From Gluconobacter oxydans (GTDB lineage Bacteria > Pseudomonadota > Alphaproteobacteria > Acetobacterales > Acetobacteraceae): DNA of 64,000 nt. Shown here piece by piece: positions 1 through 64,000 of the stretch. The position numbers and the translations under genes are program-made. The notes beneath the pieces were generated by a model. The model was not told where the DNA came from and ran no database searches. It saw only the letters and a program-made list of their open reading frames with translations. The stretch lies in assembly GCF_006539685.1 (NCBI RefSeq), contig NZ_BJNM01000003.1, positions 1 to 64,000 of the forward strand, given 5' to 3'. The first letter of the stretch is position 1. Each line of letters opens with the position of its first letter.

Positions 1-44
1 TTCAGCGTCAATTAAAGTTTCTTCTGTAAACATGAGCCTCACGA

Positions 45-653
45 ATGAGTGAAACCAAGAACCGCCCCTATCATCACGGGGACCTGCGCCGCGCCCTGAT
101 CGATACGGCGCTTGCCATGCTGGCTACAGACCAGAACTGGACATTCACGCTCCGGGAAGTGGCGCGCCGCACTGGGGTCAGTCATGCAGCCCCTTACAAG
201 CATTTCCAGGATCGCGAGATGCTGCTGCGGGAACTGGCCCGGATCGGTTTCGTCCGGCTGGGGGAGTGTATGGCAGAGGCCATGTCCCAGGATTTCCCTT
301 CCACGCGCGCGCAATTCGTCGCCACAGCCCAGGCCTGTATTGATTTTGCCCGCTGCAATCCTGGCCTTTACCGGCTGATGTTCAGCTCCGATGCAGACAA
401 GACAATAGATCCGCAGTTGCATGATGCCGCCATGGACACATTCGCAATTCCTCTACGCCTTCTGGAAGACGGGCAGGAGGACGGCAGTTTCCGGAAGGTC
501 GCTATCAGGGCCCAAGCGGCTGCAAGCTGGGCACAGGTGCATGGTCTGGCCATGCTGGCGATCAGCGGCCAGCTTCTTGAAGAGAAGGTAGGGGCAGAAC
601 CGGTACAAGGCGCGCTGGACGTATTGCTGGACGGTCTGTGCTGCAGTGACTGA
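45..653 (+). CDS. TetR/AcrR family transcriptional regulator
   Basis: A 202-residue protein with a TetR-type N-terminal DNA-binding domain. The helix-turn-helix lies at about residues 33-56 (FTLREVARRTGVSHAAPYKH), followed by the usual phenylalanine-aspartate stretch that begins the ligand-binding half. The C-terminal region is all-helical in character and of normal TetR length. The family represses nearby genes and is released by a small ligand. The SDR gene that follows on the same strand 200 bases downstream is one possible target; a divergent gene left of the window is another. The ligand cannot be told from sequence. Confidence 0.9.
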   Translation: MSETKNRPYHHGDLRRALIDTALAMLATDQNWTFTLREVARRTGVSHAAPYKHFQDREMLLRELARIGFVRLGECMAEAMSQDFPSTRAQFVATAQACIDFARCNPGLYRLMFSSDADKTIDPQLHDAAMDTFAIPLRLLEDGQEDGSFRKVAIRAQAAASWAQVHGLAMLAISGQLLEEKVGAEPVQGALDVLLDGLCCSD

Positions 654-855
654 CTGGAGATCATAGGCTCACATCTTTCTGTGCCCCGCCCAGTGCTGTA
701 ATTGCAGCCCTTGTACAGGCAGCTCTCTCCGGATCCGGGCGCCAGAAAACCATAGGACGCAAAGTGTTATCGCGTTATGAAGATGCAACCGTCTTTTTCA
801 GAAAGTTGATCATGCATTTCCTGACGCCCCCAACTCTGACCTGCTCGCACATTAC

Positions 856-1713
856 ATGAATCCCTTTTCCTTCAGAAAAAGGATAACGGTGCCGTCATTT
901 GCCGTCATGACTGGCGGAACGGGTGGAATTGGGTGTGAAATCGCGGGGCTCCTGCTGGAGCAGGGGTGGGATGTCCTTTTGCTGACACGCCAGCCCCGCA
1001 AGGCGGAAGAACAGATCTCAGGCAGCAAAGGCCGATTTGAGGCTGTTTTCTGTGATCTGACAGAGCCATCGGATCTTCAGACTGTCAGTAACGCAATCCG
1101 GGACCGAAACCAGCCCATCGAGCTTCTGATTCATTGCGCAGGGAAAATACAGCCTGAAGCAACCAGGGATATTACCCAGCATAGTCTTGAAGAGCAGATG
1201 GCAATCAATCTGACATCGCCAATCCTCATGACCAGTCAACTGCTCCCCGCATTGTCTCCCAATGGGCATGTCATGTTCGTCAATTCCATTGCCGGTGTGA
1301 TGCCCTTGCAGGGAAGTTCTGTATACAGCGCAACGAAATTCGGCCTCAGAGGCTTTGCGCGTTCCCTGGCGCTTGAATTCAGCCCCGGGACACTGAGGGT
1401 TTCGTCCATATTTCTTGCCGCTGTTGACACCCGGATGCTCGAGCAGGAAACGCGGGACGGGGGGTCTGTCCTGAATTTCGTCAATCAGCCTCTGTCGGCC
1501 CGATATGTAGCCAGAATGATTATCCGCACCAGCGAAGGGGCAGGACGTGAAATCTTTCTGCCCAGGATAGACGGCATTTTTGCCCATGCCTGTCTGGTCA
1601 TGCCGTGGCTGCTGCACATCACGACGCCACTTCTCGAAAAAGTCGGGCAAATCGGGCTGCGGCGCTTCCTGAAACACAAAGCCGCCGCTTCTGTCGTCGC
1701 GCATAAAGAATAA
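856..1713 (+). CDS. SDR family NAD(P)-dependent oxidoreductase
   Basis: Short-chain dehydrogenase of 285 residues. The cofactor motif TGGTGGIG is at residues 19-26, the structural HCAG at 92-95, and the catalytic Ser-Tyr-Lys triad is visible as S143 and YSATK (Y156, K160). The C-terminal tail of about 60 residues is longer than in minimal SDRs. The substrate is unknown. The ATG at 856 has no ribosome binding site; a GTG at 889 has AAAAAGGA ending 5 bases upstream and is the better-supported start, giving about 274 residues. It lies downstream of the TetR gene. Confidence 0.85.
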   Translation: MNPFSFRKRITVPSFAVMTGGTGGIGCEIAGLLLEQGWDVLLLTRQPRKAEEQISGSKGRFEAVFCDLTEPSDLQTVSNAIRDRNQPIELLIHCAGKIQPEATRDITQHSLEEQMAINLTSPILMTSQLLPALSPNGHVMFVNSIAGVMPLQGSSVYSATKFGLRGFARSLALEFSPGTLRVSSIFLAAVDTRMLEQETRDGGSVLNFVNQPLSARYVARMIIRTSEGAGREIFLPRIDGIFAHACLVMPWLLHITTPLLEKVGQIGLRRFLKHKAAASVVAHKE

Positions 1714-1878
1714 ACCGTCACTGATTCGGTCAGAAGCGGAGATGTAGACTTCGCTCAGCCATCATCATCATTTTGGGACAAGTGTTACCCTTAGATAAAT
1801 ACCGAAACCAAATGACGGCGTTGTTAACCAATAAAAAACACTAGAGATTTTATCAAACAAAAAGCATTTTATGATTTA

Positions 1879-1921
1879 TTGACGCAAAAACAGAAGTCTT
1901 TTACACATCCATTTCTGTTTT
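1879..1921 (+). promoter_or_regulatory. Putative sigma-70 promoter with inverted repeat around the -10 box
   Basis: TTGACG (1879-1884), 17 bases, then TACACA (1902-1907) makes a plausible promoter in a strongly AT-rich stretch (about 1780-1930). A perfect 9-base inverted repeat, AAAACAGAA (1887-1895) and TTCTGTTTT (1913-1921), brackets the -10 box and could be an operator. It would drive the unknown gene starting at 1943. Prediction from sequence only. Confidence 0.5.
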
Positions 1922-1942
1922 ACACTTTCGGAAGGCTGTAAC

Positions 1943-2251
1943 GTGCCTAGTGTGACGTTGACTGATTTTCTGCAAGTGACCCAATGGTCTCCCGACCAGC
2001 TTGCACAGCAGATTGGGCGTACAACCGATGACATCCTGTGGTGGACTCACCACCACGAGGAACTGCCGCAGCAGCTTCAGAACTGGATGACGCGGGTCGT
2101 AACGGCATTCCAGACAAAACCTCCAGCGATGGGGTATGCTCTGGAACGTCCGTCAAGCTGTTCCTTCAACGACGACCCTTCCATGACCGTCGTCTGCAAT
2201 GTCTGTGGTCTGGCGCCACGCTGCCGTCAGGGCATCTACGCGAAAAACTGA
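1943..2251 (+). CDS. Hypothetical protein with helical N-terminus and Cys cluster
   Basis: A 102-residue protein I do not recognise. It starts with GTG preceded by GGAAGG (1930-1935) at 7 bases. Residues 5-50 look like a small helix-turn-helix fold (SPDQLAQQIGRTTDDILWW), reminiscent of phage-type repressor domains, but this is a weak resemblance. The C-terminus has three cysteines (CNVCGLAPRC), which might bind a metal. The AT-rich promoter region and possible operator suggest regulated expression. It could also be a lineage-specific regulator. No function is assigned. Confidence 0.6.
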   Translation: MPSVTLTDFLQVTQWSPDQLAQQIGRTTDDILWWTHHHEELPQQLQNWMTRVVTAFQTKPPAMGYALERPSSCSFNDDPSMTVVCNVCGLAPRCRQGIYAKN

Positions 2252-2260
2252 TAAAGCCGT

Positions 2261-2866
2261 CTAGATCCTTGCCTGCAACCGCAAGGAAAGGCGCTCAGCC
2301 GCCTTCCGGAAGGCCTGAAAGAAATCCTCGTGGATGGAAACCTGGCCACCGGCCATGCCAATAAAGCCTTCCACCATTCCATTCTGAAGCAGACCTTCGG
2401 AATGGACCAGCATGCCGTCAGGATCTTCCATGCTGCCTGAGGAAGGCGCATCACTTTCCTCCCGCTTGCGCAGATCCTGTTTCAGAACATCGCGCCAGTA
2501 CGTCTCGACCTTTTCGGAATAAAGACGCCCGTCCACGGTGTAGGCTTCCATCGGCTTGCCCAGGCCCATCATGTAGCCGATTTCAACAGCTGTTCCCGGA
2601 TCCATCTCCGGAGAACGGCGGAACGGATCAATACAGAACAGGCCCGCAGCACAGCGGTCCATCAGATCACGATCTGCACGGACAAACGCAAGAATGGTTT
2701 CGCGACCTGGCGGCAGAAGGCGAGCCTCAGCCTGACCGTCAAAGGGCGCCACGCCATCCAAGCCATACTCGGCACAGATCGACTTCAGTTTTGCGAAAAG
2801 GGCAAGGGCTTCCGGACGGAACACCAGATCGCCCGCCAGATAAACTGGAATAAGATTTTCTGACAT
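2261..2866 (-). CDS. Nucleoside 2-deoxyribosyltransferase family protein
   Basis: A 201-residue protein resembling the nucleoside 2-deoxyribosyltransferase fold. The N-terminal strand VYLAGDLVFRPE matches the family's nucleotide-binding start, followed by RADRDLMDRCAAGLFCID and the conserved PEMDPGTAVEIGYMMGLGKP, where the Asp and Glu are the family's catalytic-region residues. Members swap bases between deoxynucleosides or hydrolyse deoxynucleoside 5'-monophosphates. Which of these applies is not clear. It is convergent with the small gene that ends at 2251, and tRNA-Ser lies upstream on the same strand. Confidence 0.8.
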   Translation of the reverse strand: MSENLIPVYLAGDLVFRPEALALFAKLKSICAEYGLDGVAPFDGQAEARLLPPGRETILAFVRADRDLMDRCAAGLFCIDPFRRSPEMDPGTAVEIGYMMGLGKPMEAYTVDGRLYSEKVETYWRDVLKQDLRKREESDAPSSGSMEDPDGMLVHSEGLLQNGMVEGFIGMAGGQVSIHEDFFQAFRKAAERLSLRLQARI

Positions 2867-2984
2867 AGATCCAAGCCTCTACACGGTCTCCGACCATGAA
2901 GAAAGCCTGATAAGACAGAGCCATTCAACGGGTGTACGGACAACTGCCCGAGAACCTGAATTTCATATTTTCTTGGGATCGCGC

Positions 2985-3077
2985 TGGCGGAGGGGATGGG
3001 ATTCGAACCCACGATACGACTTGAAATCGTATAACGGATTAGCAATCCGCCGCCTTCAGCCTCTCGGCCACCCCTCC
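2985..3077 (-). tRNA. tRNA-Ser (GCU)
   Basis: Read on the minus strand, the 7-base acceptor arm GGAGGGG pairs with CCCCTCC, followed by discriminator G and an encoded CCA. The anticodon loop is TTGCTAA (anticodon GCU). The T arm GTGGGTTCGAATCCCAT is canonical, and a long variable arm (TACGATTTCAAGTCGTA) marks it as a class II serine tRNA. Confidence 0.97.
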
Positions 3078-3168
3078 GCTTTTTTACGCGGTTCGCACGG
3101 CGTATGCAGGAGTGTTCTTAGGGGGTAACCGCGTCGTGGTCAAACCCCCCGAGAACATTTTTTTCGCC

Positions 3169-4626
3169 TTACTCTGAAAGAAGTTTCTTCAGGGTTTCAT
3201 TGACGAGGGCAGGGTTGCCCTTGCCCTTCATGGCCTTCATGGTCTGACCGACAAAGAAGCCGAAAAGCTTGTCCTTGCCACCTTTGTATTCCTCGACCTT
3301 GTCACTGTTTGCGGCGAGGATTTCGCGGATAGCGCTCTCGATTGCTCCGGTGTCAGTCACCTGACGCAGGCCCTTGCGCTCGACGATGGCAGAAGCGGAA
3401 TCCCCCGTCTCGACCATGTCTTCGAGAACTTCCTTGGCGATCTTTCCGTTGATTGTTGAGTCGGAAATCAGACCCAGCAGTTCCCGCAGACCTTCCGCAC
3501 TGACCGGGCTGTCCTCGATCGAGCGCCCCGTGCGGTTCAATGCTGCGAAAAAGTCGCCCAGCATCCAGTTGGCTGCCAGACGGGCATCCGCACCACGCGC
3601 CACGGTCTCGTAGAAATCCGCGATCGCCTGCTCAACGCAGAGCACGGACGACTCATAACGGCTGACACCGTATTCCTGCTCCAGACGCGCACGCTTGGCT
3701 TCCGGCAGTTCCGGCAAAGCCGCCTTGAGTTCGTCCACCCAGGACTGCTCGATCACCAGCGGCAGCAGGTCGGGATCCGGGAAGTAGCGATAATCATGCG
3801 CATCTTCCTTGCTCCGCAGGGAGCGGGTTTCGCCACGCACATGGTCGAACAGGCGCGTTTCCTGATCGACGGTTCCACCAGCTTCCCAGACCTCGATCTG
3901 ACGCTGCGCTTCGACCTCGATCGCCATCATCACGAAACGGATGGAATTGACGTTCTTGATCTCGCAACGCGTGCGATACTCGGTCTCACCCGGCTTGCGG
4001 ACCGACACGTTCACGTCAGCGCGCATGGAACCTTCTTCCATGTTGCCGTCACAGGTGCCGATATAGCGCAGGATCTGACGCAGCTTGCGCAGATAGGCAC
4101 CGGCTTCTTCAGGCGAACGGATATCCGGCTCACTGACGATTTCCATCAACGCGACACCGGCACGGTTCAGATCGATGAAAGAGCGTGTCGGATCCTGATC
4201 ATGGATCGATTTGCCCGCATCCTGCTCCAGATGCAGACGCGTCACGCCAATTTCGCGCGTGCTGCCATCCGCCAGATCAACCAGGACCTTGCCCTTGCCG
4301 ATGATCGGATGGGCGAATTGGCTGATCTGATACCCGGTGGGCAGATCGGCATAGAAGTAGTTCTTACGGTCAAACCGGCTGAACAGGTTGATCTCGGCTT
4401 CAAGCCCCAGACCCGTCCGGACGGCCTGCGCCACGCATTCCCGGTTCAGAACCGGAAGCATGCCCGGGAAACCGGCATCAACAAGACTGACATGCGTGTT
4501 CGGCTCGCCGCCATATTCCGCCGAAGCGCCGGAAAAGAGCTTGGCCTCGCTGACGACCTGGGCATGAACTTCAAGACCGACAACGATTTCCCATTCGCCG
4601 GTGCTGCCGGTGATACGATAGCTCAT
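3169..4626 (-). CDS. gatB: Asp-tRNA(Asn)/Glu-tRNA(Gln) amidotransferase subunit B
   Basis: GatB, 485 residues, normal for the family. It is the kinase/tRNA-binding subunit that phosphorylates and then transamidates mischarged Glu-tRNA(Gln) or Asp-tRNA(Asn). Diagnostic stretches are VGLEVHAQV near the start, [34 protein letters not shown] and RCEIKNVNS, with the C-terminal tail domain (YqeY-like) ending in the [14 protein letters not shown] type motif. The ATG overlaps the stop of gatA by four bases (ATGA), so the two are translationally coupled. Last gene of gatCAB. Confidence 0.98.
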
Positions 4627-6110
4627 GCCGACACTCCTGCATGAATAGTAGGTCTGTGATGGAATGCCGCAGCCTGCTCGATGGCATGACCAGCCGCAAT
4701 CAGCGTTTCTTCGTCGAAGAACTTACCGATGAGCTGCAACCCAAGCGGCACGCCACGCGCGTCCAGACCAGCCGGGACGGACAGGGCAGGGACACCCGCC
4801 ATGCTGGCCGGAACTGTGAAGACGTCATTGAGATACATCTGCACCGGATCGGTTGGCTTCTCATCCTGCGCAAAAGCGCCGGAAGGAGCGGTCGGCGTCA
4901 GAAGCACATCAACGTTCTCGAAAGCCTTGAGGAAGTCCTGCTGAATCAGTGTCCGGACCTTCTGCGCGCGCAGGTAATAGGCATCGTAATAGCCCGACGA
5001 CAGCACATGCGTCCCGATCAGGATGCGGCGCTTGACCTCGTCACCGAAACCGGCGGCACGGCTGGCTTCATACAGACCATCCAGCGTCGAGGCACTGACA
5101 CGCTCACCAAAACGGACGCCATCATAACGGGCCAGATTGGAAGACGCCTCGGCCAGAGCCGCAATATAATAGGTCGGCAGGCCGTACTTCGTATGCGGCA
5201 GGGAAACCTCGACGATTTCTGCCCCAACATCGCGCAGCCAGGTCATGCCCTGCTGCCAGAGCGCCTCAATCTCAGCTGGCATGCCCTCGACGTGATATTC
5301 CTTGGGAATACCAACGCGCAGCCCCTTCACACCACGCTTGAGAGCGGCTTCGTAATGCGGAACGGGGGTATCAACGCTCGTTGAATCGCGCGGATCAAAC
5401 CCTGCCATCGATTCAAGCAGAATGGCGCAGTCCTGAAGATTGCGCGCCATCGGACCGGCCTGATCCAGCGAACTTGCGAAGGCAATCGTTCCGAAACGCG
5501 AGCAGCGACCATAAGTCGGCTTGATCCCGGCAATACCCGTGAATGCCGCCGGCTGACGGATGGAGCCACCGGTATCCGTACCCGTGGCACCGAGAACGAG
5601 CCCGGCCGCTACAGCAGCCGCAGAACCACCCGAAGAGCCACCCGGAACCAGCTTTGCGTCAGAGTCCTTGCGCTTCCAGGGGTTTTCCACCGGACCGAAG
5701 GCAGAAGTCAGGTTCGCCGACCCCATGGCGAATTCGTCAAGGTTCAGCTTGCCAAGGAAAACCGCACCATCCTTGAGCAGGTTGGCCGTTACCGTGCTTT
5801 CGTAAGGCGGTACGAAATTGCCGAGGATCTTGCTGGCTGCCGTGGTGCGGACACCATTCGTGCAGAACAGATCCTTGATGCCCAGCGGAATACCGCAAAG
5901 GCTGCCGCCTTCGCCCTTGGCCAAAGCCTCGTCGGAAGCCTTGGCAGCCTCGCGGGCCTGATCGGGGGTGCGGGTGATGAAGCTGTTAAGCTGGCCGTCC
6001 AGACGTTCGATCGCGTCAATATGGGCGTTCGTCAGCTCGACTGCGGAAATTTTGCGGGCCTTGAGCGCGTCCCGGGCCGAAGCCAGCGTAAAATCGTGAA
6101 TGCCGGACAT
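4623..6110 (-). CDS. gatA: Asp-tRNA(Asn)/Glu-tRNA(Gln) amidotransferase subunit A
   Basis: GatA, 495 residues, the amidase-signature subunit that releases ammonia from glutamine for GatB. The Ser-cisSer-Lys catalytic set is visible: Lys in [14 protein letters not shown], and the Ser-rich [16 protein letters not shown] followed by [14 protein letters not shown]. It is in the middle of the operon: its start shares one base with the gatC stop and its stop overlaps the gatB start. In alphaproteobacteria lacking a discriminating GlnRS and/or AsnRS this complex is essential. Confidence 0.98.
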
Positions 6111-6397
6111 TATTCGACCACCTTCGGAACCGTATAGAATGGGCCTTCCCGCTCGGGAGCGTTGGAAAGAACTTTGTCACGGCAGTTACCATCCGTAACC
6201 CGGTCTTCGCGCAGGCGGGGCTTTGCAAGACCCGTGCCGATCATGGGGTCGACGCCCGTGACGTCCACTTCCTTGAGTTGCTCCACCCAGTCGATGATGG
6301 AGCCCATGTCCTTCCCGAGAGTTTCAATCTCTTCGGGCTGGAGACCAATCCTCGCCAGTCTGGCGATGCGCGTAACCGTTTTCGCGTCGAGCGACAT
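6110..6397 (-). CDS. gatC: Asp-tRNA(Asn)/Glu-tRNA(Gln) amidotransferase subunit C
   Basis: GatC, 95 residues, the small scaffold that wraps GatA and GatB. The N-terminal helix [18 protein letters not shown] and central [12 protein letters not shown] are typical, and the C-terminal segment [20 protein letters not shown] is the conserved extended tail. First gene of gatCAB; its promoter must lie in the 69-base gap shared with divergent ruvX. Confidence 0.97.
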
Positions 6398-6466
6398 GAA
6401 TATTCCTGAACAAGAGGAAATTTTATGGTGGCTTTTCAGCCGTCAGGGGGATCATAACGCCGTGCT

Positions 6467-6949
6467 ATGCCCCTGTTCAATCCACATGATCTCCGTAATC
6501 TTCTTCAGTCCGGTCAGCGCGTCCTCGGTCTCGACCCCGGATCGAAGACCATCGGCGTCGCCCTGACGGATGTCTCGCTCATGCTCGCATCTCCTCTGAT
6601 CGGCCTCAAACGCCGGAAACTGGGCGAAAATGCGCAGGAACTGGCCAAAATCGTCCGAACACAGGACGTAGGAGCCCTGGTCGTCGGATTACCGTTATCG
6701 CTGGATGGATCTTTTGGCCCGGCGGCACGCGCCGCATCGGACTGGACACAGGCCCTATCGGAAAAGCTCGGGATTCCCGCAGGACTGTGGGACGAGCGCC
6801 TGTCCTCAAGCGCCGTCAACCGTTTCCTGATCAAGGATGCCGACATGACACGCGGCCGAAGAGCGGAGGTCGTCGACAAGATGGCCGCAGCTTATATGCT
6901 CCAGGGCTGGCTCGACGCATCACGTCCGGAAGCGCCGGAAATTTTCTGA
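6467..6949 (+). CDS. ruvX: Putative pre-16S rRNA nuclease (RuvX/YqgF family)
   Basis: 160 residues with the RNase H-like fold of YqgF: the first acidic residue is in GLDPGSKTIGVALTD (D23), then VVGLPLSLDGSFGPAA, the second acidic group DERLSS, and the last in the DKMAAAYMLQGWLD helix. The family trims the 5' end of 16S rRNA precursor and was earlier called a putative Holliday junction resolvase. It is divergent from gatC and conserved beside it in many alphaproteobacteria. The stop codon lies inside a terminator-like hairpin. Confidence 0.95.
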   Translation: MPLFNPHDLRNLLQSGQRVLGLDPGSKTIGVALTDVSLMLASPLIGLKRRKLGENAQELAKIVRTQDVGALVVGLPLSLDGSFGPAARAASDWTQALSEKLGIPAGLWDERLSSSAVNRFLIKDADMTRGRRAEVVDKMAAAYMLQGWLDASRPEAPEIF

Positions 6950-6975
6950 TCCGGCAGAAAGATTTTCCGGATCAG
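6946..6975. terminator. Symmetric hairpin at the end of ruvX and a convergent small ORF
   Basis: CTGATCCGG (6946-6954) and CCGGATCAG (6967-6975) form a perfect 9-base stem with a 12-base loop, followed on the plus strand by a T-rich stretch. The ruvX stop (6947-6949) lies in one arm and the stop of the convergent 36-codon ORF (6972-6974) in the other. Confidence 0.6.
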
Positions 6976-7082
6976 ACGCTTTTGTTTCCAACCAGAGCGG
7001 AGCGTGACGACGTATTGGCCAGGACGCGGAACCATATTCGGGCCGTCATGGCGCCCATAAGCAGACAGAACAGGAACTTCAT
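6972..7082 (-). CDS. Candidate small membrane protein, 36 residues
   Basis: A short minus-strand ORF starting ATG at 7082 with GGAG 7 bases upstream. It encodes a hydrophobic N-terminal segment (MKFLFCLLMGAMTARIWFR) and a short polar tail. It resembles small single-pass membrane peptides, but no family is recognised. The good ribosome binding site and the stop codon sitting in a shared terminator hairpin support it; the short length argues for caution. Confidence 0.35.
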   Translation of the reverse strand: MKFLFCLLMGAMTARIWFRVLANTSSRSALVGNKSV

Positions 7083-7169
7083 GATCTTTCTCCAGTCATG
7101 AAGTCAAAACGAACCATATTGGTCCGGGTTTTCCATCGGACAATTTCAAATTGTAAAGAGGGCTGTGAC

Positions 7170-7319
7170 GTGATGTTTCGTGTGTTGATCGTGACGCTTT
7201 TTCTGGGACTGTCAGCCTGCGCCCACGACCCCGAGGACGGGAGCGCCCCCGTCAGCCGACACCACCCATCATCTCACGGGGCCTATGCGGGCGCTGGTGG
7301 CGGCTGGTCCGGATACTGA
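7170..7319 (+). CDS. Small lipoprotein
   Basis: A 49-residue protein from GTG 7170 (or ATG 7173), with AAGAGGG at 7156-7162. The N-terminus is a short lipoprotein signal with lipobox LSAC and the cysteine at about residue 17. The mature part is only about 33 residues, polar and His/Gly-rich (RHHPSSHGAYAGAGGGW). A longer reading from 7098 lacks a signal-like start. Its stop abuts the 3' end of the convergent transglycosylase gene. The function is unknown; small alphaproteobacterial entericidin-like or structural lipoproteins are comparable in size only. Confidence 0.6.
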   Translation: MMFRVLIVTLFLGLSACAHDPEDGSAPVSRHHPSSHGAYAGAGGGWSGY

Positions 7320-8156
7320 TCAGCGCTGCCGCCAGGCCAGCCGGACCGGCATGGCGCGATAGGACGCAAGATCCCGCCCACCCCTTACAGGCAAAGCACT
7401 CCCCGCTTGGCCGACTGTATGGTGAATGATACGGGGCGGCGGCGCATAGGACACCATGTGAACGGATGGCATGGTTTCCATACGCGGTGCGGGACGCTCG
7501 GAAAATCCGGACTGTCTGTTCAACGCAAAATAAGGGGCGGGCCTGGCACTTGGAAGCATGGCCTGCAGACCTGACGCGGTCATGACCACCTGTGGAAGGA
7601 AATCAGGCGGCCGGTAACTGTCGGGCTGCCCGTTCCAGATGGCCAGAACATGACGGGCATAATCGGCGCCCAGAGCCGGGGTGAGGGAATGATAGGCGGC
7701 CGTCGCGGCTGGCCAGCCCTGAAGCTGGTTGTGCAGCCCGGACAGGAAACGGGCCCCATATCGGGCATTGCTGTAGGGATCGAAAGCGTCTTCGAGCGAG
7801 AAAAATGCATCGGGGTGATGGTGCAGATTGATCTGCATGCAGCCCACATCGATCGAGACGATCCCGTGAGCCTGAAAATCCCGAACTGCCGCTATGGCTT
7901 CATCCCTGCTTTCGTAGAAATAGCCTTTTCCGGCCGCATTGACAGTCCACGGCCAAGCCACGGTCGCCGTACCATTCGGATCCCGCCGTCCGCTCTCCAC
8001 ACGACTGATAGCATCCAGAAGGCGGGGTGGAATTCCGGCCTGCTGCTCGGCAGCCTGCACTGCCACCTTACAGACAGAAGACGCATCATAAGCACGCGCA
8101 ACCGGTACGCCAGAGAGCGTCAGGGCAACGGCAAGGAGGAGGACTTTCCCGATCAT
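7320..8156 (-). CDS. Lytic transglycosylase (SLT domain)
   Basis: 278 residues with a cleavable signal peptide (about 1-22, ending ARA). The SLT fold follows: GIPPRLLDAISRVESGR carries the catalytic Glu (E54), then VGCMQINLHHHPDAF and PYSNARYGARFL, the usual lysozyme-like motifs, and the AAYHS motif. The C-terminal 90 residues are low-complexity. The enzyme cleaves murein between MurNAc and GlcNAc in the periplasm. Distal to pepP in the same direction, 49 bases downstream, so it may belong to the uvrD-prmA-pepP transcript. Soluble Slt35-like or conjugation-associated transglycosylases share this fold; no conjugation genes are nearby. Confidence 0.88.
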   Translation of the reverse strand: MIGKVLLLAVALTLSGVPVARAYDASSVCKVAVQAAEQQAGIPPRLLDAISRVESGRRDPNGTATVAWPWTVNAAGKGYFYESRDEAIAAVRDFQAHGIVSIDVGCMQINLHHHPDAFFSLEDAFDPYSNARYGARFLSGLHNQLQGWPAATAAYHSLTPALGADYARHVLAIWNGQPDSYRPPDFLPQVVMTASGLQAMLPSARPAPYFALNRQSGFSERPAPRMETMPSVHMVSYAPPPRIIHHTVGQAGSALPVRGGRDLASYRAMPVRLAWRQR

Positions 8157-8205
8157 TGTCCTGTATATGATCGGGAAAGGTAAAAAAACGGTTAGGCCTG
8201 CAACT

Positions 8206-9987
8206 TTACCGAACGAGCGGTTTGCAGACCTCCGACAGCCACGCGGCTACATCCGGCTCGACATGCGGTGAGACCCGTGCCTGAACTTCGGCATGATATG
8301 CGTTCAGCCAGTTCAGCTCCGCATCGTTGAGAAGGGCGACATCGATCAGTCTGTAATCAATGGGCGTGTAGCTCAGGATCTCGAACTCCAGGAACGTGCC
8401 CTTGCTCCCCTTGAAAGAAGAAGGCCGCACCAACATCAGGTTCTCGATCCGGATTCCATACTGTCCCGGTTCATAATAGCCAGGCTCATTGGACACGATC
8501 ATGCCGGCTTCGAGGGCCACGGGACGCGGGGCAGGGGAAATGTTCTGCGGACCTTCATGGACCGACAGATAGCTCCCGATGCCATGTCCGGTACCATGAT
8601 CGTAGTCCATGCCGACCTGCCACAGGGCCGCACGCGCCAGCACGTCCAGCCGATGACCGGTCGTGCCGGGCGGGAAGCGGATGCGGGAGAGGGCGATATT
8701 GCCCTTCAGGACACGCGTGAACGCTTCACGGACATGTGCAGGCGGTTCCTGATCGCCCACCCAGAGCGTGCGGGTAATGTCGGTCGTACCGAACGGATAC
8801 TGCCCGCCGCTGTCGATCAGATACACACTTCCGGCCTCAAGAACCCGATCGTGACCAACCTGTGCCCGGTAATGGGGAAAGGCACCGTTCGGGCCGACGG
8901 CGGAAATGGCGTCGAAGCTCTGTTCCCGGTAATCGCCGGACCGGGCACGCAGACCATCCAGCCGGGTGACGAGATCCGTCTCGTGCTGGCCAATCCCCGA
9001 CACCGTCAGGGAATGCAGGAAACGGGCCGTCGCCACGCCATCAAGAGCATGAGCTTTCCGTGCACCGTCCTGTTCCGTGGTGTTCTTGATGGCTTTGGGC
9101 AGCGTGCAGGGATCGGTTCCATCCACAACCGTCGCACCGGCGGCGGCAAGCGTGGTGTCGAACCATACAGCCGTCGTAACCGGATCCACCCGCACGGTCC
9201 TGCCCTTGAGAGCCTCAAGCCGCTTCGCCAGATCCGCCGGCGAACAGACTGTCACACCAAGGCCACAGACCTCCAGCACACCCTCCGACAAACGATCAGA
9301 TGAGACGAACCACTCTGCCGTCCCGTTTGCGTGCAGGATCGCATAGCCATGCGCGACAGGGGTGAGGGGGACGTCACTGCCACGAATGTTCAGCAGCCAG
9401 GCCAGGGAGGTGCAATCCGCAATGACAGCCGCATCCTGCCCCGCCTTGCGCAGAGCATCGCCAAGACGCCTGCGCTTATCCGCGCTGCTTTCTCCCGAAA
9501 ATTCCAGCCTCTGCGGCAGAACCGGACCAGCCGGTGCGGCCGGACGATCTGTCCAGGCCTGATCGATGGGATTGCGCGGCAGTGGAACCAGTTCAACACC
9601 CGACGCCTGCCATGATGCCAGCATGGAGCGGCTGACCAGACGCGGATCATAGCCGATTTTCAGCCCCTTCGCATGTTCCGCCAGCCACTCGGAAAGCGGT
9701 TCCAGCGCGACATGGCGACGCTCCCACAGGTCATGGGGAACCTGCTCTTCCATCTGCACCGTATAACGCCCGTCGGAGAACACGGCTGCTGCATCCGGCA
9801 GGATCGCCGCCAGACCCGCACTTCCCGTAAAGCCCGTCAGCCAAGCCAGACGCTCGGCGCAGGGAGCGACATATTCGCCGAGATATTCATCACCGCGCGG
9901 GATAATGAAACCGTCAACACCCAGCGCCTTGCAGGCTTTGCGGACGAGGGCAGGGCGCTCGTTGAGCGGGATGGAGGACAGGGTCAT
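8206..9987 (-). CDS. pepP: Xaa-Pro aminopeptidase (M24B)
   Basis: 593 residues, the long three-domain form (two creatinase-type N-terminal domains plus M24 metallopeptidase), as in eukaryotic-type APP1. Metal ligands are visible: LIDSGGQYPFGTTDITRT (two Asp), GTGHGIGSYLSVHEGP (His), NEPGYYEPGQYGIRIENL (two Glu). The enzyme removes an N-terminal residue that precedes proline in cytoplasmic peptides. Its ATG overlaps the stop of the GNAT gene by four bases. Confidence 0.95.
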   Translation of the reverse strand: MTLSSIPLNERPALVRKACKALGVDGFIIPRGDEYLGEYVAPCAERLAWLTGFTGSAGLAAILPDAAAVFSDGRYTVQMEEQVPHDLWERRHVALEPLSEWLAEHAKGLKIGYDPRLVSRSMLASWQASGVELVPLPRNPIDQAWTDRPAAPAGPVLPQRLEFSGESSADKRRRLGDALRKAGQDAAVIADCTSLAWLLNIRGSDVPLTPVAHGYAILHANGTAEWFVSSDRLSEGVLEVCGLGVTVCSPADLAKRLEALKGRTVRVDPVTTAVWFDTTLAAAGATVVDGTDPCTLPKAIKNTTEQDGARKAHALDGVATARFLHSLTVSGIGQHETDLVTRLDGLRARSGDYREQSFDAISAVGPNGAFPHYRAQVGHDRVLEAGSVYLIDSGGQYPFGTTDITRTLWVGDQEPPAHVREAFTRVLKGNIALSRIRFPPGTTGHRLDVLARAALWQVGMDYDHGTGHGIGSYLSVHEGPQNISPAPRPVALEAGMIVSNEPGYYEPGQYGIRIENLMLVRPSSFKGSKGTFLEFEILSYTPIDYRLIDVALLNDAELNWLNAYHAEVQARVSPHVEPDVAAWLSEVCKPLVR

Positions 9988-10529
9988 GAAAAGTCCTTTT
10001 CCACAGTATGAATATCATCAAGGCAGAGTGTCATGAACAGCAGATCCAGCCAGCGGCCGCGTTTGCGACCGACCTGAGGCAGCGTGCCACAGTTCCGGAA
10101 ACCAAACTCATGGTGCATCGCGACGGAAGCCGCATTGTCCGCCGTAATCCCGGCCACCATGATGTGAAAGCCCGCGTCCCTGGCGTGATTGATCAGGGCA
10201 TGCAGAAGGCTGCGCCCGACACCCCGACGCTGGTGTGAGGGGGCGACATAAACCGAATGCTCAACAGTGCGAGCATAGCCTTCATAGGACCGGAAAGAGC
10301 CATAGGAGCCATACCCAGCAACCTCACCAGCCGTATCAACAGCGACAAGTACCGGGTAGCCCTGTGCCAGCCTGTCCTCGAACCACTGGCGCCGCTGCTC
10401 CAGCGTAAAAGGCGTCGTGATCCACAGCGCATCGGTATTTTCGATGGCATCATTGGTGATCCGCAGAATAGCCGGCAGGTCGGCAGGTCCGGCCTCCCGG
10501 ATCAACGGCAATGATCCCGGCACACCCAT
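9984..10529 (-). CDS. GNAT N-acetyltransferase (phosphinothricin acetyltransferase-like)
   Basis: 181 residues with a GNAT domain. The acetyl-CoA loop is PSHQRRGVGRSLLHALI, and the sequence VEHSVYVAP just before it plus the C-terminal MHHEFGFRNCGTLPQVGRK match the PAT/MnaT subfamily, which acetylates amino acids such as methionine sulfone or phosphinothricin. The natural substrate is uncertain. It lies between prmA (one-base stop/start overlap) and pepP (four-base overlap), so it is an operon member. Confidence 0.88.
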   Translation of the reverse strand: MGVPGSLPLIREAGPADLPAILRITNDAIENTDALWITTPFTLEQRRQWFEDRLAQGYPVLVAVDTAGEVAGYGSYGSFRSYEGYARTVEHSVYVAPSHQRRGVGRSLLHALINHARDAGFHIMVAGITADNAASVAMHHEFGFRNCGTLPQVGRKRGRWLDLLFMTLCLDDIHTVEKDFS

Positions 10530-11437
10530 CAGCCGCGACGGCGCAGAATCAGCGTGGCCCAGTCGCCTTCACGCAGGATACGCTCCAGCACGAGACCCTG
10601 CCGCTGGTGTGCAGCCAGTACCATCCGCGCCTGACTGTAAAGCAGGCCAGCCAGAATGGCTGTCCCGTTCGGCGCAAGGTTCAGCGCTAGGGACTGCGCC
10701 ATTCGGCAAAGTGGACGGGCGAGAATATTGGCGAAGACCAGATCATACGGCGCCTTGGCGCGCACGGCCTCGGTCTGCCAGCCATTGCCGAAGCGGCAGT
10801 CCAGCAGATTACCCTGACCGTTCAGTCGCGCATTGAGCTTCGCCGTCCGCACGGACCAGGGCTCGATATCAACGGCCAGAACCGGACGATGCAGCAGCTT
10901 TGCCGCCGCCATCGCCAGAATGCCTGACCCGCATCCCATATCCAGAATACGCTGCGGCTTGCGATATGCGACCATCTCCAATGCCCGCAGACAGCCACGC
11001 GTGGACCCATGCTCGCCCGAACCGAAGGCAATCCCCGCATCCAGCGTGATCGTCAGACGCGACTGATCCGGTGCGCCATGCAGATGAGTGCCGCGGATGG
11101 CAAAGCGCTTGCCCACATTCTGCTGCGGAAAGGATTCATAGGTCCTGGCCAGCCAGCCCTCGGACTCGGTAGGAGTCCGCTCGAGTTCCGCTTCACAGCC
11201 GGTCAGCATCCGAGCCACGGCCAGAGCATTTTCGAGCTCTTCTTCCTTGAAGCCCGTGTCCTTTACGCCTTCCACGCGCCAGTATTTCTGCGCGTCATCG
11301 GCCTCGAAAATGCCAACCGTCTCGCAGGCACACATCAGGGCCTGCTCGAACAGGGGAACGAAGGGCTCTTCCACCGTGATGGACAGGGTTTCGAGCGCAC
11401 TGGCATGGCGACGGCCAATGCTGCGGGGTGCCATCAC
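10529..11437 (-). CDS. prmA: Ribosomal protein L11 methyltransferase
   Basis: 302 residues. The C-terminal SAM-dependent methyltransferase domain has ILDMGCGSGILAMAAAKL (motif I), AVDIEP (motif II) and FANILARPL (an NxxxP-like catalytic loop). The N-terminal half is the L11-recognition domain. PrmA trimethylates ribosomal protein L11. Its ATG overlaps the stop of the uvrD-type gene by four bases. Confidence 0.93.
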   Translation of the reverse strand: MMAPRSIGRRHASALETLSITVEEPFVPLFEQALMCACETVGIFEADDAQKYWRVEGVKDTGFKEEELENALAVARMLTGCEAELERTPTESEGWLARTYESFPQQNVGKRFAIRGTHLHGAPDQSRLTITLDAGIAFGSGEHGSTRGCLRALEMVAYRKPQRILDMGCGSGILAMAAAKLLHRPVLAVDIEPWSVRTAKLNARLNGQGNLLDCRFGNGWQTEAVRAKAPYDLVFANILARPLCRMAQSLALNLAPNGTAILAGLLYSQARMVLAAHQRQGLVLERILREGDWATLILRRRG

Positions 11438-13656
11438 GATCTGATCTCCACGAAATTTGCCATGACGCGTTTAACGCCACCGTTTTCAAAATTGATATGC
11501 AACTGCGGCCCGTCAGCGCCGATGACGGTGCCTTCGCCGAACCTGTGATGAAAGACCGTCGCCCCGATCGCGACGGTCGGCTCCGGCTTCACATCATGGA
11601 TTTTCGGACGCGGAGCGCGGAAACCTGACGGGCGCGTACTCGTCAGCGGACCAGACGCGAACATGGACGGCGCCGCCGCAGCCTGCCGGCGCGTCTCGAA
11701 CGCCTGTCCCGTCAGCTGCACATATTCAGACGGGATTTCCTCAATAAACCGGCTCGGCATTGAGGACTGCCAGTTGGCATAGATCCGCCGGCTTGCCGCA
11801 TGCAGCACGATCGCCCGACGCCGCGCGCGCGTCAGCCCCACATAGGCCAGCCGCCGCTCTTCCTCGAGTGCCCGGTTGCCGCCTTCGTCAAGCGAACGCT
11901 GGGATGGAAACACACCTTCCTCCCAGCCCGGCAGGAACACGGTGTCGAATTCCAGTCCCTTAGCGCCATGCAGTGTCATGAGACTGACCTTGTCATCGGA
12001 CGTCTCGCTCTCGGTATCCATGACGAGCGCCACATGCTCCAGAAAGCCCTGAAGCGTCCCGAACTCTCCAAGAGCTCGCAAAAGCTCACGGATATTGTCC
12101 AGACGCCCCGGCGCCTCAACGGAGCGGTCATCCCGCCACATCTGAAGATAGCCACTATCTTCGAGAAGCTGCTCGGCCGCAACCACATGGCCTTCGGTCT
12201 CAAACGTCGCCTTGGCGCGCTGGAACGCCGCCATCAACCCGTCCAATGCGTCCTTCGACTTGCCCTTGAGCAATCCTTCCTGAAGCTGCCAGATCACAGC
12301 CGCCGTCAGCGGGCCGGGCAGGGCGCGCGCCTGGGCATGCAGCTTCTGCACCGCCACGGCACCCACGCCACGCTTGGGAACATTAATGATCCGCTCAAAC
12401 GCCAGATCATCCGCAGGCTGCGACAGCACGCGCAGATACGCTAGGCAGTCCCGGATTTCGGAGCGCTCGTAGAATCGCAGTCCACCCACGACGCGATACG
12501 GAATGCCGATCATCATCAACCGCTCTTCGAACGGTCGCGTCTGAAATCCAGCCCGCATCAGGATGGCGATTTCCGACAGCGGATGCCCGTCACCGCGCAG
12601 ACGCTCGATAGCGCCCCCCACGATCCGCGCTTCCTCATCCGAATCGCGTACTCCGATGATCTGGACCTTCTCCCCCTGCGCATCATCACGTCCGGGCCGT
12701 AGCGTCTTACCCAGCCGCCCCTCGTTATGCGCGATCAGCCCGGCAGCAGCAGCGAGGATCTGTGCCGTCGAACGGTAATTCCGCTCCAGACGTACGACTT
12801 CCGCTCCTGGAAAATCCTTTTCGAAGCGCAGGATGTTCTCAACTTCCGCCCCGCGCCAGGAATAGATGGACTGATCATCATCACCCACGCAGGCAATATT
12901 GGACGGTCCATGCTCGCGCTTGGCCAGCAGACGCAGCCACAGATACTGGACCGTATTCGTGTCCTGATACTCGTCCACAAGAATGTAGCGGAAGATCCGG
13001 TGATACTGCGCCAGCACATTGGGCTGGTTGCGCAGGATCTCCGTCATGTGGAGCATCAGATCGCCGAAATCGCACGTATTGAGCGCGATCAGACGCTCCT
13101 GATACGCCCGGTAAATCGCCAGCGCATGACCATTCGCAAAATCAGAGTCCTCGGCAGGCGTTACCCGGTCAGGTGTCAGTCCGCGATCCTTCCAGCGCTG
13201 GATGATCCCCATAAGCTGGTTCGGCGGCCAGCGTTTGGTATCGATCTTCCACGGTTCCATGACCTGCTTGAGCAGCCGGATCTGGTCATCCGTATCGAGG
13301 ATGTTGAAGCTGCTCGTCAGCCCGACATATTCCGCGTGACGCCGCAGCATCCGTGCACAGATCGCATGGAACGTCCCCAGCCAAAGACCTTCGGCCGGCT
13401 CGCCCAGAATCGCACTGACGCGCTCGCGCATTTCGCGGGCGGCCTTGTTCGTGAAGGTCACGGCCAGAATCTGGCTCGGATAGGCGCGGCCCGTCAGAAG
13501 GATATGCGCAAACCGCGTCGTCAGGACGCGCGTCTTGCCCGTTCCCGCACCGGCGAGAATGAGGAGCGGACCTTCGGTTGTCTCAATGGCGCGTCTCTGC
13601 TCCGGATTGAGGCGGGAGAGATACTCGGGGGTGGGGGAAGGTAGGTCTTGCGGCAC
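11434..13656 (-). CDS. UvrD/PcrA-type DNA helicase
   Basis: SF1A helicase of about 740 residues from a GTG at 13656 (VPQDLPSP...). Motif I LILAGAGTGKTR, motif II VDEYQDTN, motif III GDDDQSIYSWRGA, motif IV LERNYRS, motif V SLMTLHGAKGLEFD and motif VI YVGLTRARR are all present. The C-terminal Tudor-like segment (VFHHRFGEGTVIGADG) is the RNA polymerase-interacting type seen in PcrA/UvrD. It unwinds DNA in mismatch and excision repair. The reading frame stays open to 14226, but that extension is antisense to the RadC gene and low-similarity, so I reject it. GGGAGG abuts the GTG with no spacer, so the start is not certain. Confidence 0.93.
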   Translation of the reverse strand: MPQDLPSPTPEYLSRLNPEQRRAIETTEGPLLILAGAGTGKTRVLTTRFAHILLTGRAYPSQILAVTFTNKAAREMRERVSAILGEPAEGLWLGTFHAICARMLRRHAEYVGLTSSFNILDTDDQIRLLKQVMEPWKIDTKRWPPNQLMGIIQRWKDRGLTPDRVTPAEDSDFANGHALAIYRAYQERLIALNTCDFGDLMLHMTEILRNQPNVLAQYHRIFRYILVDEYQDTNTVQYLWLRLLAKREHGPSNIACVGDDDQSIYSWRGAEVENILRFEKDFPGAEVVRLERNYRSTAQILAAAAGLIAHNEGRLGKTLRPGRDDAQGEKVQIIGVRDSDEEARIVGGAIERLRGDGHPLSEIAILMRAGFQTRPFEERLMMIGIPYRVVGGLRFYERSEIRDCLAYLRVLSQPADDLAFERIINVPKRGVGAVAVQKLHAQARALPGPLTAAVIWQLQEGLLKGKSKDALDGLMAAFQRAKATFETEGHVVAAEQLLEDSGYLQMWRDDRSVEAPGRLDNIRELLRALGEFGTLQGFLEHVALVMDTESETSDDKVSLMTLHGAKGLEFDTVFLPGWEEGVFPSQRSLDEGGNRALEEERRLAYVGLTRARRRAIVLHAASRRIYANWQSSMPSRFIEEIPSEYVQLTGQAFETRRQAAAAPSMFASGPLTSTRPSGFRAPRPKIHDVKPEPTVAIGATVFHHRFGEGTVIGADGPQLHINFENGGVKRVMANFVEIRS

Positions 13657-13683
13657 CCTCCCGATATAGAGTGAGATACCGTC

Positions 13684-14373
13684 ATGGCCAACACCTATCC
13701 CCGGATCGATCTGACACGCGGCACAGGACCTCAGGGACACCGCGCCAGAATGCGCGCACGCGTGCTGGCCAATGGCGCTCACACACTCGCCGATTATGAA
13801 ATCCTCGAAATGCTGCTCTTCGCAGGTGTTCCGCGCAAGGACACGAAACCACTCGCCAAAGGACTGATCGCCCATTTTGGCAGTCTGGTGGACGTTTTCC
13901 GCGCTCCTACACAGGCCCTGCGCGCTGCAGGACTGAAAGACGATGCCATCCGCGTTCTGCGTCTCCCTGGCGTTGCCGCTGAACGTCTGGCCTCTTCCGA
14001 ACAGCGCGAACGCCCGACACTGAGCAACTGGGAACAGCTCATGGCCTATCTCGATCAGGCGCTTGAAGGCGGCATCCCGGGACAGTTCCGGCTGCTCTAT
14101 CTTGATAACCGTAACCGGCTTCTGGCGGACGAAGCCGCGCCCGAGGCGGACAGTCTTGCCGAACGCAACCGCGCCATCGCCATCAGGGCCCTCGCACTGC
14201 ATGCCACGGCCCTGATTGGTTTTCACATTCGTCCTAAGGAACGTCCTGCGGATCTGTCACAATCAGCCCGGCAACTGGACTTCGCGATGCGCCCCCTGTC
14301 CATCACGCTTCACGACGTACTCATCACGAATGAAGGGCGCCCTTCCAGCTTACGTCAGGAAGGACTGCTGTAA
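13684..14373 (+). CDS. RadC-family protein lacking the metal-binding motif
   Basis: 229 residues, clearly homologous to RadC (UPF0758). The helical N-terminal domain is intact (LADYEILEMLLFAGVPRKD... LVDVFRAPT), and the C-terminus ends like RadC (HDVLITNEGRPSSLRQEGLL). At the position of the JAMM motif HNHPSGDPTPSEAD it reads FHIRPKERPADLSQSA, so both His and the following SGD are gone and the domain should not bind zinc. There is no frameshift or stop. It sits two bases before an intact RadC gene, so it looks like a diverged tandem copy. It is divergent from the helicase gene with 27 bases between starts. Confidence 0.85.
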   Translation: MANTYPRIDLTRGTGPQGHRARMRARVLANGAHTLADYEILEMLLFAGVPRKDTKPLAKGLIAHFGSLVDVFRAPTQALRAAGLKDDAIRVLRLPGVAAERLASSEQRERPTLSNWEQLMAYLDQALEGGIPGQFRLLYLDNRNRLLADEAAPEADSLAERNRAIAIRALALHATALIGFHIRPKERPADLSQSARQLDFAMRPLSITLHDVLITNEGRPSSLRQEGLL

Positions 14374-14374
14374 G

Positions 14375-15130
14375 ATGAACGACAGGGACGCTGGAACAAC
14401 CGGATTTTCGGATGGCATGACAGGCCTGTCGTCGGCCGATCTGCGACAGATCACGGCACTGACGGATGCTCTTCCCGAAATGGAACCGCCGCTTGCCCTG
14501 CTGACGGGACGAGGGCGACATCTGGACGATGCGACCTTGCTGCATCTCCTGACCGTGCTGTTCACCGGCCGTGAAACGGGCAGCGTCGCGCTGTCTCACA
14601 ACCTCTTCGCGCGTTTCGGCTCTCTGGCCGCCGTCCTGTCCGCTACCGACCGGGAACTCGAAAGCATATCAGATATGGGCATGCATATGCTCCCCATGAT
14701 CCGTGTGCTTCAGGAAGCCGCACTTCGCTACAACCGCGCACGTCTTCCGCCGGAAGACGTGCTCGACAACGAACAGAAACTGCTCGACTACCTCACGGCC
14801 CGTTTGGCGCGGGAAAATATCGAGCAGTTCCGCATCCTGTTTCTCAACGAAAAGAACAGTCTGATCGCCGATGAGGCACAGGCCAGAGGCACAGTCAATC
14901 ACACACCCGTCTACCCACGGGAAGTCGCCAGACGTGCGGTGGAAATTGGAGCTACAGCGCTGGTTCTGGTCCACAACCACCCCAGCGGCGATCCCACGCC
15001 CTCGGAAGCCGATCTTCAGATGACCATGCAGGTTCAGGCGGCGCTCGAAGTGGTCGGCGTCACGATTGCGGACCACTTCATCATCGGCAACGGCCGACAC
15101 ACCAGCTTTCGCCGCAGCAACCTGCTCTGA
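14375..15130 (+). CDS. radC: RadC family JAB/MPN-domain protein
   Basis: 251 residues from ATG 14375. The N-terminal helical domain is followed by the JAMM-type domain with intact VHNHPSGDPTPSEAD (two His and Asp as metal ligands) and ADHFIIGNGRHTSFR near the C-terminus. The family was named for DNA repair, but that role in E. coli was withdrawn; many members are linked to competence or plasmid anti-restriction. The start lies just after the stop of the preceding RadC paralogue, so the two are probably one transcript. It is convergent with purK at a 4-base spacing. Confidence 0.93.
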   Translation: MNDRDAGTTGFSDGMTGLSSADLRQITALTDALPEMEPPLALLTGRGRHLDDATLLHLLTVLFTGRETGSVALSHNLFARFGSLAAVLSATDRELESISDMGMHMLPMIRVLQEAALRYNRARLPPEDVLDNEQKLLDYLTARLARENIEQFRILFLNEKNSLIADEAQARGTVNHTPVYPREVARRAVEIGATALVLVHNHPSGDPTPSEADLQMTMQVQAALEVVGVTIADHFIIGNGRHTSFRRSNLL

Positions 15131-15134
15131 GGCT

Positions 15135-16256
15135 TCAGCCGCGCGGCGGCAGAAGCCCTTCAAGCGCCAGTTCGCCCGGAAGAGCTCCGCGCGGGAAAAT
15201 GGTGTTCACATGCCCCATCTTCCGCCCCGGACGTGCTTCCGCCTTGCCGTACAGATGCAGCGATGCCCCATCCGTTGCAAGAATGGCCGGAACACGCGCC
15301 ATGTCTTCGGGGCCAATCAGATTGTGCATGACGGCATCGGAATGCCGACGTGCAGGCGGCAACGGCAGACCTGCCACCGCCCGCACATGCATCTCGAACT
15401 GATCCACCAGACACGCATCCATGGTCCAGTGCCCGGAATTATGCGGACGAGGGGCGATCTCGTTCACCATGAGGCTGCCATCAGCGGCGTGGAACATTTC
15501 CACGCCCATGATCCCGACCAGACCCAGCGCCTCGGCAATGCAGGCCGCCATGTCCTGCGCCTGACGCGCAAGGTCCGGCATGACGCGGGCAGGAGCCAGC
15601 GTCACATCCAAGATACCATTGCGGTGCCGGTTCTCGACCGTATCGAAACACCGCACGGTTCCGTCCAGACCACGGACCACCATCACGCTGAGCTCACGCT
15701 CGAAATCGATCATCTTCTCCGCAACGAGCGGATAGGGCAGATCCTGCAGGGCTGCGAGGGCCTCGGCATCGGTCACCCGGAACTGTCCCTTGCCGTCGTA
15801 ACCAAAGCGGGTCGTCTTGAGAATGAGCGGAAAACCGAGCGTCTCAAGCCCTGCCAGATCCTCGGGGCCATTGATGGCCCGCCAGGGGGCGAGACTGACG
15901 CCAATTTCGGACAGACGCGTCTTTTCCGCAATCCGGTCCTGACTGATCCGCAGGATTTCACCCACAGGCCGCACCGGCCGGTGCTTTTCAAGCAAGGCCA
16001 GTCCTTCGGCACTGATATTCTCGAACTCGAACGTCACGACATCACAACGGGAGGCAAAATCCTCAAGCGCCGCCGGATCGTCATAGGCTCCGACCGTCAC
16101 AGATGCCGCGACTTCCGTGGCCGGGCTCGGCGCCTCGGTGCTCAGCACATGGACATGAAAGCCCAGCTTCGAGGCCGCAACGGCTGACATGCGACCAAGC
16201 TGTCCGCCACCAATGATCCCGATCGTGCTGCCGGGAGCAAAAACCTGCGCCTTCAT
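15135..16256 (-). CDS. purK: 5-(carboxyamino)imidazole ribonucleotide synthase
   Basis: 373 residues from ATG 16256. ATP-grasp enzyme of purine synthesis converting AIR, bicarbonate and ATP to N5-CAIR. The N-terminal [12 protein letters not shown], central [10 protein letters not shown] and C-terminal [19 protein letters not shown] are PurK hallmarks. The start overlaps the purE stop by four bases (ATGA). The frame extends to 16514, but that part overlaps purE and has no PurK similarity. Confidence 0.97.
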
Positions 16257-16777
16257 TCGACCGGCACATCCGCAACAGCCGCCGTCTGCGTCGCCCGCCA
16301 GGCATCCAGACGCGCCATGACCTGTTTGTCGTTCACCGACAGGATCGACGCGGCGAGCAGACCGGCATTGATCGCACCGGCCTTGCCGATCGCCAGCGTC
16401 CCGACCGGCACGCCACCCGGCATCTGCACGATGGAGAGCAGACTGTCCTGCCCGTTCAGGGCACGACTCTGCACAGGAACGCCGAGGACGGGAATGCTTG
16501 TCCAGGCGGAACACATACCCGGAAGATGTGCTGCCCCACCCGCACCGGCGATAATCACATGAAGGCCACGCTGACGGGCTGTCTTTGCGTATTCCACCAG
16601 ACGGTCGGGCGTGCGGTGAGCCGAAACAATCCGCTTTTCATGGGCAATTCCAAGATCGTCGAGGATCTCGCAGGCGTGGCGCATGGTATCCCAGTCGGAC
16701 TGGCTTCCCATGATCACACCGACACGGATCGGCATGTCGTCCTGAAGGGTTTCGTCGGCGGAGAGGATCTGGCTCAT
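16253..16777 (-). CDS. purE: 5-(carboxyamino)imidazole ribonucleotide mutase
   Basis: 174 residues. PurE class I mutase converting N5-CAIR to [28 protein letters not shown] and [12 protein letters not shown] form the active site loops. About 15 residues precede the usual start; the second Met (PIRVGVIMG) could be the real start. It lies directly after the DUF465 gene, with no gap, and is coupled to purK. Confidence 0.97.
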
Positions 16778-16978
16778 TCAGGCAATATTATCCGGGATCA
16801 GACGGGTCTCGATCCACGAAATCTCATCTTTGAGCTGGAGCTTGCGCTTTTTGAGGCGCTGAAGCTGGAGCTGGTTGAGGGGATGATGGACGAGACGCTC
16901 GATGACGGTATCAAGGTCGCGATGCTCGCTGCGCAGTTCGTGCAGACGTTTCAGCATGGCATTGTCGTCAGTCATCAT
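16778..16978 (-). CDS. YdcH/DUF465 family small protein
   Basis: About 66 residues from ATG 16978 (a neighbouring ATG at 16975 and a longer frame to 17041 are possible; none has a strong ribosome binding site). The sequence LHELRSEHRDLDTVIERL and LKKRKLQLKDEIS is a two-helix DUF465 domain, a small coiled-coil family of unknown function common in alphaproteobacteria. It directly precedes purE. Confidence 0.8.
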   Translation of the reverse strand: MMTDDNAMLKRLHELRSEHRDLDTVIERLVHHPLNQLQLQRLKKRKLQLKDEISWIETRLIPDNIA

Positions 16979-17129
16979 GGCATCCGGTCCCGGAGAACGT
17001 TCAGGCGTCGTGGAGAGACTGATTCTTTCCACTCTTTTCATTGCAGTATCATGCCTGACGGGTACCGGACCAGTGCCCGTCAGGCATTCATCCGAACCAG
17101 CACCTTACAGGCCGGTCCGAACGCCGCAA

Positions 17130-17714
17130 TCAGGCATGACTGTCGCTGTCGGGAACATAGGCTTCCACAACCGGAAGCGCATGGCCTTCGCGGGCCAGAC
17201 GGTCATTGGCAGCCGTGACGGCGGCATTCAGATCAGTCTGGGTGCACAGGCCGAGAATCACGGGATCACGCGGCTTGATGTTGGCGCTGTTCCAGTGCTG
17301 CCGGTCACGGACCTTGGTGATGGTGTCCTTGGTCGTACCAAGCAGCTTGACGATCTGCGCTTCGGAAAGCTGGGGGAACTGGCGCAGGACGAATGCGATG
17401 GCATCCGGACGGTCGTTGCGCTTGGCCACCGGGGTATAACGGGCGCCCTTGGCGCGACGCTTCACCGGGCTGGACGTCGGCATGATCTTCAGGCGGGCAT
17501 TCGTGTCCGCTTCGCAGCGCTTGATTTCCGCTTCGGCGAGCTGATGATTCTTGATCGGGTCATAGCCGTTGATCCCGGCGGCAACTTCACCATCCGCAAT
17601 CGCCTGGACCTCAAGCGGGTGCATGCCACAGAATTCTGCGATCTGGGTGAAGGTAAGACCGGTTTTCTCGATCAGCCAGACGGCCGTGGCCTTGGGCATC
17701 AAAGGCAGGGTCAT
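17130..17714 (-). CDS. trcR: Cell cycle transcriptional regulator TrcR (DUF1013)
   Basis: 194 residues from ATG 17714 (MTLPLMPKATAVWLIEKTGL). The family DUF1013/TrcR is restricted to alphaproteobacteria and contains helix-turn-helix-like segments, here FTQIAEFCGMHPLEVQAIADGE and LSEAQIVKLLGTTKDTITKVRD. The motif GYDPIKNHQLAEAEIKRCE is highly conserved in the family. It has been linked to control of cell-cycle genes in Brucella/Sinorhizobium-type bacteria. The upstream frame to 17792 is probably non-coding. Confidence 0.88.
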   Translation of the reverse strand: MTLPLMPKATAVWLIEKTGLTFTQIAEFCGMHPLEVQAIADGEVAAGINGYDPIKNHQLAEAEIKRCEADTNARLKIMPTSSPVKRRAKGARYTPVAKRNDRPDAIAFVLRQFPQLSEAQIVKLLGTTKDTITKVRDRQHWNSANIKPRDPVILGLCTQTDLNAAVTAANDRLAREGHALPVVEAYVPDSDSHA

Positions 17715-17887
17715 GTCGGTGCGTTCCTTGCTGGGACACGGATGGAGCCAGCTTCCGCAGGCACCGATCGGGCGTATCCGGCGAGGAACCAATCCCGCCC
17801 GGGATATGATCGCGGCACCTGCTGGATGCTCTGCGATAATGCAAACGGGTATGCGGCACCGAAGCCGCGGCGGTCAAGCACCAAAAC

Positions 17888-17920
17888 GGAGCGGGAGTGC
17901 TTTTACGACACTCCCGCTCC
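17888..17920 (-). terminator. Terminator after hsp20
   Basis: A perfect 12-base stem, GGAGCGGGAGTG (17888-17899) and CACTCCCGCTCC (17909-17920), with a 9-base loop, lies six bases beyond the hsp20 stop. On the minus strand it is followed by a short T run (GTTTTGG). Confidence 0.75.
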
Positions 17921-17926
17921 AAATGC

Positions 17927-18385
17927 TCAGGCCGCCTGAACAGTTTCAGCCGGGGCTGCGTGCACGGCTTCAGTCCGCACCGGAATACGGCGCGGCCTGG
18001 CCGCTTCCGGGACGAGCTGACGGATGGCGATGGACAGCAGGCCGTTTACCAGATCCGCACGGTCGATTTCCGTATGATCGGCCAGAACAAAGCGGCGCTC
18101 GAACGCCCGCGTGGCAATACCGCGATGCAGCCACTCCCGGTCACGGCTGTTTTCGGGGACGCTGCCGCGCACGACAAGCGTGTTGTCTTCCTGAACAACG
18201 TCAACGTCTTCAGGGCGGAAACCCGCAAGGGCCATCGTCAGGACGTAGTTCGTCTCGCCGGTTTTTTCGATATTGTAGGGAGGATAGCTTGGAAGGGCCT
18301 GGGCGTTGGCAACATTGCCAGCCATGGTGGCCAGTCGGTCGAAACCGATCGCGCTGCGGAACAGCGGTGTAAAATCGTAGGTCAC
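17927..18385 (-). CDS. Hsp20 family small heat shock protein
   Basis: 152 residues starting with GTG. The alpha-crystallin domain runs from about residue 40 to 130 (YNIEKTGETNYVLTMALAGF, VVRGSVPENSRDREWLHRGIA, FERRFVLADHT). IbpA-like. It holds unfolding proteins in a refoldable state in the cytoplasm. AAGGAGG five bases upstream is a strong ribosome binding site that lies within short complementary sequences (see the regulatory entry), and a 13-base hairpin separates it from rpmE. Confidence 0.95.
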   Translation of the reverse strand: MTYDFTPLFRSAIGFDRLATMAGNVANAQALPSYPPYNIEKTGETNYVLTMALAGFRPEDVDVVQEDNTLVVRGSVPENSRDREWLHRGIATRAFERRFVLADHTEIDRADLVNGLLSIAIRQLVPEAARPRRIPVRTEAVHAAPAETVQAA

Positions 18386-18406
18386 TGAAACCTCCTTCAG
18401 GCAGGA
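18385..18406 (-). promoter_or_regulatory. Possible RNA thermometer over the hsp20 ribosome binding site
   Basis: The ribosome binding site AAGGAGG (18391-18397, read on the minus strand) can pair through AGGA (18393-18396) with TCCT (18403-18406), extended by wobble pairs, while CTGAA/TTCAG (18396-18400 and 18385-18389) makes a competing hairpin that leaves it in the loop. Small heat shock genes in alphaproteobacteria often carry ROSE-type thermometers. The UYGCU motif of ROSE is not clearly present. Confidence 0.35.
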
Positions 18407-18447
18407 ATCATCTGGCGCATTTCCCGATATGGCAAAATGCTATGGTC

Positions 18448-18484
18448 AAACCAGCCGCGACCCGAACGGCATCGCGGCTGGTTT
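18448..18484. terminator. Hairpin between rpmE and hsp20
   Basis: AAACCAGCCGCGA (18448-18460) and TCGCGGCTGGTTT (18472-18484) form a perfect 13-base stem with an 11-base loop, downstream of rpmE. T tracts at both ends are short. It probably ends most rpmE transcripts before hsp20. Confidence 0.65.
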
Positions 18485-18542
18485 TCCAGATAGGTTCCGA
18501 CCCGACCGTCTTCAAGAGGAGACGGCAGGGAGGTGCGCCGAA

Positions 18543-18770
18543 TTACTTCGTGCGCGTACCGATGCCAGCAAAGCGCTTGTTGAACTTTGCAACCTGGCCT
18601 CCGGTATCCATCATGCGCTGGACGCCCGTCCAGGCCGGATGGGACTTCGGATCAACGTCAAGACGCAGCGTAGCGCCCGGTTCGCCATAGCACGAACGGG
18701 TCTTGTATTCGGTTCCGTCGGTCATGATGACGGTGATCTCGTGGTAGTCGGGATGGATGCCGGATCTCAT
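18543..18770 (-). CDS. rpmE: Ribosomal protein L31
   Basis: 75 residues, type A L31: [20 protein letters not shown], then [27 protein letters not shown]. Only one cysteine is present, so the zinc ribbon of the C+ form is missing, as usual for alphaproteobacterial L31. Part of the 50S central protuberance/bridge. The leader carries a GC-rich hairpin with a T-rich tail that might attenuate transcription. Confidence 0.96.
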
Positions 18771-18792
18771 GAATTTCTACTCCATAAAGAAA

Positions 18793-18812
18793 GCCCCGAT
18801 GCCGACCGGGGC
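18793..18812 (-). promoter_or_regulatory. Leader hairpin of rpmE, attenuator-like
   Basis: On the minus strand GCCCCG and CGGGGC make a 6-base GC stem followed immediately by TTTCTTTATGGAG, that is, a short T-rich tail and then the rpmE ribosome binding region. Several bacterial groups regulate L31 through leader structures. Suggestive only. Confidence 0.3.
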
Positions 18813-18960
18813 GAATCATCAGGCGCATATAACGGAAAGCGCTTCCGGATGAAAGTGGCCTTTACTGGATCGTATGAGTCCGTTTATCCCTTGCAATGAA
18901 TGCGGGCTCGACTGTCAGGCTTGCGACCGTGCCTGCACGGATACCAAGAAAAGGTTTGAT

Positions 18961-19419
18961 ATGAGCGAAACCAAACACACCCTGCACACCCCGGGCTGGG
19001 TCAGCGATTTCCAGAAGTTCATCATGCGCGGCAACGTGCTCGACCTCGCAGTCGGTGTCGTGATCGGTGCTGCATTCAGCGCGATCGTCGGCAGCGCCGT
19101 CAAGGACATCCTGACCCCGTTCATCGGCCTGATCACGGGCGGTGTGGATTTCTCGAACCTGTTCATCACGCTCAAGGGCCCGGTCAAGGATACGCTTGCG
19201 GAAGCCCAGAAGGCCGGAGCGGTAACCGTCAACATTGGCGTCTTCCTCAACGCCGTGATCCAGTTCCTGATCATTGCCTTCTTCATCTTCTGGCTGACGC
19301 GCATCCTCAGCAAGCTGAGCCGTAAGCAGGAAGCTGCTCCTGCCGCCCCGCCGGCTCCGACGAAGGAAGAGGTTCTCCTCACGGAAATCCGCGACCTTCT
19401 GGCGCAGAAAAACTCCTGA
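18961..19419 (+). CDS. mscL: Large-conductance mechanosensitive channel
   Basis: 152 residues from ATG 18961, with AAAAGG upstream. Two transmembrane segments: about 25-48 (LAVGVVIGAAFSAIVGSAV) and about 80-105 (IGVFLNAVIQFLIIAFFIFW). FQKFIMRGNVLDLAVGVVIG is the MscL signature. The pore releases solutes on hypo-osmotic shock. The frame is open back to 18874 with a Cys-rich stretch that has no MscL similarity. It overlaps the next gene by one base. Confidence 0.97.
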   Translation: MSETKHTLHTPGWVSDFQKFIMRGNVLDLAVGVVIGAAFSAIVGSAVKDILTPFIGLITGGVDFSNLFITLKGPVKDTLAEAQKAGAVTVNIGVFLNAVIQFLIIAFFIFWLTRILSKLSRKQEAAPAAPPAPTKEEVLLTEIRDLLAQKNS

Positions 19420-19811
19420 TGACAGAAACGAAAGCCTCCCGTCGCGCAGTCTGGCGCTCTGCCGTCACACTGTTTGTGATGGGAAGCTTTCTGGCCGGAT
19501 GCGCGGCACGCCCTGCAATGACAGGGCTGCCGCCATCTCCCAATTCGCGGCTTTATGCCTATCTGATCGCCCATGGCATGGCTCGGGGCGCGGTCATGAC
19601 AGGACAGATCGGCCCTGAAGGACTGTCACAGCTGGTGGCGCTGGACAGGGCGGCTCAGCAGGCAACGGTAAATGCCCTGAAGCTGCAAAGCTCTTCAGCC
19701 AATCGACAGGCTGACCAGGCACTTTCCAGCCTTCTGGCGGACCTGCCTCAGAAAACACCGCCCACACCCGCCAATCCATCAGAGCAGACACAAAAAAACC
19801 GGCTCCCCTAA
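19419..19811 (+). CDS. Small lipoprotein, function unknown
   Basis: 130 residues with a lipoprotein signal ending in lipobox LAGC (C28). The mature part is alanine/glutamine-rich and probably helical, with a proline-rich tail. No recognised domain. It is coupled to mscL (stop and start overlap) and its last codons and stop lie inside a large terminator hairpin. Plausibly a cell-envelope protein co-expressed with MscL. Confidence 0.75.
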   Translation: MTETKASRRAVWRSAVTLFVMGSFLAGCAARPAMTGLPPSPNSRLYAYLIAHGMARGAVMTGQIGPEGLSQLVALDRAAQQATVNALKLQSSSANRQADQALSSLLADLPQKTPPTPANPSEQTQKNRLP

Positions 19812-19835
19812 GGGACGCCGGTTTTTTTGTGTCTG
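19785..19835. terminator. Bidirectional terminator, 19-base perfect stem
   Basis: CAGACACAAAAAAACCGGC (19785-19803) and its exact complement at 19817-19835 enclose a loop with a further TCCC/GGGA pair. It has a T tract on both strands, so it can end transcription of the mscL-lipoprotein pair and of secDF from the other side. The lipoprotein stop codon TAA (19809-19811) is in the loop. Confidence 0.9.
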
Positions 19836-19847
19836 TGGCAGACCTGA

Positions 19848-20786
19848 TCAGTCTGCCACAGCCTCCTTGCGCAGCCGCTTCTCGCCCATCAGGAGCAGAA
19901 GGGGTGCTGCGATGAAGATCGACGAAGACGTTCCAACCACGATGCCAAACAGCATGACCGTCGCAAATCCGGTCAGCGTGCTGCCCCCGAACAGGGCCAG
20001 TGGCAGAGCCGCCAGAAAGACCGTCATGGACGTGCCCAGCGTGCGGTTCAGGGTCTCATTGATGGACAGATCCAGAAGTTCCCGCAACGGCATAGTGCGA
20101 TACTTGCGCAGGTTCTCGCGGATCCGGTCATAGACCACCACCTTGTCGTTGGTGGAATAGCCGAGGATCGTGAGAAGGGCCGCTACCATCACAAGATCGA
20201 ATTCGAAGCGCGTAATGGCCAGGAAGCCGACCGTCTTGGTCAGATCGAGAATAAGCGTCACCACCGCACTGATGGCAAACTCGCGCTCGAAGCGGACCCA
20301 GATATAGATCAGGATCATCGCAAGGCTGAAGCCAAGCGCCAACAGACCATCGCGAAACAGTTCGGACGAGACCGACGCACCCACAGCATCGGCACGAAGA
20401 ACCTGCGTCCCGGGCTCGGCAGCCGAAATGGCGCTCTTGACGCCATCGACCAGCTTCTGGGTCTGTGCCTCACGATCCGCCCCTTCCGGAGCATTGATCG
20501 AGATACGCACATCACGTGGCGATCCGAAGGCCTGCACGGCATCCGGATGAATGCCGGCATGGTCGAGTGCTGCGCGCAGCTTGCCGAAATCGGCAGGGCC
20601 GGGGGTCTGGGCTTCAACGATGATGCCACCGCGGAAATCCAGCCCGAGCTTCAGGCCGGGCTGGAAGAACAGGATAACGGAAGCAATGGAGAGGACCGCC
20701 GAAACGATCAGCCCCATGTGACGGCCGCGCATGAAGTTGATGCGCCGATCGTCACGGACAAAACGGAAAAGGGGACGTGACAGCAT
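19848..20786 (-). CDS. secF: Protein translocase subunit SecF
   Basis: 312 residues from ATG 20786. Six transmembrane segments of the RND-type export motor; LGLDFRGGIIVEAQ after the first, and the second-half motif GYSTNDKVVVYDRIRENL. SecF works with SecD to pull proteins through SecYEG using the proton gradient. It starts five bases after the secD stop. A longer frame to 20831 overlaps the end of secD. Confidence 0.97.
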   Translation of the reverse strand: MLSRPLFRFVRDDRRINFMRGRHMGLIVSAVLSIASVILFFQPGLKLGLDFRGGIIVEAQTPGPADFGKLRAALDHAGIHPDAVQAFGSPRDVRISINAPEGADREAQTQKLVDGVKSAISAAEPGTQVLRADAVGASVSSELFRDGLLALGFSLAMILIYIWVRFEREFAISAVVTLILDLTKTVGFLAITRFEFDLVMVAALLTILGYSTNDKVVVYDRIRENLRKYRTMPLRELLDLSINETLNRTLGTSMTVFLAALPLALFGGSTLTGFATVMLFGIVVGTSSSIFIAAPLLLLMGEKRLRKEAVAD

Positions 20787-20791
20787 GACGA

Positions 20792-22336
20792 TCAGACCGG
20801 AAGTTCTTTGGGACGGGCGAGGGCGTACCACCGCACGACCAGAAGGCGTGACAGCAGGAGGGTCGTGAAGAGGGTCGTGACGATACCGATGGTGATCGTC
20901 AGGGCGAAGTTGCGGACAGGACCCGTTCCGAACACGAACAGCATGACATGCGCCAGGAACGCCGTGGCGTTACTGTCGATGATGGTACCGGTCGCGCGAT
21001 CGAAGCCGGCCTGCAGGGCCTGAAGCGGACCACGACCACGCTTTACTTCCTCACGGATACGCTCGTTGATCAGGATGTTGGCATCGACAGCCATACCCAG
21101 GGTCAGCAGCATACCCGCCATGCCCGGCAGGGTCAGCGTCGCCTGGAATAGCGAGAGGATCGCCACCATCAAGATCAGGTTCGCAAACAGGGCGATATCC
21201 GCATACAGGCCGAACCGGCCGTAAAATAGCACCATGAATGCAATGACCAGAAGAAGGCCGGTCAGCAGGCTGATGACACCCGCATGAATGGACGCGGCAC
21301 CAAGGCTCGGACCGATCGTCCGCTGCTCAACAACCGAAAGCGGGGCAGGCAGGGCACCGGCCCGCAGCAGAAGCGCCAGATCGGACGCACTGCGGGCATC
21401 GAAACCACCCGTGATCTGGCCGTTTCCAGCCGTGATCGGGTTGATGATGTTCGGAGCCTCGATGACCTTGTTGTCCAGCACGATCGCAAAGCGCTTGCCG
21501 ACATTGGCCCGCGTGACGTTCGCAAAGGCCGTTGCACCAGCGCTGTTGAGCTGGAACGTCACAGCCCAGCCACCGCTCTGCTGATCGATCACGGCACCCG
21601 CATTGGTCAGGTCCGTGCCATCCACATCGACATGATCCTGAACCGCGACCTGCGTATGCACGCTCTCGTCCTCGAGCATTGTCGAGCCGGGGCTTGCAAC
21701 GCTCGGGTTTGGGGCCAGCAGACGAAAGGTCAGACGGGCGGTCGTTCCCAGCAGGCTCTTGATCCGCTCCGGATCGCTGACGCCCGGAAGCTCCACGACA
21801 ATCCGGTCGTCACCTTCACGTGCGATGCTCGGATCAATCGCACCCGTAGCGTCGATACGGCGACGAACGATTTCGATCGATTGTGCCACGGCTTCGCGTG
21901 CACGGGCCAGCATCGCCTCATGCTGAAGCGTCAGGACGATGCGTCCATCCTTTTCAGACGTCGTGAACTCGTTCGGCACCACCGGCGGCAGAGACTGCAT
22001 GGCCTTGAGCGCGGCATCACGTTCGGCATCCGAACGGGGCATGAAGCTCAGGCTGGCCGTTGCATCGTCGCGCGCAAAATCGCGATAGCCCAGAGACCGG
22101 TCCAGAAGCGTCTGGCGCGCCTGATCCTGAAGGGACTGGAGGCGGTCATGCTCAAGGGATTTCAGATCGAGCTGAAGGAGAAGGTAGGACCCACCCCGCA
22201 GATCGAGCCCCAGATGGATCTGCCGCCAGGGCAGGGACGGTGAGGGAGAACGCAGAAAATTGGGCAGACACAGGAGCACGCCAATCAGGCAGATGCCCGC
22301 GACGCCCAGCAGTCTGAGCCGGCTGTAATACATCAT
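20792..22336 (-). CDS. secD: Protein translocase subunit SecD
   Basis: 514 residues. First membrane segment at about 5-25, then IHLGLDLRGGSYLLLQLD and the periplasmic P1 domain, and the C-terminal transmembrane half with GMAVDANILINERIREE. First gene of secDF. The usual upstream neighbour yajC is not adjacent here; the gene before it is a divergent Gfo/Idh oxidoreductase. Confidence 0.97.
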   Translation of the reverse strand: MMYYSRLRLLGVAGICLIGVLLCLPNFLRSPSPSLPWRQIHLGLDLRGGSYLLLQLDLKSLEHDRLQSLQDQARQTLLDRSLGYRDFARDDATASLSFMPRSDAERDAALKAMQSLPPVVPNEFTTSEKDGRIVLTLQHEAMLARAREAVAQSIEIVRRRIDATGAIDPSIAREGDDRIVVELPGVSDPERIKSLLGTTARLTFRLLAPNPSVASPGSTMLEDESVHTQVAVQDHVDVDGTDLTNAGAVIDQQSGGWAVTFQLNSAGATAFANVTRANVGKRFAIVLDNKVIEAPNIINPITAGNGQITGGFDARSASDLALLLRAGALPAPLSVVEQRTIGPSLGAASIHAGVISLLTGLLLVIAFMVLFYGRFGLYADIALFANLILMVAILSLFQATLTLPGMAGMLLTLGMAVDANILINERIREEVKRGRGPLQALQAGFDRATGTIIDSNATAFLAHVMLFVFGTGPVRNFALTITIGIVTTLFTTLLLSRLLVVRWYALARPKELPV

Positions 22337-22492
22337 ATCAGGTCGAGACGTCCTCGGCGGATTTGGACAGATCGTTTTTCAGATCATTTTCAGGCCGGGA
22401 CCATGCCGTTTCCGCCATGCCGATGCAACCTTTTGCCTGTTTGACGCCCCACTGTCTTTCCGGGAAACAGCGCGCCTGATAAGCCTGTCAGC

Positions 22493-23488
22493 ATGAATAC
22501 AGCGCTACAGCTTCGGGTCGGCATCGTGGGAGCCGGCCATTTCGGACGGTTTCATGCCCTCAAGTCTGCCGCAAACCCGGCCGAACAGCTTGTCGCGCTT
22601 TACGATCCCGATCCGGCCCGCGCGGCGGTCGTGGCACGGGAAGTTCGTTGCGGAATTGCCACAAGCTATGAAAATCTTCTGGAGCAGGTGGATGCCGTCA
22701 TCATCGCTGCACCAGCCGAGTATCACTTTGCCCTGACAAGTCAGGCCCTGATGGCCGGGCGACATGTTCTGGTCGAAAAGCCCATCGCGGCCACGCTGGA
22801 CGAAGCGCATGCCCTTGCCGATCTTGCCCGTAAGACCCGCAAGGTCCTTCAGGTCGGCCATCTGCTGCGCTACTCGGCGGAACATCAGGCCATTACGGAG
22901 CGGATCAAGGCCCCCCTTTACATCGAAGCCACCCGCATTGCGCCTTACAAACCGCGGGGAACGGACGTATCGGTCATTCTGGATCTCATGATCCATGATC
23001 TCGATCTCGTTCTGGCAATCGTGGATAGCCCGATTGCAGAAATCGATGCCTTGGGAGCCGCTGTTTCAAGCGCTCATGAAGACATCGCCAACGCCCGGGT
23101 GCGGTTTGAAAACGGCTGCGTGGCCACTATCACCGCCAGCCGAATTTCCCTGAAAACTGAACGGCGTATGCGTCTTTTCTCACAGGATGGATATCTTTCC
23201 GCCGATTTCATGGAGCGCAAACTGAGCTTCATTGGGCGTGAGCGCGGCATGCCACTTCCGGGCACGGGAGGCTTCCGGCGTGAGGCCATAAGCTGGAAAG
23301 ACCACGACAATCTGGCCGTAGAACATGAAGCCTTTGCTGCTTCGTGCCTTCACGGCGCACCGGTGCTGGTCGATGCGCAGGCAGGGATCAGAGCACTGGA
23401 TGCCGCCATCCGGGTGACGGACAGCATCCGGGAATCGCGACAGATCATGGAACTTTCCGGCCTGATCCCCACCTCGGATCAGAACTGA
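22493..23488 (+). CDS. Gfo/Idh/MocA family oxidoreductase
   Basis: 331 residues. N-terminal Rossmann fold with VGIVGAGHFGRFHA, and the cofactor/active-site EKPIAATLDEA segment that contains the conserved EKP Lys. The C-terminal half has the family's alpha/beta dimerisation domain (IHDLDLVLAIVDSPI and later FENGCVATITASR). It uses NAD(P) on a sugar or related substrate that cannot be named from sequence. Divergent from secD, convergent with uup at 15 bases. Confidence 0.88.
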   Translation: MNTALQLRVGIVGAGHFGRFHALKSAANPAEQLVALYDPDPARAAVVAREVRCGIATSYENLLEQVDAVIIAAPAEYHFALTSQALMAGRHVLVEKPIAATLDEAHALADLARKTRKVLQVGHLLRYSAEHQAITERIKAPLYIEATRIAPYKPRGTDVSVILDLMIHDLDLVLAIVDSPIAEIDALGAAVSSAHEDIANARVRFENGCVATITASRISLKTERRMRLFSQDGYLSADFMERKLSFIGRERGMPLPGTGGFRREAISWKDHDNLAVEHEAFAASCLHGAPVLVDAQAGIRALDAAIRVTDSIRESRQIMELSGLIPTSDQN

Positions 23489-23503
23489 GAGAATTCCTTT
23501 AAC

Positions 23504-25312
23504 TTATTGGTTTTCAAGAAGTTCTTTCTTCATTTCCAGCTCAAGCCACTCCTCTTCCAACTGGGTCAGATCCCGCTCGGCAGCTTCCAGAAGCTGGGTC
23601 GTCTTCTCGAACTTGGCAGCATCCCGGCCATACAGACCCGGATCCGCCAGAACGTCCCGATAACTCTGGATCTTCTTTTCCAGCTCCGCCATCTTCTGCG
23701 GCAGAAGATCCAGCGCCCGCTTGTCATTATAGCTGAGCTTTTTTGGCTTCTTATCTGTTTTCAAAGCAGATTTTGGAGCGATATCTTCCACTTCGGAAGA
23801 GGACGTCTCACGCCCTGCCGGTACATCCCCGCGCTGGATCAGCATGTCCGAGTAGCCCCCGGCATATTCGATCCAGTCTCCACCGCCATCCGATACCAGA
23901 ACCGAACTTGCAACCCGGTCGAGGAAATCACGATCATGGCTGACCAGTAGAACCGTGCCCGCATAATCGGCCAGCATGTCCTGAAGAAGATCCAGCGTCT
24001 CAAGGTCGAGATCGTTGGTGGGCTCGTCCAACACCATGAGGCTGGATGGCTTGGCCAAAGCACAGGCCAGCGCCAGCCGGCCCCGTTCACCGCCGGACAG
24101 TTTTCCCACCGGCGTCCGGGCCTGTTCTGGGCGGAACAGGAAGTCTTTCATATAGCCGATCACGTGACGCTTCTCGTCCCCGACCTGCACCATATCCCCG
24201 CTGCCTCCCGCAAGGGTTTCGGCAAGGGTCTTGGTCGGATCGAGACTTTCCCGCTGCTGGTCCAGTGTGATCATGGCCACGGATGGCCCCATCTTCACGG
24301 TCCCGGACTGCGGCTCCATTTTTCCGGTCAGCAGACGCAGAAGTGTGGTCTTACCCGCACCGTTGGCGCCCACCAGGCCGAGCCGGTCACCGCGCAGGAT
24401 CCGCAGATCGAGGTCCCGGACGATGGCGCGATCGTCATAGGCCCAGTTCACACCTTCCGCAGCGATCGTGATCTTGCCCGCACTTTCGGCGTCTGTGGCT
24501 GCCATGCGGAGCGTGCCCTTGCCCCGTGAAGCAAGTTCCTTGCGCTGTGCCCGCAGTGCCGCCAGTTCCCCCACACGCCGCACGTTGCGTTTACGCCGCG
24601 CTGTGACGCCGTAGATCATCCAGTCTTCTTCGCGCGCGATCTGGCGATCCAGCTTGTGTGCATCACGCTCCTGCTGTTCCAGCACCTCGTCACGCCAGGT
24701 CTCATAGCGTGCAAATCCCTGATCAAGCCGACGCGTCACGCCATTTTCCAGCCAGACAACGCTCCGGGACAAAGTCTCAAGCAGGCGTCGGTCATGGCTG
24801 ATGACGATCATCGCACAGCGACAGGCGGAGAGCTCTTTCTCAAGCCATGTGATGGACGGCAGATCCAGATGGTTGGTCGGTTCATCCAGCAGCAGAAGAT
24901 CCGGCTCCGCCGCAAGAGCGCGGGCGAGGGCGCAGCGGCGCACTTCGCCTCCTGAAAGGTTCTGGCAGCTTTCCTCACCCGTCATCCCGAGTTCGGCCAG
25001 CATGGAGCGCGCCCGGTAGGTCTCGGTCTCATCAAGCCCTTCGGATGCATAATCGAAGGTGGTGGCGTAACGGGAAAGATCCGGCTCCTGGGCCAGATAA
25101 TGAACCTTGATTCCCGGCTGAACGAAACGCATTCCGGAATCCGCCACGATATCGCCTGAGGCGATCTTCAGCAGCGTGGATTTTCCGGAACCATTGCGTC
25201 CGACCAGACAGATCCGCTCACCAGGCAAAACGCCCAGTTCCGCGCCATCCAGCAGGGGACGTCCGCCGAGAGTGTAGGTAATGTTCTGCAGGGAGAGAAT
25301 GGGTGCCGACAT
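23504..25312 (-). CDS. ABC-F family ATPase (Uup-like)
   Basis: 602 residues with two ABC domains and no membrane segments. Walker A GRNGSGKSTLLK and GANGAGKTTLLR; signatures LSGGEVRRCALARA and LSGGERGRLALACA; Walker B followed by DEPTNHLDLPS and DEPTNDLDLET. A C-terminal coiled coil (about residues 530-600) makes it like Uup, an ABC-F protein that acts on ribosomes or on branched DNA. Not a transporter. Confidence 0.92.
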   Translation of the reverse strand: MSAPILSLQNITYTLGGRPLLDGAELGVLPGERICLVGRNGSGKSTLLKIASGDIVADSGMRFVQPGIKVHYLAQEPDLSRYATTFDYASEGLDETETYRARSMLAELGMTGEESCQNLSGGEVRRCALARALAAEPDLLLLDEPTNHLDLPSITWLEKELSACRCAMIVISHDRRLLETLSRSVVWLENGVTRRLDQGFARYETWRDEVLEQQERDAHKLDRQIAREEDWMIYGVTARRKRNVRRVGELAALRAQRKELASRGKGTLRMAATDAESAGKITIAAEGVNWAYDDRAIVRDLDLRILRGDRLGLVGANGAGKTTLLRLLTGKMEPQSGTVKMGPSVAMITLDQQRESLDPTKTLAETLAGGSGDMVQVGDEKRHVIGYMKDFLFRPEQARTPVGKLSGGERGRLALACALAKPSSLMVLDEPTNDLDLETLDLLQDMLADYAGTVLLVSHDRDFLDRVASSVLVSDGGGDWIEYAGGYSDMLIQRGDVPAGRETSSSEVEDIAPKSALKTDKKPKKLSYNDKRALDLLPQKMAELEKKIQSYRDVLADPGLYGRDAAKFEKTTQLLEAAERDLTQLEEEWLELEMKKELLENQ

Positions 25313-25373
25313 GGCTCTCTATGTGTCGCAGCCGGACGCCCGCCGCAAGCCATCCCCGCACCGAATCATACTC

Positions 25374-26114
25374 TCAGACGGGCGTGACCCCACCTGTAAC
25401 AGCCTGATAGGTGGCCACAGCCAGTGTCATCGGCTCGAAGGGTTTGGTGATGACGAAGGACGGTTCCTGCGTCTCACCTGTCAGCAGACGTTCCGGATAG
25501 GCGGTTACGAAAATGACCGGCGCCTCATGGGTCCGAAGGATACGCCCGACGGCCTGCATGCCGTCACCGCCGCCGCCGAGATTGATGTCCGCAAGAATGA
25601 GTCCGGGCTTCGTTTTCGCAGCCAACGCAACGGCATCGGCCTCTGTATGGGCAACCCCGGCGATCCTGTGTCCACAGCGCTCAACCAGATCCTGAATATC
25701 CATGGCGATGATGGGCTCATCTTCGATGATCAGGACACTTGTCTGCGCAATGCCCTGAAGGCCTTCGCGTGCCTTGTTCAGTTCGGCCGCCGCCTCTTCA
25801 TCCGTAATGCCCAACGCCTGCGCACTGGACGAAAGGGACTGCTCTTCCAGGGAGGTCAGCAGCAGAAGCGCGCGTTGCCGCAGCGGCATGCCAACGGTGG
25901 CGTCCTTGCCGTGACGCTGCATAAAAGCGCTCACAAGCAGGCCATAGAGAGCCTGCCGTGCGGAGAGATCGTTCCCGGAGGGACTTTCCATCAGCTCCTT
26001 CAGGGCCACGGCCACAAGCTGATCGCCCGTTTTCTGGTCACCAACTAGGGCGCGGGCAAAGCGGCGGGCATAGGGAAGCGCCTTGACGAGTTCCTGACGT
26101 GTCAGATCAGTCAT
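25374..26114 (-). CDS. phyR: General stress response regulator PhyR
   Basis: 246 residues from ATG 26114. The N-terminal half is a degenerate sigma-factor-like domain (ARRFARALVGDQKTGDQLV ... RQRALLLLTSLEEQSLSS). The C-terminal half is a receiver: acidic pair in VLIIEDEP, phosphoacceptor Asp in LILADINLGGGGDG, Thr in FVTAYPER and Lys in ITKPFEP. Once phosphorylated, PhyR exposes the sigma-like domain and binds NepR, freeing EcfG. It is divergent from the sigma factor genes. The frame reaches 26168, but the extension is unlike PhyR. Confidence 0.93.
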   Translation of the reverse strand: MTDLTRQELVKALPYARRFARALVGDQKTGDQLVAVALKELMESPSGNDLSARQALYGLLVSAFMQRHGKDATVGMPLRQRALLLLTSLEEQSLSSSAQALGITDEEAAAELNKAREGLQGIAQTSVLIIEDEPIIAMDIQDLVERCGHRIAGVAHTEADAVALAAKTKPGLILADINLGGGGDGMQAVGRILRTHEAPVIFVTAYPERLLTGETQEPSFVITKPFEPMTLAVATYQAVTGGVTPV

Positions 26115-26252
26115 GTGTCCATGGCCTCCTGAAAAGATATCTGCTGACGCACCCCGAATGGAATGCATCTCGTTATGAAGGTTGAATAGTCATGACACGA
26201 TGCCCAATCTCCGTATAGTCTTCGTGGCCGCCCCGGTCGCCTGTGATGTCGC

Positions 26253-26843
26253 GTGAAGGATCTTCTTCTGAGCACACCCTTGCCCGCGGGCCAGCAGCGC
26301 GACCCGTCTCCCCAGAAAGGCAGCTTTCACCGCGGCCTGCTCCAGACCCTTCCGGATCTGCGGGGTTTCGCGCGTTTTCTGACTCGCGATCCTGCGGCCG
26401 CGGATGATCTGGTGCAGGACACGATTGTCCGCGCACTGGCCTCCCAGGAGCAGTTCCAGCAGGGAACGGTCCTCAAAGCCTGGCTGTTCACAATCCAGAG
26501 AAATGCCTTCTACGAGCAGACGCGCCGCCGCAGCCGCGAACAGGAAATCATGCTCGACATCGAGCAGGACATGCAGCCTTCCACTGCAGCACCATCACGC
26601 CAGAATGCCCGCGATGCTGTTCAGGATCTGGGCGAACTGCTGTGGAAGCTGCCCGATCTACTGCGGGAAGCCCTGATTCTCGTGGGGGCACAGGAACTGT
26701 CCTACGAAGATGCCGCCCGCGTCTGCGATGTGCCCGCCGGAACGATGAGAGCCCGTGTTTCCCGGGCCAGAGCCCAGCTCGCCGAGCTTGCGACGGAAAA
26801 TACCGAACCTCCGGAAACGGATTCCGAAAAAAATATCACCTGA
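26253..26843 (+). CDS. EcfG-type ECF sigma factor (first copy)
   Basis: 196 residues. Sigma2 region RGFARFLTRDPAAADDLVQD and sigma4 region LPDLLREALILVGAQELSYED place it in the ECF15/EcfG group. It would direct RNA polymerase to general stress response promoters. The frame starts at GTG 26253; no good ribosome binding site is seen, so the true start could be a few codons downstream. It is divergent from phyR across 138 bases and is followed by a second sigma gene. Confidence 0.85.
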   Translation: MKDLLLSTPLPAGQQRDPSPQKGSFHRGLLQTLPDLRGFARFLTRDPAAADDLVQDTIVRALASQEQFQQGTVLKAWLFTIQRNAFYEQTRRRSREQEIMLDIEQDMQPSTAAPSRQNARDAVQDLGELLWKLPDLLREALILVGAQELSYEDAARVCDVPAGTMRARVSRARAQLAELATENTEPPETDSEKNIT

Positions 26844-26975
26844 TTTTTGCCGGTTTTCTGGGCCTCACAGGCTGTCTTTTCCTTTTTTCGGGAAATTTCC
26901 TCCGCCCCGATGCAACATTTTCGCCTGACCGTTCATTGATCCCATGAAAACAGAACGAAATCAGGAGTCAGTTCC

Positions 26976-27551
26976 ATGACGTTCCACGATCAGGTCATTG
27001 CCATTCTTCCGAAGCTGCGCGTTCAGGCTCTTTCGCTGACCCGCAACCGCGCTGCCGCCGAAGACCTCGTACAGGACGCCGTGTGCAACGCTCTGGCAGC
27101 CCAGAACAGCTTCATCCCGGGAACGAATTTTTCGGCCTGGATGCATCGTATCCTCCGCAACCGCTTCATTTCCGACCTTCGCAAGCGTCGTGAGACGACC
27201 GATATCGATGATGTGCCCGCATCGTCCTTCGCCAGCCCGGCCACCCATGAGGACAATCTGGCTCTCAAGGATCTGTCGATGGCACTCTCCCGCCTTCCGG
27301 CCGATCAGCGCGAAGCTCTCGTTATGGTCGTGATTCAGGGCATGAGCTACGAAGCTCTGGCTGAAGCCACGGATTGCGCTGTCGGAACGGCCAAGAGCCG
27401 CGTCTTCCGCGCCCGTCGTCAGCTCGAAGCCTGGATGAGCGGAGACCTGCCGGCCAACGACAAACTGCGCATTAAGGTCAAGGCTCTGCGCGATGCCATG
27501 GATGCCCGTCGCCGTGCCGGTCAGTCCTCCGACGATCTCATGCTTTCATGA
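26976..27551 (+). CDS. ecfG: EcfG-type ECF sigma factor (second copy)
   Basis: 191 residues. Sigma2: RVQALSLTRNRAAAEDLVQD and FSAWMHRILRNRFISDLRKR. Sigma4: LPADQREALVMVVIQGMSYEAL and GTAKSRVFRARRQLE. Well formed with a good start (CAGGAGTCAGTTCC before ATG). It differs clearly from the first copy, so the two are paralogues, not a recent duplication. It lies upstream of nepR, so NepR probably controls it, and perhaps both. Confidence 0.88.
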   Translation: MTFHDQVIAILPKLRVQALSLTRNRAAAEDLVQDAVCNALAAQNSFIPGTNFSAWMHRILRNRFISDLRKRRETTDIDDVPASSFASPATHEDNLALKDLSMALSRLPADQREALVMVVIQGMSYEALAEATDCAVGTAKSRVFRARRQLEAWMSGDLPANDKLRIKVKALRDAMDARRRAGQSSDDLMLS

Positions 27552-27558
27552 TCTCAGG

Positions 27559-27593
27559 ATCCGCAATGGAAAGAATTTGTATCCATTGCGGAT
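27559..27593. repeat. 12-base perfect inverted repeat between ecfG and nepR
   Basis: ATCCGCAATGGA (27559-27570) and TCCATTGCGGAT (27582-27593) with an 11-base loop, beginning eight bases after the sigma gene stop. No T tract follows, so it is either a weak terminator, an mRNA processing/stability hairpin, or an operator. Confidence 0.7.
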
Positions 27594-27607
27594 TGGCAGT
27601 GATTGCA

Positions 27608-27624
27608 GAAAACGTGTTGTTTTC
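27608..27624. repeat. Short inverted repeat in the ecfG-nepR gap
   Basis: GAAAAC (27608-27613) and GTTTTC (27619-27624) with a 5-base spacer. Small, and could occur by chance; it may be an operator of the nepR-kinase transcript. Confidence 0.3.
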
Positions 27625-27751
27625 GTAAGACTGGATCGGCAATTCATCCCGCAGCGGCTTCTCAGGAGAGACCCGGAGTTCGCGCCACAGTCAGTATCAG
27701 GGGTGCAGGATCTGCATCTTCTGACGTCACAGGAAGGTTCAGGACCAGCCA

Positions 27752-27925
27752 ATGACCGCAGGAGACAAGCGGAAGTCCTCAGCCAAGGAAACCACTGGCG
27801 AGGATCAGGATTCGCCTTTCGGAATCTGGCTGAGCCGGGGCCTGCATCAGCTTTTTGATGATGTTGCAAACGAGCCGATCCCCGATGAACTTCTCCGATT
27901 GATCGAGGAAGACCGAAACAAGTGA
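27752..27925 (+). CDS. nepR: Anti-sigma factor NepR
   Basis: A 57-residue protein. After a charged N-terminus it reads GIWLSRGLHQLFDDVANEPI, then PDELLRLIEEDR, the two-helix NepR domain with the characteristic LhxLFDxVxNEPIPDxLLxLL pattern. NepR binds EcfG and is removed by phosphorylated PhyR. ATG 27752 is preceded by AGGAAGG some 15 bases upstream. Its stop overlaps the start of the kinase gene by four bases (GTGA). Confidence 0.85.
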   Translation: MTAGDKRKSSAKETTGEDQDSPFGIWLSRGLHQLFDDVANEPIPDELLRLIEEDRNK

Positions 27926-29796
27926 CTGTTAGCCGGTCTGGTTCTCCAGACCTGAGTCCGCGGCGCTGGCGTCGTCTGTGGCACAGACGTGACGCCCTGC
28001 GCAGCATCCGGATGTTTGACACCGTCGGCGCGCGGGTGATGACCCTGATTGTCGCGACGACTCTGCCCCTCGCGATCATCGCCTCTCTGCTGGCCTGGCA
28101 CAGCTACCAGCAGAATGTCGGCAACAGCGCCATGCGCACCGAACGCGACACGCAGCTTGCCATTTCGGAAATCACGACGGATCTCGACCAGACCCACACG
28201 CTGCTGGACATGCTTGCCGATGGAGACATTTCTTCAGGAAATGCCCTGAGGGAGTTTGCGCTGGTCCAGACCGTCTCACAGCATCACTACTGTATGCTGA
28301 TGCTGACGGACGTGTCCGGCCGGCCATCGGTCGTTCTGCCGCCTCCTTCAACACAGGATGCGGCAATCTGCTCTTCTCCCGAACTCGCCGCGCCCACGAT
28401 GAGCTCTCCGACGATCAGAACTCCGGTTGTCGGAGTTGATGTGCTGAAGGGCGACCGGGGTCCGCTCCTGAAGTTCGTTGTTCCCATTCTCAGCAACAAC
28501 TCCGTCTCCGGTTACATCATTGCCGTCCGGACCCTGGGCTGGCAGCGCAGCCATCTTCCAAAAGGGGACAGCCGCCTCCTGCTCGGCACGGATAACAATT
28601 CACGGCATTTTCTGGCGATGCCGGATGGAACTCTCTATTCGCTTTTCCCGGACCGGCCGGTAACCGCGGAATTGCCGAGAAGGGCATTTGCACGTCTGAA
28701 GAGGGACATTGCGTCCCTCAGCCTGCATGACGTCTTCACGAGCCAGGGCATCACCTACGCTTTTCAAAATGCCTATGGTCCGGTCAGCCTGATTGTCGCA
28801 ACGGAGCGCACGGCCGAAGAAAGTCACGCCCTCAATATCTTCCTGATCCGGGTCAGCCTGATTGTGGGTCTGCTGGTGCTTGAACTGATGGCCGTCGCAC
28901 TGGGCGCTCGCCTGTTCCTGGTCGATCCGCTGGAGAAACTGGCCCTGGCGGTCGCAGACTGGCGCAAGGGCGCTGCCTTCGCGCCCAGGATCAGCCATTC
29001 GATCCCGCTTGAAATTAGGCATCTGGAAAAGGCGTTTCTCCGCGCGACACGCCGTCTCAGCAAGCATGAGCAGGATCTGGAACAGTCGGCCCGCAATCAG
29101 GACATGCTGATCCGGGAAATTCATCACCGGGTAAAGAACAACCTGCAGGTCGTGGCCTCACTGCTCAACCTGCAGGCAAGCCGCATCCGCTCCCATGAGG
29201 CACGCGAAGAATTCCGTCTCGTCCGGGACCGGGTGAGGGCACTCGCGACCCTGCACCGCTACCTGTATTCCGAAAGCGGCCTCTCGGCGCTGGATGTCCA
29301 GAGTTTTCTGGAAGAACTCTGCAGCATCCTGCTGTCCGCGAACGGCATGAATGCCCAGACCCGCATCCGGCTGCAACTCGATATCGAGCATGTCCTGATC
29401 TCTCCCGATCAGGCCGTTCCGATCGCGCTGATCGTGACCGAAGTCGTCAGCAATGCCCTGCGATATGCGTTCCCGGAGAACAGGACGGGTCATATCGTGA
29501 TCAACCTGCACAAGGTTGTTCCAACGGATCCGGAAAAGGAAGGTCTGGTAGAACTGAAACTGGGTGACGATGGAATCGGCATCAATGCCGGTCAGGCTAC
29601 CGAGTCCCGCACGCGTCGTGAAGGAATCGGGATGCAGCTCATCCGCGGGTTCGCGCGTCAGATCAATGCCGATATGACGGTCAGCAATGAAAACGGAACC
29701 TGGTATACCCTGCGTTTCATTCCCGAACGCCCCTCCCTGACGGCGCTGGCGATGGCGCGCAAGGCCATCAGTCACGGAGAAGACTCGGGTCTGTAA
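27922..29796 (+). CDS. HisKA_2-type sensor histidine kinase, likely PhyK-like
   Basis: 624 residues from GTG 27922. Membrane segment at about 38-62 (VMTLIVATTLPLAIIASLLA), a periplasmic sensor region of about 230 residues, a second segment near 300-325, a HAMP-like stretch, then the HisKA_2 phosphoacceptor IREIHHRVKNNLQVVASLLN and an ATPase domain (VVSNALRYAF, DDGIGI, GIGMQLIRGFA). HisKA_2/HWE kinases phosphorylate PhyR in this pathway. Coupled to nepR by overlap. The signal sensed is unknown. No PAS domain is evident. Confidence 0.88.
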   Translation: MTVSRSGSPDLSPRRWRRLWHRRDALRSIRMFDTVGARVMTLIVATTLPLAIIASLLAWHSYQQNVGNSAMRTERDTQLAISEITTDLDQTHTLLDMLADGDISSGNALREFALVQTVSQHHYCMLMLTDVSGRPSVVLPPPSTQDAAICSSPELAAPTMSSPTIRTPVVGVDVLKGDRGPLLKFVVPILSNNSVSGYIIAVRTLGWQRSHLPKGDSRLLLGTDNNSRHFLAMPDGTLYSLFPDRPVTAELPRRAFARLKRDIASLSLHDVFTSQGITYAFQNAYGPVSLIVATERTAEESHALNIFLIRVSLIVGLLVLELMAVALGARLFLVDPLEKLALAVADWRKGAAFAPRISHSIPLEIRHLEKAFLRATRRLSKHEQDLEQSARNQDMLIREIHHRVKNNLQVVASLLNLQASRIRSHEAREEFRLVRDRVRALATLHRYLYSESGLSALDVQSFLEELCSILLSANGMNAQTRIRLQLDIEHVLISPDQAVPIALIVTEVVSNALRYAFPENRTGHIVINLHKVVPTDPEKEGLVELKLGDDGIGINAGQATESRTRREGIGMQLIRGFARQINADMTVSNENGTWYTLRFIPERPSLTALAMARKAISHGEDSGL

Positions 29797-29908
29797 CGGC
29801 AAAGCGGCGTCAGGTTCCGCCTGCAAATCCACAAAAAAACCTAAATAAGCGGCAAGAATTGCCTGAAGCACTGTCTTGTCGGGCTTTTGCGACCTATATG
29901 CAGGGGTC

Positions 29909-31594
29909 ATGAAGGCCGACAAGACAATCGCAAAAGCGTGGGTAAAGGCACAGGGACGCGCCAGTCGCTCCCGGACCTCTGTCGTAGTAGTTTTAGGGTT
30001 GCTCTCGACCCTGCTGGGGCTCCTGCAGGCCTGGGCGCTGGCTCGAACGCTCGCTTCCGTCCTGACCCGCGACACGGACAGCACCGGACCAGCCATCGGC
30101 GTCTTTCTTCTGGCCTGCGTCCTGAGAGTGATCCTGTCCACCATACAGGACATGACCGCCGCTTCAGCCGGCATCCACGCTCGACGCCGCCTGCGCCGCG
30201 AAGTGCTGGACCGGATCATCGGCGAGGGGCCAGCGCTCCTGCGCCGCCATCACAGCGCCGCCATTGCAGCCACACTGGTTGACCGGATCGAAGCGCTGGA
30301 CGGCTATTTCGCGCGCTGGCTGCCGGCCGCATCGCTCTGGCTGGTGTCACAGTGGCTGGTCGTGATCGCACTGTATGTGGAGAACCATCAGGCGGGTCTG
30401 ATCCTTGCGGCCTGCTGTGCCATGCTTCCCATCTTTCAGGCCGTCTTCGGGATTGCCACGGCCGTCGCGTCCCGCAAGCAGTTCCTGGCCATGAACCGTC
30501 TTCAGACGCGTTTTCTGGACCGTGTGAAGGGTATTGCGACCATCGTCCTGTCCGGTGGTACCGATCGCGAGACGCAGGCTCTGGCAAAAAGCGCCGATGA
30601 CCTGCGCCAGCGTACCATGAAGGTCCTGCGGATCGCTTTTCTGGCCTCGGCGACCACGGATGTCGCCATGGTTGCAGCCCTTGTGCTGATCGTTGTGACG
30701 CAGGCCCACACCCTGATGGGCCATCCTTCTGATGCCGTCCTGACACGCGCACTTTATGCCGTCCTGCTGGTACCCGAGGCATTTGCGTCCTTCCGTGCCC
30801 TGTCGGCGGCCTATCAGGACCGCGCCCATGCCACCGCGGCAGCAGAAGCCATGCATGAACTGGCACCGCTGACCGAGCGGACGGCGGCAGGGCCTGACGT
30901 TCTTCAGACCAAGGGCGGCATCTCGGTGACAGCTGAAAACGTCTCCTTTGCATGGGATGAGCAACGCGGCACGGTCATTCATGACGTGAGCTTCGTTCTG
31001 CCTGCTGGTGCGACACTGATCCTCGAAGGCGCATCGGGGGCTGGCAAATCCACGCTTCTGGAACTGCTGCTCGGGTTCGTCTCTCCTTCGCAGGGACGCA
31101 TCCTGTTCGATGGACAGGACATGCAGAGCCTTTCGCCCCGCCAGATTTCCTCGCGGATCAGCTGGATCGGGCAGAAGCCCGTCCTGTTCGCCGGAACCAT
31201 CCGTGAAAACATCCTTTTCGCCCGGCCCGATGCTTCGGCTGAAGATCTGGACCGGGCCGTCTCCGCAGCGGCTGTCGATCAGTATCTGTCGTCGCTCCCG
31301 GACGGACTGGAAACGCGGATCGGCGAGGGCGGGTTTGGCCTGTCCGGCGGTCAGGCGCAGCGTATCGCCATTGCCCGCGCCTATCTCAAGGACGCGCCGC
31401 TTCTGCTGCTGGATGAGCCCACATCCCATCTGGATCCAAAGACCGAGGCTGAAATCCTTGTCAGCCTCAAAGACCTCGCCAAAGGCCGGACCGTCATCCT
31501 GTGCAGTCATTCCGCGCAGGCCCGCCAGTTTCAGGGGTGGCACCTCGTGCTTGATGCCGGTCGCGCCATTGCCTTTACGGGAGAAGCCGCATGA
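29909..31594 (+). CDS. cydD: Thiol reductant ABC exporter CydD
   Basis: 561 residues from ATG 29909 (CAGGGG five bases upstream). An N-terminal six-helix transporter domain with GGTDRETQALAKSADDLRQRT, typical of CydD, and a C-terminal ATPase: Walker A LEGASGAGKSTLLE, signature LSGGQAQRIAIARAY, Walker B LLLLDEPTSHLD. CydDC exports cysteine/glutathione and supports assembly of bd-type oxidases. Coupled to cydC by ATGA overlap. Confidence 0.93.
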   Translation: MKADKTIAKAWVKAQGRASRSRTSVVVVLGLLSTLLGLLQAWALARTLASVLTRDTDSTGPAIGVFLLACVLRVILSTIQDMTAASAGIHARRRLRREVLDRIIGEGPALLRRHHSAAIAATLVDRIEALDGYFARWLPAASLWLVSQWLVVIALYVENHQAGLILAACCAMLPIFQAVFGIATAVASRKQFLAMNRLQTRFLDRVKGIATIVLSGGTDRETQALAKSADDLRQRTMKVLRIAFLASATTDVAMVAALVLIVVTQAHTLMGHPSDAVLTRALYAVLLVPEAFASFRALSAAYQDRAHATAAAEAMHELAPLTERTAAGPDVLQTKGGISVTAENVSFAWDEQRGTVIHDVSFVLPAGATLILEGASGAGKSTLLELLLGFVSPSQGRILFDGQDMQSLSPRQISSRISWIGQKPVLFAGTIRENILFARPDASAEDLDRAVSAAAVDQYLSSLPDGLETRIGEGGFGLSGGQAQRIAIARAYLKDAPLLLLDEPTSHLDPKTEAEILVSLKDLAKGRTVILCSHSAQARQFQGWHLVLDAGRAIAFTGEAA

Positions 31595-33273
31595 GCGCCC
31601 CGCTGCCTACAAATCCGGTTGCAGAAACGGGAAGCGAAACAGCGCTGTCCCGCATCCTTCAGGTCTGGCGTCCGCAATATACGCGCCTGATAACCGGTAT
31701 GGTCATCGCCGAACTGGCTGTCTGTGCGGGGCTGGCCCTGATGGGACAGGCCGGTGGGCGGATTGCCGGCGCGGCCGTCGGAGCAGGCGCCGCCTATCTT
31801 CTTCTGCGACTGTCGGGCGTGTCGCAGATCGTCCTGCGTTATTTCGAACGTCTTTATACGCATGACGCCATGTTCCGCGCACTGGCCGATCTGCGGGTCT
31901 GGTTTTATCGCAAGCTCGCTGGCGGTGCTGCTGCGGGGCTGGGTTTCCAGCGTTCGGGAGACCTGCTGACGCGTCTGGTCTCAGACGTCCAGACACTGGA
32001 CAACCTGTATCTGCGGATTCTTGTCCCGCTGGTATCCGCTCTCCTGACACTCCCGATCGCAACGCTTGTCTGGATGCGGGCGGGAACGGAAGCAGGCCTG
32101 CTGACCGGCGCCCTGTTTGCCGTCCTTGCGTTCATTCTGCCCCTGATGGGCGCGCGCCTGTCCCGTCGCTTTGGTCCGGACATCCTGCGTGCGGAATCGG
32201 AACTGCGGATCGCGGCACTCGATCTCACATCGGGCCTGCGCGAGGCCCGGGCCTTTGGCGCCGAAGACGTCCTTGCCGCAGCTGTCACGGACCGTCAGGA
32301 AACCCTTTTCAAGGCCCAGCGCCGCCAGCAGACGCGCATGGCCCTCATGCAGGGCTTTGCAGGCCTGATCGCCAAGGCCGGGATCGCCGTCATCCTGTGT
32401 GCGGTTGCGGGTCTTCTCTTCCCGCAGGCTCCGGCCATCGCCGGCATTACGGCACTGTTCGTCGCCATCACAGTGCTTGAAGGCGTCACAGGTCTGGCGC
32501 GTGCGGGTCTGCTGAGCGGGCAGGTCAGCCACGCGGCACAGCGGATTGTCGAAATTGCCGATCGGGCTCCCCCTGCACCCGAAGGCAACGCACCGCTTCC
32601 GGCAGGTCGCGATCTGCGTCTTGAGAACGTGACGTTCCGCTGGACACCGGACCGGGATCCCATTTTCCGTGACCTGAACCTGACTCTCCGTCAGGGAGAG
32701 CGCGCAGCCCTGATCGGACCGTCCGGTGCTGGCAAATCCAGCCTAGCCGCCCTGATCCTCAAGGCCGCATCTCCCGAACAGGGCAGGATCCTGCTGGGTG
32801 GCACAGACATCACCACACTGCGTGACAGCGACCTGCGCTCACAGATCGCATGGTTGTCGCAGGCCAGCCATCTGTTTGATGATACCGTGCGTGGAAACCT
32901 GCTTCTGGGTCGGACGGACATTCCGGATACGGCTCTGTGGGCTGCGCTCGATCAGGCCAGGATTGCAGACGTCGTGCGCAACCTGCCTGACGGACTGGAC
33001 ACCTGGATCGGGGAAGGCGGCTCGAAACTTTCGGGCGGCCAGGGCCGGCGTATCGCTCTGGCGCGCGTTCTGCTGTCCGATGCTCCCATCCTCGTTCTCG
33101 ACGAACCGGCAACCGGACTGGACGCAGAGACCGAGCGCGCTTTCCTTGAGACGCTGAACAATGCGACCGAGGGACGGAGCGTCCTTCTGATCGCCCATCG
33201 CCTGACCGGTGTGGAAAAACTTGACCGCATCTGGCGCCTTGAGGACGGACAGGTTATTTCCAGTGCGTGCTGA
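31591..33273 (+). CDS. cydC: Thiol reductant ABC exporter CydC
   Basis: 560 residues. N-terminal membrane domain, including LSGVSQIVLRYFERLYTHDA, and C-terminal ATPase with LIGPSGAGKSSLAA, LSGGQGRRIALARVL and LVLDEPATGLDAETE. Forms the heterodimer with CydD. No oxidase genes lie in the window, so the bd-type (cyanide-insensitive) oxidase partner must be elsewhere. Confidence 0.93.
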   Translation: MSAPLPTNPVAETGSETALSRILQVWRPQYTRLITGMVIAELAVCAGLALMGQAGGRIAGAAVGAGAAYLLLRLSGVSQIVLRYFERLYTHDAMFRALADLRVWFYRKLAGGAAAGLGFQRSGDLLTRLVSDVQTLDNLYLRILVPLVSALLTLPIATLVWMRAGTEAGLLTGALFAVLAFILPLMGARLSRRFGPDILRAESELRIAALDLTSGLREARAFGAEDVLAAAVTDRQETLFKAQRRQQTRMALMQGFAGLIAKAGIAVILCAVAGLLFPQAPAIAGITALFVAITVLEGVTGLARAGLLSGQVSHAAQRIVEIADRAPPAPEGNAPLPAGRDLRLENVTFRWTPDRDPIFRDLNLTLRQGERAALIGPSGAGKSSLAALILKAASPEQGRILLGGTDITTLRDSDLRSQIAWLSQASHLFDDTVRGNLLLGRTDIPDTALWAALDQARIADVVRNLPDGLDTWIGEGGSKLSGGQGRRIALARVLLSDAPILVLDEPATGLDAETERAFLETLNNATEGRSVLLIAHRLTGVEKLDRIWRLEDGQVISSAC

Positions 33274-33327
33274 CCGGCCCGCGCCGATCCAGCTTCACAC
33301 CTCTCTATCCTGACAGGACGCTACGCC

Positions 33328-33735
33328 ATGGCACGTTTCCTTTCCTTCGTCCGCATCGCGGCCCCGGTTTTCGTTCTGTCAGCTGCGCTGGCAGGCTGCG
33401 CCGAACAGCCGTCGCGTGACAGCTACGTCGTTTTCTTCGACCGTGAATCCGTAACGCTCAGCCCCGTCGCACAGGCTGTCGTGACCAAGGCTGCTACGGC
33501 TGCCCGCGCTGAACACGCTTCCGTCGTGCGCGTCTCTGGCTCCGCTGGTACAAACGGTGATGCCGCAGTCCTGAAGGAACTGGCGACGAGCCGAGCCCAG
33601 ACCGTAGCGACGCAGCTCAGCAATGACGGACTGAACGGTGCACGGATCGAAATGACGCCGTATGTCCCGAGCGAGCTGGAAGATTCCCACGTCGCCCTGC
33701 GTCGCGTTTCCATCACTATCGTTCCGGGTCACTGA
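33328..33735 (+). CDS. OmpA-like domain lipoprotein
   Basis: 135 residues with a lipoprotein signal (LAGC, C24). The mature part resembles a small OmpA C-terminal domain: VVFFDRESVTLSPVAQAVV at the start, VSGSAGTNGD and LATSRAQTVATQLSNDGL in the middle, and RRVSITIVPG at the end. Such domains can bind peptidoglycan, anchoring the outer membrane. The domain is shorter than in Pal. Role otherwise unknown. Confidence 0.75.
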   Translation: MARFLSFVRIAAPVFVLSAALAGCAEQPSRDSYVVFFDRESVTLSPVAQAVVTKAATAARAEHASVVRVSGSAGTNGDAAVLKELATSRAQTVATQLSNDGLNGARIEMTPYVPSELEDSHVALRRVSITIVPGH

Positions 33736-33748
33736 TCCGGCGCCCGGG

Positions 33749-35617
33749 ATGACGCAGGCGCAGAACAGCCCTCCCGTCGCTCCGGGATCGAATCAGCCTC
33801 CGACGCCTGAAGGCGTGCTGGCGGAAGTTTTTGGCTTCCCCGGCTTCCGCGGCCTTCAGCAGGACGCCGTCGAAACGGTCATGCGGGGCGAGGACGTGCT
33901 CGTCCTTATGCCGACCGGCGGTGGCAAGAGCCTGTGCTATCAGGTTCCCGCTCTCTGCCGGGACGGCATGGGTCTGGTCATCTCCCCCCTGATCGCCCTG
34001 ATGGACGATCAGGTTGCGGGCCTGAGACAGCTCGGCGTCCGCGCGGCCGCGCTGCATTCCGGACTTGGGCCGGATGAGCGCGACGAACTTCAGAGCGATC
34101 TGCGCAATGGCCGGATCGATATTCTCTATATTTCGCCAGAGCGTCGGCTTCAGCCTGCAACAGCGAATTTCCTGTCAAAACGCCAGATCTCGCTGATCGC
34201 GATTGACGAAGCACACTGCATTTCGGCCTGGGGCCATGAATTCCGCCCCGAATACCGGGCACTCGCCAGCCTGCCCGAGATGTTCCCGGGCGTCCCCCGC
34301 ATTGCCCTGACAGCTACAGCCGATCCCCGGACGCGGGATGATATCCTCAACGCACTTGGTATGCCCGATGCGCGGGTCCTGATGGCGAGCTTCCATCGTC
34401 CCAACCTGGTGGTGGAAGCCCGCGCCAAGGCCAGCGAAAGCCGACAGCTCCTCGAAACGCTTCAGAACCATCGCGAAGGCGCCTCCATCGTTTATTGCGG
34501 CAGTCGCAACAAAACGGAACGCGTCGCCACCATGCTGCGGGACAAGGGCCTGACCGCCCTGCCATTCCATGCCGGCCTTTCTTCGGTCGAGAAGCGGGCT
34601 ACGCTGATGCGTTTCCGCTCGGGCGAGGAAATGGTGATCGTCGCGACGATCGCATTCGGCATGGGGATCGACCGCCCGGACGTCCGCTGCGTCGTCCATC
34701 TGGACATGCCGTCCTCGCCCGAAGCGTATTATCAGCAGATCGGACGGGCAGGGCGCGATGGCGAGCCGTCCGACACGCTGCTGCTCTATGGCGGCGAGGA
34801 CATGGCCCGGGCGCGGTACTGGCTGGAACAGTCCAGCGCCCCCGACCACGAAAAGCGCGTCATGCAGGCCCGTCTGGAAAGCATGATCGCCCTCACGGAG
34901 ACCACAGGCTGCCGCACGCAGGCGCTGCTTGCGTGTTTCGGGGAAAACCTCGCGCAGCCCTGCGGTCACTGCGACAACTGTATCAGCCCGGTCTCAACAT
35001 TTGATGGCACCCAGGCTGCCCAGAAAGTTCTCTCGGCCATTTATCGCACCGGCCAGCGTCTCGGAGCAGTCCAGCTTTCCAATGTGCTGCGTGGAAAGCT
35101 CAACGAAACCATCGAACGCAATGCCTATCAGCATCTTTCGGTTTTCGGGATCGGCAAGGAACACAGCGAGCAGTGGTGGCGCGCCGTCATCCGTCAGCTG
35201 ATCGCGCGCGGGGCCATCCGGATGCATGGCGAATATGGAAGTCTCGCGCTTCAGAGCGAAATCGCGCGTCCGATCCTGCGCGGCGAGGAGCGCGTGGCAC
35301 TCAGGCTCGAAGCCAAGGCCGCCCTGACCGCCAGCGCGGGCTCGGACGGCAATACGGAAAATGATCGTCTGTCGGCGGATGAAAAACCGTATTTCGACGC
35401 CCTGCGCCAGTGGCGCCTGTCCGAAGCGCGGGAACAGGAAATCCCGCCCTACGTCATTTTCCACGATTCGGTGCTGCGGGACATCGCCCGCGAACAGCCT
35501 GCCAGCCGCGCTGAACTGGGAAGCATCAAGGGCGTCGGCGCCTCGAAACTGGACCGCTACGGAGCTGCGGTCCTGACCGTCCTGCGCGAAATCCGCGAAC
35601 CCGCCTCGGCCCAGTAA
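33749..35617 (+). CDS. recQ: ATP-dependent DNA helicase RecQ
   Basis: 622 residues from ATG 33749 (CGGG upstream). Motif I LMPTGGGKSLCYQVPAL, motif II IDEAHCISAWGHEFR, motif III ALTATADPRTRD, motif VI YYQQIGRAGRDGEP; zinc-binding Cys cluster (CRTQALLACFGE ... CGHCDNC), an RQC winged-helix, and a C-terminal HRDC-type segment (RELGSIKGVGASKL like). Acts in recombination and fork repair. Convergent with the copper-chaperone-like gene six bases away. Confidence 0.95.
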   Translation: MTQAQNSPPVAPGSNQPPTPEGVLAEVFGFPGFRGLQQDAVETVMRGEDVLVLMPTGGGKSLCYQVPALCRDGMGLVISPLIALMDDQVAGLRQLGVRAAALHSGLGPDERDELQSDLRNGRIDILYISPERRLQPATANFLSKRQISLIAIDEAHCISAWGHEFRPEYRALASLPEMFPGVPRIALTATADPRTRDDILNALGMPDARVLMASFHRPNLVVEARAKASESRQLLETLQNHREGASIVYCGSRNKTERVATMLRDKGLTALPFHAGLSSVEKRATLMRFRSGEEMVIVATIAFGMGIDRPDVRCVVHLDMPSSPEAYYQQIGRAGRDGEPSDTLLLYGGEDMARARYWLEQSSAPDHEKRVMQARLESMIALTETTGCRTQALLACFGENLAQPCGHCDNCISPVSTFDGTQAAQKVLSAIYRTGQRLGAVQLSNVLRGKLNETIERNAYQHLSVFGIGKEHSEQWWRAVIRQLIARGAIRMHGEYGSLALQSEIARPILRGEERVALRLEAKAALTASAGSDGNTENDRLSADEKPYFDALRQWRLSEAREQEIPPYVIFHDSVLRDIAREQPASRAELGSIKGVGASKLDRYGAAVLTVLREIREPASAQ

Positions 35618-35623
35618 AGAGCG

Positions 35624-36115
35624 TCAGTCGTGCGTCAGTTCGTCAGGCGCCGTGACAGTGAAACTGACGGTAATGCTGCCGCCATTGAGGATCTCGAACG
35701 TGAACGGCACCTTGCTGCCAGCGGCAGGCATCTGACGAATTCCCATGCACATCATGTGGTAGCCCGAACGCGGGAAAATCATCGTGGAGTCGTGCGGCAG
35801 CGCCAGATGCGTGAAGAGATCATTCGCCCCGTCCGTCTGCTGCTGGTTCGTGTGATGCGCAATGACATTCTGGCACAGCGGGGATGAAATCCCCTTCAGC
35901 AGATGGTCAACGCTGTCATCGTTGCGAATCGTGAAATAACCGGCTCCACGGTTGGGAAAATAGGCTGACGGGCGGAATGTCCCGTTCATAACCACGACCC
36001 GCTGCGCATCATGATCGGCATCCGGCGCCACCACTGTTCCCGGAAGAGCCTGCTGGGCCATGGCCTGGGCAGTGGAAAGGGCAAAGAGGGCGGTCAGGAC
36101 AGATACCCGTTTCAA
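35624..36115 (-). CDS. PCu(A)C-like periplasmic copper chaperone
   Basis: 163 residues from TTG 36115 with GGGAGA upstream, giving a clean signal peptide ([19 protein letters not shown]). The mature domain matches the PCu(A)C/DUF461 fold: [20 protein letters not shown] and the C-terminal [10 protein letters not shown]. In classical members an H-x-M pair also occurs midway; here that part reads [20 protein letters not shown] with the methionines absent. So copper ligation is altered or uses His/Cys. The frame is open to 36205, overlapping the region upstream of nrdR. Confidence 0.7.
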
Positions 36116-36234
36116 CGACAGTCTCCCGGTGTTGTGCGCGAACTCACGAAGCCCGTTTGGGCCGGAACGCATCATCCGGTAAAGTGCTCCCATTTCCCCG
36201 GCCACGACAAGGCCCGAACACTTCAGGATCGCGA

Positions 36235-36735
36235 ATGCGTTGCCCTTTTTGCGGACATGACGATACCCAGGTCAAGGACAGCCGCTCCACGGAAGACGGC
36301 GTTGCGATCCGTCGCCGGCGCGTCTGCTCGGCCTGTACGCAGCGTTTCACGACCGTCGAGCGGGTCCAGCTCCGTGAACTGTCGGTAACCAAGGCGGACG
36401 GGCGTCGCGTGCCTTTTGACCGGGACAAGCTCGCACGCTCCATCCGCGTCGCCCTGCGCAAGCGCCCGGTTCCCGAAGAACGTCAGGAGCGTCTGGTCAA
36501 CGGGCTGGTCCGGCAGCTTGAAGCCTCGGGGGAACACGAGATTTCTTCCCATCGCATCGGCCAGCTTGCGATGGACGCATTGCGCGAAGTGGACGGTGTG
36601 GCCTATGTCCGCTTCACCAGCGTCTACCGCGACTTCCGCGAGGTCGAGGCGTTCTCGAAAATCCTCGCCGACATGAAACCCATTCCCGGGGAAACGGACA
36701 CACCGTCCCCCGACGACTCCCAGGAGACTCCATGA
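36235..36735 (+). CDS. nrdR: Ribonucleotide reductase regulator NrdR
   Basis: 166 residues from ATG 36235. N-terminal zinc ribbon [17 protein letters not shown] and [17 protein letters not shown], followed by the ATP-cone. NrdR represses nrd operons by binding NrdR boxes. The upstream open frame to 36157 has no NrdR similarity. It overlaps nusB by four bases, making nrdR-nusB-thiL one transcript. Confidence 0.96.
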
Positions 36736-37214
36736 CCGTCACCGACGCCCCCTCCGCAAATCCGACGCGCCGCAGCCGGACCATTGCCCGCGTTGCAGCC
36801 GTTCAGGCGCTGTTCCAGTGCGAACAGTCCGGCGACACGGCGGAAACCGTCATCAGCCAGTTCATCCGTCACCGCCGTATCAGTTCCACGGCGTCTTTCG
36901 ACGATGGCCACATTCCCGATGCCGATCTGAAGCTGTTTCAGGAAATCGTCCTTGGGGTCACACGCCGCCAGGACGATATCGATGCGAAGCTGAGCGACGT
37001 CCTGCCCGAACAGTGGCCGCTGCCCCGTTTGGACCCGGTCCTGCGTGCCCTGCTGCGCGCTGCCGTGTTCGAGATCGGCACCGACACACCGGACCGGATC
37101 ATTATCAACGAATATCTGGATGTCGCCCACGGCTTCTTCTCGGGTGACGAACCCAAGATGGTCAACGGGATCCTCGATACCCTCAGCCGCCGCGCCAACG
37201 ACGGCAACGTCTGA
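36732..37214 (+). CDS. nusB: Transcription antitermination factor NusB
   Basis: 160 residues. [20 protein letters not shown] at the start and [26 protein letters not shown] in the middle are NusB hallmarks. It binds boxA RNA with NusE for rRNA antitermination. Starts on the nrdR stop (ATGA); thiL follows after three bases. Confidence 0.97.
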
Positions 37215-37217
37215 TTC

Positions 37218-38195
37218 ATGACGGGCGCGTCAGGGGCCGAAGCAGCTGGGGCAGGCGAGTTCGGCTTCATCGCCCGTCACTTCAGGCCTCTCGCAGGGGC
37301 GGAAAGCCTCGACCTGCGGGATGACTGCGCCCTAATGCGTTGCCCCGAAGGCGAGGAATTCGCCATTTCGACCGACACCATGGTCGAGAACGTCCATTTC
37401 CTTCCGGATGACCCTCCGGAAACCCTCGGCCGTAAGCTGCTGCGCTGCAACCTGTCCGATCTGGCGGCCATGGGCGCACGCCCCCATGCCTATACGCTGA
37501 ACGTGACCGTTACGCGTGGCGGACGGCACGACGAAAACTGGTTTGCCGCATTCTCACGCGGACTGGCGGAAGACCAGCAACGCTATGGTGTGCATCTGAT
37601 CGGTGGCGATACCACGTCCATTTCAGGCCCCCTGGTCCTCTCCGCCACCGTATTCGGACTACTCCGGCACAATACGGCACTCCGCCGCAGCACAGCCAGA
37701 CCCGGGGATGAGATCTGGGTCACAGGCACGATTGGCGACGCTGCGCTGGGACTGCTTGTCCTGCAGGGCAGCTTGCAAGATCCGTCGGGCTTTCTGGCAG
37801 AACGATATCATCTGCCCCGTCCCCGGACAGGACTTCACCTGCACGGCATCGTCAGCGCTGCGATGGATATTTCAGACGGGCTGATCCAGGACTGCGGCCA
37901 TATCGCCGAGGAATCCGGTGTCCAGCTTGTCGTAGATGCAGAGGCCGTACCGGTCTCGTCTGCGGCGGCCTCACTGGGGCATGAGTGGCTCATGCGCCGC
38001 CTGTGTGGCGGCGACGATTACGAACTGCTACTCACCTGCGCACCTGAACGCTCAGCAGCGCTGCAGGCCGCCTGTCAGGCGGCCGAAGTCCCGGTCCATC
38101 GCATCGGAACGGTCCGCACCGGTTCGGGAGTCCGGCTTCTGGATGGAGAGGGACATGAAATCGTCCCGGAACAGGGCGGCTGGCAGCATTTCTGA
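37218..38195 (+). CDS. thiL: Thiamine-monophosphate kinase
   Basis: 325 residues of the PurM/ThiL fold. Metal/nucleotide loop DDCALMRCPEGEEFAISTD, ISDGLIQDCGHIAEES later, and CGGDDYELLLTCAPE near the C-terminus. It phosphorylates thiamine monophosphate to the diphosphate cofactor. Third gene after nrdR and nusB. Confidence 0.95.
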   Translation: MTGASGAEAAGAGEFGFIARHFRPLAGAESLDLRDDCALMRCPEGEEFAISTDTMVENVHFLPDDPPETLGRKLLRCNLSDLAAMGARPHAYTLNVTVTRGGRHDENWFAAFSRGLAEDQQRYGVHLIGGDTTSISGPLVLSATVFGLLRHNTALRRSTARPGDEIWVTGTIGDAALGLLVLQGSLQDPSGFLAERYHLPRPRTGLHLHGIVSAAMDISDGLIQDCGHIAEESGVQLVVDAEAVPVSSAAASLGHEWLMRRLCGGDDYELLLTCAPERSAALQAACQAAEVPVHRIGTVRTGSGVRLLDGEGHEIVPEQGGWQHF

Positions 38196-38219
38196 CAGAC
38201 GCCCCGTGAAAGTGCGGCT

Positions 38220-39413
38220 TCAGGCCGGATCGTCGATCGGGCGTTCGTAAAGCCGATACCGCTTGTACGGTTCGGGCACGATGCTCTCGGCCAGATTGCG
38301 CATGTTGGAATCGGACGCCTGGATCCAGCCGAGTTCCACCCAGGAATAGGGCAGAGACTTCCGCCGACGCATCAGTTCGGCAATCGCCAGCGAAGGCAGC
38401 AGAGCACCCAGAACCGTCCCGCGCAGGCGCTGTGTCACACCCAGAAGGATGACACGGGCCGAATGGAAGCGATGCGTTGTCAGGCGTGCAACCAGCTTCA
38501 CCCAGCCCAGAGGCGAGGGGGCCCCACCAAGATCGCCGGCAATATCATAAATATTGGGCACAACCAGCGCCATGGCGACAGGCTCGCCATTCTGATCGAT
38601 CTGGACATAGTGTTCAGGACGAAGGACCGGACCAAGCTGCTTGATCATGGCCTTCATTTCGTAGTCCTGCAGCGGCACGAAGTTGAACTTGTCGCTCCAG
38701 GCATCATTGTAAAGCTGACGCAGGATCTCGCCCTGCTGGGCAATCTGCTTTTTCGAAAGGCGTCTGATGGCGATAGCCCCAAGACGTCCTTCGCCGATCT
38801 TCAGATCACCCGGAACCTTGAAACGCGACTCCGTCTGGTCGTCCAGGTCGAGCTTGTAGCTGAGAAGATCCTCGACAGGCTTGTAACCCGCATCCTCGAC
38901 CAGCTTGCCCAGCAGACGCGGATGCCAGGGCATCGCAACCATCAGGGGCTGGTCCTGTCCTTCGACCATCAGACCGGATTCGCCATTGCCACTCAGCGTA
39001 ACAGGGCCGCGCATCGTCTGCATGCCCTGCAGACGCAGCCAGCTCCGTGCCGTTTCCAGAAGAGCACTGACAACGCTCCCTTCCGGAACGGCATCCAGCG
39101 CACCGAAACAGCCGATCTTCATGCCCCAATGCTCGATGGCACGATGATCCACGATCGCGGCAATGCGCCCTACGGCCGTGTTACCGCGCCAGGCCAGAAA
39201 GTACCGGATGCTCGCATGGCGGAAAATCGGTGCTTTCTTCGGATTGAGCAGATCATCCTGTTCCATGTCGAAAGCCGGGACAAAACCCGCCATTCCGGCA
39301 TAGATGCGACGCGGGAGCGTCATGAACAGTTTGAGGTCAGCCCGCGTCGTCACTGGCCGAACCACAAGATCATCATGCGGCGCAGGGATGTCAGTCCTGT
39401 CGGGCAGTGTCAT
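38220..39413 (-). CDS. Acetyltransferase-fold protein of unknown function
   Basis: 397 residues from ATG 39413 (frame open to 39479). The sequence has a GNAT-like arrangement (YFLAWRGNTAVGRIAAIVD; LMVEGQDQPLMVAMPWHP; WVELGWIQASDSNMRNLAESI) typical of a two-lobed conserved family found in alphaproteobacteria and other bacteria, annotated only as N-acetyltransferase-like. The acceptor is unknown. It is divergent from the SDR gene and convergent with thiL. Confidence 0.7.
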   Translation of the reverse strand: MTLPDRTDIPAPHDDLVVRPVTTRADLKLFMTLPRRIYAGMAGFVPAFDMEQDDLLNPKKAPIFRHASIRYFLAWRGNTAVGRIAAIVDHRAIEHWGMKIGCFGALDAVPEGSVVSALLETARSWLRLQGMQTMRGPVTLSGNGESGLMVEGQDQPLMVAMPWHPRLLGKLVEDAGYKPVEDLLSYKLDLDDQTESRFKVPGDLKIGEGRLGAIAIRRLSKKQIAQQGEILRQLYNDAWSDKFNFVPLQDYEMKAMIKQLGPVLRPEHYVQIDQNGEPVAMALVVPNIYDIAGDLGGAPSPLGWVKLVARLTTHRFHSARVILLGVTQRLRGTVLGALLPSLAIAELMRRRKSLPYSWVELGWIQASDSNMRNLAESIVPEPYKRYRLYERPIDDPA

Positions 39414-39552
39414 AATGGCAGGTGTACCTCTGATCGAAAAAAACATCCCGTCCGACGGGGTGATGTGCCAGTACGGCACGGGGTCGCATCTTGTTGCATG
39501 GGAGGGCTATACCCTTCCAGCCCCGATCCGACCACGAATAAAGCGGTTTTCC

Positions 39553-40356
39553 ATGCCAGATGCTTCTGTTTCCCCTTCGAATGCTCCATTTCACGTCCTT
39601 ATTACCGGAGGATCAAGCGGCATTGGCGCCGCGCTGGCCCTTCAGTATGCGCGCCCTGGAACGCATCTGACGCTGTGGGGACGCAACGCCGCACGCCTTC
39701 AGGATGTTGCTGCGCAAGTCATCCGCAGAGGCGCTTCGGCCGAGATCCTGTCGCTCGATCTGTGCCGGACCGATGATGCCCTGGCGGCACTGCGCAAGGC
39801 AGATGACGCGCGCCAGATCGATATCCTGATCCTGGGAGCCGGACTTGGCGATATCCGCCCGGAAGGCGCGTTGACCGAAACAGCCGAACAGGTCCGCGAT
39901 ATTTCCCTCGTCAATTTCACGACGCCCGCAACCCTCGCAACCGAAATGGCCTCGCGTATGGCAGCCCGCAAAGCAGGTCGTATTGCGCTCATAGGCTCGG
40001 TGGCAGCTTTTCATGACCTTCCGGTCGCCACAGCCTATAGCGGTTCAAAAGCCGGGCTGGCCCGCTTCAGCACAGCACTTCATGCTGCCATGACGCCGCA
40101 TCATGTCTCCGTAACCCTCATTTCTCCGGGTTATGTCGACACGCCCATGAGCCAGCGTCTCGAAGGAGCCCGGCCGTTCCTCGTCTCGACGCGCCGCGCT
40201 GCGCGCATGATCACGCGCGCGATCGGGCAGGGAAGGGCACATCTTCTCTTCCCGTGGCCTTTCGCCATCGCCCGGTTCCTTGAAATGATCGTGCCGCGCG
40301 CCATCGTTCACCGGCTGCTGAGAACGGCCGAAGTCAAGCAGCGTCCGGTCAGCTGA
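39553..40356 (+). CDS. SDR family NAD(P)-dependent oxidoreductase
   Basis: 267 residues from ATG 39553. TGGSSGIGAALALQYA is the cofactor loop, ILGAGLGD the structural motif, and ALIGSVAAFHDLPVATAYSGSKAG contains the Ser-Tyr-Lys catalytic residues (Tyr and Lys in YSGSK). C-terminal hydrophobic segment (LLFPWPFAIARFLEMIV) could be membrane-associated. Substrate unknown. An open frame back to 39304 is antisense to the previous gene. Confidence 0.85.
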   Translation: MPDASVSPSNAPFHVLITGGSSGIGAALALQYARPGTHLTLWGRNAARLQDVAAQVIRRGASAEILSLDLCRTDDALAALRKADDARQIDILILGAGLGDIRPEGALTETAEQVRDISLVNFTTPATLATEMASRMAARKAGRIALIGSVAAFHDLPVATAYSGSKAGLARFSTALHAAMTPHHVSVTLISPGYVDTPMSQRLEGARPFLVSTRRAARMITRAIGQGRAHLLFPWPFAIARFLEMIVPRAIVHRLLRTAEVKQRPVS

Positions 40357-40468
40357 CGAACGCTGTCAGAACAATCCGGAACTTGACGCAGCAGAACCGG
40401 TAGGCAACTGCTGCGCATTGGAAAAAGCGCAGGCCACCGGCCAGCATCGCCAGAGGATTTGAGGTGCC

Positions 40469-41437
40469 ATGAGGGAAATCGTAGCCGTCGATATCGGTGG
40501 AACGCACGCACGGTTTGCAATCGCGACCATCGAGGATGGCAAGGTCGTCTCACTGGGTGAGGCCACGACGCTGAAATGCGCGGAACATGGCAGTCTGGCC
40601 TTGGCCTGGGAAACATTCGGCCGTTCCCTGAACCGGACGCTTCCACGCGAAGCCGGCATTGCCGTAGCCTGTCCGGTAAGCGGCGAGATCCTCAAGCTGA
40701 CCAACAATCCTTGGATCATCCAGCCGAGCCAGCTCGGCGCGCGCCTGCATCTCGACAATTTCGTACTCGTCAACGATTTCGGAGCCGTGGCTCACGCCGT
40801 AGCCCAGGTCGATTCCTCGCACATGAAACATCTCTGCGGACCGGACATCGACCTTCCGACGGAAGGCGCCATCACGATCGTCGGCCCGGGCACAGGACTG
40901 GGTGCAGCCTGCCTGCTTCGCCGCAGTGACCGCTATTTTGTCATGGAAACCGAAGGCGGCCATCTGGACTATCCGCCGCTCGACGAACTCGAAGACAAGA
41001 TCCTCAGCGCCCTGCGTCTGCGTTTTCGCCGCGTCTCTGCCGAGCGGATCGTCTCCGGACCGGGCCTGACCAATCTGTACGAAGTCATTGCCGAGATGCA
41101 GGGCTGGCCCATCACCCTGCGTGATAACCGCACCTTGTGGAAAAACGCCCTCGATGGCTCCGATACGGTCGCCGTGGCTGCCCTGGAACGCTTCTGCCTC
41201 AGCCTGGGCGCCATTTCCGGCGATCTGGCACTGGCACATGGCGCACGTGGCGTCGTCATCGGTGGTGGTCTGGGGCTGCGTCTCGCCGACAGCCTCGGTC
41301 ATTCCGGATTCGCAGAACGCTTCGTCGCAAAGGGCCGCTTCGAGGCGATGATGACCGAAATGCCGGTCAAGATCATCACACATCCACAGCCCGGCCTGTT
41401 CGGCGCTGCGGCCGCATACGCGGAAGCGCATCCGTAA
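40469..41437 (+). CDS. glk: Glucokinase
   Basis: 322 residues of the bacterial glucokinase (ROK-related Glk) type. VAVDIGGTHARFAI is the phosphate 1 loop, NFVLVNDFGAVAHAV carries the catalytic Asp, GAITIVGPGTGLGAACLL and VMETEGGHLDYPPLD are the sugar-binding/phosphate 2 parts. It phosphorylates glucose with ATP; in acetic acid bacteria much glucose is oxidised in the periplasm, so it handles what enters the cell. Confidence 0.95.
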   Translation: MREIVAVDIGGTHARFAIATIEDGKVVSLGEATTLKCAEHGSLALAWETFGRSLNRTLPREAGIAVACPVSGEILKLTNNPWIIQPSQLGARLHLDNFVLVNDFGAVAHAVAQVDSSHMKHLCGPDIDLPTEGAITIVGPGTGLGAACLLRRSDRYFVMETEGGHLDYPPLDELEDKILSALRLRFRRVSAERIVSGPGLTNLYEVIAEMQGWPITLRDNRTLWKNALDGSDTVAVAALERFCLSLGAISGDLALAHGARGVVIGGGLGLRLADSLGHSGFAERFVAKGRFEAMMTEMPVKIITHPQPGLFGAAAAYAEAHP

Positions 41438-41475
41438 AAACGAAAAACAAGTCTGGATTTCCGGGGAGAAATCTC

Positions 41476-41549
41476 TGGAGGTCCGGGCGGGAATCGAACC
41501 CACATACGCGGATTTGCAGTCCGCTACATCACCATTCTGCCACCGGACC
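41476..41549 (-). tRNA. tRNA-Cys (GCA)
   Basis: 74 nucleotides on the minus strand with encoded CCA. Acceptor GGTCCGG/CCGGACC, discriminator U as expected for cysteine, anticodon loop CTGCAAA (GCA), T arm GTGGGTTCGATTCCCGC. Lies between glk and the TolC-type gene. Confidence 0.97.
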
Positions 41550-41658
41550 TCGGCGGAGACAGGCGCTATATCTCTCTTAGCGCCCGAAGGGTCAAGACCG
41601 ATAATTGATCTGCGGAAGGATTTTTCTTCTGCCTTCCAACAGGCTATTAAGGACTGAT

Positions 41659-41674
41659 TCACATAATGCTGTGA
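41659..41674. promoter_or_regulatory. Palindrome upstream of the TolC-family gene
   Basis: TCACA (41659-41663), 6 bases, TGTGA (41670-41674), about 32 bases before the gene at 41706. Possible operator; the order is the reverse of a CRP site. The 156-base gap after tRNA-Cys is otherwise without features I can support. Confidence 0.3.
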
Positions 41675-41705
41675 TATGATGCATACTTAAAGAGCAGGAA
41701 ATCTC

Positions 41706-43163
41706 ATGACTTCAGGATGCAACGGCGCGATGAAACTGAAAGCCCCCCTCGGGCTTGGTCTTCTGTCGCTTCTCCTGAGCGGAACTGCTCTTGCGCAGAA
41801 ATATGACGGCAGCAGTTCACCCAATTTCATCCCGCACACCCTTCAGGAAGCGCTTTCGACAGCGTACCTGACCAATCCGACGCTGCGAGAAGAGCGCGCT
41901 CACCTGCGCGCCACGGATGAACAGCTTCCCACGGCTCTCGCAGGCTGGCGCCCCACGGTCCAGACCAGCCTGAACCTTACCTATTATGATGGCAGCACCA
42001 ATTACGCCTCAAAAGGCGGCTATCTTGGCAGTTCACGCCGCTATCAGACACCCGGCTACTCGGGCACCGTCGGTATCACCCAACCGCTCTATCAGGGTGG
42101 GAAAACGGTCGCCAGCGTTCATGCTGCCACGAACCAGATCATGGCTGAACGCGCCCATCTGATCCAGACGGAACAGGACGTCTTCACCAATGTCGTCAGT
42201 GCGTATGTGGGCATCATCGAAGACGAGCAGCTCCTCCAGATCGCCATCAATAACGAACACGTCCTGCAACAGCAGGTCGAGGCGACCCAGGAACGCTTCC
42301 ATGTTGGTGAAATTACCCGGACTGACGTTGCACAGGCACAGGCAGCCCTTGCCAGCGCAACTGCGGAGCGGCAGCAGGCTGAAGGCACGCTTCAGAGCGC
42401 CCAGGCGACCTATCTCCAGATAGTCGGCATTGCCGCGGCCCCCAATCTGGTGCCCCCGCAACCTCTCAACCTTCCCGTTCACAGTGAACAGGAAGCTGTG
42501 GCTGCTGCTGTTCAGAACAATCCTCAGGTCGTCAACGCACTTTTCACCGAGGCCCAGCGCAAAGATAATATTTCCGTTCAGATTTCCCAGATCATGCCCA
42601 AGGTTTCTGCAAGCCTGAATTATCAGCATCAGGTCAATCAGGCTTATGGGGACTCCCTACAGGACAACAAATTCGGCGAGATCGAATTCAGTGTTCCCCT
42701 TTATCAGGGCGGCTCAGAATATGCTTCGATCCGGGGCGCTCGTCAGGATGCCCAAGCGGCACACCGTGAAGTCGATGTCCAGCGCAGGACAGCTCTTCAG
42801 AAGGCTGCTTCAAGCTGGCAGCAGATGGTTTCCTTCAAGCAGTCGATTTCCAGCGACCGCATGGCCATTTCGGCGAATGTGATCGCTCTGGACGGTGTCG
42901 AACGGCAGGCTCTCGTGGGAACGAGCACGACGCTCGCGGTCCTTCAGCAGCAGCAGACCCTGCTGCAGTCCCAGCGGACCTTGGTGCAGCATCTTTCAAA
43001 CCTCGTGACCTCTTCCTACGCCGTCGCGGCCGCGATCGGACGGCTTACAGCCGTCGATCTCAAACTGGGCGTCCCGCTTTATGACGAAAAAGCCTACTAC
43101 AACGCGGTCAAGAACAGGCTGTGGGGTCTGAGCGACTATGCGATCAACCAGCCCGGTCGATAA
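41706..43163 (+). CDS. TolC family outer membrane protein
   Basis: 485 residues with a signal peptide (ending ALAQ). The family's outer membrane efflux repeats are visible: FIPHTLQEALSTAYLTNPTLREERAHL at the start of repeat 1, VTQ-like GTVGITQPLYQGGKT, and in repeat 2 the matching VEFSVPLYQGGSEYAS. Long helical coiled-coil segments lie between. It forms the trimeric exit duct for type I secretion or RND efflux. AGGAAATCTC precedes the ATG; a second Met at residue 9 is also possible. The inner-membrane partners are not adjacent. Confidence 0.93.
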   Translation: MTSGCNGAMKLKAPLGLGLLSLLLSGTALAQKYDGSSSPNFIPHTLQEALSTAYLTNPTLREERAHLRATDEQLPTALAGWRPTVQTSLNLTYYDGSTNYASKGGYLGSSRRYQTPGYSGTVGITQPLYQGGKTVASVHAATNQIMAERAHLIQTEQDVFTNVVSAYVGIIEDEQLLQIAINNEHVLQQQVEATQERFHVGEITRTDVAQAQAALASATAERQQAEGTLQSAQATYLQIVGIAAAPNLVPPQPLNLPVHSEQEAVAAAVQNNPQVVNALFTEAQRKDNISVQISQIMPKVSASLNYQHQVNQAYGDSLQDNKFGEIEFSVPLYQGGSEYASIRGARQDAQAAHREVDVQRRTALQKAASSWQQMVSFKQSISSDRMAISANVIALDGVERQALVGTSTTLAVLQQQQTLLQSQRTLVQHLSNLVTSSYAVAAAIGRLTAVDLKLGVPLYDEKAYYNAVKNRLWGLSDYAINQPGR

Positions 43164-43194
43164 AATTTTTCAATAAACGGAATATTAACAATCC

Positions 43195-43716
43195 ATGACT
43201 TCTTCTGAATCGATCCAGCAAGATCACCACGCCGACGACGCAATGACAGACGTCCTGAGTTCGATCCGGCGTGCTCTTCATGAAGATCCCAAATCGCCTG
43301 AATCGACCGAGGAGAAGCCCAGCATGCCGTCCCAGGAAGAAGAACTGACCCTCGATAACTCCATGATGGTCGCACCGCCCGTGACAGCGGCTCCGGCCGA
43401 GACCGCCGCCGCTTCCGCCTCTGAAGTCACCCCGACAGCTCAGCCTGCCCAGAGCTCACCGGCCAAGGATGACCTCATGAACGCCCAGACGGTAGCCGCA
43501 GCGGAGCGTTCTCTGGATGAACTGCACGCCGCATTCAGCGGAGCCGCCCCCCTTGCATCAGATACTGTCATCAGCCGGAGCAGCGGCCTGACGATTGAGG
43601 ACATGGTGCGAGGCGAAGTCCGGAGCATGGTGCGTACATGGCTGGATGCCCATCTTCCGTCACTGGTTGAAATTCTTGTCCGTGCGGAAATTGCCCGTCT
43701 GCGTCCACGAGAGTAA
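43195..43716 (+). CDS. PopZ-like polar organising protein (DUF2497)
   Basis: 173 residues. The N-terminus has MTDVLSSIRRALHED, an amphipathic helix, then an acidic, Pro/Ala-rich linker of about 90 residues, and the conserved C-terminal helices LTIEDMVRGEVRSMVRTWLD and LPSLVEILVRAEIARL that match DUF2497/PopZ. In Caulobacter PopZ forms a polar hub that captures ParB-parS and recruits cell-cycle kinases. Between the TolC gene and valS. Confidence 0.85.
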   Translation: MTSSESIQQDHHADDAMTDVLSSIRRALHEDPKSPESTEEKPSMPSQEEELTLDNSMMVAPPVTAAPAETAAASASEVTPTAQPAQSSPAKDDLMNAQTVAAAERSLDELHAAFSGAAPLASDTVISRSSGLTIEDMVRGEVRSMVRTWLDAHLPSLVEILVRAEIARLRPRE

Positions 43717-43723
43717 GAAGGGC

Positions 43724-43745
43724 GGTGGAAGCACGTTCTTCCACC
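43724..43745. other. Hairpin between the PopZ-like gene and valS
   Basis: GGTGGAAG (43724-43731) and CTTCCACC (43738-43745) with a 6-base loop; no T tract follows. It may be a weak terminator or a leader structure of valS. Confidence 0.4.
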
Positions 43746-43771
43746 TGCTGTACTGACTGTCCTGGATAACC

Positions 43772-46438
43772 ATGCTCGAAAAAAGCTTCGTCCCCGCCGA
43801 TCATGAAAATGCCCTCTACGACGCGTGGGAGAAAAGCGGCGCTTTCCGGGCTCACCCCGACCAGCCGGGTGAGCCTTTTTCGATCATGTTCCCACCGCCG
43901 AACGTCACGGGCACGCTGCACCTCGGCCATTCCCTGAATTTTGTCCTTCAGGACATGCTGATTCGCTGGAAACGTCAGGAAGGATTCAATGTCCTCTGGC
44001 AGCCAGGAACGGACCACGCGGGCATCGCCACGCAGATGGTCGTCGAGCGTGCCCTAGACAAGGAAGGCACCAGCAGAACCGCTCTGGGGCGCGAAGGTTT
44101 TCTCGAACGCGTCTGGGACTGGAAGCAGGAATACGGCGGCACGATCGTCAAGCAGCTCCGCAAGCTCGGCGCCTCGGCAGACTGGGAACGTGAGCGCTTT
44201 ACGATGGACGACGGATTGTCCCGTGCTGTCCGGAAGGTTTTCGTTACCCTTTATAATGAAGGCCTGATCTATCGCGACCGGCGTCTGGTGAACTGGGACC
44301 CGAAGTTCCGTTCGGCCATTTCGGACCTGGAAGTGGAAAACCATGAGACCAAGGGGTCCATGTGGTACATCCGTTATCCGCTGGAAGACGGCCGGACCAT
44401 CACGGTGGCCACAACACGTCCAGAAACCATGCTGGGCGATGTCGCGGTGGCCGTTCATCCTGAGGATGAGCGCTATGCCGATATGATCGGCAAGACCGTG
44501 ATCCTACCGCTTACGGGACGTCGCATTCCCGTTGTCGCCGATCTGCATTCCGATCCGGAAAAGGGCACAGGCGCCGTCAAGATCACACCGGCACATGACT
44601 TCAATGACTTTGAAGTCGGCAAGCGTCACGACCTGCCGGCTCCGACTGTTCTTGATGAAACAGCCTGTCTGTGGATCGAGGAAATCCGTCCTGAACTGCG
44701 CGATGTTGAGGGACTGGCTTCGGTTGCGTTCGTCGAAACCCTGAACGGCCTGAGCCGCGAAGAAGGCCGCAAGCAGGTTGTTGCCGAGCTTGAGCGTCTG
44801 GAATGGCTGGAGAAGATCGAGCCGCACAAGCTTCAGGTGCCGCATGCAGAGCGTGGCGGTGCGATTGTTGAACCGCGCCTGACGCTTCAGTGGTACTGCG
44901 ATGCCAAGACCCTGTCCGGCCCCGCTGTAGAGGCGGTCGAAAGCGGAAAGATCGCTTTTGAGCCGCGGCAGTGGGAAAACACGTTCCACGCCTGGATGCG
45001 TGATATTCAGCCCTGGTGCATCAGCCGCCAGCTCTGGTGGGGACACCGGATTCCGGCTTGGTATGGCGCGGACGGCAAGGTCTATGTCGCTGAAAATGAA
45101 CAGGATGCGCAGGTTCAGGCCGGCGAGGGGGTAAGCCTCACGCAGGATGAGGACGTTCTGGACACCTGGTTCAGCTCCGCCCTGTGGCCCTTCACGACGC
45201 TTGGCTGGCCTGACAGGACGGAGGAGCTGGCCCGTTACTATCCGACCAGCGTGCTGGTTACGGGCTTTGACATCATTTTCTTCTGGGTTGCCCGGATGAT
45301 GATGATGGGTCTGCACTTCATGGATGATGTTCCGTTCCGGACTGTCCTGATTCACGGGCTGGTCCGGGACGAGAAGGGCCAGAAGATGTCCAAGTCCAAG
45401 GGCAACGGTCTTGATCCGCTGGATCTTGTGGCCGAGTTCGGGGCGGATGCGACGCGTCTGGCGATCTGTGCGGGCACGGGGCCGGGACGGGATATCAAGC
45501 TCGGGCGCAAGCGCGTTGAAGAACACCGCGCCTTTGTCACAAAGCTGTGGAATGCCGCGCGTTTCCTTGAAATGAACGGTGCCAAGCCGACGGAAGACTT
45601 CGATCCAGCAAGCGTCAAGAGCGCGCTTGGGCGGTGGATCCTGACGGAAGCGAACGATGCCATTACCGAAGCAGGACGGGCTCTTTCGGTCTATCGTTTC
45701 GATGAATATGCCAGCTGCTGCTACCGGTTTGTCTGGAGCCGGTTCTGTGACTGGTTCGTAGAGTTCTCGAAGCCCGTCTTTGCGGCGGAAAACGAGGAAA
45801 CTGCCGAGTTGCGGGCTGTCAGCGCGCATGTTCTGGGGCTGATCCTGCGTCTGATGCAGCCGGTTATTCCGTTCGTGACGGCGACGCTGTGGCAGGAGCT
45901 TGGCTATCCGGGCAAATTCGAGGAGATCCGCTGGCCGGAGATCATGACGGTGACCCGGGCCGACGAAGCCCGCGCCGAGTTGGACTGGGTGATCCGGCTG
46001 ATCGGGGATGTCCGGACGGTGCGTTCGGAAATGAACATTCCGCCGTCGCAGAAGGCACCGCTGCTGCTGCGTGATGCCGCGCCGGAAAATCTGGAGCGTG
46101 CAAAGACCTGGGCTGAGGCCATTGGTCGTATGGCCCGTGTTTCGGACGTTGGTGTTGTTGGCGAAGATGCGCCGCGCAATGCGGCCCAGCTCGTTCTGGA
46201 TGAGGCGACTGTCTTCATTCCGCTTGAAGGTCTGATCGACCTTGATGCGGAACGGGCGCGACTTGCCAAGGAAATAACCCGTATTGAAGGCGAGATCCTC
46301 AAGGTGACGCGCAAGCTGGACAACGCGGACTTCGTGGCCCGCGCCAAGCCGGAAGTCGTGGAAGAAAACCACGACCGTCTGGCAACTTTCCAGAGCGATC
46401 TGGAGCGGCTGAAGGCGGCTCTGGGGCGTCTTGCCTGA
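43772..46438 (+). CDS. valS: Valine--tRNA ligase
   Basis: 888 residues. Class I signatures: FPPPNVTGTLHLGHSL (HIGH-type) and GQKMSKSKGNGLDP (KMSKS). Editing domain ATTRPETMLGDVAVAVHP between them, anticodon domain and a C-terminal coiled coil (LIDLDAERARLAKEITRIEG) as in normal ValRS. Charges tRNA-Val and hydrolyses mischarged Thr-tRNA. The next gene begins at its stop codon. Confidence 0.98.
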   Translation: MLEKSFVPADHENALYDAWEKSGAFRAHPDQPGEPFSIMFPPPNVTGTLHLGHSLNFVLQDMLIRWKRQEGFNVLWQPGTDHAGIATQMVVERALDKEGTSRTALGREGFLERVWDWKQEYGGTIVKQLRKLGASADWERERFTMDDGLSRAVRKVFVTLYNEGLIYRDRRLVNWDPKFRSAISDLEVENHETKGSMWYIRYPLEDGRTITVATTRPETMLGDVAVAVHPEDERYADMIGKTVILPLTGRRIPVVADLHSDPEKGTGAVKITPAHDFNDFEVGKRHDLPAPTVLDETACLWIEEIRPELRDVEGLASVAFVETLNGLSREEGRKQVVAELERLEWLEKIEPHKLQVPHAERGGAIVEPRLTLQWYCDAKTLSGPAVEAVESGKIAFEPRQWENTFHAWMRDIQPWCISRQLWWGHRIPAWYGADGKVYVAENEQDAQVQAGEGVSLTQDEDVLDTWFSSALWPFTTLGWPDRTEELARYYPTSVLVTGFDIIFFWVARMMMMGLHFMDDVPFRTVLIHGLVRDEKGQKMSKSKGNGLDPLDLVAEFGADATRLAICAGTGPGRDIKLGRKRVEEHRAFVTKLWNAARFLEMNGAKPTEDFDPASVKSALGRWILTEANDAITEAGRALSVYRFDEYASCCYRFVWSRFCDWFVEFSKPVFAAENEETAELRAVSAHVLGLILRLMQPVIPFVTATLWQELGYPGKFEEIRWPEIMTVTRADEARAELDWVIRLIGDVRTVRSEMNIPPSQKAPLLLRDAAPENLERAKTWAEAIGRMARVSDVGVVGEDAPRNAAQLVLDEATVFIPLEGLIDLDAERARLAKEITRIEGEILKVTRKLDNADFVARAKPEVVEENHDRLATFQSDLERLKAALGRLA

Positions 46439-47286
46439 GTTGAAAACGGCCGCCTGCCTTGTAGGAGCCATTCTTGCCGTCATGGCAGGCGCGGCTGAGA
46501 CCCAGGCTTTACCGGAGGGGCGAAGCCTTGAGACTGCGACCCTCGCGGGGGAGCGTTTCGAGGTTTCGGTCTTCCGCCCGGCGGCGTGTCAGATCCGGGC
46601 CATCCTGTTCGTGCTTGCGGGAAAGAACCGGAACAGCGCCACCTATCGCGACGATACGATCCCGCTCGCCAGACATGAATGCAGCCTGGTGTTCGCGCCC
46701 GACTTTCCGGTGGCGCGGTTCTCCGTTCAGCAATATCAGCGCGGTGGTTTTCCGGCGTTACAGCGGACGCCCCCTGCAGCGACCTACATGAAGCTGCTGG
46801 AGCAGTGGGCCCGGGCGGTTTCCGGCGAGCCGCGCGTACCGATCATTCTGATGGGGCACTCCGCCGGAGCGCAGTATCTGGAACGGGTCGAAGCCTATGC
46901 TCCGGGCGAAGAGGTTATGACGGTCATCATGAACCCCGCGACCTATGTGGAGCCTGAAACGGAGACAGCGGTCCCTTACGGGTTCCGCAACTGGCCGGAA
47001 TCCGGCAGTCGTCCGGACCTCAAGCGCTATCTTTCACGAAATATCGCCGTCATTCTGGGAGCTGAGGATACCGAAACGTCCTCAGCCACAGAACATATTC
47101 CCGCAGCGACGGAACAGGGCCGCAACCGTCTTGAACGCGGGCAGTGGGCCTATGCCCAGGGCCGGGAACAGGCTGAAAAGCTCAATGTTCCCTTTGGCTG
47201 GACGATTACGCTCGTCCCGGCGACCGGCCATGTCGCCTCGAAGATGCTGGCGTCCGCCGAATTGCAGGACGCCGTAGAGACTGCGA

Positions 47287-47309
<23 letters not shown>
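46431..47309 (+). CDS. Secreted alpha/beta hydrolase
   Basis: 292 residues from TTG 46431 (TTG 46440 is equally possible, giving a cleaner start). Signal-like hydrophobic N-terminus ([19 protein letters not shown]). The nucleophile elbow is [11 protein letters not shown] (Ser in GHSAG); a His follows in TGHVASK near the C-terminus. It overlaps valS by eight bases from TTG 46431, or starts one base after the valS stop from TTG 46440. It also overlaps the end of convergent ilvD by 23 bases. Substrate unknown; poly(hydroxy ester) or serine esterase are possibilities. Confidence 0.7.
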
Positions 47310-49158
<1,849 letters not shown>

Positions 49159-49295
49159 GACAGGAGAAGGCCCTGATCCATAGCGAATCAGGCGCACAGA
49201 AGCCAGTGCAGGAAAGATGTGAAAAGCCAGGCCGGCTTCCCTTGCCCGAAAGACTCTGTCCGGTCCAAACTCGCAACAAAGATCAGGAGCCTTTC

Positions 49296-51242
49296 GTGAG
49301 ACGTCATTTTCTGAGCCTCGGCACCGCTCTGGCCGCGACATTCCTGTGTGCGGCACAGGCCGCCGAACCCGCCACATCCACCCCTGCGGTCACGCCTGAC
49401 ATGATCCAGACGGGCAGCGACATTCCCGCCCATGTCAGCATGCCGATCGACCAGCGCGATTACATCAAGCGCGACGTGATGATCCCCATGCGTGATGGCA
49501 TCAAGCTGCATACGGTCATCGTGATCCCCAAGGGTGCCAAGAACGCCCCGATCCTGCTGACCCGTACGCCCTATCATGCCAGCGAACGCGCCAACCGCGT
49601 TCCCGATGCCTCGACCATGCGCGCCATCCTGCCGCAGGGGGACGGCGTGTTTGTGGATGAAGGCTATATCCGCGTCTTTCAGGACGTTCGTGGCAAGTAT
49701 GGCTCACAGGGCGACTATGTCATGACGCGGCCGCCGATCGGCCCGCTGAACCCGACCAAAACAGACGATACGACCGACGCCTGGGACACGATAGACTGGC
49801 TGGTGAAGAACCTGCCCGAGAGCAACGGCAAGGTCGGCATGACGGGATCGTCCTATGAGGGCTGGACCGTCGTCATGGCGCTGCTCGATCCGCATCCGGC
49901 GCTGAAGGTTGCGGCTCCGGAAAGCCCGATGGTCGATGGCTGGATGGGCGATGACTGGTTCCATTACGGTGCGTTCCGCCAGCCGGGACTGGACTATTTC
50001 ACGGCGCAGATGACGGAAGCCGGCTCCGGTCCGTCCATTCCCCGCCCGGATGCGGACGACTACACGACGTTCCTCGCCGATGTCTCGACCGGCAATTTCG
50101 CGACGAAGGCGGGGCTGGACCAGTTCCCCTGGTGGCGCCGCATGAAGGCCCATCCCGCCTATGACGCCTTCTGGCAGGATCAGGCACTGGACCAACTGAT
50201 CGTGAAGAAGCCGCTCAGGGTTCCGACGATCTGGGAGCAGGGTCTGTGGGATCAGGAGGATATGTGGGGTGCGATCCATTCCTGGATGAATCTGAAGGCG
50301 CATCACACGCAGGTTCCGAACATCCTCGTCATGGGGCCGTGGCGTCATAGTGGTGTGAATTATGATGGCTCCACGCTTGGCCCGCTGCATTTCAACGGTG
50401 ACACCGCCCTGTGGTATCGCGCCAATGTCATGCGTCCGTTCTTCGATCACTATCTGAAGAACGCGCCTGATCCGCATCTGGATGAAGCCATCATCTACAA
50501 TACCGGTGAGAACCACTGGGATCACTTCCGCAACTGGCTGAGCGACTGCACCACGACCTGCATGCAGAAGGGTGAGCGCCTGTATCTGCAGCCGGATCAT
50601 GGTCTGGCCTTCAAGCGCACGCTGCCTGGGACGGACAGTTATGTCTCCGATCCGGCCCATCCGGTGCCTTTCGTCCAGCGTCCGTACATGATGGGCGAGG
50701 ATCCGCGCTGGAAGGCCTGGCTCGTGACCGACCAGCGGTTCGCCGAAAGCCGTCCGGATGTACTGACCTACGAAACGCCCGTGCTTGATGCTCCGGTCAC
50801 GGTATCGGGTGTGCCGACGGCCGATATTTTCGCCAGCACCACGGGAACGGATGCGGATTTTGTAGTGAAGATCATCGATGTCCAGCCCGGTCTGACGCCG
50901 GATAATCCGCAGATGGGTGGCTATGAGCTGCCGATGTCGATGGATATTTTCCGCGGACGTTACCGGCAGAGCTTTACGCATCCGTCCGCCATTCCGGCGG
51001 GGCAGGTGCAGGAATACCGCTTTACGCTTCCGGCCATGAACCATGTGTTCCAGAAGGGGCACCGGATCATGATCCAGATCCAGTCGAGCTGGTTCCCGCT
51101 CTATGACCGCAACCCCCAGACCTTCGTGCCGAACATTTTCGACGCCAAGGCTTCGGACTATCACGTCGCGACCCAGACCATCCACCGCGGTGGCGATCAC
51201 GCCAGCGCCATCTGGCTCCCGACCGTCGCACCCGCGCAGTAA
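49296..51242 (+). CDS. Alpha-amino acid ester hydrolase (S15/CocE-like)
   Basis: 648 residues from GTG 49296 with CAGGAG six bases upstream, giving signal peptide [22 protein letters not shown]. The family shares a peptidase S15 fold: Ser in [11 protein letters not shown], the catalytic-region Asp in [13 protein letters not shown], His in [14 protein letters not shown]. These match AehA of Acetobacter and Xanthomonas, which hydrolyse alpha-amino acid esters and can form beta-lactams. The C-terminal jelly-roll part ends with [18 protein letters not shown]. Followed by a terminator. Confidence 0.9.
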
Positions 51243-51279
51243 TCCCGCGCGCTTCATGCCATCCGGTAACTCGTCAGAC

Positions 51280-51316
51280 AGGATCAGCCTTCCCATATAG
51301 GAGGGCTGATCCTTTT
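51280..51316 (+). terminator. Terminator after the ester hydrolase
   Basis: AGGATCAGCC (51280-51289) and GGCTGATCCT (51304-51313), extended inward by wobble/GC pairs, with TTTT immediately after. Lies 38 bases beyond the gene and just before msrA. Confidence 0.8.
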
Positions 51317-51330
51317 AGCGGAGCATCATC

Positions 51331-51876
51331 ATGACGACCCAACAGTCTTCCATCCTTCTTGGCGCAGGCTGCTTCTGGTGCGTCGAGGCCGTCTTTAGCG
51401 GCCTGCGCGGCATCATTTCGGCCGAACCGGGCTATGCCGGCGGCTCCGTCGACAATCCAAGCTATGAAGCCGTCTGCACCGGGCGGACGGGCCATGCCGA
51501 AGTCGTAAAGGTCGTGTTCGATCCGGCTGAAATCGGCCTGGAAGATGTCCTGCGCGTGTTTTTCACGACGCATGATCCCACCCAGCTCAACCGGCAGGGC
51601 AACGATGTCGGCACGCAGTACCGCTCCGTCATTTTCGGGGATGCCACCCAGCAGGAAACAGCCCGCAGGGTGCGGGCCGAAATTGAGTCTGAAGGCATCT
51701 GGCCTGATCCGATCGTGACCTCCATCGAAGGGCCCGCCCATTTCTGGCCGGCTGAGGAAAAGCACCACGACTATTTCGCCCGCAACCCGCAGACGGCGTA
51801 TTGTGCGGCAGTGGTGGCTCCCAAGGTCGCCAAGGCCCGCAAGCTTTACCGCGACCGCCTCAAGCAGCCTGACTAA
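51331..51876 (+). CDS. msrA: Peptide-methionine (S)-S-oxide reductase
   Basis: 181 residues. Active-site GAGCFWCVEAVFSGL contains the catalytic Cys. GYAGG, YRSVIFGD and EKHHDYF are the usual MsrA segments. It repairs oxidised methionine, S isomer. No MsrB domain is fused. The start follows the terminator above; GCGGAG lies upstream. Confidence 0.96.
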   Translation: MTTQQSSILLGAGCFWCVEAVFSGLRGIISAEPGYAGGSVDNPSYEAVCTGRTGHAEVVKVVFDPAEIGLEDVLRVFFTTHDPTQLNRQGNDVGTQYRSVIFGDATQQETARRVRAEIESEGIWPDPIVTSIEGPAHFWPAEEKHHDYFARNPQTAYCAAVVAPKVAKARKLYRDRLKQPD

Positions 51877-51929
51877 GGCGGAGTATAGGTGCTTTGTCGC
51901 GGAGCGTTTTTCGGATACCGTGACAAACC

Positions 51930-53312
51930 ATGACAAAGACACCTTCTTTCCCGCCGCTCCGTACCCGCCAGGCCCGCTATGAAGCCGGCGTGGCCCTGCG
52001 CAAGACCGTCAAGCGCAGCAGCCACGCCCTGTGGGTTCCGCCTGCAAAGCGTCCTGATCCGATCGGGATCCTGCTGCAGCAGGGGAAGAGCCGGATCGCG
52101 GATCTGCTGCCGATCCGCCATCAGCGCATGAAGGCCTCGCCCTTCGCGTTCCTGCGGGGGGCAGCGGCTGTCATGGCGTCTGACCTGTCCTTCACACCAA
52201 AGACCGGGTTGCGGGTGCAGTCCTGCGGGGACTGCCATCTGGACAATTTCGGATGCTATCCGTCTCCGGAAGGGCTTCCGGTCTTTGATATCAACGATTT
52301 CGATGAAACCGCTCCCGCGACGTTCGAGTGGGACCTCAAGCGTCTGGCGACGAGCCTTGTTCTGGCGGGGCGCGAGGCCTCGCTGTCTGAAAAGCACTGC
52401 CGTCGTCTGGCGGTCTCGGCTGTTCAGCATTACGTCGATGAAATTGCCCGTCTGTCGAAGCTTCCGCCGCTTCAGGCCTGGAACGAACGGATCGATGTGC
52501 GGGCGGTCATTGACGGGATCGTGGACGACAGGATCCGCACGGGCATGATGGAGAAGATCCAGTCCGAACTCGGGGCCATTTCCGGTCATTTCGGCATGAT
52601 CGATCCCAAATCCGCAGGACGCCTGAAAGAACATCCGCCTTTCGTCACACGCCTGCCACAGCACAATGACATCGTCCGTGGCGCCTTCGCACGCTATGTC
52701 AGCGACCTGCCGCCCGAACGCAGGATCGTTCTGGAGCGCTATGCCCTGCAGGACGTGCTGTTCAAGGTCGTCGGCATCGGCAGTGTCGGGACGTTCTGTG
52801 CGCTCGGACTGTTCACGACCGCCGATAATGAACCCCTGATCCTTCAGATCAAGGAAGCCCAGACCTCCGTTCTCGAACCTTTCCAGGGCGCTGTGGACCT
52901 GCCCAACCACGGGGAGCGGGTCGTCACTGGCCAGCGCATCATGCAGGCCAGTTCGGATACGTTCCTGGGCTGGACGCACACCACCGGAAAGCGCACGACC
53001 GACCAGACCGGACGCAAGGCCGGTGGGGGCCGGGACTTCTATGTGCGCCAGACCAAGGATGTCCGTCTGGCCATGATCGGCGAGAAGATCGAGGACGCGC
53101 TTTTACCGGAATATGCCGCACTCTGTGGGAGGACCCTGGGCCGTTCACATGGCCGCTCCGCCGATCTGCCCCTGCTGGCCGGCTATCTGGGGAAGGGACA
53201 TTCCTTTGCACGCGCCATTGCCGATTTTGCAGTGCTCTATGCGGATCAGAGCGAGAAGGACTGGAAAGCCTTCACGCAGGCCATCGCGGACAAGCGCGTC
53301 TGCTGCGCCTGA
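51930..53312 (+). CDS. DUF2252 family protein
   Basis: 460 residues. Conserved blocks: KASPFAFLRGAA, CGDCHLDNFGC, FDINDFDETAPATFEWDLKRL and GVGS-like VVGIGSVGTFCALGL. The H-x-D-N and D-x-x-D arrangement recalls the catalytic loop of kinase-like aminoglycoside phosphotransferases; this is a structural guess, since the family is uncharacterised. Preceded by a short gap after msrA and convergent with the ABC ATPase gene at nine bases. Confidence 0.85.
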   Translation: MTKTPSFPPLRTRQARYEAGVALRKTVKRSSHALWVPPAKRPDPIGILLQQGKSRIADLLPIRHQRMKASPFAFLRGAAAVMASDLSFTPKTGLRVQSCGDCHLDNFGCYPSPEGLPVFDINDFDETAPATFEWDLKRLATSLVLAGREASLSEKHCRRLAVSAVQHYVDEIARLSKLPPLQAWNERIDVRAVIDGIVDDRIRTGMMEKIQSELGAISGHFGMIDPKSAGRLKEHPPFVTRLPQHNDIVRGAFARYVSDLPPERRIVLERYALQDVLFKVVGIGSVGTFCALGLFTTADNEPLILQIKEAQTSVLEPFQGAVDLPNHGERVVTGQRIMQASSDTFLGWTHTTGKRTTDQTGRKAGGGRDFYVRQTKDVRLAMIGEKIEDALLPEYAALCGRTLGRSHGRSADLPLLAGYLGKGHSFARAIADFAVLYADQSEKDWKAFTQAIADKRVCCA

Positions 53313-53321
53313 GGCGCGAGC

Positions 53322-54635
53322 TTATTCCTCGTTCTCCAGATGGAAGCGGTCGGATTCCTCGTCATAGTCGAACAGCTCGGCATAGCGGGCCCAGCCGATG
53401 GCCGTGGTGAGGGTCTGCCGCGCATAATCGGGTGACATGCTCTCTTCCATGGCCTTGCGGAAGCGGGCGGCGTCCACGGTGTGGCTCGAACGCTCGTCCA
53501 GCGTACTGCGGATGGAACGCAGCAGGGGCAGGTGATGCAGGAGCGCTTTGCGCATCAGATCCTTGCGGGTGTCGGAATCGCCTTCGACAAAGGCCTGACC
53601 ATCGGGCGTCAGCAGAATGTCGCCATCCTCAAGCTCCGCCAGATCCAGAAGCTGAAGTGACTCACCCAGCGGCAGGAGGTCATCCAGCGTCATCTGGAGG
53701 CGCTGTGCCAGTTCGGGCAGATCGGCCCGTCCTGAGAGCGGCTCACTTTCCAGCACTTCCATCAGTCCGACCAGAACCTCGACCGCCAGATCCGGCAGCA
53801 CGATGGAGAAGGGCGGAAGCGCTGTGGCCGAGGCAACGGGTGGCTGGACGGGGTCCGCCTCGGAAACGATGGGCGCGCGGCGTGTCATGAGTGCGTAGAT
53901 CTGGTCCACGAAGCGGCGGAAATCCTCGTCGTCGCGGTTGCGCGGATGCGGGAAAGGAACTGCGATCTCGTGTGTTACGCGACCGGGGCTGGAGGAGAAA
54001 ATGAGGATGCGGTCGCACATCAGAACCGCTTCTTCGATCCCGTGCGTCGCCAGAAGCATGGCTTTGAGGGGCAGGCGCTTCTCGTCCCACAGTTCGATCA
54101 GATCGGTCCGCAGGTTTTCGGCACTCAGGACATCCAGCGCCGAGAACGGCTCGTCCAGCAGGAGCAGGGACGGCTGAAGCGCGAGCGCGCGCGCAAAGGA
54201 GACGCGCTGGCTGAGGGCTTCGGACAGTTCCTTCGGGTAGGCATTCTCGTAGCCTTCAAGCCCCATAACCTCGATGGCGGCGTCGGTCATGGCTTCGCGC
54301 TCGGCACGGGGCAGGCGGCGCATTTCCAGACCCAGCGCCACATTCTGCCGCAGAGTGAGCCAGGGAAAGAGCGCGCCGGACTGAAAGACCGTCGCCACAC
54401 CATCCAAGGGGCCTGTTACGGGCGCACCCTGCCAGAACACCTGTCCTGACATTGGCGGGGTCAGGCCGGCCATGATCCGCAGCAGGGAGGATTTCCCGGA
54501 GCCGGAACGCCCCAACAGACCCAGTATTTCACCCGTCCGCACATCGAAGCTGACATGATCGAGTACGACCAGATCCGTGCTGCTCTCCTTGAGATAGGTC
54601 TGGCGACATTCGCGAAGGGACAGGAGAGATTTCAT
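53322..54635 (-). CDS. ABC transporter ATP-binding protein with C-terminal extension
   Basis: 437 residues from ATG 54635 (frame open to 54686; neither start has a clear ribosome binding site). ATPase of the nitrate/sulfonate/taurine type: Walker A LGRSGSGKSSLLR, signature-like LSEALSQRVSFARAL (usual LSGGQ replaced by LSEAL), Walker B LLLLDEPFSALD. Residues about 290-430 are a second domain of the AAA-associated C-terminal type found in fused alphaproteobacterial importers. Follows the fused permease gene. Confidence 0.88.
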   Translation of the reverse strand: MKSLLSLRECRQTYLKESSTDLVVLDHVSFDVRTGEILGLLGRSGSGKSSLLRIMAGLTPPMSGQVFWQGAPVTGPLDGVATVFQSGALFPWLTLRQNVALGLEMRRLPRAEREAMTDAAIEVMGLEGYENAYPKELSEALSQRVSFARALALQPSLLLLDEPFSALDVLSAENLRTDLIELWDEKRLPLKAMLLATHGIEEAVLMCDRILIFSSSPGRVTHEIAVPFPHPRNRDDEDFRRFVDQIYALMTRRAPIVSEADPVQPPVASATALPPFSIVLPDLAVEVLVGLMEVLESEPLSGRADLPELAQRLQMTLDDLLPLGESLQLLDLAELEDGDILLTPDGQAFVEGDSDTRKDLMRKALLHHLPLLRSIRSTLDERSSHTVDAARFRKAMEESMSPDYARQTLTTAIGWARYAELFDYDEESDRFHLENEE

Positions 54636-54660
54636 GGGTCTGTGGATTTCAGCCTGAGGT

Positions 54661-56304
54661 TCAAATCGTATATTTCTGGGCCGCATTCACGGCGAGAGGT
54701 TGCAGGACCAGTCGATCCAGCAGCATGGAAAGAAGCGTCAGCAGCATCAGCGCGAGGATCTGCGCCGCCACGGCCCCGCTCAGGGCCTCGGAAAGCAGGG
54801 CGGCCCCAAGGCCGCTATCGGACGGCACGAAAGCCTCCGCCACCATCACCGCATTCCAGACCGGTACCACCGCCGTCAGCAGGCCGCCGCACAGTTCCGG
54901 CGCGATGGCAGGAAGCAGAAGGCGCCGCCACAGCAGGACACCCCGCAGCCGCAGACCCGCCGCAACCTGTCTCAGACCTGAGGGAATGGCTTTCGCCGCG
55001 TCGAGCACGACGATCCCGACCAGCCAGTGCGCGCCCAGAAAAAGCAGGATGACCGGTGAGTCGAGCCCCAGCTCCCGACAGAGCGGATAGAGGAGCACGG
55101 CCGGAAAAAGACCGCAGGCCATCACAGCCATCCGGCAGACATTGCGCAGGGAGGATCCGTGCTCGCTGATCACAAGACCCAAGGGAACCCAGACCAGTAC
55201 ACACAGCAGCAGCGTCCCACAGACATGCGAAAGCGTGAGCACGCTCTCGGCCAGATCCGCCGGAACCTGCCCCAGAAGGCCGGCGTGATAGACCGCATAA
55301 ACCAGAAGAAACAGGGAAACGACAGGCAGGAGCGCCTCTGGAAGCTCCCGGACTGTCCTGTGGCGCTCGGGCAGGATGCTGCGCGGACGACCCAGGCGCC
55401 AGTTCCCGATCCAGACGAGGGCATCACTCACGCCTCCGCTGAGCCAGAGCATGAGCTTTGTGCGCCGCCAGATCGTCAGTAACCAGGATTGCGGGCGTGC
55501 GCGTTCCTCGAACGGGCCTTCGGGCCGATAACGCTGCGCCCAGCCCACCATGGGACGCATGAGAGCCTGATCGATCACGAGGATCAGCAGAAGAATGATC
55601 CCGGAAACTTCGACGATCCGGAGCGGATGATGGTCCAGCATGGCCTGCAGGGCGGCTGCACCACATCCGCCCGTTGCCTGATGGCTCATCAGCATCATCA
55701 GACCTTCGGCGGACAGCAGCCGGACCCAGAAAGCCGGCATGGTCTGCATGGCTCTGAAGGTCGTCAGGGGTACGGCGACTGGCATCTGAAGGCGCCAGAA
55801 ACGCTGCCAGCCCGTCATGCGCAGGCCGGTTGCGACTTCATCAAGCGCGGGGGGAAGCGTGTCTTCCGCGTCGAGCACGGCCGTCACGATCCGCCAGATC
55901 ATGCTGGACGCGGCAACCAGCATGATGGTCAGGGTCGGGGGAAAGAGCGCAGCCAGGATCCCGATCAGGCCGAGGCCCGGCACGGCACGGGCGACAGAGA
56001 GGGCGGGGATGAGAAATGCCCTGAAACGGGGCCACTGGCACGCCGCACCTGAGAGAAGCAACGATGCTGCCACCACAATCAGCAGAGACAGGATCACATG
56101 CAGGACGGTCAGCCCCGCCATGTCCCACAACGGCAGGGGCGCAGCCGGTGGCATGGCGGACAGGACAGGCGCGACAGAAGCGCGGGGCAGCACCAGAAGT
56201 GCAAAAGCGGTCGCGCAGAACAGGATCGAAAGTTCGATGCCGCTCATGCGCTGGCGCCAGCGATGCATGATCCGCATGGGCATGGCCATCGGGCTGCCCG
56301 TCAT
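54661..56304 (-). CDS. Fused two-domain ABC transporter permease
   Basis: 547 residues holding two BPD_transp_1 permease domains in tandem. The EAA-type loops are visible as LDEVATGLRMTGWQRFWRLQMP in the first and VAAGLRLRGVLLWRRLLLPAI in the second. About ten or more membrane segments. It pairs with the ATPase gene immediately downstream (26 bases). No substrate-binding protein gene is nearby, so the substrate is unknown. Confidence 0.88.
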   Translation of the reverse strand: MTGSPMAMPMRIMHRWRQRMSGIELSILFCATAFALLVLPRASVAPVLSAMPPAAPLPLWDMAGLTVLHVILSLLIVVAASLLLSGAACQWPRFRAFLIPALSVARAVPGLGLIGILAALFPPTLTIMLVAASSMIWRIVTAVLDAEDTLPPALDEVATGLRMTGWQRFWRLQMPVAVPLTTFRAMQTMPAFWVRLLSAEGLMMLMSHQATGGCGAAALQAMLDHHPLRIVEVSGIILLLILVIDQALMRPMVGWAQRYRPEGPFEERARPQSWLLTIWRRTKLMLWLSGGVSDALVWIGNWRLGRPRSILPERHRTVRELPEALLPVVSLFLLVYAVYHAGLLGQVPADLAESVLTLSHVCGTLLLCVLVWVPLGLVISEHGSSLRNVCRMAVMACGLFPAVLLYPLCRELGLDSPVILLFLGAHWLVGIVVLDAAKAIPSGLRQVAAGLRLRGVLLWRRLLLPAIAPELCGGLLTAVVPVWNAVMVAEAFVPSDSGLGAALLSEALSGAVAAQILALMLLTLLSMLLDRLVLQPLAVNAAQKYTI

Positions 56305-56394
56305 GATGCGCGCGATCCTTCCTCCTGATGGAAACCAGAGGTTAGAAAGAGACGTCTGGAAGGCTCAAGTGTTTTCTGCATGTCACCGGCCGGA

Positions 56395-56850
56395 TCAGTG
56401 GCCGGTGCTGCCAAAGCCGCCCTCGCCACGCGCCGTCTCATCCAGCGTCTCGACTTCCGTCCAGCGCAGGCGGGAGACGGGGGCCAGCACGCCCTGCGCG
56501 ATCCGGGTGCCACGCTCGACAGTGAAGGGTTCGGTGCCCGCATTCATGACGATGATGCGAAGCTCGCCGCGATAGTCTTCGTCGATGGTACCGGGTGAGT
56601 TCGGCAGCGTGATGCCGTGCTTGAGGGCCAGACCCGAGCGCGGACGGACCTGAAGCTCATAGGCGGGCGGCAGCGCAATGCACAGCCCGGTCGGCACCAG
56701 AACGCGCTCACCCGGAGCGATCGTCATGGGGGCGTCCACTGCGGCCAGGAAATCGAATCCTGCGGCACCGGCAGTGGCATAGGCGGGAAGGGGAAGGCCT
56801 TCGGAATGAGGCAGGCGCGTGATGCGCACATCAATCAGGTCTGTCGTCAT
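56395..56850 (-). CDS. dut: dUTP diphosphatase
   Basis: 151 residues from ATG 56850. Trimeric dUTPase motifs: [10 protein letters not shown] (1), [19 protein letters not shown] (2 and 3: [15 protein letters not shown]), RIAQGVLAP (4) and the C-terminal glycine-rich [10 protein letters not shown] (5). Converts dUTP to dUMP. A frame to 56961 overlaps coaBC and is rejected. Confidence 0.97.
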
Positions 56851-56879
56851 GGCCTCTGTCTTATCCCGGATTGCGATGC

Positions 56880-58070
56880 CTATGAAGACGGATCGGCAAA
56901 GAAGGCTGCAATCCTCTGCGCGATCTGTTCGGCGACGTCCGTCTTGTCCATTTCCGGCCAACTCTGAACGCCATTGTCGTCGATCAGGCTGACGGTATTG
57001 CGCATGGCGCCGAACACGCCCTGACGCACATCATTGGCCACAAGCCAGTCACACCCCTTGCGCAGACGCTTGGCCTTGGCGTTGTCCAGAACGTCATCCG
57101 TCTCGGCGGCAAAACCCACAACAAGACGAGGACGTTGGGCGGCACGGCAGAGCGTCGCCAGAATATCCGGGTTTTCCACCAGTTCGAGTCTGGGTGGCCC
57201 GTCACCGGTCTTTTTGATCTTGCCCGGCGCCAGTTCCTTTGCGCGCCAGTCGCTGACGGCGGCGGTGCAGACGGCAACATCGACTGGCAGGGCAGTTTCA
57301 CAGGCCGCCAGCATCTCGCGGGCGGTCTGAACGGAGATGCGATGGACGCCCTCAGGCACGGGGATCGAGACCGGCCCGCTGACCAGCGTGACGTTTGCGC
57401 CCCGTGCCGCCAGAGCCGCCGCAATGGCGTAGCCCTGTCGGCCGGAAGAATGGTTGGACAGGAACCGCACGGGATCGAGCGGCTCGACGGTTGGGCCAGC
57501 CGTTACGAGAATGCGGCGTCCAGCCAAAGAGCGGTCCGGCGTCAGGATATGCAGGATGGCATCGCAGATCCTCGGCGGTTCGCTGAGACGGCCCGCGCCG
57601 ACTTCTCCGCAGGCCATGCTTCCCACATCTGGTCCGACGATGGAAACACCGCGTGCTTCGAGAGCTTTCAGATTGGCCTGCGTCGCGGGATGTTCCCACA
57701 TCCGCACATTCATGGCCGGGGCCAGAAGGATGGGGGATGTGGTCGCGAGCAGAAGCGTGGTCGCCAGATCATCGGCAAGACCATGAGCCATGCGCGCCAT
57801 GATGTTGGCGGTGGCGGGACAGACGACCACGAGATCCGCGCTTCGGGCGAGGGCGATATGGCCGATCTCGCTTTCCTGCGTCGGCTCGAACAGCGCGTCA
57901 TGCACGCGCTCGCCTGCCAGTGTCTCAAGGCTGAGCGGGGTGACGAAGGCTTTGGCGGCCTCAGTCATGACGGGCGTGACGGCAATGCCTTCAGCCCGTA
58001 GGAGCCGCACCAGCTCAAGCGCCCGGAACGCAGCAATGCCGCCCGAGACGATCAGCAGGACGCGGCGCAT
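56880..58070 (-). CDS. coaBC: Bifunctional phosphopantothenoylcysteine decarboxylase/synthetase
   Basis: 396 residues from ATG 58070. N-terminal CoaC flavoprotein: [30 protein letters not shown], and the catalytic Cys loop [14 protein letters not shown]-terminal Coa[23 protein letters not shown], then KKTGDGPP. Two steps of coenzyme A synthesis. It starts four bases after the ubiE stop and is followed by dut; in many relatives ubiB lies between ubiE and coaBC. Confidence 0.96.
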
Positions 58071-58074
58071 GGCC

Positions 58075-58863
58075 TTACAGACGCCAGCCGGAATGGATGG
58101 CGGCGATGCCACCAGAGAGATTGCGGTACTGGACCTGCTCGAGCCCGGCATCGCGCATCATCTGCGCCAGCGTTTCCTGATCGGGGAACATGCGGATGCT
58201 CTCGGCGAGATACTGGTAGCTCTCGGAATCCTTGGCGATGATCTGGCCCATTTTGGGCAGAACCTGGAAGGACCACATGTCATAAATCGGCGCGAGGGCC
58301 GCCACTTCGACCTGCGAGAACTCCAGGCAGAAGAAGCGCCCGCCCGGCTTGAGGACACGACGCGCCTCACGCAGCACTGCGTCCTTGTCCGTGCAGTTGC
58401 GCAGGCCAAAGGCGATCGTCACGCGATCGACGGAGCAGTCAGGCAGGGGGATGGCTTCCGCGTCCACGACGCAGACCTCGATCTTGCCGATCAGTCCGGC
58501 CTTGATGGCGCGGTCCCGCCCCACGGAAAGCATGGCGGCATTGATGTCGGACAGGATGGCCGGGCCACCACCGGCACGGAGCCAGCCGAAGGTGATGTCA
58601 CCCGTACCACCAGCCAGATCCAGCAGCTTCATGTTCGGGCGCGGATTGAGCATGCCCACGAAAATGCGCTTCCAGACGCGGTGGATACCCAGCGACATCA
58701 CGTCATTCATGATGTCGTATTTCCCGGCGACGCTCTCGAACACCTCCCGGACCATCGTCTTCTTCTGGCCGCGCGGAACACTCCGGTAGCCGAAATCGGT
58801 GGTGTCCTCGGCATGTGCGGAGGACTGGAAGGGCGAGGCGTTGTGTTCTGCGCTATCGGTCAT
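58075..58863 (-). CDS. ubiE: Ubiquinone/menaquinone biosynthesis C-methyltransferase
   Basis: 262 residues from ATG 58863. SAM methyltransferase: VFESVAGKYDIMNDVMSLGIHRVWK at the start, LLDLAGGTGDITF (motif I), VTIAFGLRNC and SYQYLAESIRMFPDQE are UbiE signatures. It methylates the demethoxyubiquinone precursor ring. The frame extends to 59295, antisense to mutM, and is rejected. Divergent from mutM with 30 bases between starts. Confidence 0.96.
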   Translation of the reverse strand: MTDSAEHNASPFQSSAHAEDTTDFGYRSVPRGQKKTMVREVFESVAGKYDIMNDVMSLGIHRVWKRIFVGMLNPRPNMKLLDLAGGTGDITFGWLRAGGGPAILSDINAAMLSVGRDRAIKAGLIGKIEVCVVDAEAIPLPDCSVDRVTIAFGLRNCTDKDAVLREARRVLKPGGRFFCLEFSQVEVAALAPIYDMWSFQVLPKMGQIIAKDSESYQYLAESIRMFPDQETLAQMMRDAGLEQVQYRNLSGGIAAIHSGWRL

Positions 58864-58893
58864 GGGGCAATCGATATATCGTTGAGGCCAGCC

Positions 58894-59727
58894 ATGCCAG
58901 AGCTTCCAGAAGTCGAAACCGTCATGCGCGGGTTTCGTGATGCCTTCGAAGGGCACCGAATCAGCCATGTCACCGTCAACCGTCCCGACCTTCGATGGCC
59001 GTTTCCCGCTGATCTGCGGGAAAAGCTGGAAGGCCATCACGTTCTCTCGTTCCGCAGGCGCGCGAAGTATATTCTCATGCGTCTGGAAGGCGGGTGGAGC
59101 ATGCTGCTGCACCTGGGCATGTCGGGCCGACTCACGATTGGCCGGGCGGGAACAAACGCGACTCCACCGGCACACGAGCATCTGGTTCTGGAAACGGACA
59201 GCGGTGCGAGAGCAGGGCTGGTCGATCCCCGGCGCTTTGGCATGGTCGATCTGGTTCGGACGTCTGAAGAGGACAGTCACCGCCTTCTGGCCCATCTGGG
59301 AATGGAGCCTCTCTCAGACGCCATGACCGGCCCAGCACTGGCGGAACTGTTCCGGGGCAGGCGCTCGCCCATCAAATCTGCGCTGCTGGACCAGAAGCTG
59401 ATCGCAGGACTTGGCAATATCTATGTGTGCGAGGCGCTGTTCCGCTGCGGCATTCATCCCGAGCGGCAGGCCTGTACCCTGACGGGAGAAGAGACCGCCG
59501 CTCTTGCAGAGGCCATTCCGCAGATCCTGGAGCAGGCCATCGCGTCCGGAGGATCGTCCCTGCGCGACTATGTGCAGGCTGACGGCACGAAAGGCGCGTT
59601 TCAGGACCTGCACCTCGTTTATGGTCGCGAAGGGGTTCCATGCCCGAACTGTGGAGCAGAACATCCGATCCAGCGCATCACACAGGCAGGGCGGTCAACG
59701 TTCTTCTGTCCGACCTGCCAGAAATAG
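58894..59727 (+). CDS. mutM: Formamidopyrimidine-DNA glycosylase
   Basis: 277 residues from ATG 58894. MPELPEVETVMRG contains the catalytic Pro2/Glu3; KYILMRL has the Lys; the C-terminal zinc finger CPNCGAEHPIQRITQAGRST then CPTC. Removes 8-oxoguanine and cuts at the AP site. The frame is open back to 57790 across the neighbouring genes; only this part matches MutM. Confidence 0.97.
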   Translation: MPELPEVETVMRGFRDAFEGHRISHVTVNRPDLRWPFPADLREKLEGHHVLSFRRRAKYILMRLEGGWSMLLHLGMSGRLTIGRAGTNATPPAHEHLVLETDSGARAGLVDPRRFGMVDLVRTSEEDSHRLLAHLGMEPLSDAMTGPALAELFRGRRSPIKSALLDQKLIAGLGNIYVCEALFRCGIHPERQACTLTGEETAALAEAIPQILEQAIASGGSSLRDYVQADGTKGAFQDLHLVYGREGVPCPNCGAEHPIQRITQAGRSTFFCPTCQK

Positions 59728-59755
59728 GCAGCGTGACAGGAAGATGCCCCCATCC

Positions 59756-59773
59756 TGTGTAAAATGTGCAAAA
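59756..59773. repeat. Tandem 9-mer TGTGYAAAA before the rpsT promoter
   Basis: TGTGTAAAA (59756-59764) is directly followed by TGTGCAAAA (59765-59773), just before the TTGACG of the putative rpsT promoter. Each differs at two bases from TGTGGATAA, the complement of a DnaA box. It might be a DnaA or other factor site; chance is possible. Confidence 0.4.
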
Positions 59774-59776
59774 CGC

Positions 59777-59806
59777 TTGACGTGACCCGTCCGGACAGAG
59801 TAGACG
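59777..59806 (+). promoter_or_regulatory. Putative promoter of rpsT
   Basis: TTGACG (59777-59782), 18 bases, TAGACG (59801-59806), 47 bases before the rpsT start. The -10 box is weak; the -35 is good. Confidence 0.45.
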
Positions 59807-59853
59807 GCGCCAACCATTTACGCGACCAAAACGCAAACTGAACCGAAAGATCC

Positions 59854-60123
59854 ATGGCAAACACAGCTTCTGCCCGCAAGCGTATCCGTCAGAACGAACG
59901 TCGCCGTGAGCGCAACGTTGCCCGCATGTCCCGCATGCGTACGTTCATCAAGAAGGTTGAACTCGCCATCCAGGCCGGTGACAAGTCCGCTGCTGCCGAG
60001 GCCTTCAAGGTTGCACAGCCGGAAATGCAGCGCGCAGCAGGCAAGGGCGTGATTGCCAAGAACACGATCAGCCGCAAGCTGTCCCGTCTGTCCGCCCGCG
60101 TGAAGGCTCTGGCAACCGCCTGA
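59854..60123 (+). CDS. rpsT: Ribosomal protein S20
   Basis: 89 residues, basic and helical: [21 protein letters not shown] and [21 protein letters not shown] are typical S20. Binds 16S rRNA. Followed 25 bases later by a strong terminator. The position just before dnaA is conserved in many alphaproteobacteria. Confidence 0.98.
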
Positions 60124-60148
60124 GCTTCACCTTCGGGTCGGAACTGAA

Positions 60149-60182
60149 GAACGCGCTCCCCTCCAGGAGCGCGTTCTTTTTT
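60149..60182 (+). terminator. Terminator after rpsT
   Basis: GAACGCGCTCC (60149-60159) and GGAGCGCGTTC (60166-60176), loop of six, then TTTTTT (60177-60182). A textbook intrinsic terminator. Confidence 0.95.
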
Positions 60183-60462
60183 GACTGCAGCTCCTGACAT
60201 CTTTTTCCCAAGCATCTGACCCCGGGTTGCCGATGGGGAACACCCTCATGACATCCCGCTGAACCCTTCGTGTTCCAGCTTGCTTCGGGCTGAGCGGACG
60301 CCTATTCTGGGGGTTCGACAAAAAGGTATCGGATGCTCTGGCTTCTCCGGGAATTCGCCAGCTTTTCTGCTGCAGATTTCTGTCGAGAGCACAATCGCCC
60401 TGCGCGCAGGGAACCACAACTGATACCCGCCCCGTGCGGGAATGGATATGAAAGGGGGTACA
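60183..60462. other. Region upstream of dnaA with two palindromes
   Basis: No gene is seen between the rpsT terminator and dnaA. It contains the palindrome CCCTGCGCGCAGGG (60398-60411) and the hairpin CCCGC/GCGGG (60426-60440), the latter just before the dnaA ribosome binding site AAAGGGGG. No exact DnaA box (TTATCCACA) is apparent by eye. It probably holds the dnaA promoter and control sites. Confidence 0.5.
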
Positions 60463-61887
60463 ATGGTGGAAAACGCTCAGTATCTGGACGCCAGCGCCTC
60501 CGCCCCCGGTTCGACGACACCGCTGGAAACCGCATGGATCCGCGTTCGTGAGAAACTGAAGAGTGAGGTTGGCGAGGTCGAATACCGGACATGGCTCCGG
60601 CAGATCGTTCTGGGACCACTCGAAGAAGATGAACTGACCCTCTATTTGCCCACGCGCTTCCTGCGTGACTGGGTCCGCAGCCAGTATGAGGAGCGCCTTC
60701 AGACGCTCTGGCGTACCGAGCGCGAGGACATCAAGGGGGTCGAGCTTCAGGTCAAGCGTGGTCTGCCTGAAGTCTCCATGGGCGACGCAGAGGACGGGGA
60801 AGACGGCTCAGGCGAGGGGCATGAACTCGCGACGCAGGCTGCTGCCCCTGAAAGCCGCAGCGATCTGGCGGTGCCGCTTGATCCGCGCTTTACGTTTGAT
60901 ACCTTTATCGTCGGCAAGCCCAATGAGTTTGCCTATGCCTGCGCCCGCCGTGTGGCGGAAAAACCGTCGAGCCCGGGCTTCAATCCGCTGTTCCTGTATG
61001 GCGGAGTCGGCCTAGGCAAAACCCATCTGATGCACGCCATCGGAACGGAGCTGACCCGGACCGGCAAAGTCTCCGTGGCTTACATGTCCGCGGAAAAGTT
61101 CATGTACCGCTTCATCGCGGCGATCCGTTCGCAGTCCACGATGGAGTTCAAGGAACAGCTCCGTTCCGTTGACGTGCTGATGATCGATGATCTCCAGTTC
61201 CTGATCGGCAAGGACAACACACAGGAAGAATTCTTCCATACGTTCAATGCCCTCGTCGATGCCGGTCGCCAGATCATCGTCAGTGCCGACAAAAGTCCGT
61301 CCGACCTGTCAGGCCTTGAAGACCGTCTGCGAACCCGTCTGGGCTGCGGCATGGTCGCCGACATCCACGCCACGACTTTCGAGCTGCGCATTTCCATTCT
61401 GGAAGCCAAAGCCAAGGCGTCGGGGACGCATGTTCCGTCCAAGGTTCTGGAATATCTTGCCCACAAGATCACGACCAATGTCCGTGAGCTTGAAGGAGCA
61501 TTGAATCGCCTGATCGCCCATGCTGATCTGGTTGGACGTCCCGTGACGCTCGATACGACGCAGGATGTTCTCAAGGACATGCTGAAGGCCCATGACCGCC
61601 GCGTGACCATCGAGGAAATCCAGCGCAAGGTTTCCGAGCACTGGAATATCCGCCTGACAGACATGTCCTCGGCCCGCCGTGCCCGTGCCGTAGCACGCCC
61701 GCGTCAGGTGGCCATGTATCTGGCCAAGCAGCTGACGAGCCGGTCTCTTCCGGAAATCGGACGCAAATTTGGCAACCGCGATCACACGACCGTCATGCAC
61801 GCCGTCAACCGCGTGACCGAGCTGATGGATCAGGACACATCCTTCGCCGAGGACGTGGAACTGCTGCGCCGGATGCTGGAAGGCTGA
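60463..61887 (+). CDS. dnaA: Chromosomal replication initiator DnaA
   Basis: 474 residues from ATG 60463, chosen because AAAGGGGG lies five bases upstream; the frame opens at 60442. Domain I at the N-terminus, an acidic linker (GDAEDGEDGSGEGHE), AAA+ domain with LYGGVGLGKTHLMH and DVLMIDDLQFLIG, and domain IV with RSLPEIGRKFGNRDHTTVMH that reads DnaA boxes. Opens the origin. Followed by dnaN. Confidence 0.98.
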   Translation: MVENAQYLDASASAPGSTTPLETAWIRVREKLKSEVGEVEYRTWLRQIVLGPLEEDELTLYLPTRFLRDWVRSQYEERLQTLWRTEREDIKGVELQVKRGLPEVSMGDAEDGEDGSGEGHELATQAAAPESRSDLAVPLDPRFTFDTFIVGKPNEFAYACARRVAEKPSSPGFNPLFLYGGVGLGKTHLMHAIGTELTRTGKVSVAYMSAEKFMYRFIAAIRSQSTMEFKEQLRSVDVLMIDDLQFLIGKDNTQEEFFHTFNALVDAGRQIIVSADKSPSDLSGLEDRLRTRLGCGMVADIHATTFELRISILEAKAKASGTHVPSKVLEYLAHKITTNVRELEGALNRLIAHADLVGRPVTLDTTQDVLKDMLKAHDRRVTIEEIQRKVSEHWNIRLTDMSSARRARAVARPRQVAMYLAKQLTSRSLPEIGRKFGNRDHTTVMHAVNRVTELMDQDTSFAEDVELLRRMLEG

Positions 61888-61977
61888 CCCGCCCGGACCT
61901 CCGATCCCTCTCTTTCCCGAGGGGCGGGGGTCTGCTAGGTTCTCTCAATTAATTCAAGATCTTCGCCGAGGCTCGGA

Positions 61978-63102
61978 ATGAAATTCAAGGTTGACCGTAC
62001 CCTGCTGCAACGGGCTCTGGCGCATATTCACGGCGTTGCAGAAAAGCGGAATACCATTCCCATCCTGGCCAACGTTCTGATGAGCTATCAGGATGATGTT
62101 CTGCGCCTGACGGCGACGGATATGGAAATTGCCGTCGTGGAAGACGTTCCGGCGAGCGGTGAGCGCTCCGGCTCTACGACCGTTCCGGCTGCTGTGCTCT
62201 TCGAGATCGTCCGCAAGCTGCCCGATGGCGTTGCTCTGGAGTTCGATCATCAGGACAGCGAGGCTCCGCTCGCCCTGCGTGCCGGTCGTTATGCGACCAG
62301 CCTGAACGTCCTTCCGGTTGATGATTTCCCGGCGATGGTTGCTGGCGATCTGCCGCATCGTTTTTCGATCCCGGCAGCAACGCTTCGTGGTCTGATCGAC
62401 CGTACCAAGTTCGCCATTTCCAACGAAGAAACCCGCTATTACCTGAACGGTATCTACCTGCACGTTGCAGAAAACGGGTCCATTCCGATGCTGCGGGCCG
62501 TGGCCACAGATGGTCACCGTCTCGCCCGCGTCGAGACGGAACTTCCGGAAGGTGCACGTGGCATGCCGGGCGTCATCATCCCACGCAAGACCATCAATGA
62601 ACTGCGCAAGCTGCTCGATGAAGGGGCGGCCGATCTGGAAGTGTCGCTGTCCGACACCCGCATCCAGTTCCAGGCCGGGCCGGTTCTGCTGACCTCCAAG
62701 CTGATCGACGGCACTTTCCCGGAATACGAGCGTGTCATTCCCAAGGGCAATGATCGCATCCTGCGGGTTGGAAAGCGCGATTTCGCAGCTGCTGTTGGTC
62801 GTGTTGCGGCCATTAGCCAGGAGCGTTCACGGCCGGTCAAGCTGTCTGTTACGCAGAACATGCTGAACCTGTCCGCCACCAGCCCCGATCAGGGCGTGGC
62901 GCATGAGGAACTGGACGAAAACGCCGTTTCCTACGACGCAGCACCGATCGAAATCGGCTTTCAGGCCCGTTACCTGACGGACATCACCGATCAGATCGAC
63001 GTGGAAGTGGAGTTCGCATTTTCCGACAGCTCTGCTCCCACCATCGTCCGTGACACGGCATCGCCTTCGGCTCTGTATGTCCTGATGCCCATGCGGGTCT
63101 GA
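61978..63102 (+). CDS. dnaN: DNA polymerase III subunit beta (sliding clamp)
   Basis: 374 residues, three repeats of the clamp fold: MKFKVDRTLLQRALAHIHGV at the start, RYYLNGIYLHV and TDGHRLARVETEL in the middle domain, and the C-terminal ALYVLMPMRV that binds partners. Ring that tethers polymerase to DNA. Lies between dnaA and recF in the classical order. Confidence 0.98.
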   Translation: MKFKVDRTLLQRALAHIHGVAEKRNTIPILANVLMSYQDDVLRLTATDMEIAVVEDVPASGERSGSTTVPAAVLFEIVRKLPDGVALEFDHQDSEAPLALRAGRYATSLNVLPVDDFPAMVAGDLPHRFSIPAATLRGLIDRTKFAISNEETRYYLNGIYLHVAENGSIPMLRAVATDGHRLARVETELPEGARGMPGVIIPRKTINELRKLLDEGAADLEVSLSDTRIQFQAGPVLLTSKLIDGTFPEYERVIPKGNDRILRVGKRDFAAAVGRVAAISQERSRPVKLSVTQNMLNLSATSPDQGVAHEELDENAVSYDAAPIEIGFQARYLTDITDQIDVEVEFAFSDSSAPTIVRDTASPSALYVLMPMRV

Positions 63103-63115
63103 ACACGAGCCACGA

Positions 63116-64000
63116 TTGAAACTGACCCGGCTCGCGCTGACGGATTTCCGGAACTACACCCATACCGTCTGGACCCCGGAAGCCTCTATTCTGGTTCTGA
63201 CGGGGGAGAACGGGTCCGGGAAGACCAATCTGCTCGAAGCCGTTTCCCTGCTGGCCCCCGGTCGGGGCCTGCGGGGGGCAGCACTTCCCGCCTTGTGCCG
63301 TCAGGGCGCAGAACGATGGGGGGTTGCGGCCACGCTCCAGTCTGGCCTGGACGAATTCCGGATCGGCACGGGGAGCGACCTGAGCGAAAAACAGCGCCGG
63401 ACATTTCGCCTCGATGGGGAAAACATCCGCTCCCAGGCTCTGATCGGCCAGAGGTTTTCCTGTGTCTGGCTGACGCCCCAGATGGACCGGCTTTTTCAGG
63501 AAGGCTCCAGCGGCCGGCGGCGGTTTCTGGACAGGCTGGTCATGGCGCTGTCTCCCGATCACGGACGCCAGATCGCAGCGCATGACCGCTCGGTCGTCAG
63601 TCGAAACAGGGTTCTGTCTGAACGTCAGAACGAGGTGGAATGGCTTACTTCCATAGAAGATTCCATCGCCCGTCATGCGGTCGCTGCGTCTGCCGCGCGG
63701 TTGGCGCTCATCGAGAGCATGAACGCCCATCCTTTTGAAAATGATGGATTTTCTGCCAGTACGCTGCATCTGGACTGCGCCATCTCAAGCCGCCTGACAA
63801 CCCAGCCGGCTCTCGAAGTTGAAGACTGGATCAGGAACAGCCTGCGACAGGCCCGCACAGAAGACCGACAGCGCTCCACAACATCCGTCGGCGCCCATCG
63901 GGCCGATTTCACGCTTTCAGACACCGCCACGGGACGTCCTGCCGAGCTTTCGAGCAGCGGCCAGCAGAAGGTCATGCTGACCGGCACGATCCTGTCCCAT
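63116..64000 (+). CDS. recF: DNA replication and repair protein RecF (partial, runs off the window)
   Basis: Starts with TTG at 63116 (KLTRLALTDFRNY after it) and is open to the window edge, 295 codons without a stop. LTGENGSGKTNLLEAVSLL is the Walker A motif, and SSGQQKVMLTGTI at the end is the ABC-like signature. RecF loads RecA at gaps with RecO and RecR. The C-terminal part, with Walker B, is outside the window. gyrB commonly follows. Confidence 0.93.
   Translation, partial: MKLTRLALTDFRNYTHTVWTPEASILVLTGENGSGKTNLLEAVSLLAPGRGLRGAALPALCRQGAERWGVAATLQSGLDEFRIGTGSDLSEKQRRTFRLDGENIRSQALIGQRFSCVWLTPQMDRLFQEGSSGRRRFLDRLVMALSPDHGRQIAAHDRSVVSRNRVLSERQNEVEWLTSIEDSIARHAVAASAARLALIESMNAHPFENDGFSASTLHLDCAISSRLTTQPALEVEDWIRNSLRQARTEDRQRSTTSVGAHRADFTLSDTATGRPAELSSSGQQKVMLTGTILSH

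Follow-up and report, generated by a model that had tools for sequence, protein, structure and literature searches.

Rpn11-Rpn8 and CSN5-CSN6 are MPN+/MPN- pairs, in which a catalytic JAMM protein is combined with a partner that has no zinc site. In another such pair, the dead MPN- protein KIAA0157 activates BRCC36 (PMC4579573). RadC is found widely, and there is no consensus on its function. According to PMC11981726 it has no established reaction, and E. coli radC mutants are reported there to show normal sensitivity to DNA damage. In the window (the whole stretch of 64,000 nucleotides of Gluconobacter oxydans DNA analysed here), two adjacent RadC genes, A and B, share between them the intact parts that canonical RadC carries in one chain. 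A search of the open-access literature by titles and abstract openings found no description of a JAMM-less RadC or of an A/B pair.

Two RadC genes in the window

Both genes match PF04002 in the Pfam scan (A with an E-value of 7e-14, B with 5.7e-41) and are 31% identical over 204 columns; no third PF04002 match occurs in the 2.7-Mb genome at E <= 1. The TAA of A ends at 14373 and the ATG of B starts at 14375, so that the gap is a single base rather than the two given in an earlier note on this DNA (Table 1). Among the matches listed, the best named one for A is from G. roseus NBRC 3990, at 95% identity.

Table 1. Positions in the window of the two RadC genes, their parts and their neighbours
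Feature	Position	Strand	Basis
A: RadC homologue without JAMM site, 229 aa	13684..14373	+	ORF, domain matches, orthologue alignment
A, kept N-terminal module UPF0758_N (GHRARMR, DYEILEMLL, RKDTKPLAK, FGSL)	13744..13935	+	PF20582 residues 21-84, invariant columns
A, MPN-like domain, predicted RadC fold, catalytic loops gone	14023..14367	+	PF04002 match; model residues 111-229 on 2qlc_E
A, site of lost HxH motif (FHIRPKERPAD)	14221..14253	+	translation, alignment to B
One base separating A stop (TAA) from B start (ATG)	14374..14374	+	
B: RadC homologue, JAMM site intact, N-terminal domain degenerate, 251 aa	14375..15130	+	domain matches, orthologues
B, N-terminal tail motif GFSD (GF[AS][DE])	14402..14413	+	translation, motif count
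B, catalytic RadC/JAB domain	14765..15118	+	PF04002 residues 131-248
B, HNHPSGDPTPSEAD (HxHx7SxxD)	14972..15013	+	translation
UvrD/PcrA-type helicase, start approximate, divergent to A	11434..13659	-	Pfam, synteny
PurK, start approximate, convergent to B	15135..16256	-	Pfam, synteny

A scores over the cut-off for PF04002 (52.2 against 22.1 bits), only marginally over that for PF20582 (27.2 against 27.1 bits), and under those for TIGR00608 (96 against 133.85 bits) and NF000642 (92.5 against 180). B passes the last two, with 185.2 and 186.8 bits, and leaves PF20582 unmatched in the Pfam scan even at E <= 1; the normal flanking domains reported in the earlier note are present in A, and the N-terminal domain of B is degenerate.

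In A, GFHIRPKERPAD aligns where B carries VHNHPSGDPTPSEAD, and the HxHx7SxxD portion of the JAMM site ExnHxHx7SxxD is absent, the Glu of ADE being retained. All 69 full-length B sequences keep both His, the Ser and the Asp of the motif, which is part of the definition of the class, and HxHx7[SG]xx[DE] is found in no sequence for which the A profile is the best fit (82 full-length A). The description of a second gene with an intact motif beside a first gene without it, and without a frameshift, is therefore borne out, and on the evidence of these sequences the loss in A is neither chance nor frameshift. Alignment of the lost loop is unsure, the first JAMM His being placed in 4 of 84 A sequences in an earlier table and in 23 of 82 in the final one. 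A new active site in A was considered and rejected, the conserved LHD and ADE residues being equally conserved in canonical RadC.

Complementary losses in A and B

The losses in the two genes are complementary: the N-terminal module stays with A, and the tail and active site stay with B. In per-member Pfam scans (E <= 0.01), UPF0758_N (PF20582) was matched by 23 of 23 A orthologues, 17 of 17 canonical proteins and 2 of 21 B, and Prok-JAB by none of the 23 A, all 17 canonical proteins and 20 of the 21 B. Scored against profiles of the canonical halves, the N-terminal half has a median of 101 bits in A, 35 in B and 150 in canonical RadC; the corresponding medians for the C-terminal half are 74, 181 and 235 bits.

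Single residues follow the same division in a site table of full-length sequences (82 A, 69 B and 129 canonical). The GHR His is present in 82 of 82 A, 5 of 69 B and 128 of 129 canonical sequences, and the DTK Lys in 81, 2 and 127, respectively. The LHDH motif is itself divided, its first His lying with A (73/82, against 2/69 in B and 127/129 in canonical RadC) and its second with B (69/69, with 129/129 in canonical RadC), and most A sequences are without the second (present in 21/82). The second JAMM His is found in 6 of 82 A, 69 of 69 B and 129 of 129 canonical sequences; rows of this kind are partly circular, as the JAMM motif helped to define classes A and B, while the N-terminal rows are not. 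The earlier table held 84 A, 73 B and 131 canonical sequences, a few of them cut, and eight (2 A, 4 B and 2 canonical) were dropped; also left out of the site table were the fusion described below and L292 and L270, which fall in class B by threshold and are other RadC types.

A further element, GF[AS][DE], lies in the N-terminal tail. Of 125 canonical proteins, 53 carry it within the 100 residues ahead of GHR (shuffled mean 0.46). Among B proteins with tails long enough it occurs in 28 of 52 (shuffled mean 0.23), the same test giving 40 of 66 for canonical RadC, and it is found in 3 of 81 A. A looser pattern, G[FM]x[DE], is present in 37 of 70 B and 70 of 113 canonical tails. In canonical and B RadC tails of this family the frequency of GF[AS][DE] is far above that in shuffles, and the motif is a possible candidate for docking to some partner. 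The reciprocal N-terminal loss in B had escaped the earlier note, and the pair reads as two complementary part-proteins rather than as a dead copy beside a complete enzyme.

Selection on both genes

Summed Nei-Gojobori estimates from 16 Gluconobacter genomes give a whole-gene dN/dS of 0.073 for A and 0.091 for B, with 0.032 for partial UvrD. By halves the values are 0.044 (A, N-terminal), 0.101 (A, C-terminal), 0.145 (B, N-terminal) and 0.034 (B, C-terminal); between 64 and 105 of 120 pairs per segment were usable under the filter 0.05 < dS < 1.5. A codon bootstrap over seven disjoint pairs, chosen without a tree, gave 0.038 (0.022-0.063) and 0.090 (0.062-0.122) for the halves of A, whose intervals just touch, and 0.129 (0.091-0.168) and 0.023 (0.013-0.038) for those of B, which are clearly separate. 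Both genes are under selection, each most strongly in the half that the other has lost.

Within A, the MPN-like domain evolves fast, with a tree length 3.67 times that of the reference, and even its dead loops remain constrained at a dN/dS of 0.145. Thirty columns are invariant across 23 A orthologues. The dN/dS check that the earlier note had proposed in advance for the first gene thus yielded strong purifying selection, relaxed selection not being found, and its characterization of A as an unbroken pseudoenzyme stands.

Distribution and ancestry

The family was sampled in several ways. With A as query, 299 Acetobacteraceae genomes were searched (289 with a match, canonical RadC included) together with 26 genomes of the genus; the A profile was run against a named genome collection (best 80 loci) and 74 family genomes picked by genus. 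RadC sequences were obtained from 143 genomes representing 98 of 102 genus codes, the others being g30, g77 and g94 (no match) and g34 (unread). In g30 and g77 no RadC match was found in G029, G116, G077 or G144, genomes that are 98-100% complete except for G144 at 85%.

A is present in at least 74 of the 143 genomes and in 31 of the 98 genus codes, with a fused form in one further code; these counts are lower bounds from the RadC copies that were read, and they include G009, of which only the N-terminal half was read. Canonical single-chain RadC, with A not found, characterizes 66 of the 143, and G016 and G078 yielded only broken or partial RadC copies. Apparent single-domain N-terminal proteins in G009 and G078 were set aside, the frame in G009 meeting a contig end and the pieces in G078 lying on separate contigs. 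Among the best 80 named loci, A is present at 28, with B in the DNA read at 22 of them, and the other 52 have canonical RadC only. Named carriers of A comprise Gluconobacter, Neokomagataea, Asaia, Acidomonas, Tanticharoenia, Acetobacter, Gluconacetobacter, Saccharibacter, Lichenicoccus and some Roseomonas, and in its own genus A occurs in 26 of 26 genomes, free of internal stops.

In a tree of 149 proteins, built by a quick method without bootstrap and with some long branches, B forms one clade (SH-aLRT 99), as does A (SH-aLRT 91 with L093 from Pseudoroseomonas aestuarii, 100 without it), and both clades are nested among canonical RadC. As A is a single clade among intact proteins, its absence elsewhere fits ancestry rather than loss. 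The earlier note had held that loss of the first copy in most relatives would mark it as decaying; within the clade no such loss is seen (26 of 26 genomes), and most other genera do lack A and carry canonical RadC (the 66 of 143 genomes above). Two records sit oddly in the tree and are possibly mislabelled genomes: the RadC of L146, titled Mycobacterium sp. KBS0706, pairs with Inquilinus, and the canonical RadC of L108, a MAG titled Asaia bogorensis, groups with a Rhodospirillales MAG, unlike other Asaia records, which have A and B.

Possible early stages of the pair can also be recognized. L093 (3428-4669) still has HHHPDGRPTPGQAD, and its RGTVNHTPVYPRE loop is decaying. HxH and the Asp are retained, the Ser has become Gly, and the catalytic loop is degenerate. 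It lies inside the A clade but, with HxH and the Asp kept, was counted as canonical, and in sequence it looks like an intermediate between canonical RadC and A. Elioraea tepidiphila (L100) and genome G097 (L276) have two intact, diverged RadC genes in tandem, a plausible starting state for the A-B pair. A and B occur together with canonical RadC in four genomes (G012, G017, G043 and G080). This points to an origin of the pair in the presence of an intact copy, and the pair may serve a purpose separate from that of canonical RadC.

Gene order and a natural fusion

B lies in the loci read of 66 of the 74 A genomes, and the remaining eight have a second RadC match elsewhere, judged by position only. 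B without A was found in none of the 143 genomes, in a reading that was centred on A and so favoured B beside A. At 67 of 69 paired loci A is upstream of B on the same strand, and at the other two the genes are on opposite strands. The order in most of the acetic acid bacteria read is pepP-prmA-uvrD (-), A (+), often a HAD phosphatase gene (-), B (+) and purK-purE (-), and the phosphatase gene separates A from B in many genomes; in g41, g14 and some g31 the two are far apart. The order of A before B, whose conservation the earlier note had proposed to survey, is kept at nearly all paired loci read, with unlinked genes in some genera and the two opposite-strand loci as departures from it. Around the tandems of Roseomonas mucosa and R. 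acroporae no uvrD was matched within the 4 kb read on each side, so the A-B link is independent of the uvrD neighbourhood. At seven loci (Gluconobacter, Acetobacter, Roseomonas acroporae and g101) the nearest start in the B frame overlaps the A stop by 4 bases, an overlap that is suggestive only, the starts having been chosen as the nearest.

Genome G066 (2.0 Mb, 3 contigs) contains one uninterrupted frame of 626 codons, with its first ATG at codon 6, that combines an A-type N-terminal module with a JAMM domain of B type (L198 / L204; C1, 1893317-1895194, minus strand, divergent from uvrD). Its UPF0758_N match, at 19.7 bits, does not reach the Pfam cut-off of 27.1, and no Pfam family was matched by residues 113-502 at 0.001. 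G066, the sole sampled member of its genus, is the one genome in which the fusion is known, and none of 59 other genomes examined has one; a long open frame in G012 was rejected as a second case on account of stops between its A and B. Gene order, co-occurrence and this natural fusion make joint action of the pair, as the earlier note had supposed, very probable.

Covariation of rates was also calculated, with mean rho of 0.62 for A-B, 0.67 for A-UvrD, 0.56 for B-UvrD and 0.55 for PrmA-UvrD. It was rejected as proof of interaction: the controls of a first version sat in the reference, and a fairer version was not specific to A-B.

Structure models

The predicted models have a pLDDT of 85.5 for A and 85.0 for B, the first 30 residues of B being low. 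Residues 111-229 of A superpose on 2qlc_E, the RadC domain of C. tepidum, over 117 residues (Z 15.2, rmsd 2.8), and by this model A retains the RadC/MPN fold. None of its other listed structural matches, chains of the BRCC36-KIAA0157 and COP9 complexes among them, reaches Z 7, and matches below Z 8 were not taken as kinship. The A profile matches the HhH repeats of topoisomerase V, with E 2.5e-12 over the whole chain but at best i-E 0.44 for any single repeat, and the A model matches the HhH domain of Hef (Z 6.4); from these likenesses DNA docking by A is weakly suggested.

A probable split RadC and its alternatives

Complementary loss, purifying selection on both genes, conserved order, co-occurrence and one natural fusion point to A and B as two parts of a subfunctionalised RadC, which probably assemble into an obligate hetero-oligomer. 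An ancestral RadC with the GF[AS][DE] tail, the UPF0758_N/HhH module and a JAMM/MPN+ catalytic domain would have been duplicated in Acetobacteraceae. A would have kept the N-terminal module and turned its MPN fold into a scaffold without catalysis (MPN-), and B would have kept the tail and active site while its N-terminal module decayed. In the hetero-oligomer, the dead MPN domain of A may bind and order the active MPN domain of B, and the N-terminal module of A may supply docking to substrate or DNA, so that the pair would perform the job of one RadC chain elsewhere. Physical assembly, allosteric activation, DNA docking and an unchanged ancestral activity are the components of this proposal that we infer.

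The two proteins might instead be subfunctionalised and act separately, A as a binder of DNA or a partner and B as a JAMM hydrolase, with adjacency a remnant of duplication. The lineages in which A and B are unlinked, the two loci with opposite strands and the stronger constraint on the N-terminal half of A would all suit such independence, which nevertheless seems rather unlikely to us: the MPN-like domain of A is itself under purifying selection (dN/dS about 0.10), B is alone in 0 of 143 genomes, candidate starts overlap or abut in several lineages, and a natural A-B fusion exists. Less probable again is a role of A as a brake or competitor, in which this dead RadC would restrain B by binding the same partner or DNA or by capping it. 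Some pseudoenzyme inhibitors likewise keep a binding module and lose catalysis, as A has done; B, however, no longer has the module with which it would compete with A for a shared docking site, and a brake would be expected to vanish at times while B stays, a state seen in none of the 143 genomes.

A could also serve the divergently transcribed helicase UvrD/PcrA and not B. It is divergent to uvrD in most of the acetic acid bacteria read, uvrD remains beside it in G040, G214 and G013, where B lies elsewhere, and the rates of A and UvrD covary at 0.67. UvrD covaries too with B (0.56) and PrmA (0.55), however, and the tandems of Roseomonas mucosa and R. acroporae have no uvrD match in the 4 kb on each side, which leaves this arrangement distinctly improbable. 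That A is simply a decaying duplicate, as loss of its catalytic site might imply, is hardly credible given a whole-gene dN/dS of 0.073, the 30 columns that do not vary among 23 orthologues and the lack of internal stops in all 26 genomes of the genus; dN/dS and conservation together rule it out.

If the split-RadC reading is right, evolution has divided the conserved parts of RadC between two selected genes and so provides a natural handle on RadC function, in a genome with no third RadC to mask either. The division also suggests which residues belong together, with GHR/DTK and the first His of LHDH in one group and the JAMM loops, the second His and the GF[AS][DE] tail in the other.

Comparison with known systems

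Canonical RadC (UPF0758; TIGR00608, PF20582 plus PF04002; C-terminal structure 2QLC) has the same domain order as A and B, the same active site as B and a C-terminal fold that the model of A keeps (Z 15.2); it is one chain, whereas here the intact parts are shared between two. The RadC-like DinG and pExoDinG proteins (PMC11981726) likewise place a RadC-like or dead nuclease domain in a DNA-handling protein, but they are helicase fusions and not a paralogous pair.

The pairs of BRCC36 with KIAA0157 or Abraxas combine a catalytic JAMM protein with a paralogue that has no zinc site. A and B are similarly paralogous and co-conserved, one with JAMM and one without, and A is predicted to keep the MPN fold. 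Chains of such complexes stand in the structural list of A at Z 5-7, values that do not rise above what a common arrangement would give; the eukaryotic pairs are linked to ubiquitin, and by the tree the origin of A-B is independent. A bolder statement, to which we give slightly less than an even chance, is that bacteria evolved an obligate MPN+/MPN- pair independently of eukaryotes, in which, in acetic acid bacteria, dead A activates and addresses live B, single-chain RadC is replaced altogether, and docking and catalysis are genetically separated. Should A activate B, this would be pseudoenzyme control in the JAMM family of bacteria, arisen independently of the eukaryotic cases. Unlike the MPN+/MPN- pairs, the A-B pair is known from sequences and models only, and its catalytic member has also lost the module that its dead partner keeps.
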